A DNA stretch of 64,000 bases from contig CANQDQ010000001.1 of assembly GCA_947593515.1 (NCBI GenBank), positions 124,001-188,000 of the forward strand, in the 5' to 3' direction. The position numbers and the translations under genes are program-made. The notes beneath the pieces are model-generated. The model was not told the DNA's origin. It saw only the letters and a list, made by a program, of their open reading frames with translations, and searched no databases. This document shows positions 1 to 64,000 of the stretch, in pieces. Position 1 is the first letter of the stretch; every line of letters begins with the position of its first letter. Source of the DNA: an uncultured Bacteroidales bacterium. GTDB taxonomy: Bacteria > Bacteroidota > Bacteroidia > Bacteroidales > UBA11471.

Positions 1-336
1 GCCGGATATGTGCACGACTTCAAATACGTCTTTACCAAGGAGGGCGCCAACAGTTTGGGCGGCTTCGGCACGATAGGCAGCATCTTCCCCGCCACATGGA
101 ACTGGGAGGCATTCTGGGAAATGACGGCATTTCTCTCCATCATACTCGCGTTCATGAACATTCTGCCCATACCGGCGCTCGACGGCGGACACGTGCTGTT
201 CCTGCTCTACGAAGTGATAGCCCGCCGCAAGCCGAACGAGAAATTTCTGGAATACGCGCAGGTTACGGGCATGGTGCTGCTGTTCGGACTGCTGATTTAC
301 GCCAACCTCAACGACATCATCAGATTCTTTTTCTAA
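1..336 (+). CDS. rseP: RseP-type site-2 protease, C-terminal fragment
   Basis: This is the 3' end of a gene that begins before the window; about 111 residues remain. The fragment holds the last two hydrophobic segments and the motif PALDGGHV (Asp codon at 181), the LDG motif whose Asp is the third zinc ligand of M50 site-2 proteases. The HExxH half of the active site lies outside the window. Family members sit in the inner membrane and cut anti-sigma factors or leftover signal peptides within the bilayer. The methyltransferase gene starts 3 bases after the stop codon, so the two are probably co-transcribed. Family assignment is secure; the substrate cannot be read from the sequence. Confidence 0.9.
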   Translation, partial: AGYVHDFKYVFTKEGANSLGGFGTIGSIFPATWNWEAFWEMTAFLSIILAFMNILPIPALDGGHVLFLLYEVIARRKPNEKFLEYAQVTGMVLLFGLLIYANLNDIIRFFF

Positions 337-339
337 CCC

Positions 340-1524
340 ATGAACTATATTCAGATAAAACTGCGTGCGGGTAAGGAGGAGTCGCTGCTGCGATTCCACC
401 CGTGGGTGTTTTCGGGAGCGATACAGAGCATGAGCGGACAGCCCGACGAGGGCGACGTGGTAGAGGTCGTCGACAGCCGAGGCGAATTTCTCGGGCAGGG
501 GCACTACCAGATAGGGAGCATCGCGGTGCGCATACTCACTTTCGAGCCGCGCGACATCGACCTCGATTTCTACAAGGAGCGGCTGCGGGCGGCGCTCGAG
601 GTGCGCCGCAGCATCGGGCTGCTCGACGGCGACTACAACAACACCTGCCGGTTGGTGCACGGCGAGGGCGACTACCTGCCCGGATTGGTCATCGACCTGT
701 ACGGGCGCACTGCCGTCATGCAGGCGCACGCGCCGGGTATGCACTACGCGCGCCGGCTGCTCGCGCAGGCGTTGCAGGAGGTGATGGGCGGCGCGGTGCA
801 GAACATTTTCTACAAATCGGAAACGACGCTCCCCTACAAGGCGCAGCTCGATGCCTCCAATGAATACCTGCTCGGCGGCAGCGCCGACGACATCGCCGTG
901 GAACGCGGACTGAAATTCCACGTCGATTGGCTGAAAGGACAGAAAACCGGCTTCTTCGTCGATCAGCGCGACAACCGCGCCCTGCTCGAACGCTACGCGC
1001 GCGGACGCTCGGTACTGAATATGTTTTGCTACACGGGCGGATTCTCTTTCGCCGCCATGCGGGGCGGGGCGAAGCTCGTGCACTCGGTCGACAGTTCGTC
1101 GAAAGCCATCGACCTGACCAACAAAAACGTGGAGCTGAATTTCCCGAACGACGGGCGGCACCGCGCCTTTGCCGAAGACGCCTTCAAATTTCTCGAACAC
1201 GCCGGCGGCGACTACGACCTCATCATACTCGACCCGCCGGCATTCGCCAAGCACAAAAACGTGCTGCGCAACGCCCTGCAAGGTTACCGCAAACTCAACG
1301 CGGCTGCGCTCGAAAAAATCGCGTCGGGCGGCATACTCTTTACCTTCTCCTGCTCGCAGGTGGTGAGCAAAAACGACTTCCGGCTGGCGGTGTTCAGCGC
1401 GGCGGCGCAGACGCGGCGCAAGGTGCGCATTCTGCACCAGCTCGCCCAGCCCGCCGACCACCCCGTGAACATCTACCACCCCGAAGGCGAATACCTCAAA
1501 GGGTTGGTGCTCTACGTGGAATAG
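340..1524 (+). CDS. rlmI: RlmI-like 23S rRNA (cytosine-C5) methyltransferase
   Basis: A 394-residue class I SAM-dependent methyltransferase of the RlmI/PUA family. An N-terminal PUA-like RNA-binding domain covers roughly residues 1-80. The SAM-binding loop is VLNMFCYTGGFSFAA (about 224-238). The catalytic motif LDPPAF lies near 298, and a SCSQ motif near 338 carries the likely catalytic cysteine. The E. coli relative makes m5C1962 in 23S rRNA; the same target is inferred here. The ATG lies 3 bases after the upstream protease gene, suggesting translational coupling. Length is normal for the family and no key residue appears to be missing. Confidence 0.9.
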   Translation: MNYIQIKLRAGKEESLLRFHPWVFSGAIQSMSGQPDEGDVVEVVDSRGEFLGQGHYQIGSIAVRILTFEPRDIDLDFYKERLRAALEVRRSIGLLDGDYNNTCRLVHGEGDYLPGLVIDLYGRTAVMQAHAPGMHYARRLLAQALQEVMGGAVQNIFYKSETTLPYKAQLDASNEYLLGGSADDIAVERGLKFHVDWLKGQKTGFFVDQRDNRALLERYARGRSVLNMFCYTGGFSFAAMRGGAKLVHSVDSSSKAIDLTNKNVELNFPNDGRHRAFAEDAFKFLEHAGGDYDLIILDPPAFAKHKNVLRNALQGYRKLNAAALEKIASGGILFTFSCSQVVSKNDFRLAVFSAAAQTRRKVRILHQLAQPADHPVNIYHPEGEYLKGLVLYVE

Positions 1525-1563
1525 AGAGGATATATCCGAAGAAACACACAAACAACGATAGTA

Positions 1564-3603
1564 ATGAAAAAACTTATCTGCATGATGATGACAATCGGTT
1601 TATTGTCGGCTTGTTCCGGCAAGACGGAAAAAGAGGCGGCGGACGACTTCGCCTATTCGGTCGACCGCTTCGCCGACTTGGAGGTGCTGCGCTACCGCGT
1701 GCCCGCATTCGAGAGCCTTGCGCCCCGACAGAAAGAGTTGGTTTACTACCTGACGGAAGCCGCGCTGCAAGGGCGCGACATATTGTTCGACCAAAACGGG
1801 AAATGGAATCTCGCCATACGCCGCACGCTCGAAGCCGTCTACACGCAATACGAGGGCGACCGCTCCGGCGCCGACTTCCGTGAGTTGGAAAAATACCTGA
1901 AACAGGTGTGGTTTGCCAACGGCATACACCACCACTACTCGACGGACAAGTTCACGCCCGGATTCAGCCGCGAATTTTTCGAGGCAGCCGTGCGGAGCGT
2001 ACCGGCAGAGAGCCTGCCGCTGCGTACCGACGGCGACGTCGAGAGGCTGCTCGCCGACATCTGCCCCGTGATTTTCAACCCCGACACGCTGGCGAAGCGC
2101 GTCAATCAGGAGGCGGGCGCCGACCTCATCGCCACTTCGGCGGGCAACTTCTACGACGGCGTAACGCAAGCCGAAGCCGAAGCCTTCTACGCCGCACAGA
2201 AAACGCCGGGCGACACCATGCCGGTATCGTACGGACTGAACAGCCGCCTCGTCAAGCGCAACGGCAAGCTGCAAGAGGAGGTGTGCCGCGTGGGCGACCG
2301 TTACAGCGAAGCCATCGAAAAAATCGTCTACTGGCTCGACAAAGCCGCCGGTGTCGCCGAGAGCGACCGGCAGCGCCGCGTCATCGAAACGCTCGCCGAT
2401 TACTACCGCACGGGCGACCTCAAAACATTCGACGACTACTCCATACTGTGGGTGGGCGACACCTCGCGCATCGACTTCGTAAACGGTTTTATCGAGGTGT
2501 ACGGCGACCCTATCGGACTGAAAGGGAGCTGGGAGTCGCTCGTCAATTTCAAAGACCTCGAAGCCTCGCACCGCACCGAAATCATCAGCGCCAACGCGCA
2601 GTGGTTCGAGCAGCACTCGCCCACCGACACCGCTTATAAAAAGGAGGAGGTGAAGGGCGTGTCGGCAAAAGTCATCACCGCCGCGCTGTTGGCGGGCGAC
2701 TGCTACCCCTCGACACCTATCGGCATCAACCTGCCCAACGCCGACTGGATTCGCCACCTGCACGGCTCGAAATCGGTTACGATCGAAAACATCACTTCCG
2801 CCTACGACAAGGCAGCGCAGGGCAACGGATTCAACGAAGAATTCGTGTGGAGCGACACCGAGCGGGAGCTGATACGCCGCTACGGATTCCTCACCGACAA
2901 CCTGCACACCGACCTGCACGAGTGCCTCGGACACGGCTCGGGCAAACTCCTGCCCACCACCGACCCCGACGCGCTGCGCTCGTACGGCTCCACGCTCGAG
3001 GAGACGCGCGCCGACCTGTTCGCGCTCTACTTCCTCGCCGATGAAAAGCTCCTCGAACTGGGGCTGCTGCCCGACGCCGAAGCCTACAAAGCCGAATACT
3101 ACCGCTACATGATGAACGGTCTGATGACGCAGCTCGTGCGCATCGAACCCGGGAAAGACCTCGAAGAGTCGCACATGCGCAACCGCCAGCTGATAGCGCG
3201 CTGGGTGCTCGAAAAGGGCGCCGCCGACCGGACGGTGGAGATACGCCGGCGCGACGGCAAGAGCTTCGTGGTGATAAACGACTACGGGCGGCTGCGCACC
3301 CTTATCGGCGAACTGCTTACCGAAGTGCAGCGCATCAAATCGACCGGCGACTACGAGGCGGGGAAAAACTTGGTGGAAAGCTACGGCGTGAAAGTCGACA
3401 GCGCGCTGCACGCCGAAGTGCTGCGCCGCTACGAGGGATTGGACATAAAGCCCTACAAAGGATTCGTCAATCCCGTCTATACTCCGGTATTCGACGGCGA
3501 GGGGCGCATCGCCGACGTCGCCGTAAGCTACGGCGAGGGATATGCCGAGCAGATGCTGCGCTATGCGCGCGACTATTCGCCCCTGCCCACCTACAACGAT
3601 TGA
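1564..3603 (+). CDS. Dipeptidyl-peptidase III (family M49), lipoprotein form
   Basis: A 679-residue M49 metallopeptidase. The zinc site is HECLGH at residues 452-457, followed by EETRAD at 479-484, which together give the two His and one Glu ligands of the family. The Cys inside HECLGH is the form I recall from the Bacteroides thetaiotaomicron enzyme, which has nearly the same length. The N-terminus reads LLSACSG, a lipobox with Cys at about residue 18, so the protein is probably exported and lipid-anchored. DPP III removes dipeptides from short oligopeptides. It lies upstream of a SusCD-type importer, so a role in trimming imported peptides is an inference. A strong hairpin follows the stop. 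Confidence 0.93.
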   Translation: MKKLICMMMTIGLLSACSGKTEKEAADDFAYSVDRFADLEVLRYRVPAFESLAPRQKELVYYLTEAALQGRDILFDQNGKWNLAIRRTLEAVYTQYEGDRSGADFRELEKYLKQVWFANGIHHHYSTDKFTPGFSREFFEAAVRSVPAESLPLRTDGDVERLLADICPVIFNPDTLAKRVNQEAGADLIATSAGNFYDGVTQAEAEAFYAAQKTPGDTMPVSYGLNSRLVKRNGKLQEEVCRVGDRYSEAIEKIVYWLDKAAGVAESDRQRRVIETLADYYRTGDLKTFDDYSILWVGDTSRIDFVNGFIEVYGDPIGLKGSWESLVNFKDLEASHRTEIISANAQWFEQHSPTDTAYKKEEVKGVSAKVITAALLAGDCYPSTPIGINLPNADWIRHLHGSKSVTIENITSAYDKAAQGNGFNEEFVWSDTERELIRRYGFLTDNLHTDLHECLGHGSGKLLPTTDPDALRSYGSTLEETRADLFALYFLADEKLLELGLLPDAEAYKAEYYRYMMNGLMTQLVRIEPGKDLEESHMRNRQLIARWVLEKGAADRTVEIRRRDGKSFVVINDYGRLRTLIGELLTEVQRIKSTGDYEAGKNLVESYGVKVDSALHAEVLRRYEGLDIKPYKGFVNPVYTPVFDGEGRIADVAVSYGEGYAEQMLRYARDYSPLPTYND

Positions 3604-3612
3604 TGAATGACT

Positions 3613-3645
3613 GTGGCGGGAATCCGCAGCACGGATTCCCGCCAC
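3613..3645 (+). terminator. Hairpin after the DPP III gene
   Basis: A perfect 14-bp stem (GTGGCGGGAATCCG with its complement) closes a 5-base loop 9 bases after the stop codon. A clean run of T is missing, so it may act as an RNA 3'-end stabiliser rather than a strict intrinsic terminator. Confidence 0.7.
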
Positions 3646-3782
3646 GATATACATTTCCTAAAATTAAGAACATTTTGTCCGCATTTTCGCAAAAACAACA
3701 TTCAAAACGGAAATAAATGTTATTTTTCGCCCGTTCTTTGTAAAAAAACAGTACAAGAAGTATAACCAATCAAATAATTTCA

Positions 3783-3790
3783 TATATTTG
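3783..3790 (+). promoter_or_regulatory. -7 promoter box TATATTTG
   Basis: An exact match to the Bacteroidota TAnnTTTG -7 element, 25 bases before the start codon of the secreted protein gene at 3816, in an AT-rich stretch that follows the DPP III hairpin. No convincing -33 element was found. Confidence 0.65.
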
Positions 3791-3815
3791 GGGGCTAAAC
3801 TCAAAAACAGATATT

Positions 3816-5507
3816 ATGAAGAAATTACTACACCTTATTTTTTTAAGCGCGCTGGCTTTCTCGTTCACTCCGATGAAAGCCGTCGACGCCATAACAGACG
3901 TAAAAGAGCTGTACGGAACATGGCACTTCACTGCCCAATCAAGTAACGTAAATTCAGCCTATTCCTCCGCATTCTCTGCCAATTGCGATGTAACCATCAA
4001 AGAATCGCCCGTGTCGGGTGCCTGCACCATCAGCGGTTTTGCCGGAGCTAAGAGAGATTTGACCGCTACACTCGAAGGTTCTACATTGGTCGTAACGCCC
4101 AACAGCAACAATGAGGGAGGCGATTGGGTTACAGAAGATGGTGAATTGTATTACAGTAATGAAACCGGCGCTAATCCTTTTGTTGGCGAGATACAGCAAA
4201 GCCTATATCTTGTATTCACAATCGGTAGTGGGGGAACATCGCTTACCACGACAGACTTCACCTTAGTAGCGTTATCCAACAACAGCGGTGATCCTTCCCA
4301 AGCGACAGCCACCATTGTCGCCAAATTTACCAACTGTGCCATGACGCTGACAAAGAAAGCCGACACGGAGGGAAAAAACGCTACCGATATGTCGGGAAAC
4401 TGGCATTTTGAGGTCGCTCCTGCTAAAGAAGGAGACACGTTTGGCACCTCCATGCCGAATTCTGATTTTCCGACAACGTTCGATATGACATTGACCGCGA
4501 CAAACGATATGTTTACCGCGTACGGTGCAGAAATTAAGTTTCCGGGATATGAGCCGGTAACCATCGAGGATGTAACATTCGACGATGAAACGATGACATT
4601 CCCAATCGCAAATACCTATATCGATAAAGACCAACAAATAGCGTTCGCTGTATCTGAGAATAATAATCCGGCTACTCTTGAAGGGTATTTTGCTTTTACA
4701 AAAACAGATAACAACACACTTGACTTGAATGCCGCACCATGGTTTTGTATTACAAAAGAGGGAAATATGTATCAATATTACAATGCAGGTACTGCCACGA
4801 AAGAGGTCGAAGGTATCGACTTTTCCGGCACCTACACCGTAACGACCCCTGAGGTAGAATACGCGGATCCGCGTCTGACTGATTACACCATACCGGAAAC
4901 GTGGCAGCTAAAAATAGAGAAAGCAGAAAGCGGAGACGGATACGTCATCACCACATTCTTGAATGAAAATCTTGCAGGCTTGCCAATATTGGCTAACGTG
5001 TCGGCGGAAGCTCCCAATGTACTCGAAATTTCGACTTACAGTAGTCAGATGGGGGCTGCTTCGGTAGTTCCTATAGGAGAGTTAGGCTCGGGTAAATTCC
5101 TTGCCATTGCAAACGGACCCGAAGAACAAAAAGAGGGGGATATAATAACATTCACCTACAATATAGAAGAGGAAACTTACGCATTGAGTTCTTACGCCTT
5201 GATTTATACAGACTACAATCCTGATGCGGAATCCGGCAATTGGGAGCTGTTCGTTAGCGGAGAAAGCAGCGCAATCAAAGGCACAAGCGGCGTGAAAGAA
5301 GCAGAAGCCGATGCGGCACCCGCACAAAACTGCGTATATACCGTGAACGGCACCATCGTGATTGCCGGCGAGCCGACCCGCGTCGAGGTGTACAGCCTGA
5401 CGGGCGCCTGCCTGTATGACGGCATCACCAACGAAATCGGCGGATTGAAACGCGGCTACTACCTCGTAAGAACAGGTAAAAACGTCAACAAAGTTATCTT
5501 GAAATAA
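3816..5507 (+). CDS. Secreted protein of unknown function with C-terminal sorting-like domain
   Basis: A 563-residue protein I do not recognise. Residues 1-22 form a clear Sec signal peptide. The body has two or three similar beta-rich segments, each opening with a GTWHF or GNWHF-like phrase (near residues 28 and 194) and rich in Thr, Asn and acidic residues. The last 55 residues (VEVYSLTGACLYDG, then GLKRGYYLVRTG and VNKVILK) look like a Type IX type A sorting domain, so surface display or release is likely. The final 200 bases are clearly richer in G+C than the body. It has its own promoter and terminator, and the SusC gene follows on the same strand. Confidence 0.75.
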   Translation: MKKLLHLIFLSALAFSFTPMKAVDAITDVKELYGTWHFTAQSSNVNSAYSSAFSANCDVTIKESPVSGACTISGFAGAKRDLTATLEGSTLVVTPNSNNEGGDWVTEDGELYYSNETGANPFVGEIQQSLYLVFTIGSGGTSLTTTDFTLVALSNNSGDPSQATATIVAKFTNCAMTLTKKADTEGKNATDMSGNWHFEVAPAKEGDTFGTSMPNSDFPTTFDMTLTATNDMFTAYGAEIKFPGYEPVTIEDVTFDDETMTFPIANTYIDKDQQIAFAVSENNNPATLEGYFAFTKTDNNTLDLNAAPWFCITKEGNMYQYYNAGTATKEVEGIDFSGTYTVTTPEVEYADPRLTDYTIPETWQLKIEKAESGDGYVITTFLNENLAGLPILANVSAEAPNVLEISTYSSQMGAASVVPIGELGSGKFLAIANGPEEQKEGDIITFTYNIEEETYALSSYALIYTDYNPDAESGNWELFVSGESSAIKGTSGVKEAEADAAPAQNCVYTVNGTIVIAGEPTRVEVYSLTGACLYDGITNEIGGLKRGYYLVRTGKNVNKVILK

Positions 5508-5514
5508 CCTTTTC

Positions 5515-5555
5515 GTTCCTTACCGGCTGTGTTTCGGGCGCAGCCGGTAAGGAAC
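5515..5555 (+). terminator. Terminator after the secreted-protein gene
   Basis: A 15-bp perfect stem (GTTCCTTACCGGCTG and its complement) with an 11-base loop lies just after the stop codon and is followed by TTCTTG. It separates the secreted-protein gene from the SusC operon. Confidence 0.75.
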
Positions 5556-5697
5556 TTTCTTGTTCCCGCGCTTCGGCGCACCCATAGGCGGCACGCCGAA
5601 TATGCGACGCGCCGGCGGCAGAAAAAAGATTCTCAGGCTGTCTCCCGCCCCGCAGCCCGAAAAAAAAGACAACACTAATCACAACCTATCATCACAC

Positions 5698-8600
5698 ATG
5701 GTTACACCCGCCTTCAAAAGCTATTTGATCGGAGCCTTGCTCATAGGAGCGCTTATGGGCAGCGGCACGACGGCTTCGGCAGCCGGCAGAGGTACGAGCC
5801 AACAACCGGAAACCACAACGGAAACGCCATTCATTACCGGCGTCGTGGTCGATAAGAGTTCGGGCGAAACACTGCCCGGCGTTACCATATCGGCATGGCA
5901 AAGCGGCAAATTGATTTACAGCACATTTTCTTCGGAAGATGGAACATTCCGCCTCCGTCGGCCGAACGGGAAGTTCGAATTGCGCATTTCGACCATCGGC
6001 TATCGCCACGAAACGATAGAGCCGACATCGGAAAATAATCTGACTATCAAACTCGAAAACGAAGCCACCACGATGAAAGAGGTGGTGGTAACGGGTTTCT
6101 TCAACAAAAGCAAAGAGAGTTTTACGGGTTCGGTACAGCAGGTTTCGGGCACTGAGCTGAAACAAATATCGAACACGAACATCTTTACGGCGCTGTCGGC
6201 ACTGACGCCGGGTATGGAAATGGTGCAAAACAACCGCATGGGCTCCAACCCCAACCAAGTGCCGGAACTGATTATTCGCGGTACCAGCTCGTTTTCCAAC
6301 GAAGAACAGGACGTGAACCAGCCGACCATCATACTCGACGGTACGGAAATATCCATGCAGGAGCTTTACGACCTCGACATGAATGAAATAGAGTCGATAA
6401 ACGTGTTGAAAGACGCATCGGCATCGGCACTGTACGGCAGCAAGGCAGCCAACGGCGTGATCGTCATCACGCGCAAACAGCTGCGCGAATCGACCATACG
6501 GGTGTCGTACAGCTTCACGGGAAATGTGCAGTTTCCTTATCTGAAAGATTACCAACTGCTCAACGCCGCCGACAAATTGGAGTACGAGCGTCTCGCGGGC
6601 CTCTACACCGACACCGAAAACACGATAGACCAGACGACGGGTCTCCCCTACCAATATACGCTCGACAGCCTCTACAACGCCCGCTTCCAACAGATACGGA
6701 GGGGACAGAACTCGGACTGGCTGCGGCAGCCGGCACGCACTGCCGTGTCGAACGACCACTCGCTGCGCGTGTACGGCGGTATGTCGAACGTGCGCTACGA
6801 ACTCAACGCCCGCTACGGCAACACCGAAGGCGTGATGCGGGACGACTACCGCCGCCGCTACGGTCTGGGCTTCAAACTCGACTATTTCATCAACAACAAG
6901 ATACAAATCTCGAACCGCACCAGCTACTCCGAAGTGTCGGTGAAAAACTCGCCCTACGGCAGCTTCACCCTCTACACGCAGATGAACCCCTACGACCGCA
7001 TGTATAACGACGACGGCTCGGCAAACACCGACCTCGCATGGGACCTCATCAACCCGCTGTATGAAGCGCAGTTAGGCAACTACGACAAAAGCGGCACGCG
7101 GTCGATAACGAACTCGACCGATTTCCGGTGGGACATTACGCGGGATTTACGATTGACGGGACTGTTCAACATCACCTCGAACATGGGGTGGAGCGAAGTG
7201 TTCGTTTCGCCGCTGTCGCGGACGTTCCGCAACGAAACCGACCTGACGAAGAAGGGTTCGCGCGACCAGTCGTCGTCGCGGGGCACCGGCTACAACGGGC
7301 AAATCGTCGGATCGTACAACCACATCATGAAAGACCAGTCGCTGATTTCACTCACCGCCGGCTGGGAAATCAGCCGGAGCAACAGCAAAACCGAGCGCAC
7401 GCAAGCCATCGGCTTTTTCAACGACGCATTCTCGGCATTAGGCAACGCCGCCGGCTATCCGGCAAGCGGACGCCCCTACGGCTCTTTGTCGGAAGCTGCC
7501 GATGTGGGAGCCTTCATCACGGGCAGCTACTCTTTCCGCAACCGCTATTTCGTGGAATCGACCTACCGGCTGTCGGGTTCGTCAGTCTTCGGCGAAAACA
7601 ACCGGTGGGGACACTTCTGGTCGGCAGGTGCAGGCTGGAATATCCATAACGAAAATTTCATGAAGTATTTCGACCACATCGACCTGATGAAAATACGCGG
7701 CAGCGTGGGCTATACGGGCAAGGTGAATTTCAGCGCATTCCAAGCCATGACCATGTACGAATACGAAAACACGTATGAATATCTGTACGGCATCGGCGCC
7801 GTGCCCCGCACCATCGGCAACCCCGACCTGTCGTGGGAACGCACGATGACCTACAACGTGGGTGTGGACTTGAGCCTGTTCGACCACCGGCTGAACTTCG
7901 TTGCCGACTTCTATGAAAAAGATACGAAAGACCTGCTGCTCGACCGCTCCCTGCCGCCGTCGGTGGGCGTAACCAGCGCCATCGACAACTTGGGAGAAAT
8001 GCAGAATCGCGGCTTTGAATTTCAGATAGACGGCTACATATTCCGCACGTCGATTTTCAACTGGAAACTCGGCGCATCGGGCTACATGAACCGCAACAAA
8101 ATAACGAAGATAAACCGCGCCCTCGAAGAGATAAACCGCGAGAATCTGGAAAATATGCAGTATCAGGTATATCAATACGAACCGCTCGTGCAGTATGTGG
8201 AGGGCGACCCCGTGTCGTCGCTGCGGCTGGTACGCTCCGCCGGCATCGACCCCGCCACCGGTCAAGAGATATACATTACCAAAAACGGCGCCCTGACATT
8301 CACCTACAATGAAAGCGACCGCGTGCTGATAGGCGACACCGAACCGAAATTCACCGGTACCATCAACACGTCGTTCTACTACAAGGGCATCAGTCTCTAC
8401 GCCATGTTCAATCTGCGGTGCGGCGGCTGGATATACAACACCACCCGCGTGTCGAAAGTGGAGGGCAACAATCCGAAACAAAACGCCGACCAACGAGTAT
8501 TCGACAGCCGCTGGCGGCAACCGGGCGACGTAGCCATATACAAAGACATCGCCGACCAGTCGTCGCCGCGCCAGACCGACCGCTTCGCCGAAAAAGAAAA

Positions 8601-8793
8601 CACACTGTCGCTCGGCTCGTTGAACCTCAGCTACGAATTTCCCGAAAAGATATGTTCTAAAATGCGAATGCGCAACCTGCGCATCGGCATCAACTGCACG
8701 GACCTATTCCGCGTATCGACCGTGAAGATAGAACGCGGTACGGACTATCTGTACAGTCAGGGATTTGAAATCAATTTAAGTACGACTTTCTAA
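5698..8793 (+). CDS. SusC/RagA-family TonB-linked outer-membrane transporter
   Basis: A 1031-residue SusC-like barrel. After a signal peptide (about 1-29) comes a carboxypeptidase-regulatory-like domain (ITGVVVDKSSGETLPGV, about 44-125). Next are the phrase KEVVVTGF and a plug domain with IIRGTSS, ILDG and ALYGSKAANGVIVITRK, then a large beta-barrel ending in an aromatic residue (STTF). The ATG at 5698 was chosen because it directly precedes the signal peptide; the frame stays open upstream to about 5560 but encodes an implausible Arg/Pro-rich tail. SusC proteins import oligomers as a complex with a SusD lid. The SusD gene follows after 5 bases. No canonical promoter box is visible in the 140-base leader. 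Confidence 0.93.
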   Translation: MVTPAFKSYLIGALLIGALMGSGTTASAAGRGTSQQPETTTETPFITGVVVDKSSGETLPGVTISAWQSGKLIYSTFSSEDGTFRLRRPNGKFELRISTIGYRHETIEPTSENNLTIKLENEATTMKEVVVTGFFNKSKESFTGSVQQVSGTELKQISNTNIFTALSALTPGMEMVQNNRMGSNPNQVPELIIRGTSSFSNEEQDVNQPTIILDGTEISMQELYDLDMNEIESINVLKDASASALYGSKAANGVIVITRKQLRESTIRVSYSFTGNVQFPYLKDYQLLNAADKLEYERLAGLYTDTENTIDQTTGLPYQYTLDSLYNARFQQIRRGQNSDWLRQPARTAVSNDHSLRVYGGMSNVRYELNARYGNTEGVMRDDYRRRYGLGFKLDYFINNKIQISNRTSYSEVSVKNSPYGSFTLYTQMNPYDRMYNDDGSANTDLAWDLINPLYEAQLGNYDKSGTRSITNSTDFRWDITRDLRLTGLFNITSNMGWSEVFVSPLSRTFRNETDLTKKGSRDQSSSRGTGYNGQIVGSYNHIMKDQSLISLTAGWEISRSNSKTERTQAIGFFNDAFSALGNAAGYPASGRPYGSLSEAADVGAFITGSYSFRNRYFVESTYRLSGSSVFGENNRWGHFWSAGAGWNIHNENFMKYFDHIDLMKIRGSVGYTGKVNFSAFQAMTMYEYENTYEYLYGIGAVPRTIGNPDLSWERTMTYNVGVDLSLFDHRLNFVADFYEKDTKDLLLDRSLPPSVGVTSAIDNLGEMQNRGFEFQIDGYIFRTSIFNWKLGASGYMNRNKITKINRALEEINRENLENMQYQVYQYEPLVQYVEGDPVSSLRLVRSAGIDPATGQEIYITKNGALTFTYNESDRVLIGDTEPKFTGTINTSFYYKGISLYAMFNLRCGGWIYNTTRVSKVEGNNPKQNADQRVFDSRWRQPGDVAIYKDIADQSSPRQTDRFAEKENTLSLGSLNLSYEFPEKICSKMRMRNLRIGINCTDLFRVSTVKIERGTDYLYSQGFEINLSTTF

Positions 8794-8798
8794 ACACG

Positions 8799-10205
8799 AT
8801 GACGATGAGATCACGCTATATCCAACTATTGATTGCCGGTCTGCTGCTTTTCACCACTTCGTGCGAAAAGTTTTTAGACATCGTTCCCGAAGGCGAAATA
8901 AAACAAAAAGACCTGTTCACGTCGGCATCGGGCGTGGAAGACGCCCTCTACGGCGTGTATGCCCAAATGCGTCAAACGTCGCTGTACGGGCAGGAACTCG
9001 CTTTCAACACGCTCGACGTAATGGCGCAGTATCTCGACTGCTACAACAACACACTGGTTACGGAGCTAAGCAAATTCAACTACCAAAACAGCAACGTGGA
9101 AAATGTATTCGAGAGCATTTGGACGAAGATGTACGAGAACATTTCCAACGTCAATGCCGTCGTGAATTGCGACCTGTTGCAGAACGAAAACTACCCCTAC
9201 AACATCTATAAAGGAGAGGCGCTGGGTCTGCGGGCATTCATGCACTTCGACCTCGTGCGGCTCTACACCGACCAAATCACCGTGAATCCAAACGCGGGAG
9301 GCATACCCTACGCTACGGAATTTTCGCTGAAAATTCCTGATTTCCAGAAGGCGACAGACAACTACAAAGCCATCATCGCCGACCTGCGCGAAGCCGAACG
9401 GCTACTGGAAAACGAAGGGGAACACACGGACGAAACCTACTTCATGACCAACCGGAAGATACACTTCAACCTGCACGCCGTGCGGGCGACGCTGGCGCGC
9501 GTGTATCTGACGATGGGCAACAAAGACAGCGCCTACTACTACGCCGACAAAGTGATACAAGAAAGCGGCTGCCGCCTGACGGAAGCGACCGAAGTGAATC
9601 ACGACGTCGCCGGCGTACTCTCCAACAACGAAACGATATTCGGCATCTATTATGCCGGTTTTTATTCGGTCGTAAATCCGAAATTACAACAGGAAGTTTC
9701 GTTTTCGTCGCTCGACCCGCGTAAAGACATTCTGAGTTTTTACACGGAAGGCGGAGAAGATGTACGACACGAAGCCTACTTCACGACCGAAAACAAACTG
9801 CGGTTGAGCAAACTGACCGACATATACGAATTGAACGGCATCGCATCGAGCCGCCCCGCCGACCGCGTTTTGGGCATCAATCTGATACGCCTCCCGGAAA
9901 TGTATTACATCGCCGCCGAAGCTCTGCTCGATAGTATCCCCGACCGCGCCCTCGCCCTCTTCGACGAGGTGCTGACGCATCGCGGACTGAATCCCTACGA
10001 AACATGGCCGTCGCAGGCGACGTTTTCGCAACAAGCCATCAACGACGAACGATACCGTGAATTTATCGGCGAAGGACAGACATTCTACAACCTGAAACGA
10101 CAGAACCTGCCGATAAACGGTGTCGACGGACAAACGACGTATCCTCCCTCGACAACCATTTACACCGTGCCGATTCCCAACATCGAATACAGCAACCGCT
10201 ATTAA
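8799..10205 (+). CDS. SusD/RagB-family nutrient-binding lipoprotein
   Basis: A 468-residue surface lipoprotein. The lipobox TTSC lies near residue 24, followed by the typical SusD start EKFLDIVPEG. TPR-like helices follow, and the C-terminal phrases YREFIGEGQTFYNLKR and the ending IPNIEYSNRY are characteristic. SusD proteins cap the SusC barrel and hold the ligand. The spacing to SusC (5 bases) implies one transcript. The substrate is not encoded in any recognisable motif; neighbouring genes suggest peptides rather than glycans, because no glycoside hydrolase is present in the cluster. Confidence 0.93.
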   Translation: MTMRSRYIQLLIAGLLLFTTSCEKFLDIVPEGEIKQKDLFTSASGVEDALYGVYAQMRQTSLYGQELAFNTLDVMAQYLDCYNNTLVTELSKFNYQNSNVENVFESIWTKMYENISNVNAVVNCDLLQNENYPYNIYKGEALGLRAFMHFDLVRLYTDQITVNPNAGGIPYATEFSLKIPDFQKATDNYKAIIADLREAERLLENEGEHTDETYFMTNRKIHFNLHAVRATLARVYLTMGNKDSAYYYADKVIQESGCRLTEATEVNHDVAGVLSNNETIFGIYYAGFYSVVNPKLQQEVSFSSLDPRKDILSFYTEGGEDVRHEAYFTTENKLRLSKLTDIYELNGIASSRPADRVLGINLIRLPEMYYIAAEALLDSIPDRALALFDEVLTHRGLNPYETWPSQATFSQQAINDERYREFIGEGQTFYNLKRQNLPINGVDGQTTYPPSTTIYTVPIPNIEYSNRY

Positions 10206-10217
10206 AAATCGACGCTC

Positions 10218-11063
10218 ATGAAAACGAACAAAATAGGTAAAATATTCGCCGGCGTTGTGTTTGCCGGGTTGCTTGCAAGTTGTAATCAAGAAGATTACCT
10301 CGTTTACAATACCGATTTTTCGGGCATCTATTTTACGAAAGCAAGCATAAGTTATTCGTTCGGCGTTACGGAAAACGAGATACGGGAACACGTCATCGAC
10401 GTGCCAGTGCGCATCATGGGCGTGCCGACGGAAGCAGTAAGAAATTTCGCCTTTGAAATCATGCCCGACTCCACCGCCGAAAATACCCACGACGGTGTGC
10501 AATACCGCTTGGGAACGCCCCAGATACCCGCAGACTCCATCAACGGATTCATACCCGTTACCGTGCTGCGCGACGGGCTTGAAGGCACATACGATGCGGG
10601 GTACACCTCCTACAAACTCGGACTGCGACTGGTCGCCAACAATGGGTTCACGCCGACGCTGAGCGAAAAAGACCAAATATGCGTTATCACCTTCGACAAC
10701 GCCATAGCGCAACCCGAATGGTATGACGCACAAGGGAAAAAAGTATGGTTGGAGAAAGATTTGGGCGCATGGCACCCGTTGAAATTGATAAAAATGGTGG
10801 AATACTTCCACGAATTGAACACGATCCAAAACGGAACGTATCATGAAACATACGAAAAAATGGTCGCCCTCTACGGCGAAAATCTGGAACATATCCCCTA
10901 CGGCGACCCGTTCGAGTATAAAACCACGATGAAAAAGTACGTCTATAAACCGATGTACAACTACTTCAACGACTCGGCAAACGAACCGGAAATTCACGGA
11001 CTTTACCCCGACTTTCCCCTCCCGTCGGATTTTCCCAATCCGTACCCTGACGAAACCGAATAA
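10218..11063 (+). CDS. DUF4843-type lipoprotein of the SusCD cluster
   Basis: A 281-residue lipoprotein with lipobox LLASC (Cys about residue 22) followed by NQEDYLVYNT. The pattern YNTDFSGIYFTKASISYSF and the downstream beta-rich body match what I know of DUF4843 proteins, which regularly follow susD genes. In B. thetaiotaomicron a SusCD complex crystallised with bound peptides (BT2261-BT2264, from memory) carries two extra lipoproteins of this general kind. A role as an accessory surface subunit is inferred. It starts 12 bases after susD. Confidence 0.8.
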   Translation: MKTNKIGKIFAGVVFAGLLASCNQEDYLVYNTDFSGIYFTKASISYSFGVTENEIREHVIDVPVRIMGVPTEAVRNFAFEIMPDSTAENTHDGVQYRLGTPQIPADSINGFIPVTVLRDGLEGTYDAGYTSYKLGLRLVANNGFTPTLSEKDQICVITFDNAIAQPEWYDAQGKKVWLEKDLGAWHPLKLIKMVEYFHELNTIQNGTYHETYEKMVALYGENLEHIPYGDPFEYKTTMKKYVYKPMYNYFNDSANEPEIHGLYPDFPLPSDFPNPYPDETE

Positions 11064-11086
11064 AAACGCATTCAACATTCAATCGC

Positions 11087-12586
11087 ATGAAACTATATCG
11101 CATTCTCGCATTGGCAATTCCGCTGGCTCTGTCGTCTTGCTTGAACGACCGTACGACCGAAGCCACGAATCCCATTTCCGAAATAACCATTGTAGAAGGC
11201 AGCATAAAGTCGCAATACGACATCAAGAGAGATTCGACGTTGGTCATCGCTCCCGAAATCGAACAAAGCAATGTACAGAAACCCCTCACATACAGCTGGG
11301 AAGTAGACGGACAGGTATATTCGCAAGATGCGACATTGACCTATACGGGCAAAAGCTACGGCAGTTATGCGTGCCGGTTAGTGGTGGCAAATGAAGACGG
11401 AAAAGCCTTCTTCCCGTTCACGTTGAACGTAAATACGATTTATGAAGAAGGCATCACCATCATCAGCAAAACGCCCGAAGGGAAAAGCCGGCTCTCGTTC
11501 ATGCTCACCAACCCCGACGGTACGGACAGCGGCGTGTTCTACGACTACGACTGTTTCTCCAAAGTAAATTCGGAGGAGAATTTCGCTTCAAACGTTTCCG
11601 ATATGCGGCAGTGCAGCGGCAACTTGATTATTGCCTGTCAAGGTGCCGGTACAGAGGACGATTGCGCCACGATTTACTACCTGAACGAAAAGACGTTGGT
11701 TGTAGAAAATATGTTGTCGATACCCGAATACTCCGATTTCAAGCCGACCAAGATGCAAATGCCATCTACCGGTTTTGCGGGAACGACTTACCCCATTCTC
11801 TGCGAAAACGGAAAAGTATATGAATTTTCGGAAACGGAAGGCACCTTGATACCGGGCGTAAAATTTCAATCCACCTATTCGCAGTCGTGTGCCTCGTACG
11901 AAAAAGGGAATAATTATAATCTCCTTTTTTGGGACGAAGATGCCAATGATTTATGCCAAATATCCAACGGATACGGTCCCTACTATTGCAGCACGACATA
12001 CAATCTGGAACAAAATGAAGTAAATAATGAGACAAATTATTTCAACGGATACACTTTCGTAGCCATGTTCGTCCCGCGACAGACGAGAGCCCAACAGGCA
12101 ATAGATGCGGGCGAAATAGTGGTCATCGTGAAAAAATCCGGCATTCATTATGCCGTAAGACTTCATGCCAACTTCTGGGTCTACAACAGCGACAACGCCA
12201 CCACAACATTATCCGATGGCGAAGGATTCGGCTCGACAGGTATCGGCGTGAAACTTACCACCCAATCGCCATGCGTAGCCAACCAAACCTACAATACGCT
12301 ACTGTTCAGCGACGGAAAAACCAATAACGTATATCGATGGAACTATACGAATATAACTCCTTTGGCTAACGCCAAATCGATAGCTGCCGTAGGCAGCGAC
12401 AAAGCCGTCATCACCGGTATGGAGATAAGCAACGACCACAAACGGACGTATGTCGCTTATTACGAACCCGATGAAACGGGACTGAACGGACACGTAACCG
12501 TATTGGAGACCAATACCGGCAACGTTCTCGCGCAGTACGACAACGTCAGCTACCAGCCGGTGAAAATCATGTACAAAAAGAAGTAA
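11087..12586 (+). CDS. PKD-like lipoprotein of the SusCD cluster
   Basis: A 499-residue lipoprotein with lipobox LSSC (Cys about residue 18). Residues 30-125 look like a PKD/Ig-like fold (LTYSWEVDGQVY, then YACRLVVANEDG). The rest consists of beta strands with repeated short phrases that may form a propeller, which I infer only from pattern. Such proteins follow DUF4843 genes in many Bacteroidales importer clusters and may add to the outer face of the SusCD complex. It starts 23 bases after the DUF4843 gene. Its base composition is somewhat more AT-rich than that of susC. Confidence 0.78.
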   Translation: MKLYRILALAIPLALSSCLNDRTTEATNPISEITIVEGSIKSQYDIKRDSTLVIAPEIEQSNVQKPLTYSWEVDGQVYSQDATLTYTGKSYGSYACRLVVANEDGKAFFPFTLNVNTIYEEGITIISKTPEGKSRLSFMLTNPDGTDSGVFYDYDCFSKVNSEENFASNVSDMRQCSGNLIIACQGAGTEDDCATIYYLNEKTLVVENMLSIPEYSDFKPTKMQMPSTGFAGTTYPILCENGKVYEFSETEGTLIPGVKFQSTYSQSCASYEKGNNYNLLFWDEDANDLCQISNGYGPYYCSTTYNLEQNEVNNETNYFNGYTFVAMFVPRQTRAQQAIDAGEIVVIVKKSGIHYAVRLHANFWVYNSDNATTTLSDGEGFGSTGIGVKLTTQSPCVANQTYNTLLFSDGKTNNVYRWNYTNITPLANAKSIAAVGSDKAVITGMEISNDHKRTYVAYYEPDETGLNGHVTVLETNTGNVLAQYDNVSYQPVKIMYKKK

Positions 12587-12613
12587 GTCAATTTACCTTT
12601 AAATCCTTTACCT

Positions 12614-13960
12614 ATGAAACGATTTCTTATTTTTTGTCTGTCGGCATTTTGCCTGTTATCGGCAAAAGCCGAAACCGTAACCGTGTCGGGAAAAATCATC
12701 TCACACAGCAACACGGTGATAGAACTGACCTTGAGCCGCGCTGCCGTAGGCGGTATGTTCATGCAGCCCGAAACCGTAACCATCGACGACGGAAAATATA
12801 CCCTCACGCTCGACTGCGCGGCTCCCTGTTTCGCCACGCTCTACGGTACGCTGATAGACAGCCGCAACGATATGCGGCAGATAAGCCTGCCCATCTATCT
12901 GTCGCCCGACCGAAAAAAAACGAAGATGGACATCGTCGTTTCCGAAAAGGGTGCACCCGAAGTGAAGACGAAAAACCGAAACATGAAGGCGCTGGCAGAA
13001 TTCAACCGCCTGTTTTACTCCCACTATCTCACGCACTCGCTGCCGGTAGAGGAGATAAAACCTTTTTTGGACAAATTTTCCGATACGGCAAAAGACATCA
13101 TCGCCCATACCCGCTGCGACAAAGAGGTGAGCGAATACATCGAAATATGGGCTTATGCGCAAATTTTCGACTACATGAACCAGCTCTACCACATGAACCG
13201 GCGCAACGAACCGGTACTCGCCGTTCTGAAAGAGGTAAAAGCCGCTCTGCCGAAAGAGGAGGAAATTTTCGACAACGGGACGGCGATGCTTCTGCCCGGC
13301 GTGTCGCAACACGTGCGGCAGTCGCTGAAAGGCTCGGCGATAGAGGAGGTCTTGGCCGACCTGCACCGGAAATATTCCGACAAGACCGTGATAAGCGAAG
13401 TCGAAAGATTTCTGTTCGAGCGGTATATCCTCTCCTATGACTACAACAAAGATGCCCAAAAAGGCTATGAGCGACTGAAACAGATGACACGCGGCAACGA
13501 TATGTCGGATATTTATCTCGAACGCTTCCGCCTGCGCACCAATACGGTAATCGGCTCTGACGCACCCGAAGCCGTATTTGTCGATATCGAAGGCAACGAA
13601 CGGAAATTCTCCGACTTCAAGGGCAAATACCTTTACGTGGATTTCTGGGCATCGTGGTGCATTCCCTGCGTGAACGAAATACCGCATCTGCTGGATTTGA
13701 AAAAGAATCTGCAAAACAAGAATGTCGAGTTCATCGGCATTTCCATCGACAGCGACCGAGAGGCTTGGGTGAAAAAAATGCAACAGCTCAACCTGTCGGG
13801 CAACCAATTCATCATGAAAGGCAATATGCTCGCCGAGATGCTGAACATCAGAGGCGTACCTTTCTTCGTCATCTACGACAAGAACGGAAAGCTGTTGAAA
13901 TACGACGCCCCGCGTCCCAGCAACGGCGAGTTGAAAGATATTTTGGAAAGCCTGCAATAA
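12614..13960 (+). CDS. TlpA-like thioredoxin-fold oxidoreductase
   Basis: A 448-residue exported protein: signal peptide (about 1-19), a DUF4369-like beta domain near residues 22-110, a helical middle, and a C-terminal TlpA/ResA thioredoxin domain with the redox motif WASWCIPC (Cys349 and Cys352). The loop RGVPFFVIYD carries the cis-proline typical of thioredoxins. Such proteins reduce or rearrange disulfides in the periplasm. It ends the importer operon (27-base gap) and may act on cystine-containing peptides or on the cluster's own proteins; that link is inferred. A bidirectional hairpin follows. Confidence 0.85.
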   Translation: MKRFLIFCLSAFCLLSAKAETVTVSGKIISHSNTVIELTLSRAAVGGMFMQPETVTIDDGKYTLTLDCAAPCFATLYGTLIDSRNDMRQISLPIYLSPDRKKTKMDIVVSEKGAPEVKTKNRNMKALAEFNRLFYSHYLTHSLPVEEIKPFLDKFSDTAKDIIAHTRCDKEVSEYIEIWAYAQIFDYMNQLYHMNRRNEPVLAVLKEVKAALPKEEEIFDNGTAMLLPGVSQHVRQSLKGSAIEEVLADLHRKYSDKTVISEVERFLFERYILSYDYNKDAQKGYERLKQMTRGNDMSDIYLERFRLRTNTVIGSDAPEAVFVDIEGNERKFSDFKGKYLYVDFWASWCIPCVNEIPHLLDLKKNLQNKNVEFIGISIDSDREAWVKKMQQLNLSGNQFIMKGNMLAEMLNIRGVPFFVIYDKNGKLLKYDAPRPSNGELKDILESLQ

Positions 13961-13978
13961 GCCTTTTTCTCTGAATAC

Positions 13979-14016
13979 GACAGCGGCGCGAATCCCTAAA
14001 AATTCGCGCCGCTGTC
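13979..14016. terminator. Bidirectional terminator between the TlpA-like gene and cca
   Basis: A 15-bp perfect stem (GACAGCGGCGCGAAT and its complement) closes an 8-base loop between two convergent genes, so it can serve both strands. Confidence 0.8.
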
Positions 14017-14030
14017 ATTTATTATCGGTT

Positions 14031-15461
14031 TTACTTCACGGGAGTCAATCCTTTTGCTGCGGCGACTTGCAACATATAGCGGTAGGCGGCGTCGCGTTCG
14101 TTGGGTATCACGCCGTCGAGTATGGCGTCTTTGATAGCCGACTTTATGTCGCCCACCGTGCGGCAGGGCTGCAAGGCGAAAACCGTCATGATTTCCTCGC
14201 CCGACACCGGAGGCTGGAAATTGCGCACGCGGTCTTTCTCCTCGATGGTGTGCAGCTTGGTGCGCACCAATGCGAAATTGTCGAGCACACGCCGCACCTT
14301 TTCCGGATTTTTGGAGGTGATGTCGGCTTCGCAAAGCATCATCAGCGCGTCGATGTCATCGCCGGCATCGAAGAGCAGCCGGCGCACGGCAGAGTCGGTA
14401 ACCACGTCTTCGACCAGAGCAATGGGGCGCATGTGCAGCCCGACCATTTTTTGCACGAATTTCATTTTCTCGTTCATCGGCAGTTTCAGCCGCCGGAAAA
14501 TGGAGGGTATCATCTTCTCTCCCACGAAATTGTGGTTGTGGAATGTCCAGCCCGTTTTCGGGTCGTAACGCTTGGTGGCGGGCTTGGCGATGTCGTGCAG
14601 CAGCGCAGCCCAGCGCAGCCAGAGGTCGCCGCTCCGCTCCGAGAGCTGGTCGAGTACCGTGAGCGTGTGGCGGAAATTGTCTTTGTGCCCCCTGCCCTCG
14701 ACAGTCTCCACGCCTTTCAGCGCACAGAGTTCGGGAAAGACGAGCGGCAGCAGACCGCACTTGTCGAGCAGCAGAAAGCCGACGGAGGGTCGCGCCGCGA
14801 GCATGATTTTATTCATTTCGTCAATGATGCGCTCCGCCGAAATGATGGCGATGCGCTCGCGGTTGCGGGTAATGGCGTCGAAGGTTTCATCGACGATGCG
14901 GAATCCGAGCTGCGTGGCAAAGCGTATCGCCCGCATCATGCGCAGGGGGTCGTCGCTGAAAGTGATGTCGGGGTCGAGCGGCGTGCGTATAAGCCCCGCT
15001 TCCAAGTCTGCCATGCCGCCGAAGGGGTCTATCAGTTCGCCGAAATGCTCCCGATTGAGGCATATCGCCAAAGCGTTGATGGTGAAGTCGCGCCGATTCT
15101 GGTCATCGGCAAGGGTGCCGTCTTCGACGACCGGTTTGCGGGAGTCGTGCGAATACGACTCTTTGCGCGCACCGACAAACTCTATTTCATGCCCTTTGTA
15201 CTTGACTTGCGCCGTGCCGAAATTGCGGAAGACGGCGAGGTGCGCCTGCCGTCCCAGCTTCGCGGCAAAGGCTTTCGCCAGCCCGATGCCGCTCCCGACG
15301 GTTACCACATCGATGTCTTTCGACGGTCGTTGCAGAAAAATATCGCGCACGTAGCCGCCCACGACATAGCACGGCAGCGCCATTTCGTCGGCAGTCGCCG
15401 TGAGAAGCCCGAACAACGGGTGCCCCAAATGCTGCTGCAACAGCGTATCGTCGAGTTTCAT
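14031..15461 (-). CDS. cca: CCA-adding enzyme / tRNA nucleotidyltransferase
   Basis: A 476-residue class II nucleotidyltransferase. The active-site signature GGYVRDIFL, then KDIDVV (metal-binding Asp pair), lies near residues 34-51. The RRDFTINALA motif lies further on, and a C-terminal HD domain includes LLHDIAKP. The enzyme builds or repairs the 3' CCA end of tRNAs. ATG at 15461 was chosen over an in-frame TTG at 15491 because that TTG is part of a promoter-like TATCTTTG box, leaving a leader of about 20 bases. In this phylum one such protein may cover both CCA addition and polyadenylation; the sequence does not decide it. Confidence 0.92.
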   Translation of the reverse strand: MKLDDTLLQQHLGHPLFGLLTATADEMALPCYVVGGYVRDIFLQRPSKDIDVVTVGSGIGLAKAFAAKLGRQAHLAVFRNFGTAQVKYKGHEIEFVGARKESYSHDSRKPVVEDGTLADDQNRRDFTINALAICLNREHFGELIDPFGGMADLEAGLIRTPLDPDITFSDDPLRMMRAIRFATQLGFRIVDETFDAITRNRERIAIISAERIIDEMNKIMLAARPSVGFLLLDKCGLLPLVFPELCALKGVETVEGRGHKDNFRHTLTVLDQLSERSGDLWLRWAALLHDIAKPATKRYDPKTGWTFHNHNFVGEKMIPSIFRRLKLPMNEKMKFVQKMVGLHMRPIALVEDVVTDSAVRRLLFDAGDDIDALMMLCEADITSKNPEKVRRVLDNFALVRTKLHTIEEKDRVRNFQPPVSGEEIMTVFALQPCRTVGDIKSAIKDAILDGVIPNERDAAYRYMLQVAAAKGLTPVK

Positions 15462-15488
15462 TTCTTCAATCGCTTTTCTTGACGCCGG

Positions 15489-15496
15489 CAAAGATA
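15489..15496 (-). promoter_or_regulatory. -7 promoter box TATCTTTG for cca
   Basis: An exact TAnnTTTG match on the minus strand, 27 bases upstream of the chosen start codon. It overlaps the alternative TTG start. Confidence 0.65.
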
Positions 15497-15555
15497 GCGC
15501 AAAAAGCGGTAAAAGCGAAAAGCCGGACGGATAAATCGATAAAGAGACATTACAA

Positions 15556-15584
15556 AACAGCCACCCGACCGACGGTCGGGTGGC
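15556..15584 (-). terminator. Terminator after the secreted-protein gene at 15627
   Basis: An 11-bp perfect stem (GCCACCCGACC and its complement) with a 3-base loop, followed on the minus strand by TGTTTTG. It ends transcription arriving from the 15627-16940 gene and precedes the cca promoter. Confidence 0.78.
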
Positions 15585-15626
15585 TTCGAGAAAAATATCA
15601 ATTAAGGAAATATCCCCTTATACTTT

Positions 15627-16940
15627 TTATTTGACAATGATTTTGCCGTTATCCACCTGCTTGCCGTTTTCGGTAAGGGTGAAAATGTAGGTACCGGCAT
15701 GGAGTCGGCGTGCGCTTACGGCAATGCGGGTGGCATCGGGAGCGACAGTGCGCTGTTCCACCGTGCGACCGGCAACGTCGGTTACCGAGAGGGTGCGTAC
15801 GGCATTATTGGCAGACGCCTCGAACTCGATGGTGATTTCATCGGAAGGACGGGCGAGAGTGGGGAACATCTTCATGCCGGCAGGCATGGCGACTTCCTGC
15901 AACGAGCTGCTCCCTTTGTCGATGCGGTAGAGTTGAGTATAATCTTCTTCTCCATAATAGAATAGAGCTAAATAATTTTCACCATTGAAGGTGTAAATGA
16001 TGAAATCCTCTATATCCCCTCCTGTGGGTATAGAATTCAATACCGATCCGTCTTCGGAGACGATTTCCAATGCAGTTATTTTGGCAGAATAACGAGTTTC
16101 TTTATGGTCGTTTATACCGTCATCGTCATAATCGGATTCGCGTGTTTCTCCTTTTTCCACTTTACGTTTCGTAACAAAAAATTCGTATTTGTCATCATCG
16201 TTGAAAAGCGTTTGAGTCAGAATTGTCCAAAACTCGTCGGTCGGACTGTCCGAATCGGCATTTGTATAGCCTACATAATGTTCTACCTCGCTATCCGAAG
16301 TATAATAGTGAACATCGGTTTCTTCCGATGTCCAGTCTCCGGTATAGCGAACATTCTCGTAAAAGATATTTACATTATACAGTTTTCTGCCTTTCAAATA
16401 GTAATATCTTTCCGGATAATTTTTTTCAGAGATTCCGTCATGACTGAAGTAACGGGTGATAAAATAAGTGCAACCGTCATTGTCGGTATAAGTGGAATCT
16501 ATATTCCCACTTCTATTTTCAATATAGGCGATGCAATCGTCTATACTCAGTTGATAGAAGGTATCAATTTCGCCGACCTCGTTGTATTTCCCAAGTCCAA
16601 ACAATATATCATATGTAGTGTCATATTCGGAAGTGTCGCGCACGGTAATTTCCGGCGTGCGGTATTCCTTTAAGGTGTACTCTTTGAGCAGATTGCTATT
16701 ATACGAAAACTCCCGTGCCACGCTGAAACCTTTGCCGAAAATCGTAAATGAATTTGTTTCTACTGCACCTTCCGACTCCTCAGATGAGAAAGCAACCGCT
16801 TTTGCCTGCTTGTCGACAGTAAATGTTTGTGGAATGATACTTAATCTGCCACCGATTTTTTCTACCGGCGTGAGGTTCTGCGCCGAAGCGACAGCCATGC
16901 CGCCCAAGAGTAGGGCGACTGAAAATAAAAACTTTTTCAT
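15627..16940 (-). CDS. Secreted protein of unknown function with C-terminal sorting domain
   Basis: A 437-residue protein I do not recognise. It has a clear signal peptide (1-20, ending ASA). The body is rich in Tyr, Asp, Glu and Thr. It contains DYDDDGINDHKETR (about residue 274), which resembles a thrombospondin type 3 calcium-binding repeat. The last 70 residues (VRTLSVTDVAGRTVEQ, LHAGTYIFTL, NGKIIVK) match a Type IX type A sorting domain. Bases 15960-16760 are markedly richer in A+T than the sorting-domain part and the flanking genes. It stands alone between a terminator and an AT-rich upstream region. A surface or released role is likely; the ligand is unknown. Confidence 0.75.
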   Translation of the reverse strand: MKKFLFSVALLLGGMAVASAQNLTPVEKIGGRLSIIPQTFTVDKQAKAVAFSSEESEGAVETNSFTIFGKGFSVAREFSYNSNLLKEYTLKEYRTPEITVRDTSEYDTTYDILFGLGKYNEVGEIDTFYQLSIDDCIAYIENRSGNIDSTYTDNDGCTYFITRYFSHDGISEKNYPERYYYLKGRKLYNVNIFYENVRYTGDWTSEETDVHYYTSDSEVEHYVGYTNADSDSPTDEFWTILTQTLFNDDDKYEFFVTKRKVEKGETRESDYDDDGINDHKETRYSAKITALEIVSEDGSVLNSIPTGGDIEDFIIYTFNGENYLALFYYGEEDYTQLYRIDKGSSSLQEVAMPAGMKMFPTLARPSDEITIEFEASANNAVRTLSVTDVAGRTVEQRTVAPDATRIAVSARRLHAGTYIFTLTENGKQVDNGKIIVK

Positions 16941-17209
16941 ATTGTTTCTTATTAAATTGGTATATAAAGTTGTATATCCGAAAATTTTACATTATCTTTG
17001 AGCCTGCAAAGTTTTGCCATTTAATTCAAATATCCAAATTTTTTTGGAGAAAATTTTAAGAAAAAAGAAAAAATTCTATTTTTTACCGACGGGAAAACCT
17101 ATCTATGAAATCCATTCTACATACCCGTTAGCTGGTTTTCACGGCGCCACGCCTCGTCGGCGCAAGCAATGACAAGCAATTCAAAAACGCCATACGCTTT
17201 TTCACACGA
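16941..17209. other. Gene-free AT-rich stretch
   Basis: No credible gene. The first 160 bases are very AT-rich and should hold the promoter of the secreted-protein gene on the minus strand. The closest match there is GATATTTG, one base off the -7 consensus. A perfect TATCTTTG at 16993-17000 points the other way but has no gene in reach. The rest is unremarkable up to the tRNA terminator. Confidence 0.5.
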
Positions 17210-17243
17210 AAAAGGCTGCCGCCCTTTGCGCGCAACAGCCTTA
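17210..17243 (-). terminator. Terminator downstream of tRNA-Met
   Basis: On the minus strand AAGGCTG pairs with CAGCCTT across a 17-base loop and is followed by more T. It lies 7 bases past the tRNA 3' end. Confidence 0.7.
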
Positions 17244-17249
17244 AAATCG

Positions 17250-17323
17250 TAGCGGGGACGAGAATTGAACTCGTGACCTCCGGGTTATGAATCCGACGCT
17301 CTAACCTACTGAGCTACCCCGCC
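17250..17323 (-). tRNA. tRNA-Met (anticodon CAT), elongator type
   Basis: A 74-base cloverleaf on the minus strand. The acceptor stem is GGCGGGG with CCCCGCT and discriminator A. The D-stem is GCTC/GAGC, the anticodon loop TTCATAA, the variable loop AGGTC, and the T-arm ACGAG-TTCAATT-CTCGT. The CCA end is not encoded. Position 1-72 pairs as G-U, and the T-loop and acceptor do not look like an initiator tRNA, so this should be the elongator Met tRNA. The anticodon stem is weak: 31-39 is an A-C mismatch and 27-43 a U-G pair. A terminator hairpin follows closely. Confidence 0.93.
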
Positions 17324-17442
17324 ATCGACACTCCGCTTCGGGAATGCGGGGACAAAGGTACAATCTTTTTTTGAATTGAAAAAATTTTTGCTCTCTAAAA
17401 ATGTTCTGCCTGCCGATATATTTCCGAAACAGGAAAAAATCG

Positions 17443-17450
17443 TATTTTTG
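17443..17450 (+). promoter_or_regulatory. -7 promoter box TATTTTTG for yraN
   Basis: An exact TAnnTTTG match 16 bases before the yraN start codon at 17467. Confidence 0.6.
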
Positions 17451-17466
17451 TACGGACGAAGAAAGT

Positions 17467-17835
17467 ATGGCACGACACAACGAAACCGGAAAGAGCGGCG
17501 AACAACGCGCCGCCGAATACCTGCTGACACAGGGCTATACCGTGCGCGACGTAAACTGGCGCAGCGGAAAATACGAGCTCGACATCGTCGCCTACAAGGA
17601 AAATACGCTCGTGGTGGTCGAAGTGAAAACCCGAACGAACGACGACTATATGCGCCCCGAAGAGGCGGTTACGCGAGCGAAAGCCCGCCGCATCATCGAC
17701 GCGGCAGCTGCCTATGTGGCAGAATACGACCTGCCTTTCGACGTGCGCTTCGACGTCATCGCCCTGTTGAGCGACGGGGAGGGCGGCTATACGGTGGAGC
17801 ATATTCCCGAAGCCTTCTTCCCCACCCTGCGCTAA
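17467..17835 (+). CDS. YraN/UPF0102 family nuclease-like protein
   Basis: A 122-residue protein of the UPF0102 family. Typical phrases are GEQRAAEYL near the N-terminus, then YELDIVAY and VVVEVKTR, giving the D...E-x-K arrangement of restriction-endonuclease-like folds. ARRIIDAAAAYV and FDVRFDVIAL follow in the second half. ATG at 17467 gives the usual N-terminus and sits just after a promoter box. The family is predicted to bind or cut DNA (often Holliday-junction-like), but its physiological role is unsettled. BirA follows after 37 bases, probably on the same transcript. Confidence 0.88.
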   Translation: MARHNETGKSGEQRAAEYLLTQGYTVRDVNWRSGKYELDIVAYKENTLVVVEVKTRTNDDYMRPEEAVTRAKARRIIDAAAAYVAEYDLPFDVRFDVIALLSDGEGGYTVEHIPEAFFPTLR

Positions 17836-17872
17836 GCACAGGCATCGAAACGATTTCAGCCACGATGTACGT

Positions 17873-18607
17873 ATGATTATCCGCCTTTCCGAAACCGACT
17901 CGACCAACGCACAGCTGCGCCGTATGCTCGCCGACACGCCCGACCTGCCGCACGGGACGGCTGTCGCCGCCGACTTCCAGACCGCCGGACGCGGACAGCG
18001 GGGGGCATCGTGGGAGTCGCGGCGGGGTGAAAATCTGATGTTCTCGATTCTGCTGCGACCGAAGCAGATAGCGGCTGCCCGCTCGTTCACGCTCTCGCAG
18101 CTCGTGGCGCTGGCAACCGTCGAGGCGCTCGACGGGTACGTGCCCGACCTGTGCATCAAATGGCCGAACGATATTTATTACCGAGACCGGAAACTCGCGG
18201 GCACGCTTATCGAAAACGATATACGCGGCGCCGAACTGTCGGCATCGATTGCGGGCATCGGCATCAATGTCAATCAGACCGATTTTTCCACTGCACTGCC
18301 CAATCCCGTGTCGCTGGCTCAAATCGTGAATGCGCCGCTCGACCGCGACAGCCTGCTGGAAAATCTCGTCAGCCGCATTGCCGATGCGACCGCCTGCCAT
18401 ACGCCGAGCGACGACGATGCCGTCGCCGCCCGCTACCGCTCCCGCCTCTATCGGAACGAGGGTTTCCACCCCTACTACGATGTGCGGGCACAGGAAACGA
18501 TACTCGCCGCCATGGTGCGGGTAGAGCCGACCGGCACGTTAGTGCTGCGCACAACGGCGGGCGACGAACGCGCCTACACCCTCAAAGAATTGAAATACCT
18601 GCCATGA
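17873..18607 (+). CDS. birA: Biotin-protein ligase (BirA), no DNA-binding domain
   Basis: A 244-residue biotin-[acetyl-CoA-carboxylase] ligase. The biotinyl-AMP loop reads GRGQRGASW (about residues 42-50), and KWPNDIYY near 102 is the family's second signature. It starts directly with the catalytic domain, so it lacks the HTH repressor domain of E. coli BirA and should act only as an enzyme. It attaches biotin to carboxylase carrier domains in the cytoplasm. The stop overlaps the MATE start codon (ATGA), implying coupled translation. Confidence 0.92.
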   Translation: MIIRLSETDSTNAQLRRMLADTPDLPHGTAVAADFQTAGRGQRGASWESRRGENLMFSILLRPKQIAAARSFTLSQLVALATVEALDGYVPDLCIKWPNDIYYRDRKLAGTLIENDIRGAELSASIAGIGINVNQTDFSTALPNPVSLAQIVNAPLDRDSLLENLVSRIADATACHTPSDDDAVAARYRSRLYRNEGFHPYYDVRAQETILAAMVRVEPTGTLVLRTTAGDERAYTLKELKYLP

Positions 18608-19911
18608 ACGAAGGGCACAAAAGAATACTGCGCATAGCCGTCCCCGCCATCGTGTCGAACATCACGGTGCCGCTGCTGGGGTTGATAGACGTGGCTATCG
18701 TGGGGCATCTCGGCGCCCCTGCCTACATCGGCGCAATAGCCGTAGGCGGTATGCTTTTCAATATCCTGTACTGGATTTTCGGATTCCTGCGTATGGGCAC
18801 CGGCGGCATGACGTCGCAGGCTTACGGGCGACGCGACCTCGACGAAGCCGCCCGCCTGCTGATACGCTCGGTCGCCGCAGGCATCGGCATAGCAGCCCTG
18901 CTCATACTTCTGCACTACCCGATAGCGCGGGCGGCTTTCCGCCTCATCGACGCCACGCCGGAGGTGGAACGGTGGGCGATGCTCTACTTCCGCATCTGCA
19001 TCTGGGGCGCGCCGGCGGTGCTGGGGCTGTACGGGTTTGCCGGCTGGTTCATCGGTATGCAGAACACCCGTTTCCCCATGTGGATAGCCATTTGCCAAAA
19101 TATCGTCAATATCTTGATGAGCCTCACACTGGTATTCCTTTTCAGCATGAAAATCGAAGGGGTGGCGCTCGGCACACTGACGGCACAATACGCGGGGTTC
19201 GGCATGGCGGTGTGGCTGTGGCGGCGCTATTACAAACCGCTGCGACACCGCATCGATTGGCGGACGGCGCTGCTGCACCGACGGGAAATGTACCGTTTTT
19301 TCAGCGTCAATCGCGACATCTTCTTCCGTACGCTCTGTCTGGCGGCAGTAACGATGTTTTTCACGTCGGCAGGTGCGGCGCAGGGCGAAATCGTACTGGC
19401 GGTGAACACGCTGCTGATGCAGCTCTTCACACTCTACACCTACATCTTGGACGGCATGGCATACGCAGGCGAGGCGCTGACCGGCAAATACATCGGGGCG
19501 CGCAACGAGCGGGAGCTGCGCCGCACGGTGCGGCAAACGTTTATGTGGAGCATCGGGCTGTCGCTCTTTTTCACGCTGCTCTACGCCACAGCGGGCACGC
19601 CGTTTCTCGCGCTGCTCACCGACGATGCCGCCGTGCTGGCGGCTGCCGATGCCTATTTCTACTGGGTGCTTGCCATTCCGCTGGCAGGTTTCGCCGCTTT
19701 CATGTGGGACGGCATCTACATCGGCGCCACCGCAACCAAAGGAATGCTCGCCGCTATGATAACGGCATCGGCGCTTTTTTTCGCCCTCTACTTTTGCGGA
19801 CGGGCGGCGTATGGCAACCACGCCCTGTGGGCGGCTTTCATCGCCTATCTGACGTGTCGGGGCATGGTGCTCACCCTGCTTTCGCCCAAATTCATAAAAT
19901 CAAACCGATAA
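18604..19911 (+). CDS. MATE-family multidrug exporter (DinF-like)
   Basis: A 435-residue membrane protein with about 12 hydrophobic segments in two related halves. The first begins LRIAVPAIVSNITVPLLGLI, the second near ILLAVNTLLMQ-type helices around residue 260. The pattern DVAIVGHLG after helix 1 is typical of the DinF subgroup. These proteins export cationic drugs or metabolites using an H+ or Na+ gradient. ATG at 18604 overlaps the birA stop; the longer upstream frame is only the birA gene read in another frame. Substrate unknown. A strong hairpin follows. Confidence 0.9.
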   Translation: MNEGHKRILRIAVPAIVSNITVPLLGLIDVAIVGHLGAPAYIGAIAVGGMLFNILYWIFGFLRMGTGGMTSQAYGRRDLDEAARLLIRSVAAGIGIAALLILLHYPIARAAFRLIDATPEVERWAMLYFRICIWGAPAVLGLYGFAGWFIGMQNTRFPMWIAICQNIVNILMSLTLVFLFSMKIEGVALGTLTAQYAGFGMAVWLWRRYYKPLRHRIDWRTALLHRREMYRFFSVNRDIFFRTLCLAAVTMFFTSAGAAQGEIVLAVNTLLMQLFTLYTYILDGMAYAGEALTGKYIGARNERELRRTVRQTFMWSIGLSLFFTLLYATAGTPFLALLTDDAAVLAAADAYFYWVLAIPLAGFAAFMWDGIYIGATATKGMLAAMITASALFFALYFCGRAAYGNHALWAAFIAYLTCRGMVLTLLSPKFIKSNR

Positions 19912-19924
19912 CTTTACGACGACA

Positions 19925-19956
19925 AAAGCGGCTCGCGCCTGCGCGCGAGCCGCTTT
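19925..19956. terminator. Bidirectional terminator between the MATE and pectate lyase genes
   Basis: A 14-bp perfect stem (AAAGCGGCTCGCGC and its complement) with a 4-base loop between convergent genes. Confidence 0.8.
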
Positions 19957-19977
19957 GACACATATAGAAATCAAAGG

Positions 19978-22146
19978 TTACCGTTTCAAAAATTTCTTGC
20001 CGTTCCGGATATAGACATTCCCCGACTGCGGACGGACGACGCGCCGACCTTGCAGGTCGTACAGCGGGGCATCGCCCTCATCATCGGCTGTCAAAATTTT
20101 CACCGCCGAACTGTCGCCGCTCAGATTGATATAGAACAGGTAATTCGAGTCGGCTTTGGTAAGCTCATGCGCTCCCGCCGACAAGGTACGGGTGATAATG
20201 CTGCTGCCGGAAGCCGAAACTTTCTCGCCGTCGATTTTGATATTGGGCACGGAGCCGTCGGCAAATACCAGTGTCAGCGTCATTTCCTCCGCAATCGTAA
20301 ATTTTATCGATGTCTTCGTTTCCATTTTCAAACAGTCGGTATGGGTAACGCCGTTAATCGTGGCGGAACCGTGGCTGTTGGAACAGTTGCCGGAAATGGC
20401 ATAAAACGGATTCGAAGGTTTTCTGCCCGTGAAGTAGCACTCATATCCGCCGGTCGGAATCACCGGAGGATTCACCTCTCCGCCGCCTTCTTCGCCTTCT
20501 CCGCTGCCTTCATCACCGCCGCTCACTTCGCCATCGTCGGTAAAGAGTCCGACCAGCGAGGTGCGGTAGCCGCTAACCGCCGCTTTCAACTCTATATTGA
20601 CCGAGTAATCGGCATCATCGACCGCGTTGTTGAAAGTCCATTGCAAGTCGCCGTGCTGCATACGCCCCGCCCCATACGCACCGGTGAGAATGGTCGGAAC
20701 ATCTTCGGCAGCATCGGGCGTGTAGGCAAACATGATTGCCGCATCGGTATCGAAATTGTTGTAACCCGTGCCGCCTTTTTTCGTCTTCACTTCGGCAGGC
20801 ACTTTTTCATCGCGCGAGGCGGCAACATAGGCGTCGAACTCGACAGGATTGTCCTGCCACGAAACAAATCGGAACGAGGAGGAGCGCTCGGCAAAAACAT
20901 TGCCATACGCCTTTATCATACCGCCATCTTCCGACGAAAAGGTGCCTTTGCCCGATGCAATATCCGTTCCCTGCATCGAAATCATCATCGGACGGGAGGT
21001 GTTGCGGAAATAGTTGTTTTCGACGAACACGCTCGACGCCATGCACGCCCCGACGCCGTACTTGGCGCAGCCGTCGAAATAGTTGTTATATACATGGCAG
21101 GAAAACGAGCGTATGCGCGGGTGGCGGCTGTCGCTGTGGTCGAACCAATTGTGATGATAGCAAACGTACATTTGATCGTTTTCGCCTTTCAGCCCGAGCA
21201 GGTTGCACTTGCCGCAGTCCCAAAAATGGTTGTACGAAAGAGTAACCAGCGTCGATCTTTTGCAGTCGAGAGCGCCGTCGCCTTTTGCCTGATCGGCGTC
21301 GCTGCCGGCATTGCCGTAGAAAAGGTCGTTGTTGTGTACCCATATATGTTTGTTTTCCTGCTGCAGCCCGATGTTGTCGCCTTCACTGCTGCGGCAGTTT
21401 ATCACGCCGATGTTGCGTATCTCGACCGACGTGGCATTTTTGAGTCGGATACCCCACCCGTCGGCAGTTGCGTCGCAGCCGATGCCTTCGAGCGTAATGC
21501 CCGGACAAACGGTCTTGCCGCCCATATCTATTTCGAGGTCGCCTTTGCTACTGACGGAGGGGACGCCCACCTGCCCGATGAGCCGTATCGCAAGGCAGCG
21601 TGAATCGTACCCTTTTTTGAAACCCGTCAAAATATTCTGTATGCCCGTGCAAACGGTCGTCGCACCTTTGGAACTCGTAACCACGTCGAGCGTTACGGCA
21701 TCTTTGTTTTTATCGGTAACATACAATACGACGGTATTGGGTTTCAGCGTACCGTCGGAGTTGTAAGCACCGGGCGACATTCCGTCTGTGAAAGCAAAGC
21801 CGCTACGGTCGTATGCCCGCACCTCAACGGCAGACGATTCTGCAACGAGCATCTCCATTTCGCTGCCCTCCGCATCGACAGGCACGACCTTGAAAACATA
21901 TTCACCCGCAGCGATGCCGACCGCATCGGCGCGACCGTATGTGCCGTAATTGCGCACGAGCGCATCGTCGAGCTTCCGGTATTCGCCGCCGACCGGCTTG
22001 CAATAGACATGATACGAAGCAGCATCGTCAGAAAGAGAAAAAGTTACATATCCCGACTCGAACCAGCCGCCGGATTCACGAATGGTCTGCGCCCCGCCAA
22101 AAAGCGGAGCAGCAAGCAGCGCCAATAAAATGAATGTCTTTTTCAT
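19978..22146 (-). CDS. Secreted family PL1 pectate lyase with C-terminal sorting motif
   Basis: A 722-residue exported enzyme. After a signal peptide (1-19, ending GGAQ) comes a fibronectin-like segment (about 20-110) and a right-handed parallel beta-helix of the PL1 type. The latter shows NIGLQQENKHIWVHNNDLF, GDGALDCK, then YHHNWFDHSDSRHPRIR, whose Arg residues correspond to the catalytic and substrate-binding region. A Gly/Glu linker and a beta module follow near 555-690. The protein ends LYDLQGRRVVRP then GKKFLKR, a Type IX-like sorting motif. It cleaves pectate by beta-elimination, inferred from family. ATG at 22146 was preferred to GTG at 22173, which overlaps a promoter box. No other pectin genes are near. 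Confidence 0.85.
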   Translation of the reverse strand: MKKTFILLALLAAPLFGGAQTIRESGGWFESGYVTFSLSDDAASYHVYCKPVGGEYRKLDDALVRNYGTYGRADAVGIAAGEYVFKVVPVDAEGSEMEMLVAESSAVEVRAYDRSGFAFTDGMSPGAYNSDGTLKPNTVVLYVTDKNKDAVTLDVVTSSKGATTVCTGIQNILTGFKKGYDSRCLAIRLIGQVGVPSVSSKGDLEIDMGGKTVCPGITLEGIGCDATADGWGIRLKNATSVEIRNIGVINCRSSEGDNIGLQQENKHIWVHNNDLFYGNAGSDADQAKGDGALDCKRSTLVTLSYNHFWDCGKCNLLGLKGENDQMYVCYHHNWFDHSDSRHPRIRSFSCHVYNNYFDGCAKYGVGACMASSVFVENNYFRNTSRPMMISMQGTDIASGKGTFSSEDGGMIKAYGNVFAERSSSFRFVSWQDNPVEFDAYVAASRDEKVPAEVKTKKGGTGYNNFDTDAAIMFAYTPDAAEDVPTILTGAYGAGRMQHGDLQWTFNNAVDDADYSVNIELKAAVSGYRTSLVGLFTDDGEVSGGDEGSGEGEEGGGEVNPPVIPTGGYECYFTGRKPSNPFYAISGNCSNSHGSATINGVTHTDCLKMETKTSIKFTIAEEMTLTLVFADGSVPNIKIDGEKVSASGSSIITRTLSAGAHELTKADSNYLFYINLSGDSSAVKILTADDEGDAPLYDLQGRRVVRPQSGNVYIRNGKKFLKR

Positions 22147-22172
22147 GGGCAAGAATTTCAATGATTTGCCCA

Positions 22173-22180
22173 CAAAAATA
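22173..22180 (-). promoter_or_regulatory. -7 promoter box TATTTTTG for the pectate lyase gene
   Basis: An exact TAnnTTTG match on the minus strand, 26 bases before the start codon at 22146. Confidence 0.65.
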
Positions 22181-22251
22181 GAAGAAATATTATCCTTACA
22201 GGTGGATATTCGTACCTTTTTCGAGTACGATACTTCTAAAAAACGGAGAAA

Positions 22252-22270
22252 AGCGGGAGAATTTTCCGCT
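22252..22270 (-). terminator. Weak hairpin after the DUF486 gene
   Basis: AGCGG and CCGCT pair across a 9-base AT-rich loop, 6 bases past the stop, followed by TTTC. The stem is short, so this is tentative. Confidence 0.35.
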
Positions 22271-22275
22271 CTGCC

Positions 22276-22644
22276 CTATTTCATGAAAACAAAATAGACC
22301 GCGAGTATCAGACAGACGGCGGCGGCAAGGTGATTCCATTGCAGCGTTTCGTTGTGAAAGGCTATCGTGGAAAAGAGCGCGAATACGGTAAGCGTGATAA
22401 CCTCTTGTATGACTTTGAGTTGGACGAGCGAGAAAGGTCCGCCGTTTCCGCGAAAACCGATGCGGTTGGCGGGCACTTGAAAACAGTACTCGAAAAGGGC
22501 GATGCTCCAACTGAACAAAATGACCGCCCACAGCGCCCAATTTTCAAAAAACTTAAACTCTCTCAATTTCAGATGTCCGTACCACGCGAATGTCATAAAC
22601 ACATTCGATACGATCAGCAACAGTATGGTATAAATTCCTTGCAT
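22276..22644 (-). CDS. DUF486 small multidrug-transporter-like membrane protein
   Basis: A 122-residue protein with four hydrophobic segments (about 5-25, 35-55, 75-95, 103-121), the size and topology of DUF486 proteins in the drug/metabolite transporter superfamily. Family-like phrases are NVFMTFAWYGHLK, ALFEYCFQVPANRIG and FSLVQLKVIQEVITL. The function of DUF486 is not established. It has its own promoter box and lies between the TonB receptor and the pectate lyase, all on the minus strand, with no obvious functional link. Confidence 0.88.
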   Translation of the reverse strand: MQGIYTILLLIVSNVFMTFAWYGHLKLREFKFFENWALWAVILFSWSIALFEYCFQVPANRIGFRGNGGPFSLVQLKVIQEVITLTVFALFSTIAFHNETLQWNHLAAAVCLILAVYFVFMK

Positions 22645-22678
22645 AACGCTCGATTTTCAGGTTTTCTTTTTTCGGGCG

Positions 22679-22686
22679 CAAAAGTA
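22679..22686 (-). promoter_or_regulatory. -7 promoter box TACTTTTG for the DUF486 gene
   Basis: An exact TAnnTTTG match on the minus strand, 34 bases before the start codon at 22644. Confidence 0.6.
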
Positions 22687-22734
22687 ATAAATTATAGGCT
22701 TCCGTGCGAAAAAAGCGGAAAGAAATTCGGACAG

Positions 22735-22770
22735 AAAAAAAGAGAAGAACGTGCAAGCTCCGTTCTTCTC
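22735..22770 (-). terminator. Terminator after the TonB receptor gene
   Basis: On the minus strand GAGAAGAACG pairs with CGTTCTTCTC across a 9-base loop and is followed by seven T. A classic intrinsic terminator 25 bases past the stop. Confidence 0.85.
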
Positions 22771-22794
22771 CTGTTTCTTTACCGGCAGATGGTG

Positions 22795-24786
22795 TCAGTA
22801 GGTAACGACGATGCCGCCCGTAAACCAGCCTTGCGGCATGGCGAGTCCGCCGAAGTCGCAATAGCGGGTGTAGGTAATGTTGCTGCCATCGACGTAGATG
22901 CGCAAGTGCTTGCGCTCCCACGCCACGCGGGCATCGAGCAGGGCATACGGTTCATAAGAGTGTGCTGTGCCGGCGACATCGTTGTAGAAGCCGTTGCGGT
23001 CGTACACGCCGGCAATCAGGGTTACGGTAACGTAACGCAAAAAGCGCACGGCAATGCAGCCGGTCGCCTTGTGGCGCATATAGTCGAGCGCGTACTTCGA
23101 TATGTAATCGCCGCTCTGCTTGTCGGTGGTCATGTAGGCATACGCCAGCGAGAGCTGTTGCAGAAAATCGTCGCCGTAGTAGCCGCCGCTCCATTCGGCG
23201 CCGAAGGTGTGGAGCGAGGTCATCTGCTGCGACTGCCATTCGCTCTCGGGCGCGGGACGCACCCAGTCGATAATGTCGCGCCCGATGCGGTAATAAAGCT
23301 CGGCATCGGTGCGCCAGTGCCCCCGCTTGAAGTCGAGCCGCAAGCGGCAGGTCGTGGCTTTTTCGGGGCGCAGGTCGGGATTGCCGATGTAGCCCGTCGC
23401 CGTGTAATAGAGGTCGGTGAAGGTGGGCAGGCGCATCGAACGCACGGCGGCTGCTCCGAGATGCAAGCCCTCCGCCGGACGATAGCCGAGCGAGAGGCTC
23501 CATACCGGTATGCCGCCATACGGAGAGAATACCCCTCCGACCGAGCCTTCGAGGTCGAACGCGCCTATCCGTGCGACGTGGCGCAGGCGTATGTCGCCGC
23601 TGTTCCGGCTCTTTCCTTTGGTGTAAAAGGCATCGGCACGACCTTTGACCGGACGGGGCGCATCGAGCGGTTCGCCCAACACCGACGACCAAATGTGGTC
23701 GTAACGGTAATCGCCGTAAAGCGATGTCGTGCCCCACGCCCATGCCAAGTCGCCCCGCACCGAAGCGCCGACGCGGTCGGTATTGTGGTAATTGAACGGC
23801 ACCCGTGCGGGGTCGTCGCGCACCAGCTCGAAGCGGTCGAAATTTTTTCGGTAACTGACGTTCGATTCGAGGGTGAACCGTCGCGCAAATCGTTTCAGCC
23901 AGCGCAGCGACGTGAGAAACGTGCGGGTAGCCTCGAACTGGTCGGGATATTGCAGCGAATAAAATCCGTTCGCCCCGAACGCCCGTGTCTGACAGCCCGC
24001 CTGCCCGTCGAAATATCCGGCTCGTTCGGCGTCGTACCCCACGCGCACGAAAGCGTTGTAGTTTTTGAAATCGGTATTGGTCGTGTAGCCGTCGCTCGCC
24101 CGATAAGAGCCGGCGCCGAAAAGCGTGAAACGCCGGTGCGTTACCGCTCCCGAAAAATTGCCGTAAGCGTAGCCGTACTGTCCGCCGGAGGCTTCAGCAC
24201 GCAGGTAAGTGGGGCGCAGAGGCTCCGTGCGTATGTTTACGGCGCCGGCGAAAGCGCCCATACCCGCCGTGCCGTCGTCGATGGATATGGCGGAAACAAT
24301 GTCGATATCGACCGGCAGCGAATGACTTTGATGCCCGGTGCGGGCATCGGTGAAATCGACGCCGTTGAGCAGAACGGCAGTCTGGTCGAAAGAGCCTCCC
24401 CGTATCGAAATGTCGGCTTGTACGCCTTTGCTCCCCCTTTCCCGCAAATCGACAGAGGGAGCGAGCCTTAACACGGACTCGATGGTGGGCAGCGGAGCGA
24501 CCGCAGCCTCGGGTCTGTCGAATACGGGAACGGGCAACACCGCCGTGCGGACGGGAGAAAGAATATTTCCGGTAACCGTTACTTCGTCCATCTCGAACTC
24601 CTGAATGGAATCGGTCTCGACGACGTAGGCGAAAATTTCTTCCGGTGTTGCAAGCAAGACGAGCGACATGGCAAAGGAGAGCACTCCGATCTGCACCCTG
24701 CGGTGCAGCGATGCGACGACGGCATGGCCTTTGCGGCACCACCGCCGGAATCGAAATACGGATTCTTTTGTCAAGTTTTTTTTCAT
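22795..24786 (-). CDS. TonB-dependent outer-membrane receptor with extended signal peptide
   Basis: A 663-residue receptor. Residues 1-30 are unusually charged (RFRRWCRKGHAVVASLHRR) ahead of the hydrophobic core (about 33-47), giving an extended signal peptide. The TonB box region reads MDEVTVTG. The plug carries SVDLRERGSKGVQADISIRG and TAVLLNGVDFTDARTGH, and a 22-strand-type barrel follows, ending VTY. ATG at 24786 was chosen because the 53 codons upstream encode an Arg-rich stretch overlapping the promoter. The size and plug resemble vitamin B12-type (BtuB-like) receptors, but no cobalamin riboswitch is visible, so the ligand stays open. Confidence 0.87.
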   Translation of the reverse strand: MKKNLTKESVFRFRRWCRKGHAVVASLHRRVQIGVLSFAMSLVLLATPEEIFAYVVETDSIQEFEMDEVTVTGNILSPVRTAVLPVPVFDRPEAAVAPLPTIESVLRLAPSVDLRERGSKGVQADISIRGGSFDQTAVLLNGVDFTDARTGHQSHSLPVDIDIVSAISIDDGTAGMGAFAGAVNIRTEPLRPTYLRAEASGGQYGYAYGNFSGAVTHRRFTLFGAGSYRASDGYTTNTDFKNYNAFVRVGYDAERAGYFDGQAGCQTRAFGANGFYSLQYPDQFEATRTFLTSLRWLKRFARRFTLESNVSYRKNFDRFELVRDDPARVPFNYHNTDRVGASVRGDLAWAWGTTSLYGDYRYDHIWSSVLGEPLDAPRPVKGRADAFYTKGKSRNSGDIRLRHVARIGAFDLEGSVGGVFSPYGGIPVWSLSLGYRPAEGLHLGAAAVRSMRLPTFTDLYYTATGYIGNPDLRPEKATTCRLRLDFKRGHWRTDAELYYRIGRDIIDWVRPAPESEWQSQQMTSLHTFGAEWSGGYYGDDFLQQLSLAYAYMTTDKQSGDYISKYALDYMRHKATGCIAVRFLRYVTVTLIAGVYDRNGFYNDVAGTAHSYEPYALLDARVAWERKHLRIYVDGSNITYTRYCDFGGLAMPQGWFTGGIVVTY

Positions 24787-24866
24787 CTTGTTTTTGATTG
24801 GTAAATAAGGTTGAATCATCGCGCGCCGCCACGCGGGCTTGCTCCGGTGCGACGGCAAAAATCGCA

Positions 24867-24874
24867 CAAATATA
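24867..24874 (-). promoter_or_regulatory. -7 promoter box TATATTTG for the TonB receptor
   Basis: An exact TAnnTTTG match on the minus strand, 80 bases before the start at 24786, leaving a leader of about 75 bases. Confidence 0.6.
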
Positions 24875-24906
24875 CGGAGAAAAATCCGCCGTACCGAAAA
24901 TTTCGG

Positions 24907-24914
24907 TATCTTTA
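24907..24914 (+). promoter_or_regulatory. Near-consensus -7 box TATCTTTA
   Basis: One base away from TAnnTTTG, 22 bases before the YcxB-like gene at 24937. It is divergent from the TonB receptor promoter. Confidence 0.4.
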
Positions 24915-24936
24915 CTACCGAAAACACGGTTGTTCT

Positions 24937-25428
24937 ATGGCGCAAAAGGCTCTTGTATTACACGAATTTTCGATACCCGCCACCCTCTACCTGCGGCATC
25001 TGTTCTTTGCTTTCACGGCGAAGTATCGGGCAGTGGGCATTGCGGTGCTGGCGCTGCTCGTAGCGGTATCGTATTTTTTCGCCGATATGATATATGTCGT
25101 CATCATACTCGGCTTTGCGGCGATACCGATAGGCTTGTTCCACTACTTCGTGAGCCGGCTCACCCGCGTGGAGGAACGGCGGATATTGCACGAGAGCGAG
25201 GGCACGGTCGATGAAGGCGGCATCGTGCTGCACTACCGCGACGGTGTACACTGCTACTGCGCATGGGAGTATGTGCTCGACTACAAAATAACGAAACGGT
25301 ATTACCTGCTCTACACTGCCGACGACACGCCGCCGTTTCTCTATCTGCCGCGCGAGGCTTTCGACGACGAAGAGGCGTGCCGCGCATTCGAGCGGCTGCT
25401 GTTACGGAAAATGACGGGTGCAGATTAA
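24937..25428 (+). CDS. YcxB-like membrane protein of unknown function
   Basis: A 163-residue protein with a hydrophobic hairpin (about residues 31-71) followed by a soluble domain resembling YcxB C-terminal domains: ERRILHESEGTVDEGGIVLH, CAWEYVLDYKITKRYYLLY, FLYLPREAF, then a short helix. ATG at 24937 gives the usual start; the 42 codons upstream are Arg/Lys-rich and overlap the divergent promoter. No enzyme motif is visible. The function of this family is unknown. Confidence 0.72.
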   Translation: MAQKALVLHEFSIPATLYLRHLFFAFTAKYRAVGIAVLALLVAVSYFFADMIYVVIILGFAAIPIGLFHYFVSRLTRVEERRILHESEGTVDEGGIVLHYRDGVHCYCAWEYVLDYKITKRYYLLYTADDTPPFLYLPREAFDDEEACRAFERLLLRKMTGAD

Positions 25429-25467
25429 ATAATTCCGCCGTCGCCATGCCGTTTCAAAAAATTTTCC

Positions 25468-25475
25468 TATATTTG
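25468..25475 (+). promoter_or_regulatory. -7 promoter box TATATTTG for the TPR-floA operon
   Basis: An exact TAnnTTTG match, 23 bases before the start codon at 25499. Confidence 0.65.
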
Positions 25476-25498
25476 TTTTTCATAAATTCTTCGGCAGT

Positions 25499-26938
25499 AT
25501 GAAAAAGAGAATCGCCCGACTCGGCATCTTGCTCTTTCTGTTTCCGCTCGGCGTCGTGTCGCAGACGCTGGACGAAGCCAGAACGATGTACCGTGCCGGA
25601 AAGTATGCCGAAGCACTCCCCGTTTTTGAAAAGAATCTGAAAAAGAAGCCGAAAAATCCGTCTTTGAATCAATGGTACGGTGTATGCCTGTACGAAACGG
25701 GCGACCATGCCGGCGCAGAAAAATATCTGAAAATCGCCGCTGCGGGAAAAATTCCGACGGCTTACCGCTATCTCGGCGATATTTATTTCGAGCAATACCG
25801 TTTTGCCGACGCCGCCAAATACTACACCTATTATACGGAGTACCTCGAAGAAAGCGACGACGAAGACGAAAACGAGGATTCCGAATATTACGAGCTGCGG
25901 AGCGCACAGGCGGAAACCGGTATGCAGAAACTCGCCAAAGTGCAGGCGGTAACGGTCATCGACAGCCTCGTGGCAGATAAGGCAGATTTTTTCCGCCATT
26001 ACCGGCTATCTGCCGAGAGCGGCTCGCTGCACGACTACGCCTCCCTGTTCGGCGAAAAAGGTGGAGATGCCTCGCCCGTATATCTCACCCGGCGCGGCGA
26101 CAAAACGGTCTATGCCGTTCCGACCAAAGACAACGGTTACGAGCTTTTCGTGCGCATGCGGTCGGGCAGCCGGACATTCGGCAAAGCCGAACCGATAGAA
26201 GATTTGAACACGCCCTACAACGAAAATTATCCGTTTCTGCTGAGCGACGGAACGACGCTCTACTTCGCTTCCGACGACGAGGAAGAGTCGCTGGGCGGAT
26301 ACGACATTTTCAAAACGTCGTACGACCGCTACACCGAAGACTACGATGAACCGGAAGCATTGCCCATGCCGTTCAATTCGCCCTACAACGACTACCTCAT
26401 GGCAATCGACGAGAATTTGGGCGTGGGGTGGTTTGCCAGCGACCGCTTCCAGCCGGAAGGGAAAGTCGTCATCTACCTCTTCTTATGGGAGGAGAAGCCC
26501 GAATGCCTCGCCGTCGAAGATTCGCCGGAACTGCTGCGGCGTGCCCGACTCGCATCGATACGCGAAACGCAAACGGCAGATGCCGACTATACGAAAATCA
26601 TCGAGCAGATACGCCGCCTATCGACCAAACGACCGGCTGCGGAAAAAAACAAAATATACTTCATCGTTTCCGACGGAATCGTCTATACCGACCTGTCGCA
26701 ATTCCGAAACGAACAAGCACGCAAACATTTCCTTAAAGCGCAGGAAATCAGAAAATCGATAGCCGCGCAGGAAAACGAATTGCAACAATTGCGCAAAAAA
26801 TATGCCGCCGGAAACGACCGCACAGTAACGGCTGCCCGCATAGAAACGTTGGAAAAGAAACTGGAATCGCTCTATCCGCAACCCGAAGCGTATGAAATGC
26901 AAAGCCGCGCGGCAGAGCTGTCGAACCTGCGTGAATAA
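25499..26938 (+). CDS. Periplasmic TPR / PD40 beta-propeller protein
   Basis: A 479-residue exported protein with signal peptide (1-21). Residues 22-135 form three or four TPR-like helix pairs (LDEARTMYRAGKYAEALPVF and similar), followed by an acidic run of Asp and Glu (about 118-128). Residues 195-340 hold PD40/WD40-like propeller blades, notably YPFLLSDGTTLYFASDD and GGYDIFK. The C-terminal 120 residues are a coiled coil (about 415-455). TPR plus PD40 proteins in this phylum often scaffold envelope complexes, including Type IX secretion. floA starts 23 bases downstream, so the two are likely co-transcribed. Exact role unknown. Confidence 0.78.
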   Translation: MKKRIARLGILLFLFPLGVVSQTLDEARTMYRAGKYAEALPVFEKNLKKKPKNPSLNQWYGVCLYETGDHAGAEKYLKIAAAGKIPTAYRYLGDIYFEQYRFADAAKYYTYYTEYLEESDDEDENEDSEYYELRSAQAETGMQKLAKVQAVTVIDSLVADKADFFRHYRLSAESGSLHDYASLFGEKGGDASPVYLTRRGDKTVYAVPTKDNGYELFVRMRSGSRTFGKAEPIEDLNTPYNENYPFLLSDGTTLYFASDDEEESLGGYDIFKTSYDRYTEDYDEPEALPMPFNSPYNDYLMAIDENLGVGWFASDRFQPEGKVVIYLFLWEEKPECLAVEDSPELLRRARLASIRETQTADADYTKIIEQIRRLSTKRPAAEKNKIYFIVSDGIVYTDLSQFRNEQARKHFLKAQEIRKSIAAQENELQQLRKKYAAGNDRTVTAARIETLEKKLESLYPQPEAYEMQSRAAELSNLRE

Positions 26939-26961
26939 CATGAAACCAAATACCTAAAAAC

Positions 26962-27942
26962 ATGGATATATTCGTTCTTCTCATCGTGGCAGTGTGCATT
27001 GTCGCACTGATCGTATTCTTCTATTTCGTGCCGTTCCTCCTATGGCTTTCGGCAACCGTATCGGGCGTACACATTTCGCTGTTGCAGCTCTTTCTGATGC
27101 GTATCCGCAAAGTGCCGCCCCAAACCATCGTGCGGGCAATGATCGAAGCGCACAAAGCCGGCTTGCAGTCGATTACCCGCGACGAACTCGAAGCCCACTA
27201 TCTGGCAGGCGGCTATGTGGAACGGGTTGTTCACGCCCTCGTTTCGGCAGCCAAAGCCAACATCGATCTCGGTTTCCAAATGGCGACCGCCATCGACCTT
27301 GCCGGTCGCGACGTGTTCGAGGCGGTGCAGATGTCGGTCAATCCCAAAGTCATCGACACGCCGCCCGTCGTAGCAGTAGCCAAAGACGGCATACAACTCA
27401 TTGCCAAAGCCCGCGTAACGGTGCGTGCCAACATACGGCAGCTCGTAGGCGGCGCCGGCGAAGATACGGTACTTGCCCGCGTAGGCGAAGGCATCGTGTC
27501 GTCTATCGGTTCGTCGGAATCGCATAAATCGGTACTCGAAAATCCCGACTCCATATCGAAACTCGTATTGAAAAAAGGTCTTGACTCGGGTACGGCATTC
27601 GAAATACTCTCCATCGACATCGCCGACATAGACATCGGTAAAAACATCGGCGCCGGTCTGCAAATAGACCAAGCGCAAGCCGACAAAAACATCGCTCAAG
27701 CAAAAGCCGAAGAGCGCCGCGCCATGGCTATCGCCCTCGAACAGGAGATGAAAGCCAAAGCGCAGGAAGCCCGCGCCAAAGTCATCGAAGCCGAAGCCGA
27801 AGTGCCGCGCGCCATGGCAGAGGCGTTCCGTTCGGGAAATCTCGGCGTGATGGATTACTACAAAATGAAAAACATCGAAGCCGACACGTCCATGCGCGAA
27901 ACGATAGCCCGCCCGACATCGGGCAGCGGCTCGTCCAAATAA
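26962..27942 (+). CDS. floA: Flotillin-like membrane scaffold protein FloA
   Basis: A 326-residue UPF0365/FloA protein. An N-terminal hydrophobic stretch (about 4-30) anchors it as a re-entrant or transmembrane segment. The PHB/SPFH-like domain follows ([38 protein letters not shown]). The Ala/Glu/Lys-rich coiled coil begins at about residue 230 ([20 protein letters not shown]). FloA oligomers form membrane microdomains that hold signalling and secretion proteins. Length and motifs are standard. It follows the TPR/PD40 gene, suggesting a shared envelope function. A strong bidirectional terminator follows. Confidence 0.93.
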
Positions 27943-27956
27943 AGCAAAGGGAAAAG

Positions 27957-27997
27957 AAAAAGGCTGCAACACGCATTCGTGTTGCAGCCTTTTTTTA
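27957..27997. terminator. Bidirectional terminator between floA and tamB
   Basis: A 13-bp perfect stem (AGGCTGCAACACG and its complement) with a 4-base loop, flanked by A-runs on one side and seven T on the other. The T-run touches the stop codon of the convergent tamB gene. Confidence 0.9.
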
Positions 27998-30900
27998 CGG
28001 ATTAGCAGTTTTGTTTTTCCTTCGCCGCTTCAACCACGAAAACCATTCGCGCCACCGGTTGAACTCCTTGCGGTACATGATGCCCACCCCCTGTGTGGTA
28101 AGGGCGGACTTTACGTAATAGTTTTTGTCGTTGTAGTGGTTATAGGCTTTCAGCCGTATGTTTCCGCTCTTGGTCAAGAGGTATTCGAGGTCGAAGTCGC
28201 CAACGAAAGTATTGTTATTGACCGCATTGTCGCGATAGCCGATATTTCCGTTGAGAATCAATCGGTTGTTGAGCAACTGGCTCGACAAAGCGAGTTCGAC
28301 TTCCACATCGGAGAAGTCGCCCTTATCGCTGCGCAGGTTGGTACCTATATTGATGTTTTCATTGATTTGCCCGAGCATATTGTTGAGCTGCGACGAGAGC
28401 GCCGACGAAGCCACCGATGCCAATTCGTTGTTGCGCGTCTGCCCCACATTCATGTAATCGGGCGTATAAAATTTGTTCAATGCCAACAGGTAGATAATCT
28501 GGCGGTTTATCATATCGTCGGTGCTGATAATACTCCGTATGCGGCGGTCGATGTCCTGCGTTACGGTGGGAAAAGCCAAGTCGAAGCGGAAATCGGGTTG
28601 CTGCAATTCGCCCGTCAGATAGAGCATGGCACGCACGGGTATGGTGGTACGGTTCAACTCCTGTTCTGTGGCAAAACTCTCGTCAAGGTCTTCCAGATTC
28701 GCGGTCAAGGCATAATAGGCTTCGATATTGAGGTCGGCATCGAGCGGGGCGCCGGCAAAAGTTATGCTGCTACCGTTCACAATCTTAAAGTCGCGCGTGA
28801 TGAGATCCTGCAAACTGAAATTGTAATTCCCTTTTTCGACCGTGTAGGTGCCGTACAATTTCATATCCGAAAACGTATCGTATTCGATACGAATGTTTCC
28901 GCTGCCGGACGCCTGTATCATGTCGCCGGTGGCGGGGTCCATCAACAGATTCATGGCTATCTGGGGCGTGGCATCGATTTGCAGATTGAGCGAAAGCGAA
29001 TGGCGCAAAGGCTCCGGCTCGGGAACCGACAACGGAAAGGAGAGCGTGTCCCTCTTCAGGGCTCTTGAAGAGCGTGAACGGTCGACGAAAGTGATAAATC
29101 CATATTCACCTGCTTCGGAAGTATTGGAAAGGACGAAAGTAAATTTGGAATGGTCTTCGGTCGATACATTAATATCTATATCGGTGTGCTGCATATCGCC
29201 TTCGACGGTAACATTTCCGCTGCCGTAAACTTTTCCGTAATAAACCGGACTCTGTTTTTCAGTCGTATTATACACCAACATATTGCGCATATTGGTCGCC
29301 GTCAGTAAATATTCGATATTCTTGAAATTCCGGTGCCGCATTTCGCCGTTTACCCTCCCCGTATGTCCTTCGGCATCGGTCATGGTCATATTATCCATGA
29401 ATATTCCGTCGGGCGTAAGCCGCACCGAGTCGGAAATGTAAAAGCGCGTATTGAGATAGTCGATACCGAAACCGAAACGTTCGACACGGACAGCGCCGTT
29501 TATATTCAACGCTTTGAAGCGTCCGTAGAAATCGATGCTTCCCGAAGCATGACCGCTGACATCTTGCAAGATTTTCTCTGTAAACGGATTGAGAAACGCC
29601 AACGAGATATGCTGCGCATCGAAATGGAGATTCAACGAATCGCGGGTCGGGAAAATATAACCGCTTACCCGCGTATCGGGATATTGCGGCTGGGTGACGA
29701 TTCCGTCCAAGAAGATACCTTTGTTGTCGTTGTCCCAATGGCTGTTCAAGCGCAAGTCGCCGAAAGGTGCATAATTGTAAGAAAAGTCTTCGACGCGGAA
29801 GTCCTGCGTACTGAGGCGCGGCATACCGCCGTTCAACAAATCGGCAATGACGAAATCGCCGGTCGCCTGCCCGCCGAAAACGACATTTTTCAAATTGAGT
29901 GTTTCAAAGATGTAGGCAAGATTTATATCGTTAAGACTCAAATGCAAGCTGTCTTGACCTGCCGTAGCGACAAAGCCGTCGAGATGCAGAAATTGTTTCC
30001 GGTGGCTTATTGAGAAATCGTCGACGAATCCTTTCCCGTCGTGTACGGAAATCGTTGCCGGAGCGACATGCCATACCGAATCGCCGATGATGATTTGCGT
30101 GGGTAGGAGGTCGATGTTGTAGCGCGTCTTTCGGGCAACCGTTTCGATACGGGTCGAAGCAGCTATTTCGCCGCAAAGCGTAGAGGTGCCGTTATTGCTC
30201 CAATTCAGACGGGTGAGCACATTGTTGTCGGCAGCTTGTGCATTGATTGCCAATCCTATATATTTGTTTTGTTTGTTGTATGTGGCGGTATATGCCGAGA
30301 ATTGCAACGTCGTATCGACTTTCCGCAGCCGTACTTCGTTATCGTGTAAAATGCGATTGGAAACTACCACTTCGGGAGCGTTCACGTACAATTCCATATC
30401 TCGATTTCGACCGTCGAAAAATCCCGACAGGGCAGCTCTTTCACTAAACCGTACCGGCAAGTCGAAGGCGTCGGACAATTTCGACGTTTCTTCTATCTCG
30501 AAAGCGTAGCGGAAATCGGTTTCCGCCTCGTCGGCAGCGGGTTCCGATGCAGGGAACAGCGCCGGCAAAAATTCCGCCAGAAACGAGGTTATCTGTTTTT
30601 TCAACTGTTTGAAAGCATATTTTCCTTCGACCTCACCGTTGATGATGTCGGAGTCAATACGTAAGGTTCTGATACTGTCGCGATTCTCTGCCAAAACGGA
30701 GAAGTTTTCGGTCGAAAATGAATGTCCGTCGTTTTCGAAACGCAACGAATCGATAAGAACAGTGCCTTCGATGTTGTCGATATTGCTGCCGACCAGATTG
30801 CTCGACAGGTCGAATTGCATCACCGAGCCGGTATATCGCGGCAGCAGATTGAGCCGGTCAAAATGAATATCCCGTCCTTTTGCCACCACCTTTATGACCG

Positions 30901-32458
30901 GCAATTCATTAAAGAGGTCGATGGCACCGGTCAGTTGAAAACGCCCGTTCGGGTCGTCTATCGCCATAAACCCGTTGTAATAGGTATTGTTGTAATTTCC
31001 GCGCAACGAGATATTCCGATAGGTATAATTCTTGAAATCGAAATGGGAAATATCGCCTTCGACATTACCCCACAATTCGCCGCCGGCAAGGTGTTGGTTA
31101 AGATTAAGACGAATATCCAGTCCTATATTGCCCATCATCGACTCGACGGCAAAAAATTTCCCTATGGCAAAGTCGGTAGTCGATAACTGTCCGACAAGCG
31201 TGAATATATCGTCATCGTCGACCGTCATATTCACATCGCCGGCAAGCGTTCCCAATTCGCAAGAGAGAATGCCATCTGCCTGTATGCCGGCAACATTACG
31301 GCTTACCTCGCCGTAAAAATTCCACGCACCTACCGATTCGGCTCTTTTTACAAGAGCTTCCCGTCCGGGCAACAGCTCGCTCACAATAAGCGGAAGGGCT
31401 TTTTCCGTCGCATAGAGTTCATCAACGGCTCCAGAAATCTCCATACTGTCGCGCACAAACAGATGACGCGCCAATGCTTCCGCCGACAAGAAAAGATACC
31501 CGTCGCCGTACTGTACCTCCAACTGCCCCAATCGAAGACTGTCGAGCGTGCCGTCAAGAGAAGTGCTGATTTTCAATGGCGTATTCGCATCTTTCAAGCG
31601 CGGAACAAAAGCCTTGAAATCGGAAAGAGTAACAAGCGCCCGCTGCATTTTGAGGTCGAGCAGACTTTGCCGACAGAATTCTTCAAAACTTCCGTAAGAG
31701 AGCGCATCGGTGGTCATACGGTTAAGTGACAGTTCAGTATGCGGCAAAGAAATTCTGAAATTACTCATCATCAGTCGATTGCTGTTTCCGACAAGTTTTA
31801 CTCCGAATTTTTGCAGCGAAAAGCCGGACTTTTCGTCGAAAGCAATTTTCCGGATATTGACATTGACGGAATCGCGTTCGAGCGATTTCAGCGAAACGGT
31901 CGCCAGAAAATTCTCGATGCCGATATGGTTGGGGTCGAACACGCCGGCTCTTCGGCAAGGCTCGGAACGGACATCATACGTTATGCTTCCCCGCCGCACG
32001 AGTACGGTATTTATCTGAGAATGAATATCGATAGAGGGGTGCCCCTCTGTATGAAACTTGTCGATGACGAATTGCAGATTCAACGGCGACTGTTTGTCGT
32101 CGCGGGAAAGATGCGCTTGAAAATCGTACAGCTGTATGGTGGTGAAAACCAATCGTCGGCGAAGCAGTTTTTGCAAGGCGAATCCTGCCGTAAGTTCTTG
32201 GGCATAAAGCAGCGTATCGCCCTGCTTGTCGTAGAGGCAGACGTCTTTCAAAAAAATTTTATTGAACGGATATATCGTTCCTTCGCCTATGGTTACACGG
32301 GTATCCAGCAGTGTCGACAGCTCTTTCTCGCCGGCACGGACTATCTGCCGCTGCACCGGTTCGATGTTGAGCAACAGATACGATACCGTCAAAAGAGCGA
32401 TAAACGCCGACAGTACACTGATAATCAATATTTTGAAAATTCTGAATAAATATTTCAT
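27995..32458 (-). CDS. tamB: TamB / AsmA-like envelope protein (giant)
   Basis: A 1487-residue protein with one N-terminal transmembrane anchor (about 8-30), then a very long beta-rich region typical of bridge-like lipid-transport proteins of the TamB/AsmA group. The C-terminal TamB domain (DUF490) is recognisable from phrases such as GNYNFSLQDLITRDFKIVNG, then DIDRRIRSIIS and NRQIIYLLALNKFY. TamB spans the periplasm and is thought to move phospholipids or help insert outer-membrane proteins. No tamA/BamA-like gene lies beside it here. It is divergent from tsaD. Bacteroidota versions are usually of this size. Confidence 0.9.
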   Translation of the reverse strand: MKYLFRIFKILIISVLSAFIALLTVSYLLLNIEPVQRQIVRAGEKELSTLLDTRVTIGEGTIYPFNKIFLKDVCLYDKQGDTLLYAQELTAGFALQKLLRRRLVFTTIQLYDFQAHLSRDDKQSPLNLQFVIDKFHTEGHPSIDIHSQINTVLVRRGSITYDVRSEPCRRAGVFDPNHIGIENFLATVSLKSLERDSVNVNIRKIAFDEKSGFSLQKFGVKLVGNSNRLMMSNFRISLPHTELSLNRMTTDALSYGSFEEFCRQSLLDLKMQRALVTLSDFKAFVPRLKDANTPLKISTSLDGTLDSLRLGQLEVQYGDGYLFLSAEALARHLFVRDSMEISGAVDELYATEKALPLIVSELLPGREALVKRAESVGAWNFYGEVSRNVAGIQADGILSCELGTLAGDVNMTVDDDDIFTLVGQLSTTDFAIGKFFAVESMMGNIGLDIRLNLNQHLAGGELWGNVEGDISHFDFKNYTYRNISLRGNYNNTYYNGFMAIDDPNGRFQLTGAIDLFNELPVIKVVAKGRDIHFDRLNLLPRYTGSVMQFDLSSNLVGSNIDNIEGTVLIDSLRFENDGHSFSTENFSVLAENRDSIRTLRIDSDIINGEVEGKYAFKQLKKQITSFLAEFLPALFPASEPAADEAETDFRYAFEIEETSKLSDAFDLPVRFSERAALSGFFDGRNRDMELYVNAPEVVVSNRILHDNEVRLRKVDTTLQFSAYTATYNKQNKYIGLAINAQAADNNVLTRLNWSNNGTSTLCGEIAASTRIETVARKTRYNIDLLPTQIIIGDSVWHVAPATISVHDGKGFVDDFSISHRKQFLHLDGFVATAGQDSLHLSLNDINLAYIFETLNLKNVVFGGQATGDFVIADLLNGGMPRLSTQDFRVEDFSYNYAPFGDLRLNSHWDNDNKGIFLDGIVTQPQYPDTRVSGYIFPTRDSLNLHFDAQHISLAFLNPFTEKILQDVSGHASGSIDFYGRFKALNINGAVRVERFGFGIDYLNTRFYISDSVRLTPDGIFMDNMTMTDAEGHTGRVNGEMRHRNFKNIEYLLTATNMRNMLVYNTTEKQSPVYYGKVYGSGNVTVEGDMQHTDIDINVSTEDHSKFTFVLSNTSEAGEYGFITFVDRSRSSRALKRDTLSFPLSVPEPEPLRHSLSLNLQIDATPQIAMNLLMDPATGDMIQASGSGNIRIEYDTFSDMKLYGTYTVEKGNYNFSLQDLITRDFKIVNGSSITFAGAPLDADLNIEAYYALTANLEDLDESFATEQELNRTTIPVRAMLYLTGELQQPDFRFDLAFPTVTQDIDRRIRSIISTDDMINRQIIYLLALNKFYTPDYMNVGQTRNNELASVASSALSSQLNNMLGQINENINIGTNLRSDKGDFSDVEVELALSSQLLNNRLILNGNIGYRDNAVNNNTFVGDFDLEYLLTKSGNIRLKAYNHYNDKNYYVKSALTTQGVGIMYRKEFNRWREWFSWLKRRRKNKTANP

Positions 32459-32471
32459 ACCGTCTCCGATA

Positions 32472-32479
32472 CAAATTTA
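32472..32479 (-). promoter_or_regulatory. -7 promoter box TAAATTTG for tamB
   Basis: An exact TAnnTTTG match on the minus strand, 13 bases before the start codon, so the leader would be very short. Confidence 0.6.
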
Positions 32480-32524
32480 TGATTTTTCGCAGAATAAAGC
32501 GGCAAATAATTCTTTTTTATTGTG

Positions 32525-32532
32525 TAATTTCG
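32525..32532 (+). promoter_or_regulatory. Near-consensus -7 box TAATTTCG for tsaD
   Basis: One base from TAnnTTTG and 20 bases before the tsaD start codon; divergent from the tamB promoter. Confidence 0.4.
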
Positions 32533-32552
32533 CGCATCGAAAAAGCGATTTT

Positions 32553-33572
32553 ATGAGCGTTACGATTTTGGGAATAGAGTCGTCGTGCGACGATACGTCG
32601 GCTGCCGTGATACGCGACAGGGTGATGCTGTCGAATGTCATTGCCTCGCAAGCCGTACACGAAGCCTTCGGCGGCGTGGTGCCCGAACTTGCATCGCGCG
32701 CCCACCAACAGAACATCATACCGGTGGTGTCGGAGGCGATACGCCGCGCCGGCATCGACAAGAAAGAAATCGACGCGCTGGCTTTCACACGCGGTCCCGG
32801 ACTGATGGGCTCGCTGCTGGTAGGCACCTCCTTTGCAAAAGGGTTTGCCACAGCGTTAGGCATTCCGCTAATCGATGTCAATCACTTGCAGGCGCACGTG
32901 ATGGCGCACTTCATCAAAGTCGATGCCGACAACAACGACCAACCCTCCTGCCCATTTCTCTGCCTGCTGGTGTCGGGCGGCAACTCGCAAATCATCAAAG
33001 TAAAGAGTTACAAAGAGATGGAAGTGCTGGGGCAAACCATCGACGATGCCGCCGGCGAGGCGTTCGACAAATGCGCCAAAGTGATGGGCTTAGGCTATCC
33101 GGGCGGACCGGTGATAGACCGTCTTGCCAAAGAGGGCGACCCGAAGGCTTTTTCGTTCAACAAACCGCACATAGCGGGATACGATTACAGTTTCAGCGGA
33201 CTGAAAACATCGTTTCTCTACCTGCTGCGCGACGAACTGAAAAAAAATCCCGATTTCATTTCCGAACGGAAAAACGACTTGTGCGCTTCGCTGCAAGCCA
33301 CTATCGTGGAAATATTGATGGATAAATTGCGGAAAGCCGTAAAAGATACGGGAATACGCGAAGTCGCCGTAGCGGGGGGCGTCTCTGCCAACTCTGCCGT
33401 GCGGCAGGCGTTTGAAGACCACGCGGCACGGTACGGCTGGCGAGTGCATCTGCCGCGCTTCTCATTCACGACCGATAACGCCGCCATGGTGGCTGTTACC
33501 GGTTATTACAAATATTTGGATAAAGATTTTTGTTCGCTCGATTTACCGCCGTTCGCGCGAGTGGAATTGTAA
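32553..33572 (+). CDS. tsaD: tRNA N6-adenosine threonylcarbamoyltransferase TsaD
   Basis: A 339-residue Kae1/TsaD protein of the ASKHA fold. ILGIESSCDDTSAAVI opens the protein. The metal-binding motif is HQQNIIPVV followed by NHLQAHVMAH. LLVSGGNSQI is the nucleotide loop and GEAFDKCAKVMGLGYPGGP the family signature. The enzyme, with TsaB, TsaC and TsaE, forms t6A37 in tRNAs that read ANN codons. ATG at 32553 yields the conserved start; the open frame further upstream runs into the tamB promoter. cinA follows after 4 bases. Confidence 0.95.
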   Translation: MSVTILGIESSCDDTSAAVIRDRVMLSNVIASQAVHEAFGGVVPELASRAHQQNIIPVVSEAIRRAGIDKKEIDALAFTRGPGLMGSLLVGTSFAKGFATALGIPLIDVNHLQAHVMAHFIKVDADNNDQPSCPFLCLLVSGGNSQIIKVKSYKEMEVLGQTIDDAAGEAFDKCAKVMGLGYPGGPVIDRLAKEGDPKAFSFNKPHIAGYDYSFSGLKTSFLYLLRDELKKNPDFISERKNDLCASLQATIVEILMDKLRKAVKDTGIREVAVAGGVSANSAVRQAFEDHAARYGWRVHLPRFSFTTDNAAMVAVTGYYKYLDKDFCSLDLPPFARVEL

Positions 33573-33576
33573 CACC

Positions 33577-34824
33577 ATGAATGTCGAAATCATAGCCATA
33601 GGCGATGAATTGCTTATCGGACAGGTAACCGATACCAATTCGGGGTGGATAGCCCGCCAACTCAACCATATCGGTTGGGAACTCACGAAAGTAACCGTCG
33701 TCCGCGACCGCGGGGAAGAAATAAAAAATGCCGTCGTCGAGGCGTTCGGTCGGGTGTCTGTCGTACTGATGACGGGCGGTCTCGGTCCGACGAAAGACGA
33801 TATTACCAAAAAGACGCTTTGCGAATTGTACGGGTGCACCCTGCACCGCGACGAAAAGGTGCAGGCGATGAACGACGAACGGTTTGTTCAAAAGGGATTT
33901 ACGATGAATGCGCTCACGCGCGACCAAGCGTTGGTGCCCGATGCGTGCGAGGTCATCTATAATCCGGTGGGCACGGCGCCGGTGATGTGGTTCGACCGCG
34001 ACGGCAAAGTGTTGGTTTCGATGCCGGGCGTACCGTCGGAAATGCAGTATGCCGTTTCGCACGAAGTGCTTTCGCGGCTGCGGGAACGCTTCAACGACCA
34101 TTCGGCGGTGCGCCACGCCACCTGTTTGGTAAAGGGCATCACGGAATCGGGGTTGGCGATACTGCTCGACGATTTCGAAAACGCCCTTCCTCCGTTCATA
34201 CATTTAGCATATCTGCCGAAAACCGGAGTGATACGGCTGCGCCTTACGGCAACCGGCGACGACGAAGCGCGTGTGGAAACGGAGCTGAACCGACAATTCG
34301 ACAAACTTACCTCGCTGACAAGCCGCTACCTGTTCTGCCGAGAAGACGCCTCACTGGCAGGCGCTTTGGGCGCGATACTGAAAGAACGGAAACTGACCCT
34401 CTCGACCGCCGAGAGCTGCACGGGAGGAAACATCGCCCACGAAATCACGCTCGTAGCGGGCAGCTCCGCCTACTACAAAGGGAGCATCGTATCGTATGCC
34501 AACGAGGTGAAAACGGAACTGCTTGGCGTATCGGCTGCCACGATAGCAGAGCACGGAGTCGTAAGTCTGCCGGTGGTGGAACAAATGGCGAAGGGCGCGC
34601 AACGCGCCCTGCACACCGATTGCGCCATAGCCACTTCGGGCATCGCGGGTCCCGACGGCGGCAGCCCGCAAAAACCGGTGGGCACGGTAGCCATTGCCGT
34701 CGCCTGCGGCGACAAGACGGTATCGAAAATGTGGCACTTCGGCAAAAATCGGGAAGCGAACATCGAACGCTTCACGCACCACGCCCTCTTGCAAATGCTC
34801 GACCTGCTCTGTCCGCAGGAATAA
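33577..34824 (+). CDS. cinA: CinA-like nicotinamide-nucleotide amidase
   Basis: A 415-residue two-domain CinA protein. The N-terminal MoCF-like domain (about 1-170; VEIIAIGDELLIGQVTDTNS, LMTGGLGPTKDD) probably has a pyrophosphatase role. The C-terminal domain (about 255-415; STAESCTGGNIAHEIT, YYKGSIVSYAN, ATSGIAGPDGG) is the amidase that turns NMN into nicotinate mononucleotide. The enzyme recycles pyridine nucleotides. It sits 4 bases after tsaD in a likely operon and converges on the ATP-grasp gene, whose stop is 13 bases away. Confidence 0.93.
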   Translation: MNVEIIAIGDELLIGQVTDTNSGWIARQLNHIGWELTKVTVVRDRGEEIKNAVVEAFGRVSVVLMTGGLGPTKDDITKKTLCELYGCTLHRDEKVQAMNDERFVQKGFTMNALTRDQALVPDACEVIYNPVGTAPVMWFDRDGKVLVSMPGVPSEMQYAVSHEVLSRLRERFNDHSAVRHATCLVKGITESGLAILLDDFENALPPFIHLAYLPKTGVIRLRLTATGDDEARVETELNRQFDKLTSLTSRYLFCREDASLAGALGAILKERKLTLSTAESCTGGNIAHEITLVAGSSAYYKGSIVSYANEVKTELLGVSAATIAEHGVVSLPVVEQMAKGAQRALHTDCAIATSGIAGPDGGSPQKPVGTVAIAVACGDKTVSKMWHFGKNREANIERFTHHALLQMLDLLCPQE

Positions 34825-34837
34825 AAACAATTCAACC

Positions 34838-36022
34838 CTACAATTTTTCCGGAGATATTTCCACGAAAGCGCAGTAATGCGTGTCGGCATATACGGGTGA
34901 AAGCGACACGTATCCGCTTTCGATTCTGCTGCCGGCAATACGCAGCGGAGCTGCCGCCAACCGTGCGGCATGATGCACCGCAAGCTGCCGGCTGTCGGCA
35001 AAATATTCCACCCGATAAATGCCTTCGCGTCCCGCCGCCACGTAACGGTCGTAAAAAAGACGCGCTGCCATTCCCATGTTCATGCGCAGATTGAGTTCGA
35101 CACACGGGTGCAATGCATAGCCGTGCACCGTGTCGTATATCAACATATCGACGCCGAAGCTGCCGATATACAACGGAGCTATACGGTCGGTAAAACAGGT
35201 TGCCAACGCCTGCCGCACCCGATGCAGGGTTTCCTGCCCGACATAAGCCGACAAGCGTTTTTCGATAACGGCATCTGCCGCCAGCAGGTTTCCTTTGTAG
35301 GCGCCTCTGCCGTCGGTCTCGAAAAAAGAGTAGCCCGCAAAATCGACCCGCTGCCCGTCGGAACGAAATTCCATAGCAAAATCGGCAACTTTCGGGAAAC
35401 AGGCTTCTCCGATGACCATGCCCTGCCGATGCAGCACGCCCTGCGCCCAGCGGCGGGACGGCAGGTCGTAATCGCCGTGCGTCCAGCACAAACCTTTTCC
35501 GCTGCCCGACCACGGAGCTTTGAGCACCGCCCGCTCGTGCCGCCTGACAAAGCGCTGCACCGCCGCTTCGTCGGCAAGAGGCTCGGGCAGCTCGTCGGGC
35601 ACGACAACACCGTGTTCCGAAAGATAGAGCAGCACATCGCGCGTATGCAGGCGATGCGCCGCCTCGCGCAAGCGGGCAAGCCGAGCGGCATCGGGCAACA
35701 GAGCGGCAGGAACGCCTGCCCGCTCCAAGCGAGCAGCGACTTCGTGGCTCCACCCCCAAACAGAACAGGCGGTTATCGGGTGCGGAAAGGCTCCCATGAC
35801 CGTCGGTCGACCGGCAATGCCCAATGCCGAGAAAGCCGGCTGCAACGGTTCGGCAAAATCGAGCGTCGGCAGCCATACCGCCGCATCGGGCGCATCATAC
35901 CAGAAAGGCAGCGTGGAGAGGTCGTGCGCAATGGCGCGCGCCAAAGGCGGAGGCGTGTAGCTTTTGCCTCCGTGCGCCAGCGCCAAATCGTTTTCGGGAT
36001 TGAAAAGCGCGAGCAGCGACAT
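34838..36022 (-). CDS. ATP-grasp-like protein of unknown function
   Basis: A 394-residue protein that I recognise only as a conserved Bacteroidota hypothetical. The start FNPENDLALAHGGKSYTPP is the family's signature. Residues 166-178 (VLKAPWSGSGKGL) look like the ATP-grasp Lys and glycine-rich loop. D292 with E309-L-N-L-R313 resembles the metal-binding and Arg residues at the end of an ATP-grasp fold. ATP-grasp enzymes join a carboxylate to an amine or thiol through an acyl phosphate. The start codon overlaps the stop of the upstream duplicated-domain gene (TAATG), so the two are translated together. Substrate unknown; the fold call is by motif only. Confidence 0.68.
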   Translation of the reverse strand: MSLLALFNPENDLALAHGGKSYTPPPLARAIAHDLSTLPFWYDAPDAAVWLPTLDFAEPLQPAFSALGIAGRPTVMGAFPHPITACSVWGWSHEVAARLERAGVPAALLPDAARLARLREAAHRLHTRDVLLYLSEHGVVVPDELPEPLADEAAVQRFVRRHERAVLKAPWSGSGKGLCWTHGDYDLPSRRWAQGVLHRQGMVIGEACFPKVADFAMEFRSDGQRVDFAGYSFFETDGRGAYKGNLLAADAVIEKRLSAYVGQETLHRVRQALATCFTDRIAPLYIGSFGVDMLIYDTVHGYALHPCVELNLRMNMGMAARLFYDRYVAAGREGIYRVEYFADSRQLAVHHAARLAAAPLRIAGSRIESGYVSLSPVYADTHYCAFVEISPEKL

Positions 36023-36849
36023 TATTGACGTTCGTTATCGAGAGCCGCCAGCTCGTTCCAGAAAGAAGAAGGCAGTGCAATGTTTTCGACATCGACCGCC
36101 GCAGCAAACAGCGGCGCCACCTCTTTGTCGGTGAAGCCCGCAATGCCGCACCCGATACGGGTTACAAGGAAACGGTATTCCCCGTGTTCACGGGCAAAGG
36201 CGATAAATTCATCGACATAGGGGCGTATCATTTCGACATTGGCGCGCATGGTAGGTATGGCATACGAGCGACCGGTAAGTCCGTTGCCCACGCCCCACTC
36301 CGCGCCGAAACGCTCGCAAGCGATGCGGGCGGCTCCGCCGTAATGTTTTCCGGCAAGGTTGCTGCCAAACACGAAAATTTCATTTTCGCCCAATGTGCGG
36401 ATATTGTCGGGCGCGATGCGGCGCGCCGGAATACGGGGCGGATAGAGTTTGCGCTGCAAGAGCACCCGCCAGAAAGAGAGCGGCAGGGTAACATTTTCCA
36501 TATCGGCAGCAGCAGCGAAAAGAGGAGCGATTTCTTCGTCGGTGAAACCGGCGACACCGCACCCGACACGGGTTACCAAGAATCGTATCTCGGGGTGATT
36601 CCGTGCGAAAGTTATAAAAATATCGACATGCGGCGCTATCATCTCCACACCGGCACGCACCACCGGTATGGCGTAAGTCTGCCCCTTTACCCCTTCGGCA
36701 AGACCACCTCCCCCAAACGATTCATAAGCCATACGTGCAGCTTTTCCGTAATGTTTTCCGATGCGATTGCTGCCGAATACGAAAATTTCGTCCGGCTCCA
36801 ACCGTTCAATCTGTTCGGGAGTGATTCTGTTCTGAGGTATTGTTTCCAT
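36022..36849 (-). CDS. Tandem-duplicated macrodomain-like protein (A1S_2505-type)
   Basis: A 275-residue protein made of two copies of one domain (about residues 8-130 and 145-268). Each has the phrases EIFVFGSN, GKHYG-AAR, YAIP, VEMI-P-V, FLVTR-GCG-AGFTD and APLFAAA. By hand alignment about two thirds of positions agree. Single-domain relatives are, as I recall, named after A1S_2505, a phage non-structural protein, and are common in Bacteroidota. The GCG-AG loop and FGSN/GKH-GAA segments resemble the ADP-ribose loops of macrodomains of the Poa1/TARG1 type; that is inference. The gene is coupled to the ATP-grasp-like gene by a one-base overlap. No promoter box was found upstream. Confidence 0.7.
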   Translation of the reverse strand: METIPQNRITPEQIERLEPDEIFVFGSNRIGKHYGKAARMAYESFGGGGLAEGVKGQTYAIPVVRAGVEMIAPHVDIFITFARNHPEIRFLVTRVGCGVAGFTDEEIAPLFAAAADMENVTLPLSFWRVLLQRKLYPPRIPARRIAPDNIRTLGENEIFVFGSNLAGKHYGGAARIACERFGAEWGVGNGLTGRSYAIPTMRANVEMIRPYVDEFIAFAREHGEYRFLVTRIGCGIAGFTDKEVAPLFAAAVDVENIALPSSFWNELAALDNERQ

Positions 36850-36986
36850 AGTCGTTCTTTTCTGTCATTTCGTAAAAGGGAATCCGCATTTTCCCGTCCT
36901 GCCAAAAAGACAAATCGGAAAAGCGGAAGATATTTTTTGTTCGTGTTTCTCCCGATTTTCCGACTGTCTTTTCCGTAAAAGACTTT

Positions 36987-37241
36987 TTAAGCGTTTGCTT
37001 CTTCAAGAATCTTCATCGCCATATCGTAGATGGTCGTATTGTCGAGTACGACGATACCGCCGTCGGGACCCGGCTCGATATGCAGACCGCAATTTTTTCC
37101 GAATTCATAATTGTTTCCACCAAAATAGTTGCGAACGGTTTGAACAGTTATATTCAATTCATCGGCGATTCGGTGCATGGAGCCGTCGGGCAGGCTGTCT
37201 TTGATGCGGCGAAGTTCGTTGAAAGTAATTGTCTTTGTCAT
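36987..37241 (-). CDS. Small HTH DNA-binding protein
   Basis: An 84-residue protein. Residues 8-45 (LRRIKDSLPDGSMHRIADEL, then NITVQTVRNYFGG) form a helix-turn-helix in which ITVQTVRNYF is the likely recognition helix. The C-terminal half (HIEPGPDGGIVVLDNTTIYD) is a short beta-helix tail. It matches a conserved family of small Bacteroidota DNA-binding proteins with no known target. It stands alone, with AT-rich DNA upstream (37242-37400) but no exact promoter box. Confidence 0.8.
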   Translation of the reverse strand: MTKTITFNELRRIKDSLPDGSMHRIADELNITVQTVRNYFGGNNYEFGKNCGLHIEPGPDGGIVVLDNTTIYDMAMKILEEANA

Positions 37242-37400
37242 GGTTATATAATTTAAAGGTTAATATCGGTTCGGTTCCGGCAATAAATTTAATTTCTATT
37301 TTCGGAAAAAACAAATAAATCGGAATCTTTTTTTATCCGGAAACGGGAAGATGACAGATAAGTAATTATTTTCTACCCTATTATATTATTTCAAAAAAAC

Positions 37401-38078
37401 TCAATGCGTCAAATTCTGCATCGGGGCGAAAATCAAGATAACGACAAACGTAAGAAGCAATACCAAAGGAATATAGCGTATTTCCTTGCTTTTCCGGTAA
37501 GGAAGCGGCGCGGTGCCGAAAAAGAGGCGGCGTCCGCCGGTGTAAAGCCCCCATACGGCAAAACCGGCTGCCGTTCCCCATAAAAGTCCGACCGCTATAT
37601 CGCCCGGAAAATGCACGCCCAGATAGAGGCGGGAATAACACGAAACGAGCGCCCATACCACGGCAACGACGGAATAGAATCTGTTGCGAAACAGAAACGT
37701 CGTGAAGATTACGATACCGGCGGCATTGGAGGCGTGTTGGGAAAAGAAGCCGTAAAGACCGCCCCGATAACCATCGACGATATGCACCAGTCTGGCAAGC
37801 TCGGGGTCGTGCGACGGACGCAAGCGGGCGAAAAAGGGTTTTATGTAATGCGAAGGCAGATAGTCGCACAGCACGACAAGCAACGCCACAGACAGAAGCG
37901 TCCACACCGTTTCACGCCAATCGGCAGAGCGGAACAGCACATACAGCAACGTCAATACGACAAGCAGCCATATCCACTTGCCGGAGTAGAGATACATCAC
38001 GTCGTCCCAATACGGTGTATGATGACCGTTGAAAAAAAGGAGCAGCTCCTTGTCGAAATGTATAAGCAAATCCCACAT
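37401..38078 (-). CDS. PAP2-family membrane phosphatase
   Basis: A 225-residue membrane protein with about five or six hydrophobic segments. The three phosphatase motifs are KPFFARLRP (motif 1), FSQHASNA (motif 2, with SQHAS in place of the usual PSGH) and SRLYLGVHFPGD (motif 3), so the catalytic His and Asp are present. Family members remove phosphate from undecaprenyl pyrophosphate, phosphatidate or lipid A. ATG at 38078 gives the usual N-terminus. The -7 box ends only 6 bases upstream, implying an almost leaderless mRNA. It lies just after the bat operon on the same strand. Confidence 0.88.
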   Translation of the reverse strand: MWDLLIHFDKELLLFFNGHHTPYWDDVMYLYSGKWIWLLVVLTLLYVLFRSADWRETVWTLLSVALLVVLCDYLPSHYIKPFFARLRPSHDPELARLVHIVDGYRGGLYGFFSQHASNAAGIVIFTTFLFRNRFYSVVAVVWALVSCYSRLYLGVHFPGDIAVGLLWGTAAGFAVWGLYTGGRRLFFGTAPLPYRKSKEIRYIPLVLLLTFVVILIFAPMQNLTH

Positions 38079-38084
38079 GACAGA

Positions 38085-38092
38085 CAAAAGTA
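38085..38092 (-). promoter_or_regulatory. -7 promoter box TACTTTTG abutting the PAP2 start
   Basis: An exact TAnnTTTG match on the minus strand that ends 6 bases before the start codon at 38078. Transcription would begin at or next to the ATG. Confidence 0.55.
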
Positions 38093-38130
38093 ATCATTTT
38101 GCCGCACAACGGCAACGTTTTTTCCGAAAA

Positions 38131-38895
38131 TCAGATGACTTCGAGCTTCTCGGTAGGCACCCACCCGCGATTTCCGTCTTCCAAAAGAATTTCGCTCCAT
38201 GCGCCCACCTTGTCGAGCAAGCGCACCTTCGTGCCTTCATGCAGCACGAAAAGGTCGGTGCCGCTCTCCGACGGTGAACTTTTCGCCGTAAGCGTCGGGG
38301 CAAAGACGATAGCGTTGTCGTGGCGTGTCAGAATATCTTTCTGCACGGCTGCGAAACGGTTGGCACCGAGCGAAACGAGCAGCGCCAGCAAGCCGGCAAA
38401 AAATCCGAGTTTGCGCAAGGCGACATTTCCGCAAAAGAAATAGAGCACGACACCCGTCAAAAAAAGCAGAAAAGCGATGACGGCAATCACTGCCCACGTG
38501 TCGGACGAAAAGAGGTCGCGCACGCTGTTTACCCACCGGACGAGGAAGAAGGTGCCGACCGGTTCTATCTTGTCGGTAACGTAAGCCCGTGCCATATCGA
38601 GGTTGAAGCGGGCGTCGTCGTTGGAAGGGTCGAGCAGCAACGCACGTTCGTAATTGAGAATGGCATCGGGATAGCGTTTGTCCTTGTAGCAGGCGTTGCC
38701 CAGATTGTAATAGAATGCCGACGACACGCCGTCTTGCTCCGCCGACTGTTCATACAAGGTTATCGCTTCGGCATAATCGCCTTTCTGGTAGGCTTCGGCG
38801 GCTTTTTCGGTCAAAGTCTGCGCCCGACCCGTCATGCCGCAGCCCAACACGAAAACGAGGGCAATGCCGGTATTTTTATAGAAATTCATAATCAT
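38131..38895 (-). CDS. batE: BatE-like TPR / SH3 membrane protein
   Basis: A 254-residue protein closing the Bat operon. It has a signal peptide (about 1-26), then TPR units (YQKGDYAEAITLYEQSAEQ, AFYYNLGNACYKDKRYPDAI). Two transmembrane segments follow (about 138-157 and 163-180). The C-terminal SH3b domain (about 192-252) ends GNRGWVPTEKLEVI. The start codon overlaps the batD stop (ATGA). BatE belongs to the aerotolerance set first described in Bacteroides fragilis. Its periplasmic TPRs may bind other Bat proteins; the SH3 domain may bind wall peptides. Confidence 0.88.
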   Translation of the reverse strand: MIMNFYKNTGIALVFVLGCGMTGRAQTLTEKAAEAYQKGDYAEAITLYEQSAEQDGVSSAFYYNLGNACYKDKRYPDAILNYERALLLDPSNDDARFNLDMARAYVTDKIEPVGTFFLVRWVNSVRDLFSSDTWAVIAVIAFLLFLTGVVLYFFCGNVALRKLGFFAGLLALLVSLGANRFAAVQKDILTRHDNAIVFAPTLTAKSSPSESGTDLFVLHEGTKVRLLDKVGAWSEILLEDGNRGWVPTEKLEVI

Positions 38896-40724
38896 GCGTT
38901 TTTACGTTTCACATTTTCCATTTTGCCGATGACTTCGAGGGTTTCAGCGTAGAGCGTATCCATAGCCTCGTCGGACTGCGACGGCGCATAACGGGCGAAC
39001 TCGCAGGTATCGACGATGCGTATCGTGCGGTCGGTCAGATCGTCGTCGGCGCCGTATTTTTTCAATTCGGCGGCGACATTTTCGCGCGTCAATTCCGAAA
39101 GCGGCAAGAGCAGCTTATCGCTCAGATAGCCCCACAGGGCTTTGAGGGTTTCGTCGTAGAAATGCTCGCTGTCGTGCCCTTGCAGGTATTTGCCGGCGAC
39201 TTTGAGACGGCGGGTGGCGACTTTGTTGGCTTTCCGCGTCTTCATGCGGGCGACATCGGAGTTGGCTTTTGCCCGCCGGTAGTTGAACAGCACGAAGGCA
39301 CCGAACAACAGCACCGGAACGATGTACCACGACCAATAGCCCCACGAGCCGTAGAAGAAGGTATTGTCTTTCTTCTGGCGCAAATCGCCCAGCTTGATAA
39401 AGTGAATATCCTGATTGAGGTGCTTTATCGCCTCCTTGTCGGAGAAGTTAGCCAGCACGGTGCCCGCGCCGGTCGATTCGCCTTTCTCCACCGTCAGGCG
39501 ATATTCCTGCGTGGCGAGGGTCTTGTATTTTCCGGTCGTCAGGTCGAAATAGGTAAATTCGACCGGCGGCACGACAAATTCGCCGGCACTGCGCGGTATG
39601 GCGGTGTATTCGATTGTGCGCGTACCTTTTACGCCCGAAGTAGTGTTTTGCAGGTCGGTGGCTATCTTGGGGTCGTAAACATCGAAATCGACGGGGAATT
39701 TCACCTCCGGATTTTTCATGTATTTGAGATTGCCCGTACCCGAAAGTTTCAAGGTCAATGTTACAGCTTCGTTTGCCTTAACGGTTTCGTGGCTGAGAGT
39801 CGAAGTGAGTTTCAATCCGGAGCCGACCGCATTCATATAGGTGGCGGGGCGCGGGGCAGGCAAGGGCTTCACCTTGACGGTGGCGGGACGGGTTTCGATG
39901 GTGCGGGTGATTTCCTGCGTACCGCGCAGCAGCCCGCCGAAAGGTCCCTGTATGGGTCGAACGACCAACAGCGAAAGGTCGAATTTTCCTTCGCTTATTT
40001 TTATCTCGCCCGTGCGCTGCGGATAGAGCAGCAGTTGACGCAGAACGATAGTCTGGTAATTGTATCCGTTGTAGTTGTCGAGTTCGATTTGGCGGTCGCC
40101 CAACTCTATTTCCTGCGATACGAATCCGTCGAAAGAGGGCATCTCCACTCCCTCGATGCCGCCATAATCGGCACCCCGCAGATAGATTTTGAGGGTCGCC
40201 AAAATGGGTTCCTGCTCGTAAGCGGAAGTCTTGGAAAGAATCAGGCGGGCAAAGAGGTCGACCTCATCGGCAGACGAGGGTTCCCGCACTCCCTGCTGGG
40301 CAGTATTGCCGCCCGACGTCGGAGCGGAATTTTTGTCGGGGGGCAATATTTTTACTGAAAGGGTGTTCGACGAATACTGTTTTCCACCCGACTTGACAGT
40401 AGCGGCGGCAAACGTGTGCGTGCCCTCTTTCTCGGCACGCAGCGTATAGGTGTAGGAATATTCGCTCGTGCGCGAAGTTTTTCCGTTTATGAACGACACC
40501 TGCGAACTTTGCGAAACCGCAGGACCGTACAGCACGGAGCAGCCCGGAAAATCGGGCGCATGAAAATCGCTCCCGCTGCCATTCTGCAACGTAAAGACGA
40601 CTTGAAACTGCTGCCCGCTTATCACCTGTTTCGGCGCCGACGCCGTAAACCGCACGTCATCGGCACGGAGGGCAGGAAATGCGGCGAAACAGAGTATCGT
40701 TATAAAAAATATGCGTCGTATCAT
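38892..40724 (-). CDS. batD: BatD, oxygen-tolerance envelope protein
   Basis: A 610-residue BatD protein: signal peptide (about 1-21), several Ig-like beta domains (VRFTASAPKQVISGQQFQVV opens the first), one transmembrane segment (about 455-475, after WGYWSWYIVPVL) and a cytoplasmic helical tail rich in Lys and Arg. ATG at 40724 was chosen because the signal peptide follows it directly and it lies 44 bases past the batC stop. BatD is thought to act with BatA-C in envelope stress or aerotolerance. Confidence 0.9.
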   Translation of the reverse strand: MIRRIFFITILCFAAFPALRADDVRFTASAPKQVISGQQFQVVFTLQNGSGSDFHAPDFPGCSVLYGPAVSQSSQVSFINGKTSRTSEYSYTYTLRAEKEGTHTFAAATVKSGGKQYSSNTLSVKILPPDKNSAPTSGGNTAQQGVREPSSADEVDLFARLILSKTSAYEQEPILATLKIYLRGADYGGIEGVEMPSFDGFVSQEIELGDRQIELDNYNGYNYQTIVLRQLLLYPQRTGEIKISEGKFDLSLLVVRPIQGPFGGLLRGTQEITRTIETRPATVKVKPLPAPRPATYMNAVGSGLKLTSTLSHETVKANEAVTLTLKLSGTGNLKYMKNPEVKFPVDFDVYDPKIATDLQNTTSGVKGTRTIEYTAIPRSAGEFVVPPVEFTYFDLTTGKYKTLATQEYRLTVEKGESTGAGTVLANFSDKEAIKHLNQDIHFIKLGDLRQKKDNTFFYGSWGYWSWYIVPVLLFGAFVLFNYRRAKANSDVARMKTRKANKVATRRLKVAGKYLQGHDSEHFYDETLKALWGYLSDKLLLPLSELTRENVAAELKKYGADDDLTDRTIRIVDTCEFARYAPSQSDEAMDTLYAETLEVIGKMENVKRKNA

Positions 40725-40768
40725 GGTCGTTATTCTTTCTGTTCGTATTTGTCGATTCGGGTGGCGTG

Positions 40769-41566
40769 TTACCACTCTTTATCGGTTTTCCGTTTTTGTC
40801 TTTGTTCGAGCAAGGCTTTCTGCGCTTTTTCCTGCGTCTCTTTTTCTTCCTGCTGCATCGCCTCTAAAATCTGCATGGCATTCTCGCGGGACATTCGGTC
40901 TTGTGTGCCTTCGCTGTTCTGTGGCTGGCGGTCTTCCTGTTGATTTTGATCTTGCGGCTTTTGCTGCTGTTGGTCTTGGGGCTGCTGGTTTTGGTCTTGC
41001 TCCTTCTTCTCGTCTTTCTTGTTTTGGTCTTTATTATTCTGACTCTGATTTTGGTTTTGATTTTGAGTCCGGTCTTGATTTTTCTGTTGATTTTGTTGCT
41101 GCTCCTGCTGCTCTTTGAGCTTCAATTGCGCCATACGCAGGTTGTAACGGGCTTCGTCGTCGTGGGGATTGCGACGCAAGGCGTTTTTGTAAGCCTCGAC
41201 GCTTTCGGCATATTTTTCCTGCATATAGAGGGAATTTCCCAGATTGTACCAGTTTTCCGACGACACGGCACGGTCGGCGCGGGGCGTTTCGTGAGAGAGC
41301 AGTTCACCGTACTGCGCGGCAGCTTCCGCGAATTTATTTTGACGGAAAAGCGTGTTACCGATGTTGTAACGCGCCATCGTCGAAGTGGAATCCATATCGA
41401 GCACGCGCCGATAAGCTATCTCGGCATCGGTGTAGCGCTCGTTTTCGTACTGCTCGTTACCACTGCGCAGCATACGCCGCTCGGCTTTGGTGTTCTGTGC
41501 TGTCGCCGTCGAAGCTCCTGCGGCAAAAAGCGAAACAAAAAATACCGTATAAATCCTACGCATCAT
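40769..41566 (-). CDS. batC: BatC, TPR protein with Gln/Asn-rich tail
   Basis: A 265-residue exported protein. A signal peptide (about 1-23) is followed by three TPR units (GNEQYENERYTDAEIAYRRV, YNIGNTLFRQNKFAEAAAQY, WYNLGNSLYMQEKYAESVEA). Residues 152-217 are almost entirely Gln, Asn, Asp and Lys. The end (MSRENAMQILEAMQQEEKE) is helical. The TPR part fits BatC; in this phylum the polar tail varies. It starts 10 bases after batB and is part of the same operon. Confidence 0.88.
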   Translation of the reverse strand: MMRRIYTVFFVSLFAAGASTATAQNTKAERRMLRSGNEQYENERYTDAEIAYRRVLDMDSTSTMARYNIGNTLFRQNKFAEAAAQYGELLSHETPRADRAVSSENWYNLGNSLYMQEKYAESVEAYKNALRRNPHDDEARYNLRMAQLKLKEQQEQQQNQQKNQDRTQNQNQNQSQNNKDQNKKDEKKEQDQNQQPQDQQQQKPQDQNQQEDRQPQNSEGTQDRMSRENAMQILEAMQQEEKETQEKAQKALLEQRQKRKTDKEW

Positions 41567-41575
41567 ATTCTCCTT

Positions 41576-42598
41576 TTATTTGTCGAAGAAATTGACTTTC
41601 TTCATCAACTTGCTCTTGGTGTCCAACACGAATACGTCGAGAAGCAACAATGCCAGCGCCATGGCGGCAAGCCACATAAATTGCTCGTCGTATGCCGAAT
41701 AGACTTTGCTCTCGACATCGGACTTTTTCATCTTGCGCACTTCGGAAATCAACGCCCGCAGGGCAGCATTGGTATTGTCGGCAGTAACATAAAGTCCGTT
41801 GCCGGCACGGGCAATCTCCTGCCCCATCTGTTCGTTGAGTTTGGTAATGACAACATTGCCGCTGCGGTCTTTCCGGAACTCGCCGCTACGTCCCATAGGT
41901 ATAGGCGCCCCCTGCGGCAAGCCGATGCCTATGACATCGACTTTGACACCGCGCTCGGCGGCGGCACGGGCGGCAGCCACAGCATCGTCCTCGTGATTTT
42001 CGCCGTCGGTTATCACGATAATCGCCTTATCTGCCGATTCATCGGGCGTAAACGATTTCATCGCCAAATCAATGGCGCGACCTATTGCCGTACCCTGCGT
42101 GGGCACCATTTCGGTCGAGATGTTCGACAGAAACATTTTCGCCGACACGAAGTCGGTGGTGATGGGCAGCTGCGTATAGGCATCGCCGGCAAAGACTATC
42201 AAGCCCACTTTGTCGTTGTCGAGCTCATCGAGCAGTTTCGCCAGCATGAGTTTCGAGCGTTCCAACCGCGAAGGCGTGATGTCTTCTGCCAACATCGAAT
42301 TGGATACGTCGAGGGCAATCATGATTTCGACACCCTGCCGTTTGACGGTTTCGATTTTGGACCCTAACTGCGGACGGGCTATCATCACGATAAGAAAGAT
42401 TACCGCCAACTGCTGCACAAAAAACTTTACGCCGCGCTTGTAATGCGACACATCGGGCATAAGCGGCTCCAAAATTTCGACCCGCCCCATGCGGGCAAGA
42501 TTCCGACGGTTTTTCCACGCACCGTAGAAATAAACGCCCCACAACAATGGCAGCACCAGCAGGAAATAGAAATATTCGGGATTGGCAAATCGGAACAT
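41576..42598 (-). CDS. batB: BatB, VWA-domain membrane protein
   Basis: A 340-residue protein with two N-terminal transmembrane segments (about 8-26 and 58-77) and one at the C-terminus (about 308-327). Between them is a von Willebrand A domain with the metal site DVSNS (MIDAS, near 95), ITTDFVS and VITDGEN. The VWA domain probably faces the periplasm and binds partner Bat proteins. batA precedes it by 12 bases. BatA and BatB are close relatives and probably arose by duplication. Confidence 0.92.
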   Translation of the reverse strand: MFRFANPEYFYFLLVLPLLWGVYFYGAWKNRRNLARMGRVEILEPLMPDVSHYKRGVKFFVQQLAVIFLIVMIARPQLGSKIETVKRQGVEIMIALDVSNSMLAEDITPSRLERSKLMLAKLLDELDNDKVGLIVFAGDAYTQLPITTDFVSAKMFLSNISTEMVPTQGTAIGRAIDLAMKSFTPDESADKAIIVITDGENHEDDAVAAARAAAERGVKVDVIGIGLPQGAPIPMGRSGEFRKDRSGNVVITKLNEQMGQEIARAGNGLYVTADNTNAALRALISEVRKMKKSDVESKVYSAYDEQFMWLAAMALALLLLDVFVLDTKSKLMKKVNFFDK

Positions 42599-42610
42599 GA
42601 CAAAACGGTT

Positions 42611-43594
42611 TTAAGGAATGTTTCGCAACAGCGTGTGGCGCAAAAGTATTTCACCCAACAGGAGCAGCAGGGCGGCTATGCCCCACTTCTCGAAAAGTTC
42701 GTCTTTTTTGCTGAACTCCTGTACGACAAGTTTGGTCTTCTCCATTTTGTCGATTTCGGCAAAAATATTTTTCAGCACGTTCTTGCTGGTGGCGCGAAAA
42801 TATTGTCCGCCGGTCGTATCGGCGATTTTCTGCAACGTCGCTTCGTCGATGACCACCGGCTGGTTTTGATAGATGATGCCGTAAGGCGTCTGCACCGGAT
42901 AAGGGGCATTGCCTTGCGTACCCACGCCTATGGTATATACGCGAATGCCGAATGTCTCGGCTATCTGCGCGGCGGTTTCGGGGGTAACGTCGCCGGCATT
43001 GTTGGTACCGTCAGTCAGGAGGATTATCGTTTTCGACTTGGCGGGACCGTCTTTGATGCGGTTCACCGCCGTTGCCAATCCGTCGCCGATAGCCGTCATG
43101 TCGGCAATGATTCCGCACCGCACCTCTTTGAGCATATTGAGCAGGACGGCACGGTCGGTAGTCATGGGACAGAGTGTAAAACTCTCGCCGGCAAAAACGA
43201 CCAGTCCGATATTGTCGGTAGTGCGTCCGGCGATGAATTGCGAAGCGACGTCTTTGGCGGCTTCGATACGGTCGGGATTGAAATCGCGCGCCAGCATACT
43301 GCTCGAAACATCGAGGGCAATGACGATGTCGATGCCTTCGGTGGTCTGGCTGCTCCAATTGTCGGTCGATTGCGGACGCGCCAACACCACTATCAAACAG
43401 CCGGCTGCCGCCAGCCGCAGAGCGAAAAGCAGGTAACGAAGGTATTTTTTATAGCTGTTTCCGATACGGTCGAACGCATACGTGGAAGAGACCTGCAAGG
43501 TAGCCTCCGCGTTTTTGCGTTTCCACACATACCAGCCTATTGCCGGAATGAACAACAGAAACAGCCACAAATATGAAGGATTTGCAAAATTCAT
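42611..43594 (-). CDS. batA: BatA, VWA-domain membrane protein
   Basis: A 327-residue protein of the same plan as BatB. Transmembrane segments lie near 8-24, 55-73 and 305-322. The VWA domain has the MIDAS motif DVSSSML (about 93-99) and LLTDGTNNAG. The start codon overlaps the stop of the upstream gene (ATGA), so translation is coupled. BatA is the first named aerotolerance gene of the B. fragilis operon. Ligand unknown. Confidence 0.92.
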   Translation of the reverse strand: MNFANPSYLWLFLLFIPAIGWYVWKRKNAEATLQVSSTYAFDRIGNSYKKYLRYLLFALRLAAAGCLIVVLARPQSTDNWSSQTTEGIDIVIALDVSSSMLARDFNPDRIEAAKDVASQFIAGRTTDNIGLVVFAGESFTLCPMTTDRAVLLNMLKEVRCGIIADMTAIGDGLATAVNRIKDGPAKSKTIILLTDGTNNAGDVTPETAAQIAETFGIRVYTIGVGTQGNAPYPVQTPYGIIYQNQPVVIDEATLQKIADTTGGQYFRATSKNVLKNIFAEIDKMEKTKLVVQEFSKKDELFEKWGIAALLLLLGEILLRHTLLRNIP

Positions 43595-44688
43595 AGTCTG
43601 TTTTTGTTTGAAGGTCCGTATTTTTCAAAATCGTCTTCCGGCGACGATTTCGGCTGCGGCTCGCCGTCGGGCTGCCGGCTTTCCTCCGTCGGAATCTCGC
43701 CTGCCACCGGCACATTCTCTTGGGCGGGAGCCTGTTCCGGTTCGGGACGGGTACTCTCCACAAAGGCAACGGCATCGTGCATGACCGATTCGTTGTCTTC
43801 GGGCAGCGGGCGCATCTTGGCGAATTTCACAAAATCGGCAACTTCGAGAATCGCCCGTATCCGGCGGTCGTGTTCATGCCCCGCCTTGTCGGCACGCAGA
43901 TGTTCCAATATTTGGGCGGAAGTCATTTCCATAGCCTGTATGCCGAAACGTCCGTACAAATATTCCCGCAAAATGTCGATAAGCGCGGTATAATACTCTT
44001 TCTCCCGTCCCTCCTGCCAGAGTTTTTCTTCGCGCAAGCGCGACAGGGCAAGCAGGGCTTTCTCGTGGGGAGGCAGCAGCGTTTCCGGTTCCGTTTCGGG
44101 GAGTTTGCGTTCTTTCCACCATTTATATATCCCGAAAGCGATACCGCCGCCAACAAGCAGGACAGCCAGCAATATCCATACGAAAAGCGGTATGCTGTCC
44201 CACAAAATCATCAGCCACGACGAAGAGGGCTTGCGTATCGCTTTTATATCGAAAATCAAATTCGAGGTATCGACCTCCATCGGCAATATTTTGATACTGA
44301 GCGATTCGGTATAAAGGGTATCGGTGCCCATCAAATACTTGAACGGGGGTATATAAAAGAATCCCGAATCGAAAGAGGTTATAAGCAGACGGCGGTCGAT
44401 TTGCAACCGACCGTTGCCCAAATCCGACGTGTCGGGTCGGGAGACTTCGAGCACCTCGATGCCGGGCACGAGGGTTTCGGAGAAGGTGGGCAGGAGCCAC
44501 ACCTCCGCATCTTTATCCTGCGCCAGCTGCAAGCGAATGAGCGACTGCTCGCCCATCCACAAAACCGTCGAATCGATAGAGGCGTGTACCGAAACATCGG
44601 CAGCAAGGGCATTCGCCGAAAACATCGTCATCGACACGGCTGCTGCCAGTACGGCTCTGCACAATCGTTCACCTATCTTGTTTTTCAT
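43591..44688 (-). CDS. Bat-operon membrane protein with BatD-like N-terminal domain
   Basis: A 365-residue protein found between the DUF58 and batA genes, as in other Bacteroidota. It has a signal peptide (about 1-29). A periplasmic beta domain follows (VSVHASIDSTVLWMGEQSLI, which resembles the BatD Ig-like repeats), then a transmembrane segment (about 168-187). The cytoplasmic helical region contains ALLALSRLREEKLWQEGREK and YYTALIDILREYLYGRFG, a DUF4381-like pattern. The tail is Pro/Glu-rich. ATG at 44688 was preferred to the GTG two codons earlier. It probably carries signals between periplasmic and cytoplasmic Bat parts. Confidence 0.75.
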   Translation of the reverse strand: MKNKIGERLCRAVLAAAVSMTMFSANALAADVSVHASIDSTVLWMGEQSLIRLQLAQDKDAEVWLLPTFSETLVPGIEVLEVSRPDTSDLGNGRLQIDRRLLITSFDSGFFYIPPFKYLMGTDTLYTESLSIKILPMEVDTSNLIFDIKAIRKPSSSWLMILWDSIPLFVWILLAVLLVGGGIAFGIYKWWKERKLPETEPETLLPPHEKALLALSRLREEKLWQEGREKEYYTALIDILREYLYGRFGIQAMEMTSAQILEHLRADKAGHEHDRRIRAILEVADFVKFAKMRPLPEDNESVMHDAVAFVESTRPEPEQAPAQENVPVAGEIPTEESRQPDGEPQPKSSPEDDFEKYGPSNKNRL

Positions 44689-44702
44689 TTTCACACTTTC
44701 TT

Positions 44703-45572
44703 TTATGAATGCCGCTTGAAAAGATTCATCAGCGCCACGACGAAATCTTCATCGGTCGCCACCGAAGCCACATCGACACGGCTTTTGTGCAGCGCCTCGA
44801 TCATGCGCTGCTGCCGCTCGCTCCACCACGCGGCATAGCGTTCGCGCACCCGCCGCGAGGAGGTATCGACCCACACGTCGGAGCCTCGCTCGGCATCGAG
44901 CAGACGCACCAGTCCGGCATCGGGCAGAGCAGTCTCGCGCTTGTCATACACCTGCACCGCCACGATATCGTGCTGCCGGTTGGCAATGGTGAGCGCGTCG
45001 GAAAAAGCGTCGGGGGCGATGAAGTCGGATATGAGGAACGCCGTACAGCGTTTCTTTATGGCGTTGGTCATATAACGCAGCACCGTCGATAACGACGTGC
45101 CGGTGTGTTCGGGCGTAAACTCGATGAGTTCCCGAATGATGTAAAGCACGTGTTTGCGACCTTTTTTCGGAGGAATGAATTTTTCGATGCGGTCGGAAAA
45201 AAAGATGACGCCGATTTTATCGTTGTTCTGTATGGTGGAGAATGCCAGCGTGGCGGCAATCTCGGTAATCATTTCTTTCTTCATTTCGCCGACGGCGCCG
45301 AAGTTGCGGCTTGCCGACACATCGACCAGCAACATGACGGTAAGCTCGCGCTCCTCTTCAAAGACTTTGACGTAGGCATTCCGATAACGCGCGGTAACAT
45401 TCCAGTCGATGTCGCGCACATCGTCGCCGTACTGGTATTCCCGCACTTCGGAGAATGCCATACCCCGCCCTTTGAAAGCCGAATGGTATTGTCCGGCAAA
45501 AATATTCCGCGACAATCCGCGCGTCTTTATCTCTATGCGGCGGACTTTTTTCAGCAACTCGGTCGTTTCCAT
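44703..45572 (-). CDS. DUF58 / VWA-like protein of the Bat operon
   Basis: A 289-residue soluble protein with the DUF58 signature YQYGDDVRDIDWNVTARYR (about 47-65), followed by a degenerate VWA fold whose metal site reads LLVDVSASRNFG. DUF58 proteins pair with MoxR ATPases across bacteria. ATG at 45572 gives METTELLKKVRRIEIKTRGL, the usual start; the in-frame TTG two codons earlier is less likely. It lies 33 bases after the moxR-like gene and presumably presents clients or VWA partners to the ATPase. Confidence 0.9.
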   Translation of the reverse strand: METTELLKKVRRIEIKTRGLSRNIFAGQYHSAFKGRGMAFSEVREYQYGDDVRDIDWNVTARYRNAYVKVFEEERELTVMLLVDVSASRNFGAVGEMKKEMITEIAATLAFSTIQNNDKIGVIFFSDRIEKFIPPKKGRKHVLYIIRELIEFTPEHTGTSLSTVLRYMTNAIKKRCTAFLISDFIAPDAFSDALTIANRQHDIVAVQVYDKRETALPDAGLVRLLDAERGSDVWVDTSSRRVRERYAAWWSERQQRMIEALHKSRVDVASVATDEDFVVALMNLFKRHS

Positions 45573-45605
45573 ACGCAAAACTCGTTACAGCACAAGAATA
45601 TACGA

Positions 45606-46601
45606 TTAGGGTACTTCTACCTTGTTGAGTATCTCGCTGACGATTTCTTCGGCGGTGATGTTGTTGGCTTCGGCTTCGTAGCTGAGACCGATACGGTGCC
45701 GCATCACATCGTGGCATACGGCGCGCACGTCTTCGGGCACGACATACCCCCGCTGTTTGAGGAACGCATACGAGCGGGCTGCCAATGCCAGATTGATAGA
45801 GGCACGCGGCGATGCGCCGAAAGCTATCATGTTCTTCATTTCGCCAAGACCGTGCTCGTCGGGATAACGGGTGGCAAAGACGATATCGACGATATAGCGT
45901 TCTATCTTTTCATCGACATAGACCTGCTGCACGATTTTACGCGCTTCGACAATATCTTCGGTTTTGAGTACGGGTTTTATCTCTGCCCTTTCGCCGGCGA
46001 TGTTTTGCCGAATGATGAGTTTCTCCTCCTCTTTCTTGGGATAGTTGATGATGACTTTGAGGAGGAAACGATCGACTTGCGCTTCGGGCAGCGGATAGGT
46101 GCCTTCCTGCTCTATGGGGTTCTGGGTAGCCATTACGAGGAAAGGGTCGTCGAGTTTGTAGGTGTTCTCGCCGATGGTTACCTGCCGCTCCTGCATGGCT
46201 TCGAGCAAGGCGCTCTGCACTTTGGCGGGGGCGCGGTTTATTTCATCTGCCAATACGAAGTTGGCGAATACGGGACCTTTCTTTACCTGAAACTGCTCTT
46301 TTGCCTGACTGTACACCATCGTACCCACGACGTCGGCGGGGAGCAGGTCGGGCGTAAACTGTATGCGGTTGTACTTGGCGTCGATGAGCGATGCCAACGT
46401 TTTAATGGCAAGGGTCTTTGCCAATCCGGGCACACCTTCGAGCAAAATGTGTCCGTTGGAAAGCAGACCTATCATCAGCGAATCGACCAGATGCTTCTGC
46501 CCGACGATGACTTGGTCCATGCCCATCGTAATCATATTGACAAAAGAACTTTTGCTCGCAATCAGCTCGTTCAATTCCCGAATATCTACTGTCTGGCTCA
46601 T
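45606..46601 (-). CDS. MoxR-family AAA+ ATPase of the Bat operon
   Basis: A 331-residue AAA+ ATPase. Walker A is LLEGVPGLAKT (about 54-64), Walker B lies in VLADEINRAPAKVQSALLEA (about 117-136), sensor 1 is VMATQNPIEQEGTYPLPEAQ, and the C-terminal lid is helical. MoxR ATPases remodel or load metal onto proteins that carry VWA domains, matching the four downstream genes. It is the first gene of the operon and is preceded by an exact -7 box. Confidence 0.93.
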   Translation of the reverse strand: MSQTVDIRELNELIASKSSFVNMITMGMDQVIVGQKHLVDSLMIGLLSNGHILLEGVPGLAKTLAIKTLASLIDAKYNRIQFTPDLLPADVVGTMVYSQAKEQFQVKKGPVFANFVLADEINRAPAKVQSALLEAMQERQVTIGENTYKLDDPFLVMATQNPIEQEGTYPLPEAQVDRFLLKVIINYPKKEEEKLIIRQNIAGERAEIKPVLKTEDIVEARKIVQQVYVDEKIERYIVDIVFATRYPDEHGLGEMKNMIAFGASPRASINLALAARSYAFLKQRGYVVPEDVRAVCHDVMRHRIGLSYEAEANNITAEEIVSEILNKVEVP

Positions 46602-46646
46602 AATTACAGAGTTTTCTTATGGTTATACAATTCTATCTTTCTTTTG

Positions 46647-46654
46647 CAAATGTA
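46647..46654 (-). promoter_or_regulatory. -7 promoter box TACATTTG for the bat operon
   Basis: An exact TAnnTTTG match on the minus strand, 45 bases before the moxR-like start codon. It is the only evident promoter of the eight-gene operon. Confidence 0.65.
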
Positions 46655-46707
46655 CGCATGATTATTTTTGAATTTAACAATTAAAGTGTTAAATCATTAA
46701 TACATTT

Positions 46708-46751
46708 CTATTAAAAAAAACTAAGTCGTCTTTCTTGCGGAAAGACGACTT
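46708..46751 (-). terminator. Terminator after the HU-LysM gene
   Basis: On the minus strand AAGTCGTCTTTC pairs with GAAAGACGACTT across a 5-base loop and is followed by AG and then eight T. A classic intrinsic terminator. Confidence 0.9.
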
Positions 46752-46763
46752 GATTTTTTCGGG

Positions 46764-48026
46764 TTATTCGTATTTTTCTTTCAAACGGAGGGCAAGGTCT
46801 TGGGCTTTTTGCAAAGAAGCCTCGTCGTTTGCATCGATGCCGTATTTGCGGGCATCGGGTACAGCCAAATCGAAACCGACAGGTATGCGGTTGGGATTCG
46901 ATATGCGGGTTTTGTTTTCTTCGTAGATATATACCCAAAAATCCTTGTGCCCGTAGTATTTCAATGCCAACAAGGTGAGGCGCGAGCCTTTGCCCATGCG
47001 TTCCGTCGCCACCGGCGGGAGCGTCGACACATCGACATCGTCCGCAGGTGAAGTCGTTTCCGGTGTAGAAACAAGCGACTCGCCGGAATTGTTCTCGGGC
47101 AGCGGGAGCGTCGGCTGCGATTCGTCGCCGGCAGACGGCTCCGACGGGAAATAATACGTCCATACGTCGCGCATCGAAATGCCCTGCCGCTGCAACTGCC
47201 ATGCAGCACTGCACGTCAGAAGCAGCAATACCACCAACACGGCGCAAAGGGTGGAGAGCACGGGTCGGCGGCAGATTTTTTCCCAAAGGGTTTCAGCACT
47301 GTCGTCATCGTCGCTCTCGTCCTCGTCTTCATTTTCGACTGTAAGGGTCGGAGTCGCAACGGGCGTTTCCTCCTTCGGGGCTTCCGGTTCTTCGACGGGT
47401 GTTTCAGCAGGTTCCGAAACATCGACACGAGCGGTAACGACAGGAGTTTCTGCCGTCGCGGATTTCGTTTTTTCTTCTGCCTTTTGTTGCTGCTGTTCGG
47501 TGGTTTTCAATTTTTCTATCACCAAATCGGACAACGCATCAAGTTCTTTTTCAGAAAGTTTCGTTACCGAAGGGTCGGCTGCCGGCTGTTCCGCCGGCGC
47601 AGGAGCCTCGACCGGTTTATTTTCCGGCGCCGGCTGCGAGGGCATTTCATCTTCCGGCTCGTCGTCGGAAGCGTCGGATTCTTCCGGCATATCGAGAACA
47701 ACATCGTCTGGCAATACTTCGGGAACGAATGCGGAAAACGGGGCATTGACTGCCTCGCGCATCGACTTGTCGGGCGTGAACGAAAGTTTGTAGTGTCCGG
47801 GTATCTCCATCGGCTCGCCCGTATGGACATTGACACTGGTGCGGGCGTCCACCCATATCGAACGGAACTGCCCCAACCCGTTTATTTTCAAACTTTCACC
47901 TTGTACCAGCGTATCGGAGAGCAACGAGAAAAATTCTTTCAGAAACTGCTCCGCCTCTTTTTTTGTGGAGTCGCTTTTCCGGCTCAACTGGTCGGTCAAT
48001 TCGGACAATGATATTTTGGTGTTCAT
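46764..48026 (-). CDS. Membrane-anchored HU-LysM fusion protein
   Basis: A 420-residue fusion. Residues 1-95 are an HU/IHF-type DNA-binding domain (LKINGLGQFRSIWVDARTS, then HYKLSFTPDKSMREAVN). Residues 96-250 are a long linker rich in Pro, Glu, Asp and Ala with a short helix near 155-175. Residues 255-277 are a single transmembrane segment. Residues 343-391 resemble a LysM-type wall-binding domain (GSRLTLLALKYYGHKDFW, then NPNRIPVGFDLAVP). With the HU part in the cytoplasm the LysM part would lie in the periplasm. The start overlaps the stop of the upstream HU gene (ATGA). A tether between nucleoid and cell wall is an inference. Confidence 0.8.
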   Translation of the reverse strand: MNTKISLSELTDQLSRKSDSTKKEAEQFLKEFFSLLSDTLVQGESLKINGLGQFRSIWVDARTSVNVHTGEPMEIPGHYKLSFTPDKSMREAVNAPFSAFVPEVLPDDVVLDMPEESDASDDEPEDEMPSQPAPENKPVEAPAPAEQPAADPSVTKLSEKELDALSDLVIEKLKTTEQQQQKAEEKTKSATAETPVVTARVDVSEPAETPVEEPEAPKEETPVATPTLTVENEDEDESDDDDSAETLWEKICRRPVLSTLCAVLVVLLLLTCSAAWQLQRQGISMRDVWTYYFPSEPSAGDESQPTLPLPENNSGESLVSTPETTSPADDVDVSTLPPVATERMGKGSRLTLLALKYYGHKDFWVYIYEENKTRISNPNRIPVGFDLAVPDARKYGIDANDEASLQKAQDLALRLKEKYE

Positions 48027-48310
48027 CGTACGGGATTTTCTTTTATGCGATTTTTCAAAACGGCTCCGGGCTTAAATGTCAATATGATACGGGGCGGTAT
48101 AAGCATACGTTTCCCCGTTGCGGGATTGACGGAAATGCGTTCGAGCTTCTTGCGCGGCTCGAAAACGCCGAAGCCCTGTATCGAAACCGAATCCATAGAG
48201 ACGCTGCGCTCTTTGATGATTTGCAGCAATCCCGAATAAAAGGCATCAACGCTTTTCTTGTCTTTGCCCAACCGTTCTTGCAAAATCGAAAAAAATTGTT
48301 TATGCTCCAC
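48023..48310 (-). CDS. HU/IHF-family DNA-binding protein
   Basis: A 95-residue HU-like protein. The body region ISVNPATGKRMLIPPRIILT corresponds to the DNA-bending arm (NPATGK, then P), and FKPGAVLKNRI to the C-terminal helix. GTG at 48310 is taken as the start; a TTG two codons earlier (48316) is possible, and no ATG occurs before residue 40. The sequence AATTTTTG just upstream may be a weak -7 box. It is translationally coupled to the HU-LysM fusion, so the two may form heterodimers. Confidence 0.83.
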   Translation of the reverse strand: MEHKQFFSILQERLGKDKKSVDAFYSGLLQIIKERSVSMDSVSIQGFGVFEPRKKLERISVNPATGKRMLIPPRIILTFKPGAVLKNRIKENPVR

Positions 48311-48406
48311 TTGCAAAAATTTTTATTTTCAAGCGGCTATATTACGATTTTTTTTTGAGGTGGCAAAATTCCTTTCAAAAAAAGTCGAGAGAGGCGTCGC
48401 AATATC

Positions 48407-48443
48407 GAAAAAAAGCCCCGACGGGATTTGCGCCGTCGGGGCT
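48407..48443 (-). terminator. Terminator after rho
   Basis: On the minus strand AGCCCCGACGG pairs with CCGTCGGGGCT across an 8-base loop and is followed by seven T. It lies 20 bases past the rho stop codon. Confidence 0.9.
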
Positions 48444-48463
48444 GATTATAAAACAAGCGATTG

Positions 48464-50386
48464 TCAATCGTTCATCGAGAGCAGCAATTCTTCGTTGGAC
48501 ACGGTATTTTCCATACGACCTTTGATGAAGTCCATCGCCTCGATGGAGTTCATATCGGAAAGATATTTGCGGAGTATCCACATACGATTGAGGGTATCTT
48601 GGTCGAGCAGCAAATCGTCGCGGCGGGTGCTCGACGCCATGATATCGACAGCGGGGAATATGCGCTTGTTGGAGAGTTTGCGGTCGAGCTGCAACTCCAT
48701 GTTGCCGGTACCCTTAAACTCTTCGAAAATGACGTCGTCCATTTTGGAGCCGGTTTCGGTGAGCGCCGTGGCGATAATCGTCAGACTGCCTCCGCCTTCG
48801 ATGTTGCGGGCTGCGCCGAAGAAACGTTTGGGCTTGTGCAAGGCGTTGGCATCGACACCGCCGGAAAGCACTTTTCCCGACGCAGGCGATACGGTGTTGT
48901 AGGCACGGGCAAGGCGGGTGATGGAGTCGAGCAGTATCACGACGTCGTGTCCGCACTCGACCATGCGTTTGGCTTTTTCGAGGACGATGCTGGCCACTTT
49001 GACGTGGCGCTCGGCAGGTTCGTCGAAAGTCGATGAAATGACTTCGGCTCTTACGCTCCGCGCCATATCGGTAACCTCTTCGGGTCGTTCGTCGATGAGG
49101 AGTATCATCATATAGACTTCGGGGTGGTTGTCGGCAATAGCGTTTGCTATATCTTTGAGCAACATCGTTTTACCCGTTTTCGGCTGTGCCACGATAAGTC
49201 CGCGCTGCCCTTTTCCGATAGGGGCGAACATATCGACCACGCGACACGAAAGATTGTCGTCGGAGCGTCCGCGCGTGAGTTTGAATTTTTCTTCGGGGAA
49301 AAGCGGGGTCAAGTGGTCGAATGGCACACGGTCGCGCACAAATTCGGGCGAGCGTCCGTTTATGCGGTCGACTTTCACCAGCGGGAAATATTTTTCACCC
49401 TCTTTCGGGGGACGTATGGGTCCCTCGACGACATCGCCGGTTTTGAGACCGAAGAGTTTGACCTGCGAGGGCGATACGTAAATATCGTCGGGCGAAGCCA
49501 GATAGTTATAATCGGAAGAGCGGAGGAAGCCGTAACCGTCGGGCATCATTTCGAGCACGCCCACGCCGTCGAGTATTCCGTCGAAATCAAAACTCTTTTC
49601 GGGAACAGGCTGGCGATAAGACTGCATGGCTCCGGCATCGTTTCCGTTGTTTCGCAAACGGGGCATGAAACGCTGGCGTTCTCCGCGCGGGAAAAAGTTG
49701 CGGAGGTGCACTTCCGGTTGTTCGGGCAGCGGTTTCACCGCCGGAGTTTCTTCTTTTGGAGTTTCCTCCACAGCAACAGGGGCAGAAGCGGGTTCTTCAT
49801 CAGCAGTATCGACGGTATCGGCAGCATCGTCGACAGCCGCATCGAAGTCGATTTCCATTTTATGTTTCGGACGGCGACCCCGCGTCGGTTTTTCTTCCGA
49901 CGGGGCAGGTTCCGTTTTTTCGGATACCGGCTCCACTACGACCGATTCTTCGGGATAGGTAATCTCTATCTGCTCCGTCAAATCGGGGTGAGTATAACGG
50001 ACTTTGTGCATCGCTGTTCCATCCTCCGAAAGCGTTTCGTCCGAAACGGCAGCTTCTTGCAGCAGCTCCGGTATAGGAGATGAATTTTCTTTGATTCTGG
50101 GGCGGCGTCCGCGACGGGGCTTCTCGTTCGATACCGTATTTTCATCGGATTTTTCGTCGGAGTTATTTTCGAGAGGCTTCGTTCTCGGACGTCCCGGACG
50201 TCTTTTTGCCGGCTGATTTTCCTGCTGAACGTTTCGTTTTCCCGCCATATCGATAGCCTGTTGGTCGAGAATGGCGTAAACCAGCTCGTCTTTGTCGGAA
50301 AGATCGGCTTCTTTCAAATTCATTTCCCGTGCAAGCGCGTGTAATTCATCAAGACTTTTGTCTTTCAGTTCCAAAATATTGTACAT
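48464..50386 (-). CDS. rho: Transcription termination factor Rho with long disordered insertion
   Basis: A 640-residue Rho. Residues 1-45 are the N-terminal helical domain. Residues 46-262 form a low-complexity, mostly acidic region with three basic AT-hook-like motifs (62-70 RRPGRPRTK, 91-99 RRGRRPRIK, 168-176 PTRGRRPKH). The RNA-binding cold-shock-like domain follows (about 268-345; [20 protein letters not shown]), then the ATPase with P-loop QPKTGKT (401-407), Walker [13 protein letters not shown], and the Q- and R-loops. E. coli Rho has about 419 residues. Rho unwinds RNA-DNA hybrids to end transcription. In B. thetaiotaomicron a comparable insertion was reported, from memory, to drive condensate formation. 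Confidence 0.95.
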
Positions 50387-50483
50387 AAATTTTGATTTTC
50401 AGCGCAGCTATCCGCCATATACCATACAGAAAGCCGCTTTTCCACGAATGGAAGATAAAATGAAATTATTGTTTCTGATTAGT

Positions 50484-50519
50484 CGGAATAAAGAGAAAAC
50501 TTATACCTTTTTTATTCCG
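50484..50519 (-). promoter_or_regulatory. Hairpin at the start of the rho leader
   Basis: CGGAATAAA and TTTATTCCG pair across an 18-base loop just downstream of the -7 box. The rho leader is about 130 bases long. A regulatory role is possible but not shown. Confidence 0.35.
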
Positions 50520-50522
50520 CTG

Positions 50523-50530
50523 CAAATGTA
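50523..50530 (-). promoter_or_regulatory. -7 promoter box TACATTTG for rho
   Basis: An exact TAnnTTTG match on the minus strand, 136 bases before the rho start codon. Confidence 0.65.
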
Positions 50531-50582
50531 AAGGTTTTTTTTGACAAAACGGGATTTCGGGCAAAGAAGTTTTTTATGTTAA

Positions 50583-51920
50583 TTATTTTTCACATTTTAT
50601 TTCCAAAACCCGTCGGGTGTCGGACGATATTTTATAATTGTCGGAAGCCCGTTCGCCGATAATCCACACGATTTCTTCGCTCGAACAGAGGAGCCACGTG
50701 TTTTGTTTGCGGGAGAGCGTATATTTATGGTCGGTGAAATAGTCGCTCAACTTCCGGTGTCCGTTCATGCCGAAAGGTTTGAAGCGGTCGCCCTCGCGCC
50801 ACTGCCGCACCCGCAGAGGGAAAGGCAGGGCATCGGCATCGAAGCAGGCGGTGTCGCTGCTACGGGGTATTTCGTAACCGTCGGCATCGTATTCGGCAAA
50901 GGTGAGGCATACCGGCACCTCGACACGGGAAACGCCTTTTTCTATATAATACTCCCGGCTCTCCTCGCGGCGGGGATAGAGTACAAATTCGTTCCGGTCT
51001 TTGAGCAGGCGGTACAGGGGGGCATCGAAAAATTTTCCCGACGGGGCATCGATTGCCGCCCAGATGTCATCGAGTTGGGAGGAGAGAAAACCATAATCGC
51101 GTATCAACTCGAAAAGCAGCGTGCGGGCACCGGCAAGCCCCCGCAGCGCGGTGAGGTCGATGTGCAGTCCGTCGTCCTCGCGGCGGAGCAGCTGCCGGCG
51201 GTAACGGGCGACAGCCTCCCGATAGATTTCTTCGACTTCGCGCAACTGCGTACTCATGCGGGCAAGCGTATCGCTTACCGAAGGATTGATTTCACGCAGG
51301 AGCGGCAGGAGCTGCAACCGTATTTTGTTGCGGGTGTAGAGGGTTTCGCGATTGGTGCTGTCGATGACGAATCCGAGCCGTCGGTCGGCAAGATAGCTTT
51401 CTATGTCGGCGCGACTGAGCGAAAGCAGCGGGCGTATGACCGTACCGTTTACGGGCTGTATGCCGGTAAGTCCCGTCAATCCCGTACCGCGAATAAGGTT
51501 GAGCAAGAGGGTCTCGACCGAGTCGTCGCGGTGGTGCGCCACCGCCACGTATGCCGCGCCCGCTTCGCGCCGCTGCTGCTCGAACCACGCATAGCGCAGC
51601 TCGCGGCAAGCCATTTCTACGGAGAGTTTGTTTTCGGCGGCATAGGCAAGCGTGTCGAATGCCGTTTCTCTGAAAGGCACGCCCAAGCGCTCCGCCGTAT
51701 CGGCAGCGAAACAGCGGTCGCGCAGCGACTCCTCGCCGCGCAGCCCGAAATTGCAATGGCAGGCTTCGCAACGATAGCCCAGCTCGACAAGTATGGAAAG
51801 CAGTGCCACCGAATCGGCGCCGCCGCTCAACCCCACCAGCACACTATCTCCCGCCGTAAGCGGAATATTCCGCCCGATATAGCGCCTTACGCGCTCAACC
51901 GTTGAAAGATGATTGTCCAT
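50583..51920 (-). CDS. tilS: tRNA(Ile)-lysidine synthase TilS
   Basis: A 445-residue N-type ATP pyrophosphatase. The PP-loop is VLVGLSGGADSVALL (about 28-42). HCNFGLRGEESLRD and VAHHRDDSVETLLLNLIRGT (about 130-150) are the TilS signatures. The C-terminal domain (about 370-445; FGMNGHRKLSDYFTDHKY) binds tRNA. The enzyme changes C34 of the CAU-anticodon tRNA-Ile to lysidine so that it reads AUA. ATG at 51920 was chosen; an in-frame TTG at 51944 belongs to the promoter box. It is divergent from pheS. Confidence 0.93.
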   Translation of the reverse strand: MDNHLSTVERVRRYIGRNIPLTAGDSVLVGLSGGADSVALLSILVELGYRCEACHCNFGLRGEESLRDRCFAADTAERLGVPFRETAFDTLAYAAENKLSVEMACRELRYAWFEQQRREAGAAYVAVAHHRDDSVETLLLNLIRGTGLTGLTGIQPVNGTVIRPLLSLSRADIESYLADRRLGFVIDSTNRETLYTRNKIRLQLLPLLREINPSVSDTLARMSTQLREVEEIYREAVARYRRQLLRREDDGLHIDLTALRGLAGARTLLFELIRDYGFLSSQLDDIWAAIDAPSGKFFDAPLYRLLKDRNEFVLYPRREESREYYIEKGVSRVEVPVCLTFAEYDADGYEIPRSSDTACFDADALPFPLRVRQWREGDRFKPFGMNGHRKLSDYFTDHKYTLSRKQNTWLLCSSEEIVWIIGERASDNYKISSDTRRVLEIKCEK

Positions 51921-51941
51921 GACGATTCGCCGTTTCTTCTG

Positions 51942-51949
51942 CAAACATA
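51942..51949 (-). promoter_or_regulatory. -7 promoter box TATGTTTG for tilS
   Basis: An exact TAnnTTTG match on the minus strand, 21 bases before the tilS start. Confidence 0.6.
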
Positions 51950-52001
51950 CGATTTTTTTTCGTTTTTCTTCTTGTTTTAAGGGTTATCCGTTCCAATTTA
52001 C

Positions 52002-52009
52002 TAAATTTG
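52002..52009 (+). promoter_or_regulatory. -7 promoter box TAAATTTG for pheS
   Basis: An exact TAnnTTTG match, 30 bases before the pheS start codon and divergent from the tilS promoter. Confidence 0.65.
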
Positions 52010-52039
52010 CATCGGAAAAACGGAAATTTTCATCAAGAC

Positions 52040-53059
52040 ATGATCGACAAAATAAATCAACTCAAAAAAGAGATCGAGTCCCTGACGGCATCGAAAGCCG
52101 AAGAAATAGAGGCTCTGCGTATCAAATACCTGAGCAAGAAAGGTGAAATATCGGCTCTTTTCAACGATTTCAGAAACGTGGCTGCCGAAAGCAAACGGGA
52201 GGTGGGACAACTGCTGAACGAACTGAAAAACAGCGCCACCGAAAAAATAAATGCGCTGCGCGAAGCGTTGAGCGATGCCGCCGATGAAAACAAGGGCATC
52301 GACCTCACCCGCACGGCTTATCCACAGCCGCTGGGCACGCGCCACCCCCTTTCGATAGTGCGCGACGAGATATGCGACATCTTTGCCCGTCTGGGCTTCT
52401 CCATTGCCGAAGGTCCGGAAGTGGAGGACGACTGGCACGTGTTTTCTTCGTTGAACTTCGCCGAAGACCACCCCGCCCGCGATATGCAGGACACGTTTTT
52501 CATTCAGCGGTCGCCCGACGTGCTGCTGCGCACGCATACCTCATCGGTGCAGACGCGCGTGATGGAACACACGCAGCCGCCTATCCGCATCATCTGTCCG
52601 GGCCGCGTATATCGCAACGAAGCCATTTCGGCGCGGGCGCACTGCTTCTTCCACCAAATCGAAGGTCTGTACGTCGATAAAAACGTAACATTCGCCGACC
52701 TGAAACAGGCGCTGCTGTTCTTCGCCAAAGAGATGTTCGGCAGCGACACGAAAATACGGCTGCGCCCCTCCTACTTCCCCTTCACCGAGCCGAGCGCCGA
52801 AATGGATATTTCGTGCAACCTCTGCGGCGGAAAAGGCTGCTCGTTCTGCAAACACACGGGGTGGGTGGAAATTCTGGGCTGCGGCATGGTCGATCCCAAC
52901 GTGCTCGAAGCCTGCGGCATCGACAGCAAAGTATATACGGGATATGCGCTGGGCATGGGCATAGAGCGCATCACCAACCTGAAATATCAGGTAAAAGACC
53001 TGCGGCTGTTCTCGGAAAACGACCAGCGTTTCCTCGAAGAATTTCAAGCGGCACACTAA
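52040..53059 (+). CDS. pheS: Phenylalanine-tRNA ligase, alpha subunit
   Basis: A 339-residue class II synthetase subunit. An N-terminal coiled coil (about 1-85) that grips tRNA is followed by the catalytic core with motif 1 (RHPLSIVRDEICDIFARLGF), motif 2 (ICPGRVYRNEAISARAHCFF) and motif 3 (YALGMGIERITNLKY). A Cys cluster (CNLCGGKGCSFCKHTGW, four Cys) sits before the last strand, as in many bacterial PheS. It charges tRNA-Phe together with PheT, whose gene is not in this window. ATG at 52040 gives the standard start. nth follows after 18 bases. Confidence 0.95.
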   Translation: MIDKINQLKKEIESLTASKAEEIEALRIKYLSKKGEISALFNDFRNVAAESKREVGQLLNELKNSATEKINALREALSDAADENKGIDLTRTAYPQPLGTRHPLSIVRDEICDIFARLGFSIAEGPEVEDDWHVFSSLNFAEDHPARDMQDTFFIQRSPDVLLRTHTSSVQTRVMEHTQPPIRIICPGRVYRNEAISARAHCFFHQIEGLYVDKNVTFADLKQALLFFAKEMFGSDTKIRLRPSYFPFTEPSAEMDISCNLCGGKGCSFCKHTGWVEILGCGMVDPNVLEACGIDSKVYTGYALGMGIERITNLKYQVKDLRLFSENDQRFLEEFQAAH

Positions 53060-53077
53060 GCACACCTTATTTATATA

Positions 53078-53728
53078 ATGAAAACGGAAGAACGCTACCG
53101 CCGCATCATCGAATGGTTTTCGGTGAATATGCCGGTTGCCGAAACGGAGTTGCGGTATATGTCGCCGTTTCAACTCATCATCGCCGTGATACTCTCGGCG
53201 CAGTGCACCGACAAGCGGGTGAACATGATTACGCCCGCGCTGTTCGAGAAATACCCCACGCCCGAAAGCCTCGCCGCCGCCACGCCCGAAGAGGTGTATG
53301 AATACATCAAAAGCGTTTCGTATCCCAACAACAAAGCCCGCCACTTGGTGGGCATGGCGCGTATGCTGATTTCCGATTTCGGCGGGGAGGTGCCTTCCGA
53401 AGTCGATGAATTGATAAAGCTGCCCGGCGTCGGACGGAAGACGGCGAACGTGGTGGCATCGGTGGCATACAACAAGGAAGCGATGGCGGTGGATACGCAC
53501 GTGTTCCGCGTGTCGAACCGTCTCGGGCTGACCCGCAACTCCAAAACGCCGCTCGAAACCGAGCGCACGCTCGTCAAACATATTCCCGGACACCTGCTGC
53601 CCGTAGCGCACCACTGGCTCATTCTGCACGGACGCTACGTGTGCACCGCCCGCAATCCGAAATGCGCCGGCTGCGGCTTGCGCACCGCCTGCGCTTTCTT
53701 CGCCAAAAATCAAAAAGAGAAAGCGTAA
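53078..53728 (+). CDS. nth: Endonuclease III, DNA glycosylase/AP lyase
   Basis: A 216-residue Nth protein. The helix-hairpin-helix LPGVGRKTANVVAS holds the catalytic Lys. VDTHVFRVSNRLGL holds the catalytic Asp. The C-terminal iron-sulfur loop CTARNPKCAGCGLRTAC has four Cys with the spacing C-x6-C-x2-C-x5-C. It removes oxidised pyrimidines and cuts the resulting abasic site. It follows pheS by 18 bases and converges on ybaK. Confidence 0.95.
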   Translation: MKTEERYRRIIEWFSVNMPVAETELRYMSPFQLIIAVILSAQCTDKRVNMITPALFEKYPTPESLAAATPEEVYEYIKSVSYPNNKARHLVGMARMLISDFGGEVPSEVDELIKLPGVGRKTANVVASVAYNKEAMAVDTHVFRVSNRLGLTRNSKTPLETERTLVKHIPGHLLPVAHHWLILHGRYVCTARNPKCAGCGLRTACAFFAKNQKEKA

Positions 53729-53740
53729 TTTTCCGACCCA

Positions 53741-54217
53741 TCAAACGGCAATGTCGGCAGGGGTGGCGGATATGAAGCCGACCAGCGCGTGCGGGGCTAT
53801 TTTTATCTGCAAACCGCGCACGCCGGCACTCACGAATATGTAATCGTATTGCATCGCCGAAACGTGTATGTAGGTGGGGTACTGCTTTTTCATGCCGATG
53901 GGCGAACAGCCGCCCCGTATGTATCCGGTCGCGGGCAGGAGTTCTTTCATCGGTATCATCTCGGCGCTTTTGTTTCCCGAAATTTTGGCGGCGGCTTTCA
54001 ACTCGACTTCCTTGTCGCCCGGCACGACGCAGACGAAGATGCCGGTACGGTCGCCCCGCAGTACCAACGTTTTGAATACCTGCGCGATGTCCTCGCCCAA
54101 CTGTTCGGCAACGTGCGTGGCGGCGAGATTGTCGGGGTCGACTTCGTAGGGTATCAGCTCGTAAGGTATCGCGGCTTTGTCGAGCAGACGGGCGGCGTTG
54201 GTCTTATTGATTTTCAT
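53741..54217 (-). CDS. ybaK: Cys-tRNA(Pro)/Cys-tRNA(Cys) deacylase YbaK
   Basis: A 158-residue YbaK-family editing protein. KINKTNAARLLDKAAIPYEL opens it. The phrase FKTLVLRGDRTGIFVCVVPGDKEVELK holds the conserved Lys used by the family, and the tail (GVRGLQIKIAPHALVGFI) is typical. The enzyme frees Cys wrongly loaded on tRNA-Pro. Its own promoter box lies 33 bases upstream; it converges on nth with a 12-base gap. Confidence 0.93.
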   Translation of the reverse strand: MKINKTNAARLLDKAAIPYELIPYEVDPDNLAATHVAEQLGEDIAQVFKTLVLRGDRTGIFVCVVPGDKEVELKAAAKISGNKSAEMIPMKELLPATGYIRGGCSPIGMKKQYPTYIHVSAMQYDYIFVSAGVRGLQIKIAPHALVGFISATPADIAV

Positions 54218-54249
54218 AACGGTATCTATTTTCGGGAAAAATTTTCATG

Positions 54250-54257
54250 CAAAGATA
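54250..54257 (-). promoter_or_regulatory. -7 promoter box TATCTTTG for ybaK
   Basis: An exact TAnnTTTG match on the minus strand, 32 bases before the ybaK start. Confidence 0.6.
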
Positions 54258-54303
54258 CGGAGTATCAGGCATAATCCAAAGAACGGCGCAGCAAGAAAAT
54301 ACA

Positions 54304-54330
54304 GGGACCTCGACATCACGTCGAAGCCCC
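54304..54330 (-). terminator. Terminator after the RND efflux operon
   Basis: On the minus strand GGGGCTTCGAC pairs fully (two G-U pairs) with GTCGAGGTCCC across a 5-base loop, then TGTATTTTC. It lies between the PG0541-like gene and the ybaK promoter. Confidence 0.7.
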
Positions 54331-54357
54331 TGCGGGAGGGAATGTGTCTGAATGGAA

Positions 54358-54651
54358 TTAAATTGCTTTTTCGATACTCCACACGAACGCGCGCAAACCG
54401 AGTGCAGGTTTGGACTCGTCGAGCGTGTGCAAGGCTTTCAACACGAGGGGCACGCGGTCGTCCTCCACCATCGTGAGAATGGCGGAGTTCATGCTCGGCC
54501 ACGCATGGCTGCCATAATGAGGTTCGCCCGATTTGGAGCCGCGCCCCTGCACGTCCTGCCAGTAGGTGAATCCGCGACAGTTGTCGTGAGTCAGAATGCT
54601 GTAAACATCTTCGTAGTGTGCCTGATCGAAGGCTATGAATATGGCTTTCAT
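54358..54651 (-). CDS. PG0541-family PII-like efflux-associated protein
   Basis: A 97-residue cytoplasmic protein at the end of the efflux operon. The pattern NCRGFTYWQDVQGRGSKSG, then HAWPSMNSAILTMVED and GLRAFVWSIEKAI, resembles PII-like signalling proteins: the central loop and a C-terminal aromatic strand. The family name comes from Porphyromonas gingivalis PG0541, which follows the RND genes in that species. No function is established; sensing of a nucleotide or metal is conjecture. It starts 12 bases after the permease gene. Confidence 0.8.
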   Translation of the reverse strand: MKAIFIAFDQAHYEDVYSILTHDNCRGFTYWQDVQGRGSKSGEPHYGSHAWPSMNSAILTMVEDDRVPLVLKALHTLDESKPALGLRAFVWSIEKAI

Positions 54652-54663
54652 TGTTTTATCGGT

Positions 54664-57600
54664 TTATTGGTTTTTAGCACGTTTACGACGGCTTATCAAG
54701 ACGCCGTTTTTAGCGAATATCGTATAAGCCACCGGTACGATGAGCAGGGTGATAAGAGTCGAGACGGAAAGTCCCCACGCCACCGTCATACCCATAGGAC
54801 GCCACATTTCGGAGCCTTCGCCCGTACCTATCGCCATAGGTATCATACCGAACACGGTGGTGAGGGTGGTCATAAGCACGGGGCGCAGACGGGAGCGTCC
54901 GGCGTGTATGACCGAGTGGGTAATGGAGTAACCGCGCTCGCGGTTGAGGTTGGTGTAGTCGATGAGCACGATACCGTTTTTCACCACGATGCCCGCCAGC
55001 ATAATCAGTCCGATAAGCGCCATAACGCTCAACGGCGTGCCGGTTACCGCCAATCCGAGGAATACACCGGTGAAGGCGAACGGCAGCGAGAACATGATGA
55101 TGAACGGGTAGGTAAGCGACTCGAATTGGGCTGCCAGCACGATGAATACCAAGAGTATAATCATGGCGGCAAGAATATAAAGGTCGAAGAATATATCCTG
55201 CTGGTCTTCGAGCAGACCGGAGAGGGTAACGCTTACCTCAGAGGGTATTTCGATGTCTTTGAGTTTGGCGTTTATCTCCTCCGCCAACGTTCCCAACGCG
55301 GCACCCGGAGCGACGTATCCCGTAACGGTAACAACGCGCTCGCGGTTTTTACGCTCGATAGTAGGCGGGGTAAGCCGCTCGACCACCGTACCCAATTCGC
55401 GTATGCGTATGCCTTTGCCTTCGTTGTTATAGACGAGAACATTCTCCAAATCTTCGACCGACTGGCGGAACTCGGGGGCATAGCGTACCGTAATGTCGTA
55501 TTCGTCGCCGTCTTCGCGGTAATACGAAGAAGTAGTACCGTTGATGCGGTTGCGCAGATACGAAGAGGCGGTAGCGACATTCAGTCCGTGCAGCGCCAAT
55601 TTTTCGCGGTCGAAATCGACTTGATATTCCGGTATGTAATCTTCGCGGCTGATGTTCGCGCCCGAACAACTTTTCATCTGTTCCATAGCCTGCTGTATCT
55701 CTTTTGCCACACGGTCGGTGGTCGCGAAATCGTAACCGTAAATCTCGACATCGACGGAGGCTTGCGAAGCCATGCCGCCCGTGCCGCCGCCTGCCAATAC
55801 CTTGAACGTCTTTATCTCGACGTATTTTTTGAGGTCTTGGCGCATCGACTCGCAAATTTCGAGCAAGCCGCGCTCGCGGTCGCCGACGCTCAACAGGTCG
55901 ATGTTCATGGAAATGTAGTGGGTGCCGTTGGTCTGTATGGAGCCGAAAGTGTTATCGGTATCGGCTTGTCCCACCGTGAAGTTCAGCGTTTTTATTTCGG
56001 GATATTTTTCCTGAAACTCTTTGACTACACGCAAAGCCACATCGCGGGAAATTTCGGTGCGCGTACCGATGGGCAGCTCGATATTGATGCCGATACGGGC
56101 ATTATCCTGCGTGGGGAAAAATTCCGTCGGAATGACTTTCGTCAGCATCACGCTGCCGCCGAAGATGAGTATCGCCGAAATAACGACCACGGCACGATGA
56201 TGCACTGCCCACGTGAGCAAGCGGGCATATCCGCGGTCGAGAGCGTCGAGGGCTTTTTCGATAGGGGTGAAAAAGATTTTATGCAGACGCCCGTGTTTGG
56301 GGTTGAGCCGCAGCAGCTGCGAGCAGAGCATGGGGGTAAGCGAAAGGGCGGCGATGGTGGATATAATCATGATGATACTCACAATCCAACCCAACTGCCG
56401 GAACAGAATACCCGCCATACCGGTGATGAGCGTCAAGGGCAGGAACACCGCCAACATGGTAAGCGTGGAGGCGATGACCGAAATGGCGACTTCGTTCGTA
56501 CCGTGTACGGCAGCCTGCTTGGGGGCACTGCCCCGCTCGATGTGGTTGGTTACGTTTTCGAGCACCACGATAGCGTCGTCCACCACCATACCGATAGCGA
56601 TACTCAACGAACTGAGCGATATGATGTTAAGCGTGTTTCCGGAGATAAGCAGGTAACAGAACGAAGCTATCAGCGAAATAGGAATGGTAATGATGATGAT
56701 AATCGTCGCGCGCCACCGTCCCAAGAACACCAAAACGACGAGCATGACGATGATGAAAGTGATGAGCACCGTTTCCACGAGGCTGTCGATTGTATTTTCG
56801 ATGTTGGTGGAGGTATTGACGATGATACCGAGTTTGACGTCGGAGGGCAGGGACGCCTGTATGGCGGGCAGCCTTTTCATCACCTCGTTGGAGATGTTCA
56901 CCGAGTTGGCGCCCGACTGTTTCTGAATGATAATCATGCCGCCGCGCCGACCGTCGTTGTAAGCCTCTTGTTCGCGCTCTTTCACGGTATCGGTGATGCG
57001 GGCGACGTCGCGCAGGTAAATGGTGCGGCCGTCATATACGCCCACAACGATGTCGTTGAGTTGTTTCGGGTCGGTAAATTCTCCTTCGACGCGCAGGTTG
57101 TAGGTGTTGGAGCCGATGTCGAAACTGCCGCCCGGCGTATTGAGGTTTTCCTGTGCGATGATGGCGGATATGGCTTCGACGGTCAGGTTATAGGCTTCCA
57201 GCTTTTGCGGGTCGCAATAGACTTGAATTTCACGTTCGGGAGCACCCGAAATCGACACGGCGCCCACGCCCGAAATACGTTTGAGCGGATTCGCCACTTT
57301 GTCGTCGAGAATCTTGTAAAGACCGGGCATACTCTCCTCTGCCGTTACCGAGAGAATAAGAATAGGAATATCGTCGGTACCGAATTTGAAAAGAACGGGG
57401 GTGTCGGAGTTGTCGGGCAAGACGGAGCGTATCATGTCTATCTTGTCGCGCACGTCGTTGGTCGCCACATCGATGTCGGTGCCGTATTCGAATTCGAGCG
57501 TTACGATAGAAAGATTCTCTTTCGATTTGGAGGTAATGTCTTTGAGGTCGCTCACGGTGTTGAGCGTGTTCTCCATAATCTTGGTAACGTTGGTTTCTAT

Positions 57601-57774
57601 ATCGGCGGCACTTGCACCCGGATAGGCAGTGAGCACCATAATGGTATTGGTCTCTATGTCGGGGAGCAAGTCGATGGAAAGGCGCGTCAGAGAAAACAGA
57701 CCGATGATGACGACAGCCACGAAACAGAGGGCTGTGGTAATCGGCTTCTTGACGGCAGTTGCATACAGACTCAT
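54664..57774 (-). CDS. RND efflux transporter permease (AcrB-like, HAE-1)
   Basis: A 1036-residue inner-membrane permease with twelve transmembrane segments and two large periplasmic loops. The signature GMVVDDAIVVLENV in helix 4 supplies the proton-relay Asp pair. Helices near 10-30, 335-490 and 850-1020 match the RND plan. It exports drugs or lipophilic compounds using the proton gradient, together with the adaptor and TolC-like protein encoded upstream. The gene order matches P. gingivalis PG0538-PG0541. Substrate unknown. Confidence 0.94.
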   Translation of the reverse strand: MSLYATAVKKPITTALCFVAVVIIGLFSLTRLSIDLLPDIETNTIMVLTAYPGASAADIETNVTKIMENTLNTVSDLKDITSKSKENLSIVTLEFEYGTDIDVATNDVRDKIDMIRSVLPDNSDTPVLFKFGTDDIPILILSVTAEESMPGLYKILDDKVANPLKRISGVGAVSISGAPEREIQVYCDPQKLEAYNLTVEAISAIIAQENLNTPGGSFDIGSNTYNLRVEGEFTDPKQLNDIVVGVYDGRTIYLRDVARITDTVKEREQEAYNDGRRGGMIIIQKQSGANSVNISNEVMKRLPAIQASLPSDVKLGIIVNTSTNIENTIDSLVETVLITFIIVMLVVLVFLGRWRATIIIIITIPISLIASFCYLLISGNTLNIISLSSLSIAIGMVVDDAIVVLENVTNHIERGSAPKQAAVHGTNEVAISVIASTLTMLAVFLPLTLITGMAGILFRQLGWIVSIIMIISTIAALSLTPMLCSQLLRLNPKHGRLHKIFFTPIEKALDALDRGYARLLTWAVHHRAVVVISAILIFGGSVMLTKVIPTEFFPTQDNARIGINIELPIGTRTEISRDVALRVVKEFQEKYPEIKTLNFTVGQADTDNTFGSIQTNGTHYISMNIDLLSVGDRERGLLEICESMRQDLKKYVEIKTFKVLAGGGTGGMASQASVDVEIYGYDFATTDRVAKEIQQAMEQMKSCSGANISREDYIPEYQVDFDREKLALHGLNVATASSYLRNRINGTTSSYYREDGDEYDITVRYAPEFRQSVEDLENVLVYNNEGKGIRIRELGTVVERLTPPTIERKNRERVVTVTGYVAPGAALGTLAEEINAKLKDIEIPSEVSVTLSGLLEDQQDIFFDLYILAAMIILLVFIVLAAQFESLTYPFIIMFSLPFAFTGVFLGLAVTGTPLSVMALIGLIMLAGIVVKNGIVLIDYTNLNRERGYSITHSVIHAGRSRLRPVLMTTLTTVFGMIPMAIGTGEGSEMWRPMGMTVAWGLSVSTLITLLIVPVAYTIFAKNGVLISRRKRAKNQ

Positions 57775-57814
57775 GGCTTTTTCTTTTTAAGGATAAAACG
57801 AGTTTTTTCGAGGG

Positions 57815-58825
57815 TTAATCGACTACGGTTACTTCGGAGCCGTTGGTGAGGCGCGACTGCCCTGCCACGACGACGCGTGCGCCGTCGGGCACGCCCGAAA
57901 TCACTTCATATTTCGTGCCGGTGCGGCGACCCAATTCCACTTTTACGAAATCGACTTTTCCGTCATTATATACATATACATAACGGTCGCCCGAGCCGGT
58001 CTGTTTCACGACCGCCAAATCGGGGAGCACCACGCGCTGCTCGGTGCCGAAGTTCACCGTTACACGAGCGAACATTCCCGGACGCACCCGCATATCTTTA
58101 TTGGCGAGTTCTATCTCTACGGGGAAAGTACGCGTACCGGCGTCGATGGTGGGATATACCAGACTTACTTTTCCGGTAAACTCTTCGTCCTTATATACAT
58201 CAAGACGGATTTTCACCTCCATGCCGGGTTTCACCTGCGTATAAAAACCTTCCGAAACATTGATCATAAGTTTCACGGGTTTTATTTTTTGCACGGTGAG
58301 TACGGGGTCGCCGCCGTACATATCGCCGTTGTCGTAGTTGCGGGCGGTAACGATACCGTCGATAGGACTAAGCAATTGGGTGTTTTCTTTGAGATTGTCG
58401 AAAGAGGTCATGGCGACATCGAGTTGGGTTTTCTGGGCATCGAGCGCCTGTTTCGAGGTTCCGCCCACTTCGTAAAGGGCAACCTGCCGGTCGTATTCGA
58501 GGCGGATATTGTCGAGCTGGGTTTTCGACTGTTTGAGGTTGGCGCTGTCCATCTGCACGAGCAGCTGACCGGCTTTCACCTCATCGCCCACTTCGACGTA
58601 TATTTTTTCGATACGCAGCGGCATCGAAGGCAGAATGTTGTTCACGATGTCGGCTTCGACCGTCGCCGTAAACTCCTGCGTCTGGGGCACCGGCTGCACA
58701 TTCACGGTTTCGAGCCGCACTTGCGGTTTTTCTTCTACGGTTGTCGTTCCGGCTTGTTTCTCGGTACACGAGGCAGCCACGAGAAGCAGCGTCGCAAGCC
58801 CGATACTTTTTCTGTAATTTTTCAT
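57815..58825 (-). CDS. RND efflux periplasmic adaptor (membrane-fusion lipoprotein)
   Basis: A 336-residue adaptor with lipobox VAASC (Cys about residue 20). VEADIVNNILPSMPLRIEKI, then VEVGDEVKAGQLLVQMD, form the first lipoyl half. A helical hairpin (about 94-140) and the second lipoyl half (LLSPIDGIVTARNYDNGDMY) follow. Beta-barrel and membrane-proximal domains complete the protein. It joins the permease to the outer-membrane channel. Gaps of 30 and 40 bases to its neighbours suggest one operon. Confidence 0.93.
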   Translation of the reverse strand: MKNYRKSIGLATLLLVAASCTEKQAGTTTVEEKPQVRLETVNVQPVPQTQEFTATVEADIVNNILPSMPLRIEKIYVEVGDEVKAGQLLVQMDSANLKQSKTQLDNIRLEYDRQVALYEVGGTSKQALDAQKTQLDVAMTSFDNLKENTQLLSPIDGIVTARNYDNGDMYGGDPVLTVQKIKPVKLMINVSEGFYTQVKPGMEVKIRLDVYKDEEFTGKVSLVYPTIDAGTRTFPVEIELANKDMRVRPGMFARVTVNFGTEQRVVLPDLAVVKQTGSGDRYVYVYNDGKVDFVKVELGRRTGTKYEVISGVPDGARVVVAGQSRLTNGSEVTVVD

Positions 58826-58855
58826 ATTTCGAGTTATTATTTTTTTCGGAATGGT

Positions 58856-60214
58856 TTATTCTTTTTCGGTTTTCTCGTAACGGCTCAAATCGACATTGCC
58901 CAGCACCTGTTCGAGGTCGGTCTGTGCGGTGAGATAGTCGTGTATCGCCTGATAGTACGAGAGGCGCGACGAAGCCAAAGCGACGTTGGCGTCGTCGAGT
59001 TCGATGACGGTGGCGGTGCCCACTTCAAAACGCTTTTGCATAATCTGGTAGGCTTTTTCCGCCTGCCGCATGCTCTCTTTGCTCGACGCCACCTGTTTCA
59101 CAGCAGCATTGATGTTGTCCATCGAAGCGGTGAGCTGCATACGAAGGTTGCGTTCGAGGTTGGTGCGCTGGAACTGCATTTCGTTGTAAGCCACCCGTGC
59201 CTGTTTTCCTTTATAAAAGCGCGTAACGCCCGTGAAAATGGGTATGGAGAGCGACAAACCCACGTAGGAATAGGGTGTCCAGCGGAATTTGTCGAACATG
59301 GGTCCGTTGCTCATCGACGACCATGTGTAAGATCCCACGAATGCCAATGTGGGCGCCCATGAGGTGTTTTGTGTTTTCAACGCCTGTTTCAGGTAAGCGG
59401 TCTGCAAATCCAACTGCCGCAAGCTCGTATTGTCGGACAGGGAGGTATCGACCTGCATCGCCTCGACATACATTTCGTTTTCATAATCGGCGAGTTCCGT
59501 CGTCAACCCGATTTTCAGTTCGGCATCCAAGCCCAGCAGCACTTTCAAATTAAGTTTCGCCAGCCGCAGCGCATTTTCAGCCTGCAACAAAGCCGGCTCG
59601 TAGTTATGTACGGCAACTTCGGCGCGCAGTACGTCGTATTCCGACGCGGTACCCTGTTTATATTTCTGGCGGTAGGTTTCGGCATTGATTTCGGCATTGT
59701 CGTGGCTTTGGCGTATCACGGCATACGAATCGTCCGCCATAAGTATGGCATAATAGGCTTTTTTCACCTGCGAAACCATAGAAAGGCGCGAGGCGCGTGC
59801 GCTTTCGAGAGTCTGTTCCAACTGGTTGCGCGAGAGTTTCAGGCTTTTCCAAAGCGTCGGCGCGATGATGGGGAGCGTCAACGAAAACCCCGTATTCCAC
59901 GAATTGTCGAGTCCCACTTCCAAACCATCGTCCATACCTTCTATATCCATATACATGACCTGCTTTTTGATGGTGCGACTGTATGTACCCGAATAGTCGA
60001 TTGTAGGGAACAGTCCGCCGATGGATTCTTTCCGCGAGTAATCGACCCGCTTGATTTCCATATCGGCGACCACGATGGTGGGGTTGTCGCTAAGGGCGAT
60101 GGTGAGGGCTTGGTCGAGGGAGAGCGTTATCGAGTCGCTCTGCGCCGAAACAAATGCCGACCCGCCCCACAACAGACCTATCGTACATACGATAAAACGA
60201 ATGTTTATTTTCAT
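58856..60214 (-). CDS. TolC-family outer-membrane efflux channel
   Basis: A 452-residue TolC-like protein: signal peptide (about 1-24, ending VSAQ), then two repeats of long helices. Typical phrases are TLSLDQALTIALSDNPTIVV at the start and EKAYQIMQKRFEVGTATVIE near the end. Each repeat also carries beta strands for the 12-strand barrel. ATG at 60214 was chosen because the signal peptide follows directly; the frame is open upstream but encodes an unlikely Lys/Phe-rich stretch. It is the first gene of the efflux operon. Confidence 0.9.
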   Translation of the reverse strand: MKINIRFIVCTIGLLWGGSAFVSAQSDSITLSLDQALTIALSDNPTIVVADMEIKRVDYSRKESIGGLFPTIDYSGTYSRTIKKQVMYMDIEGMDDGLEVGLDNSWNTGFSLTLPIIAPTLWKSLKLSRNQLEQTLESARASRLSMVSQVKKAYYAILMADDSYAVIRQSHDNAEINAETYRQKYKQGTASEYDVLRAEVAVHNYEPALLQAENALRLAKLNLKVLLGLDAELKIGLTTELADYENEMYVEAMQVDTSLSDNTSLRQLDLQTAYLKQALKTQNTSWAPTLAFVGSYTWSSMSNGPMFDKFRWTPYSYVGLSLSIPIFTGVTRFYKGKQARVAYNEMQFQRTNLERNLRMQLTASMDNINAAVKQVASSKESMRQAEKAYQIMQKRFEVGTATVIELDDANVALASSRLSYYQAIHDYLTAQTDLEQVLGNVDLSRYEKTEKE

Positions 60215-60576
60215 TTTGTAACCAATTAATATTACAATTAAAAAAAGAGGCAAAAACATTTTCACGCACTGCCGCTCTTTTCCCGATGCAAAAAAAGGTC
60301 TTTTTCTCGTGATAATAAAACGTATAAAGTCGAATGTTATATACGAAAAATCGTTTTTTGATAAAAAAGTTTTTCTGTACATATTTTAATATTATAAAAA
60401 TGGCAAAAACAGCGGATTTATCGGTATCTTTATCTTTAACGGAAACGGTTATCATTCAAGCATATTTCGACGAATTTTTCAGTTAAAGCGATATTCCTTT
60501 GTCAAATTCCTACTTTTCGTATAGAAAATTAAAATAGTTTTGTAAAAAACATTCCTGTTTTTCAAACAATAATTCC
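60215..60576. other. Gene-free divergent promoter region
   Basis: About 360 AT-rich bases between the efflux operon (minus strand) and the malic enzyme gene (plus strand). No credible gene, tRNA or repeat is seen. No exact TAnnTTTG box occurs on the minus strand, so the efflux operon promoter is unclear and might need an activator or another sigma factor. Confidence 0.5.
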
Positions 60577-60584
60577 TACATTTG
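60577..60584 (+). promoter_or_regulatory. -7 promoter box TACATTTG for the malic enzyme gene
   Basis: An exact TAnnTTTG match, 36 bases before the start codon at 60621. Confidence 0.65.
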
Positions 60585-60620
60585 CACAAATAAATTTTTA
60601 TACAAAAAAACGCAACGATA

Positions 60621-62903
60621 ATGGCAAAAGTAACAAGAGAAGCCGCCTTGCTTTATCACAGTCAAGGACGTCCGGGAAAGATAGAAGTCGTTCCCACCAA
60701 GCCGTACAGCACGCAAATGGATTTGTCGCTCGCCTATTCTCCGGGTGTGGCAGAGCCTTGCCTTGAAATAGAAAAAGATGCACAAACGGCGTATGAATAT
60801 ACATCGAAAGGGAATCTCGTCGCCGTGATTTCCAACGGCACGGCAGTGCTGGGTCTCGGCGACATCGGCGCACTGGCAGGCAAGCCGGTCATGGAGGGAA
60901 AAGGTCTGCTTTTCAAGATTTTTGCCGGCATTGACGTTTTCGATATCGAGGTCGATGAGAAAGACCCCGAAAAATTCATACAGGCGGTGAAAGCCATCGC
61001 CCCGACGTTCGGCGGCATCAACCTCGAAGACATCAAGGCTCCCGAATGCTTCGAGATAGAAAACCGGCTGAAAGCGGAACTGAACATTCCCGTCATGCAC
61101 GACGACCAGCACGGCACCGCCATTATCTCGGGCGCCGGTCTGCTGAACGCCCTCGAAATACAAAAAAAGAAAATAGAAGATATACGCCTCGTCGTGAACG
61201 GCGCCGGCGCATCTGCCATATCGTGCACGAAACTCTACATCATGCTGGGCGTGAAACGTGAAAACGTGGTGATGGTCGATAGCAAGGGCGTCATCAACTC
61301 GAAGCGCACCGACCTGAACGAATCGAAAAAACAGTTCGTTACCACGCGCGACATCAGCACGCTCGCCGAAGCCATGAAGGGGGCGGACGTATTTTTGGGA
61401 CTTTCGCGCGCCGACGTGCTCACGCCGGAAATGGTGCAATCGATGAACGCACGTCCCATCGTGTTCGCGCTCGCCAACCCCAACCCCGAAATCGCTTACG
61501 AGAAAGCCAAAGCATCGCGTCCCGACCTGATTTTCGCCACCGGTCGCTCCGACTATCCCAACCAGATAAACAACGTGCTAGGATTCCCCTACATCTTCCG
61601 CGGCGCACTCGACGTGCGGGCTACCTGCATCAACGAGGAGATGAAACTCGCCGCCGTGTATGCCATCGCCGAACTGGCGAAAAAACGGGTGCCCGATGTG
61701 GTGAATGCGGCTTACGGTCTGGATAAAATCAGCTTCGGTCCCGAATACATCATACCGAAAGCGCTCGACCCGCGCCTGCTCTCCACCGTAGCCCCCGCTG
61801 TGGCAAAAGCTGCCATAGAATCAGGCGTTGCCCGTATAAAAATCGACGACTGGGTGGCTTACCAAGACAAACTCGAAGCCTTGATGGGCTACGACAACAA
61901 AATGTTGCGCAGCTTCACCGACATGGCGAAGCAGTCGCCCAAGAGAGTGGTGTTCGCCGAAGCCAACCACGTCAATATGCTCTCGGCTGCCGTTACGGCA
62001 TACCAAGAGGGCATCTGCTACCCGATATTGTTGGGCAACCCCGATTACATAAAGAACCTTGCCGACCAAATGGGTCTGAGCCTCGAAGGCATCGAAATCG
62101 TTGCACTGCGCAGCACCGAAGAAGCCGGTCGCCGCAGACACTACGCCCAAATACTCTCGCAGAAACGCCAGCGCGAAGGCATCACGCCCGACGAGGCATA
62201 TGAAAAAATGTACGACCGCAATTATTTCGGCATGATGATGGTGGAATGCGGCGACGCCGACGCTTTCATCACCGGCACCTACACGAAATACACCGAAACG
62301 ATACAGATTGCCAAAGACGTAATAGGCATTCGGCAGGGGCACAACCACTTCGGCGCCATGCACATCATCACCACGCCGAAAGGCACCTACTTCCTCGCCG
62401 ACACGCTGATTAACCGCCACCCGAACACCGAAACGCTTATCGACGTTGCCAAACTGGCGCGAGAAACGCTGCAATTCTTCGCCCAAGAGCCGAAAATCGC
62501 CATGCTCTCCTACTCCAACTTCGGCGCCGACCGCGTGGGCAGCCCCGCGCTCGTACACGAAGCCGTCGCCGCCATGCAGCGCGAATATCCCGACTTGGCT
62601 ATCGACGGCGAGATGCAGGTGCACTTCGCGCTCAACAAAGAGCTGCGCGACCGCACTTTCCCGTTCAGCCGGCTGGCGGGGAAAGACGTGAACACACTTA
62701 TCTTCCCCAACCTCAGCTCTGCCAACTCGGCATACAAGCTGCTGCTCGAAATGGGCGTGGGCAACTCCATCGGTCCGATACAGATGGGTCTGAACAAACC
62801 TATCCACTTCACCGATATAGAAAGCTCGCCGCGCGACATCGTAAACCTGACGACCGTCGCTGTGGTCGATGCTATCGTGCAAGCGAAAATCGACAAGAAA
62901 TAA
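60621..62903 (+). CDS. maeB: NADP-dependent malic enzyme with phosphotransacetylase-like domain
   Basis: A 760-residue MaeB-type fusion. Residues 1-425 are the malic enzyme: [15 protein letters not shown], the metal-binding [15 protein letters not shown] (about 156-170), the Rossmann motif [15 protein letters not shown], and ALANPNPEI. Residues 430-760 are a phosphate acetyltransferase-like domain ([37 protein letters not shown]), usually regulatory rather than catalytic. The enzyme turns malate into pyruvate, CO2 and NADPH. It has its own promoter and a hairpin terminator. Confidence 0.95.
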
Positions 62904-62921
62904 TTCGCCCTCTTTACCGAA

Positions 62922-62957
62922 AAAGCGCGTGCCTCCTACATCGGGGACACGCGCTTT
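62922..62957. terminator. Bidirectional terminator between maeB and pyrC
   Basis: AAAGCGCGTG and CACGCGCTTT pair across a 16-base loop between convergent genes; an A-run precedes and TTTC follows. Confidence 0.7.
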
Positions 62958-62979
62958 CTATATATTACGGTATTTTATT

Positions 62980-64000
62980 TCAGCGTACCGGAGCGAAACG
63001 CAGCTCCTTGCCGCGACAGGAGTTCACCACCTTTCCGTCGCGGTAGGCAATGACGCCATTGACGAAAGTCATGTCTATCGTTACGGGGAAAGTGTGCCCC
63101 ATAAAGGGCGACCAGCAGCATTTCGTCAAGATGTTTTCTTCGGTAACGGTGTAAGTTTTCTCGGGATCGACCAGTACCATGTCGGCGTAGTAGCCGGCGC
63201 GAATGAATCCGCGCCGCTCTATGCGGAAAAGTTTTGCGGGGGCGTGGCACATACGTTCCACGACGGTTTCGAGGGGCACTTCGCCCTCCAACGATTTTTC
63301 GAGCATCACCTGCAAGGAGTGCTGTATCAACGGACCGCCGGAGGCGGCTTCGAGGCAGGAGCCCTGTTTTTCGTCGAGCAGGTGAGGCGCATGGTCGGTG
63401 GCTACGACGTCGAGCCGCCCCGTGCACACGGCATTCATCAGCGCCTGCCGGTCTTCGGCGGTCTTTATGGCGGGATTCCATTTGATAAGGTTACCCAGAC
63501 GCTCGTAATCGCCATCGTCGAAAAAGAGGTGATGCACACACACTTCGCCGGTGATGCGCTTGTCTTCTACGGCGCCGTCGTCGAGCAAGCCGAGCTCCTG
63601 CGCCGTAGAGAGGTGCAGCAGGTGAAGGCGGGCATCGTAACGGGTCGCCAGCTCGACGGCACGCGACGAGGAGGCATAGCAGGCTTCGGCGCTGCGTATC
63701 AGGGGGTGATAGGTTACGGGCAACTCTTTCCCGAAACGTTCGATATACATTTCGCGGTTGGCGCGGATTATCTCCTCGCTTTCGCAGTGTACGGCAATGA
63801 GAGCGGGCGACTCGGCGAAGATGCGCGACAGGGCGTTTTCGTCGTCGACCAGCATATTGCCGGTGGAGGAACCCATAAAGAGTTTCACGCCGCACACGCG
63901 CGTGTAATCGGCTTTTTTCAGCACGTCGGTATTATCGGCGGTCGCACCTATATAAAAAGAATAGTTGGCAAGAGAGGTCTGCGCTGCGCGGGAGAATTTC
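62980..64000 (-). CDS. pyrC: Dihydroorotase, N-terminal part missing at the window edge
   Basis: The C-terminal 339 or so residues of a class I amidohydrolase; the N-terminal HxH metal site lies beyond the window. The frame continues past the in-frame GTG at 63924 to the window end with the conserved phrase SLANYSFYIGATADNTDVLK. Other signatures are GVKLFMGSSTGNMLVD, IAVHCESEEII, LHLLHLSTAQE and DVVATDHAPH (catalytic Asp). The enzyme forms dihydroorotate from carbamoyl aspartate in pyrimidine synthesis. A full-length family member would have about 450 residues. Confidence 0.92.
   Translation of the reverse strand, partial: KFSRAAQTSLANYSFYIGATADNTDVLKKADYTRVCGVKLFMGSSTGNMLVDDENALSRIFAESPALIAVHCESEEIIRANREMYIERFGKELPVTYHPLIRSAEACYASSSRAVELATRYDARLHLLHLSTAQELGLLDDGAVEDKRITGEVCVHHLFFDDGDYERLGNLIKWNPAIKTAEDRQALMNAVCTGRLDVVATDHAPHLLDEKQGSCLEAASGGPLIQHSLQVMLEKSLEGEVPLETVVERMCHAPAKLFRIERRGFIRAGYYADMVLVDPEKTYTVTEENILTKCCWSPFMGHTFPVTIDMTFVNGVIAYRDGKVVNSCRGKELRFAPVR

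Follow-up and report, generated by a model that had tools for sequence, protein, structure and literature searches.

A genus-specific doubling of the A1S_2505 macrodomain-like domain next to a predicted ATP-grasp ligase gene in Bacteroidales

The question raised by this locus is what can be expected of a protein that carries two copies of one domain, and whether it works together with the ATP-grasp-like protein encoded directly downstream. The analysed stretch (the window, 64,000 nucleotides) covers positions 124001-188000 of contig C1 of a 2.26 Mb genome, G000, one of the seven genomes of its genus available for comparison (G000-G006). Both genes are located on the minus strand. The doubled gene (36022-36849) encodes 275 amino acids and ends with a stop codon at 36022-36024, and the downstream gene (34838-36022) encodes 394 amino acids. 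The stop of the first and the start of the second overlap by one base in TAATG (36020-36024, minus strand). The coordinates, strands and overlap given by a sequence-only reading made before this analysis were all confirmed. The upstream neighbour of the pair is an 84-residue protein (36987-37241, minus strand), HTH-like by eye and without Pfam match, whose gene family (F1) was present in 9 of 40 loci and is kept upstream in the genus and in two outside genomes. The surroundings of the tandem gene consist of core genes, among them tsaD-like and cinA-like ORFs (assigned by eye) and a PAP2 phosphatase (Pfam). A search for structured RNA around the pair found none, and promoters and terminators at the pair were no more numerous than in shuffled sequence. 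Two long open frames run antisense to these genes, 34970-36028 (plus strand, 352 aa) and 36025-36978 (plus strand, 317 aa), and look like by-products of the opposite coding frames.

Alignment of the two halves of the 275-residue protein gave 79 identical residues out of 123 (64%) with one gap, in agreement with the two thirds estimated earlier by hand, and a local score of 409, whereas 500 shuffles reached 62 at most. The NCBIfam model NF049995 matched the protein twice (251.2 bits, cut-off 45) and also recognized the single copies (144.4 and 113.1 bits), so that both halves lie above the curated cut-off of the A1S_2505 family, named A1S_2505 family phage non-structural protein in NCBIfam and having phrog_2072 as PHROG counterpart. 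Copy 1 spans approximately residues 7-137 (36439-36831, minus strand) and copy 2 approximately residues 140-272 (36034-36432, minus strand). The domain had been described as usually single, and this holds: among 132 domain-bearing ORFs, drawn from 161 loci of which many overlap (L093 and L094 are G004 and G005 again), two-copy ORFs were confined to six genomes, all of the genus to which the window belongs, and none occurred among the 80 domain ORFs of 80 viral loci. The doubled protein differs from the rest of the family in having two copies, one of them diverged, and judged from these sequences the doubled form seems specific to one genus among the samples searched.

A domain tree of 106 rows was constructed, omitting the G004 and G005 copies, which are nearly identical to those of G000, and matches of up to 110 residues. 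The eight duplicated copies from four genomes formed one clade (99/96) and copy 1 formed one clade (100/99), which indicates a single duplication before the genus split. The earlier proposal that the duplication is recent could therefore not be maintained, as it is older than the split between lineages whose orthologous copies share only 58-82% identity. From the same sequences the tandem gene is taken to be inherited vertically within the genus. Both domain types of the pair were already known, and the doubled protein is a genus-specific variant of the known A1S_2505 family; what is new is that a single doubling preceded the divergence of the genus. Judged by titles and abstract openings, no paper found in the literature searches treats either a doubled A1S_2505 protein or this gene pair.

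The two copies have since followed different paths. Copy 2 is the canonical one, with all 32 checked conserved positions unchanged in all six genomes. In copy 1, T200 and M201 are replaced by Val and G188 by Ala, Ser or Thr in every one of the six; G172 is replaced by Lys or Asp in four, N164 by Thr or Ser in two and H169 by Tyr in one. In the window itself the equivalents of Gly172, Gly188 and Thr-Met200-201 are Lys, Ala and Val-Val. The conserved motifs that had been reported for each copy are indeed present in both copies of G000, but copy 1 has lost some of them in other members of the genus. That some genomes have lost the conserved Asn, His and Gly of copy 1, and that copy 1 evolves faster (58-73% between-lineage orthologue identity, compared with 72-82% for copy 2), would suit a copy 1 that is a decaying remnant without a role, leaving a functionally single-domain A1S_2505 protein. 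This is quite improbable in view of the low dN relative to dS of copy 1 among G000, G004 and G005 (0.003/0.099, 0.007/0.199 and 0.010/0.227 for the three pairs) and of a copy 1-specific signature, EGxKG...YAIPVV, that is kept in all six genomes. For copy 2 the same genomes gave dN of 0.011-0.018 and dS of 0.120-0.233, so that dN/dS comes to about 0.03-0.04 in copy 1 and to about 0.08-0.09 in copy 2; these figures are limited to the three closest genomes, farther pairs being near or past saturation of silent sites. With dN this low relative to dS, purifying selection acts on both copies, and the earlier suggestion that the duplication was kept by selection stands in this part. On the residue pattern, the ancestral pocket no longer appears to constrain copy 1, though this copy is selected.

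The fold of the doubled protein was predicted with AlphaFold2 on an alignment of 67 sequences (A2), resulting in a pLDDT of 89, indicative of good domains, and a pTM of 0.62, the domain arrangement not being fixed by the model. The top Foldseek match was macrodomains 1-2 of PARP14 (E 8e-7), followed by many macrodomains and by unrelated chains with weak E-values. In VIA-align the rows cover residues 139-274, so the scores speak for copy 2 and barely for copy 1. Copy 2 could be superposed on 3gpo (Z 12.0, rmsd 2.9, 128 aligned residues), on TARG1 2l8r (Z 11.5, rmsd 2.9, 123 aligned) and on DarG 5m3i (Z 11.0, rmsd 2.9, 121 aligned). Macrodomains of alphaviruses, Thermus (2dx6), TARG1, PARP14, DarG and YmdB all scored at Z 10-12, and the best 50 matches were macrodomain entries plus a few designed proteins. 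The model thus assigns a macrodomain fold to copy 2; for copy 1 the same predicted fold is derived from the tandem model and from its closeness to copy 2 (64% identical).

At the sequence level, the Pfam family Macro (PF01661) was absent among the matches of the doubled protein up to E 5, and hhalign comparison of 67 and then 189 A1S_2505 sequences with 25 canonical Bacteroidales Macro proteins gave non-significant probabilities of 0.04-0.4%. A PDB sequence search with the doubled protein returned marginal matches only (PARG, E 0.39), and with the alignment nothing relevant. Because of the missing PF01661 match and the non-significant profile comparison, the fold is claimed here and not sequence-level membership of PF01661. 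All 30 genomes with a PF01661 gene, out of 60 searched, lie outside the genus, and none of the seven genus genomes has one. Judging from these searches, the genus may have no macrodomain-type protein besides the doubled one, except in G002 (L019, 1360-2418, plus strand). The G002 protein is a second, highly divergent member of the A1S_2505 family; it extends by nearly 200 residues at the C-terminus, has an altered loop (VGCGGGCCEVW) and gave no Pfam match.

The loops of both copies had been compared to the ADP-ribose loops of Poa1/TARG1-type macrodomains. This likeness holds for the predicted macrodomain-like fold of copy 2 and for the RIGCG motif, but not for TARG1 chemistry. We take D125, which follows the RIGCG loop, and a Lys to be the catalytic residues of TARG1. 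When lined up by eye, the TARG1 stretch R119-D125 corresponds to RIGCGIA of the doubled protein, and the position of D125 is Ala in both copies in all six genomes. In an alignment of 30 family members, no invariant or near-invariant column holds Lys or Asp. The doubled protein therefore shares with TARG1 (C6orf130, OARD1) the fold (2l8r, Z 11.5) and the RIGCG loop, and differs by the Ala at the Asp125 position and by the lack of a family-conserved Lys or Asp. A TARG1-type hydrolase is not supported for these reasons, and if the A1S_2505 proteins are enzymes, they would have to work without the TARG1 dyad. The TARG1 residues R119, I120, G121, C122, G123, L124 and D125 are listed in the accessible part of PMC6978653, where a macrodomain-like fold of A1S_2505 was also proposed by I-TASSER, a role as O-acyl-ADP-ribose deacylase was suggested, and inactivation of A1S_2505 was reported to leave colistin resistance unchanged. 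A tested biochemical function of A1S_2505 proteins was not found in the literature consulted. Macrodomain activities on RNA are treated in the portion of PMC11833690 that was available. Gp145 of ICP1 was dropped as a possible relative, being described as a DarT-binding protein in the available text of PMC11481870.

The model of the partner was obtained with AlphaFold2 on alignment A1, which contains 39 of 45 reference sequences, six truncated duplicates having been dropped and the window sequence being used in place of its own locus copy; it reached a pLDDT of 94.8 and a pTM of 0.92. The best whole-chain match was the ATP-grasp protein 3wvr (Z 27.3, rmsd 3.5, 354 aligned residues), which we take to be the pheganomycin ligase PGM1. 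Further matches were the peptide ligase 8ynd (Z 26.2), BesA (Z 24.4) and SAOUHSC_02373 (Z 23.3), the last presumably the Asp-Met ligase LdmS, and purine and carboxylase ATP-grasps followed lower, at Z 16-19. The partner resembles PGM1, the Streptomyces ATP-grasp peptide ligase, BesA and SAOUHSC_02373 in fold over its whole length (Z 23-27), but is 11-16% identical to them and belongs to a Bacteroidales family of its own without matching Pfam entry. In the 39 sequences K168, S172, G175, G177, D292, E309 and N311 do not vary, and at least 90% of them have R313. K168 is presumably the ATP-binding Lys and D292, E309 and N311 presumably form the ATP-grasp metal triad. The ATP-grasp features proposed before, WSGSGKG and E309-x-N311-x-R313, are thus present and conserved, and structure prediction agreed with the suggested folds on both sides, copy 2 matching macrodomains and the partner ATP-grasp proteins.

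Profile searches added little to this assignment. No Pfam family matched the partner up to E 5. The best match in PDB was 7r8p (E 0.19, suggestive only), in whose weak alignment D292 falls on an Asp. LdmS was the sole NCBIfam match and a weak one (13.2 bits, E 0.028), and an identification as L-aspartate--L-methionine ligase LdmS was rejected, as the equivalog cut-off is 475. On the basis of the model we are confident that the partner has an ATP-grasp fold that is closest to the amino-acid/peptide ligases, and we infer amino-acid or peptide ligation from this fold and the conserved residues. The family was found in 104 of 393 genomes of the order and in 4 of 296 genomes of the phylum, three of these four being from this order as well and the fourth a marginal match (E 3e-4). 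It is an independent Bacteroidales ATP-grasp family, widespread there without a matching Pfam entry, and its fold group includes amino-acid/peptide ligases.

The gene pair had been noticed in one genome. It is adjacent in six of the seven genus genomes (G000 and G002-G006) and hence not peculiar to this one. The one-base overlap is present in five of these six, as TAATG in G000, G004 and G005 and as TGATG in G003 and G006; in G002, taking its GTG as start codon, about 44 bases separate the two. G001 has the ligase gene immediately after the HTH-like gene, and the doubled gene would not fit between them. As this genome is nested beside G003 and G006 in the tree (98/95), it has most likely lost the doubled gene. 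Two genomes from outside the genus, G391 and G171, carry an HTH-like gene, a Usp/DUF2007-type gene and the ligase gene without the doubled gene, an older neighbourhood into which the doubled gene was probably inserted.

With regard to the order, A1S_2505 members were found in 67 of the 393 sampled genomes and both families together in 49. In these 49 they lie within 2 kb of each other in five, all of the own genus, on the same contig at least 38 kb apart in four, and on different contigs in 40, and of the 104 genomes with the ligase, 99 have no A1S_2505 gene next to it. Among 64 genome loci with an A1S_2505 gene the ligase was nearby in two, both of the own genus, and it was encountered neither in the 62 loci from other genera (flanks of up to 6 kb) nor in the 80 viral loci (up to 3 kb). 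Going by these sequences, the pairing seems specific to one genus among the genomes sampled.

These data bear on the possibility that both proteins serve one pathway, in which the ATP-grasp enzyme would attach an amino acid or peptide and the doubled macrodomain-like protein would read or remove a linked ADP-ribosyl group. Such a pathway would fit the overlap kept in five of six genomes across two different stop codons, TAA and TGA, and the gene order kept in six of seven. It would also fit the co-occurrence of the two families in 49 order genomes, where 17.7 are expected (Fisher p 6e-19), an excess that is set aside because the count ignores relatedness. A precedent in print comes from the accessible part of Burroughs 2015 (PMC4431377), in which R2K ATP-grasp genes flank an ADP-ribosylglycohydrolase gene in firmicutes. 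There, as here, an ATP-grasp ligase gene stands beside an ADP-ribose-processing gene, but here the neighbour is a macrodomain-like protein instead of a glycohydrolase and the phylum is another one; the partner, which no Pfam family matches, may also belong to another ATP-grasp family than R2K, a clade marked by a second conserved lysine in the RAGNYA domain. Against one pathway stand the restriction of adjacency to the own genus (5 of 49 order genomes with both families), the empty non-genus and viral loci, the retention of the ligase in G001 after loss of the doubled gene, and families that have A1S_2505 members and no ligase, such as f81 with four genomes. The flanking genes are also syntenic across the genus, so adjacency alone is weak, and the kept overlap is a stronger sign of coupling. 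Taken together, a common pathway is unlikely. A stricter form, a translationally coupled two-enzyme unit in which the ligase would conjugate an aminoacyl or peptidyl group to an ADP-ribose-type molecule or to an ADP-ribosylated target, copy 2 would hydrolyse this conjugate and the altered pocket of copy 1 would sense the product or substrate, is very improbable; if true, it would be a writer/reader/eraser unit for an undescribed conjugate. The system for a nucleotide-linked modification that had been envisaged for the pair is possible but, beyond the kept overlap, finds no support as a general one, since the two genes stand side by side in a single genus among the genomes sampled and the ligase gene also occurs in an older setting that lacks the doubled gene.

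The reading we prefer, and consider reasonably probable, is that of a doubled A1S_2505 macrodomain-like protein and a separate predicted amino-acid ligase as coupled neighbours. In the ancestor of the genus, the doubled gene would have settled between the older HTH/Usp segment and the ligase gene, and would then have become translationally coupled to the latter. The two genes are probably co-expressed, as operon neighbours rather than members of one pathway. Copy 2 would be the working domain, most likely binding, and perhaps hydrolysing, a small ADP-ribose derivative or an ADP-ribosyl adduct by way of the GSNxxGxHxGGAA and RIGCG loops. Copy 1 would have arisen by the single duplication before the genus diverged, losing pocket residues and gaining EGxKG...YAIPVV, and its role would most likely be structural, regulatory or directed to an altered ligand. 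For the ligase, the predicted reaction is the attachment of an amino acid or peptide to an acceptor by way of an acyl-phosphate. With a conserved and an altered pocket in one chain, the doubled protein offers a natural experiment in which binding is separable from catalysis.

The distribution of the domain beyond the order raises the question of another origin for the gene. The family is common in phages: a search with copy 2 matched 446 of 50,697 records, and relatives are encoded on at least 576 viral stretches. Together with the NCBIfam name as phage non-structural protein, this could point to a phage-derived or defence ADP-ribose processor placed in a core-gene region, with copy 1 blocking or sensing and copy 2 removing host or phage ADP-ribose signals. 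This origin is improbable, given the position of the tandem gene among core genes (tsaD-like, cinA-like, PAP2 phosphatase), its vertical inheritance within the genus, the lack of the doubled form in the 80 viral loci and the lack of a DarT in the genome (no PF14487 match in G000). The locus also differs from DarTG in that the partner is an ATP-grasp protein and not an ADP-ribosyltransferase toxin.

The preferred reading of copy 2 as an ADP-ribose-related domain draws on the fusions of single-copy relatives. Fused or long A1S_2505 ORFs were scanned with Pfam in sets of 10, 4 (two repeats), 10 and 10 (one repeat). Fusions were found to ADP-ribosylglycohydrolase PF03747 (L045, L095), NUDIX (L048, L103, L130), SLOG YpsA/YAcAr (L296, L298), DUF1810 (L152) and a dual-specificity phosphatase (L238), and two plasmid matches (H41, H43) are annotated as SLOG family protein. 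DUF7666 accompanies the domain on viral contigs L255, L259, L274, L299, L300 and L301, that is, in 6 of 10 viral ORFs of one scan, with pentapeptide repeats in L259 and L299. Weak partners below the Pfam cut-off were VWA (L146, L095, L237), PAS (L111) and sigma-70 region 4 (L100, L134, L137, L147, L232), and no Pfam family was found for L005, L011, L019, L113, L118, L155 and L283. The available parts of PMC9503650 and PMC7824862 present ADP-ribosylglycohydrolase, NUDIX, Macro and SLOG as parts of an NAD/ADP-ribose network. The fusions to ADP-ribosylglycohydrolase, NUDIX, SLOG and DUF1810 thus point to ADP-ribose metabolism. They are the best functional lead, under the hypothesis that A1S_2505 proteins process ADP-ribose derivatives with a catalytic site unlike that of TARG1, a concrete and testable proposal for proteins that are common in phages and gut Bacteroidales.

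A general operon partner of single-copy A1S_2505 genes was not found, the recurrent neighbours coming mostly from one close group of loci. In L099 a single-copy A1S_2505 gene starts where a NUDIX-like ORF (5570-6010, plus strand; assigned by eye) ends, so that the link to NUDIX, fused in L048 and L103, exists both as fusion and as neighbour. In L095 (5191-7646, plus strand), and likewise in L096, two different A1S_2505 fusion genes adjoin, in L095 the ADP-ribosylglycohydrolase fusion followed by the VWA-like fusion, and in G305 (contig C8) and G367 (contig C25) two A1S_2505 genes are about 1.3 kb apart; these gene pairs may be ADP-ribose-processing clusters in Bacteroidales. The proteins with a sigma-70-region-4-like part carry A1S_2505 at the C-terminus and come from several gut Bacteroidota and one viral contig; they may be ADP-ribose-responsive transcription factors. 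Finally, the BFVD entry A0A7M1RZQ7 of the uncultured phage cr116_1 contains an A1S_2505-like domain in a giant protein described as ART-PolyVal-like, which by this description alone ties the domain to an ADP-ribosyltransferase.

Follow-up and report, generated by a model that had tools for sequence, protein, structure and literature searches.

HU domain, transmembrane helix and LysM domain in one protein: a conserved two-gene unit of Bacteroidales with a possible role between nucleoid and cell wall

Introduction

Whether a bacterial chromosome can be connected to the cell wall through one polypeptide is the question raised by a gene in a 64,000 nt stretch (the window) of contig CANQDQ010000001.1 from an uncultured Bacteroidales bacterium. 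The encoded protein carries an HU/IHF-like domain, a transmembrane (TM) helix and a LysM-like domain in a single chain, and the original prediction, made from the letters of the window, saw in it a possible direct tether between nucleoid and peptidoglycan. No single protein is known to us that has been proven to connect the chromosome with peptidoglycan. In the body of literature searched, there was no paper on an HU-TM-LysM protein.

Gene order and domain composition

The HU genes lie on the minus strand, and the order in the direction of transcription is rho (ORF at 50386-48464), an intrinsic terminator (48414..48443, a consensus match with an 11-pair stem and T-tract), a small stand-alone basic HU/IHF gene (48023..48316), the HU-TM-LysM fusion gene (46764..48026), a two-way intrinsic terminator (46722..46752, a consensus match on both strands), a MoxR-type ATPase gene (ORF at 46601-45606, also minus strand) and further Bat/VWA-type genes. 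The small HU protein is 97 aa long when read from a TTG codon; an alternative GTG start at 48310 is the start found in relatives and coincides with the limit given in the original prediction. Its gene is directly upstream of that of the 420 aa fusion and the two ORFs overlap by ATGA, which bears out the translational coupling to a stand-alone HU gene that had been proposed. Given the terminators on either side, the HU pair resembles a bicistronic unit of its own. The MoxR ATPase and Bat/VWA-type genes downstream together occupy 42611-46601 on the minus strand.

Within the fusion protein the HU/IHF domain comprises residues 1-97 (47736..48026, minus strand as are all parts of the gene) and has a full-length beta-arm with Val instead of Pro at the tip. 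Pfam Bac_DNA_binding (PF00216) matches residues 8-94 with an E-value of 6e-22 (78.1 bits vs a cut-off of 22.4), Foldseek matches the domain to HU/IHF chains with E-values down to 7e-8, and the net charge of residues 1-95 is -1. There follow an acidic, disordered linker predicted to be cytoplasmic (residues 98-254, 47265..47735; AlphaFold pLDDT mostly below 50, with a helix at 159-182), a single transmembrane helix (255-277, 47196..47264; hydropathy 2.58, helix 255-280 in the model), a predicted periplasmic low-complexity spacer (278-339, 47010..47195; the family median is 69 residues), and a LysM domain (340-392, 46851..47009) with a C-terminal helix at 402-419. The AlphaFold model, with a mean pLDDT of 73.6, shows a confident HU domain (1-97), the membrane helix, a beta-alpha-alpha-beta LysM with the C-terminal helix, and disordered linkers. 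The domain limits first drawn from the sequence (1-95, 255-277 and 343-391) were right to within a few residues, and the HU/IHF, transmembrane and LysM identities hold up.

Conservation and distribution

The search for the same architecture in other Bacteroidota that the original prediction had called for gave, from 200 loci, a non-redundant set of 105 proteins in which HU precedes LysM, all sharing the order HU-TM-LysM. With so many relatives on independent contigs, a chance fusion or an assembly artefact is ruled out. The small HU gene is immediately upstream in 101 of the 105 (100 by automated search, plus L039), and the overlaps are mostly of 4, 8 or 11 bases. Among the remaining four, L041 and L131 have two HU domains in one chain, and the L028 and L096 genes begin near the end of the available sequence. 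At one further locus, L218, the fusion seems to be split into an HU ORF of 147 aa and a TM-LysM ORF of 196 aa, with a 4-base overlap and behind a small HU; this is either a real fission or a frameshift.

Many Bacteroidota from the gut and from the environment carry the two-gene unit. Among those with names are Coprobacter secundus, Barnesiella sp. An55, Bacteroides acidifaciens, B. faecichinchillae, B. ihuae, Parabacteroides faecalis and Dysgonomonas spp. The unit is present in no fewer than 17 families of Bacteroidales and, in another class, in a single family (f197). About 27 genomes of f197 hold a version that is full-length or nearly so, and the loci inspected there have a small HU upstream. 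Of 295 Bacteroidales genomes drawn evenly, 55 genomes in 17 families match the LysM profile strongly (E ≤2e-17). The unit is missing from most sampled Bacteroidales genomes, and the full HU-TM-LysM architecture was found above threshold in none of about 237 genomes of the same class outside the order; it is therefore not a general requirement.

The MoxR gene is directly downstream of the fusion in 67 of the 105 loci. This linkage, together with a predicted DNA-binding domain inside and a predicted wall-binding domain outside the membrane, would suit a one-component membrane-bound wall sensor, ToxR-like in principle, in which the HU pair would change the transcription of, e.g., the MoxR/Bat genes in response to a wall signal picked up by LysM. 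Such a regulator is improbable, the least probable of the readings considered: the sequence specificity of DNA binding by HU/IHF domains is low or moderate, the window has a terminator between fusion and MoxR, and the linkage is missing in 38 of the 105 loci and was not seen at the f197 loci examined. With linkage in 67 of 105 and an intervening terminator in the window, MoxR is also rejected as a fixed operon partner.

Membrane topology and the LysM domain

Hydropathy gives a single transmembrane segment in 104 of the 105 relatives. The 15 residues before it hold on average 3.9 Lys/Arg, as against 1.8 in the 15 after it; the N-terminal flank is the more basic in 87 relatives and the C-terminal flank in 10 (97 informative; sign test p 2e-16), and in the window protein the counts are 3 and 2. 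The fusion is without a signal peptide, its HU domain starting at residue 1. Positive-inside flanks and the lack of a signal peptide place HU inside and LysM outside the membrane.

Assignment of the LysM fold is weak for the single sequence and firm for the family. The window protein alone gives no match to Pfam LysM and a weak one (E 0.0034) to NCBIfam PRK11198, which is matched by 18 of 18 family members. A family profile (A2) built from 18 C-terminal regions finds solved LysM domains, among them those of Kbp (4e-11) and of Ecp6 (7e-10), a chitin-binding effector, as well as further LysM chains, and matches SafA and LytN weakly. This LysM subtype is found, too, in fusion with outer-membrane proteins of the OmpA family (L204, L206 and L207), in genomes that carry the HU-TM-LysM fusion as well; these proteins begin with a signal peptide-like N-terminus, contain barrel and OmpA domains, and end in a closely related LysM. 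Because it is fused to such exported proteins, the subtype belongs in the periplasm. An orientation with cytoplasmic HU and periplasmic LysM, as proposed at the outset, is thus supported both by the predicted N-in/C-out topology (87 of 97) and by the OmpA fusions.

A periplasmic LysM need not mean wall binding, since the closest PDB LysM by sequence is that of E. coli Kbp, a potassium-binding protein. LysM could bind some other ligand, ion or protein, as in Kbp, and the fusion would then be an envelope-anchored HU without a link to the wall. This is unlikely, if marginally less so than the wall sensor: the family profile also matches the chitin-oligomer-binding Ecp6 and, weakly, SafA and LytN, and the same subtype is found fused to OmpA-type wall-binding domains.

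The two HU subunits

The small HU matches Pfam Bac_DNA_binding (E 1.6e-19), has a net charge of +10 and keeps the motif NPATGKR; the best PDB matches of the HU subunits are IHF and HU. Eight loci (L041, L131, L201, L202, L203, L208, L210 and L211), from genomes that span at least four families, encode two HU domains, TM and LysM in one polypeptide, and no separate small HU was found at any of the eight. The double-HU region of L041 (residues 1-176) is modelled confidently, with a pTM of 0.78, and aligns over its length, yet loosely (TM-score about 0.5), with tandem HU-like chains, i.e. 8snb_1K and single-chain IHF 2iie. The best structural match of this tandem model (m2677925034f3) is 8snb_1K, a sea urchin doublet microtubule chain. 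The conserved gene pair and the fused double-HU polypeptides are strong circumstantial evidence, short of proof, that the fusion pairs with the small HU in an IHF-like heterodimer, and the HU heterodimers suggested in the original prediction gain support from them.

Alignment of both subunits to IHF-beta indicates that they would contribute unequally to DNA binding. In the Bacteroidales fused HU the position of the intercalating Pro is taken by Val/Ile in 94 of 104 and the arm-region charge averages +0.2; the small partner retains the Pro in 96 of 99, and the charge of its arm region is +6.6, comparable values being +7 for an ordinary HU of the same genome and +5 for IHF-beta. An intercalating Pro combined with a basic beta-arm is hence a property of the small partner and not of the Bacteroidales fused subunit. 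The arm is deleted in six aligned fusions (L012, L034, L037, L039, L081 and L096) and, by eye, likewise in L209 and L212; DNA binding may have been lost in these armless clades. The genomes of L012 and L209 have a partner that is no longer basic either; neither of their subunits resembles a DNA-binding protein, which leaves room for a protein-binding role. In f197 both subunits keep the Pro, and the fused HU mostly keeps a canonical NPQTGE arm.

If the pair binds DNA at all, the basic small partner probably does most of the binding. The Bacteroidales fused HU, near-neutral, without the Pro and armless in some lineages, is more likely to be mainly a docking subunit. The chromosome-wall tether first proposed is thus plausible and has support as to topology, domains and coupling, but the fused HU of the Bacteroidales type is probably not the main DNA-binding part, this domain being neutral to acidic, without Pro, and armless in several lineages.

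The same features could be taken further, with the HU pair as a membrane-bound docking platform for a protein rather than DNA, placed by LysM at wall sites such as the division septum. Heterodimer and LysM persist where the fused HU is acidic or neutral, has lost its Pro or, in several lineages, its arm; the double-HU model is nearest to the microtubule chain 8snb_1K, and a part in protein binding is assumed for the known eukaryotic HU relatives (CCDC81). Against such a platform, the partner keeps its basic charge and DNA-kinking Pro in nearly all Bacteroidales, and the fused HU of f197 its canonical NPQTGE arm. It is a doubtful alternative, if clearly the strongest of those weighed here.

Relation to known HU proteins

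The general plan of HU, TM helix and wall domain has already been described. HU-CCDC81_bac TM-SPOR proteins of Bacteroidetes (PF18174, PF18175 and PF05036) share with the fusion N-terminal HU-superfamily domains, one TM helix, a C-terminal periplasmic wall-binding domain and the bacterial order. Burroughs et al. in 2017 are said to have predicted a part for them in chromosome partition. The window fusion differs in the class of its HU, which is canonical PF00216 (6e-22) and not CCDC81-type (0.008), in having LysM and not SPOR, and in its dedicated, separate HU partner gene. Membership in the HU-CCDC81 family is rejected on 16.5 bits for bac_2 against a cut-off of 35, no bac_1 match and the C-terminal LysM. 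The same genome does encode an HU-CCDC81_bac_1 protein with a TM segment (L122; contig C4, ~142.7-143.6 kb); SPOR is not detectable in it with Pfam, and is above the Pfam cut-off in two of its Bacteroidales relatives (L277 and L278).

Among other relatives, HU-HIG (PF18291) of Bacteroidetes is likewise an HU-superfamily expansion and gives weak matches in 15 of 28 members; membership is rejected, the window protein scoring 16.8 bits against a curated cut-off of 26.2 and being without a HIG-type fusion partner. Kbp/YgaU, which has the LysM of PRK11198 and is the closest in LysM sequence, differs in its BON + LysM composition, without TM helix and without HU. IHF alpha/beta and HU heterodimers share two related subunits with the present pair, but here one subunit is membrane-anchored and has a degenerate DNA-binding arm.

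Proposed mechanism and significance

A wall-anchored HU heterodimer is the best, if unproven, reading of these data. The two genes would give an HU heterodimer of the IHF kind, obligate and fixed in the inner membrane. Contact with DNA would fall mostly to the small basic HU, with which the fused HU domain would dimerise, while the acidic linker and single membrane helix would anchor the pair. LysM would span the periplasm on some 70 flexible residues and bind glycan strands of the cell wall, and parts of the nucleoid would in this way be kept close to the wall. The parts and their order have good support; as a whole, this mechanism, drawn from sequence comparison and models, is evenly poised between being right and wrong.

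The model of an asymmetric pair, with a docking subunit that is anchored and a DNA-binding subunit that is soluble, is specific and can be checked. With the pair present in Bacteroides, Coprobacter, Barnesiella, Dysgonomonas and Parabacteroides, it can be tested in genetically tractable gut bacteria. It is possible, with slightly less confidence than in the mechanism itself, that a dedicated IHF-like heterodimer, one subunit of which spans the inner membrane and grips the wall, couples chromosome and peptidoglycan physically in two distant Bacteroidota lineages, beside a separate HU-CCDC81/SPOR protein whose task may be comparable. If true, this would bear on nucleoid placement and segregation in Bacteroidota.
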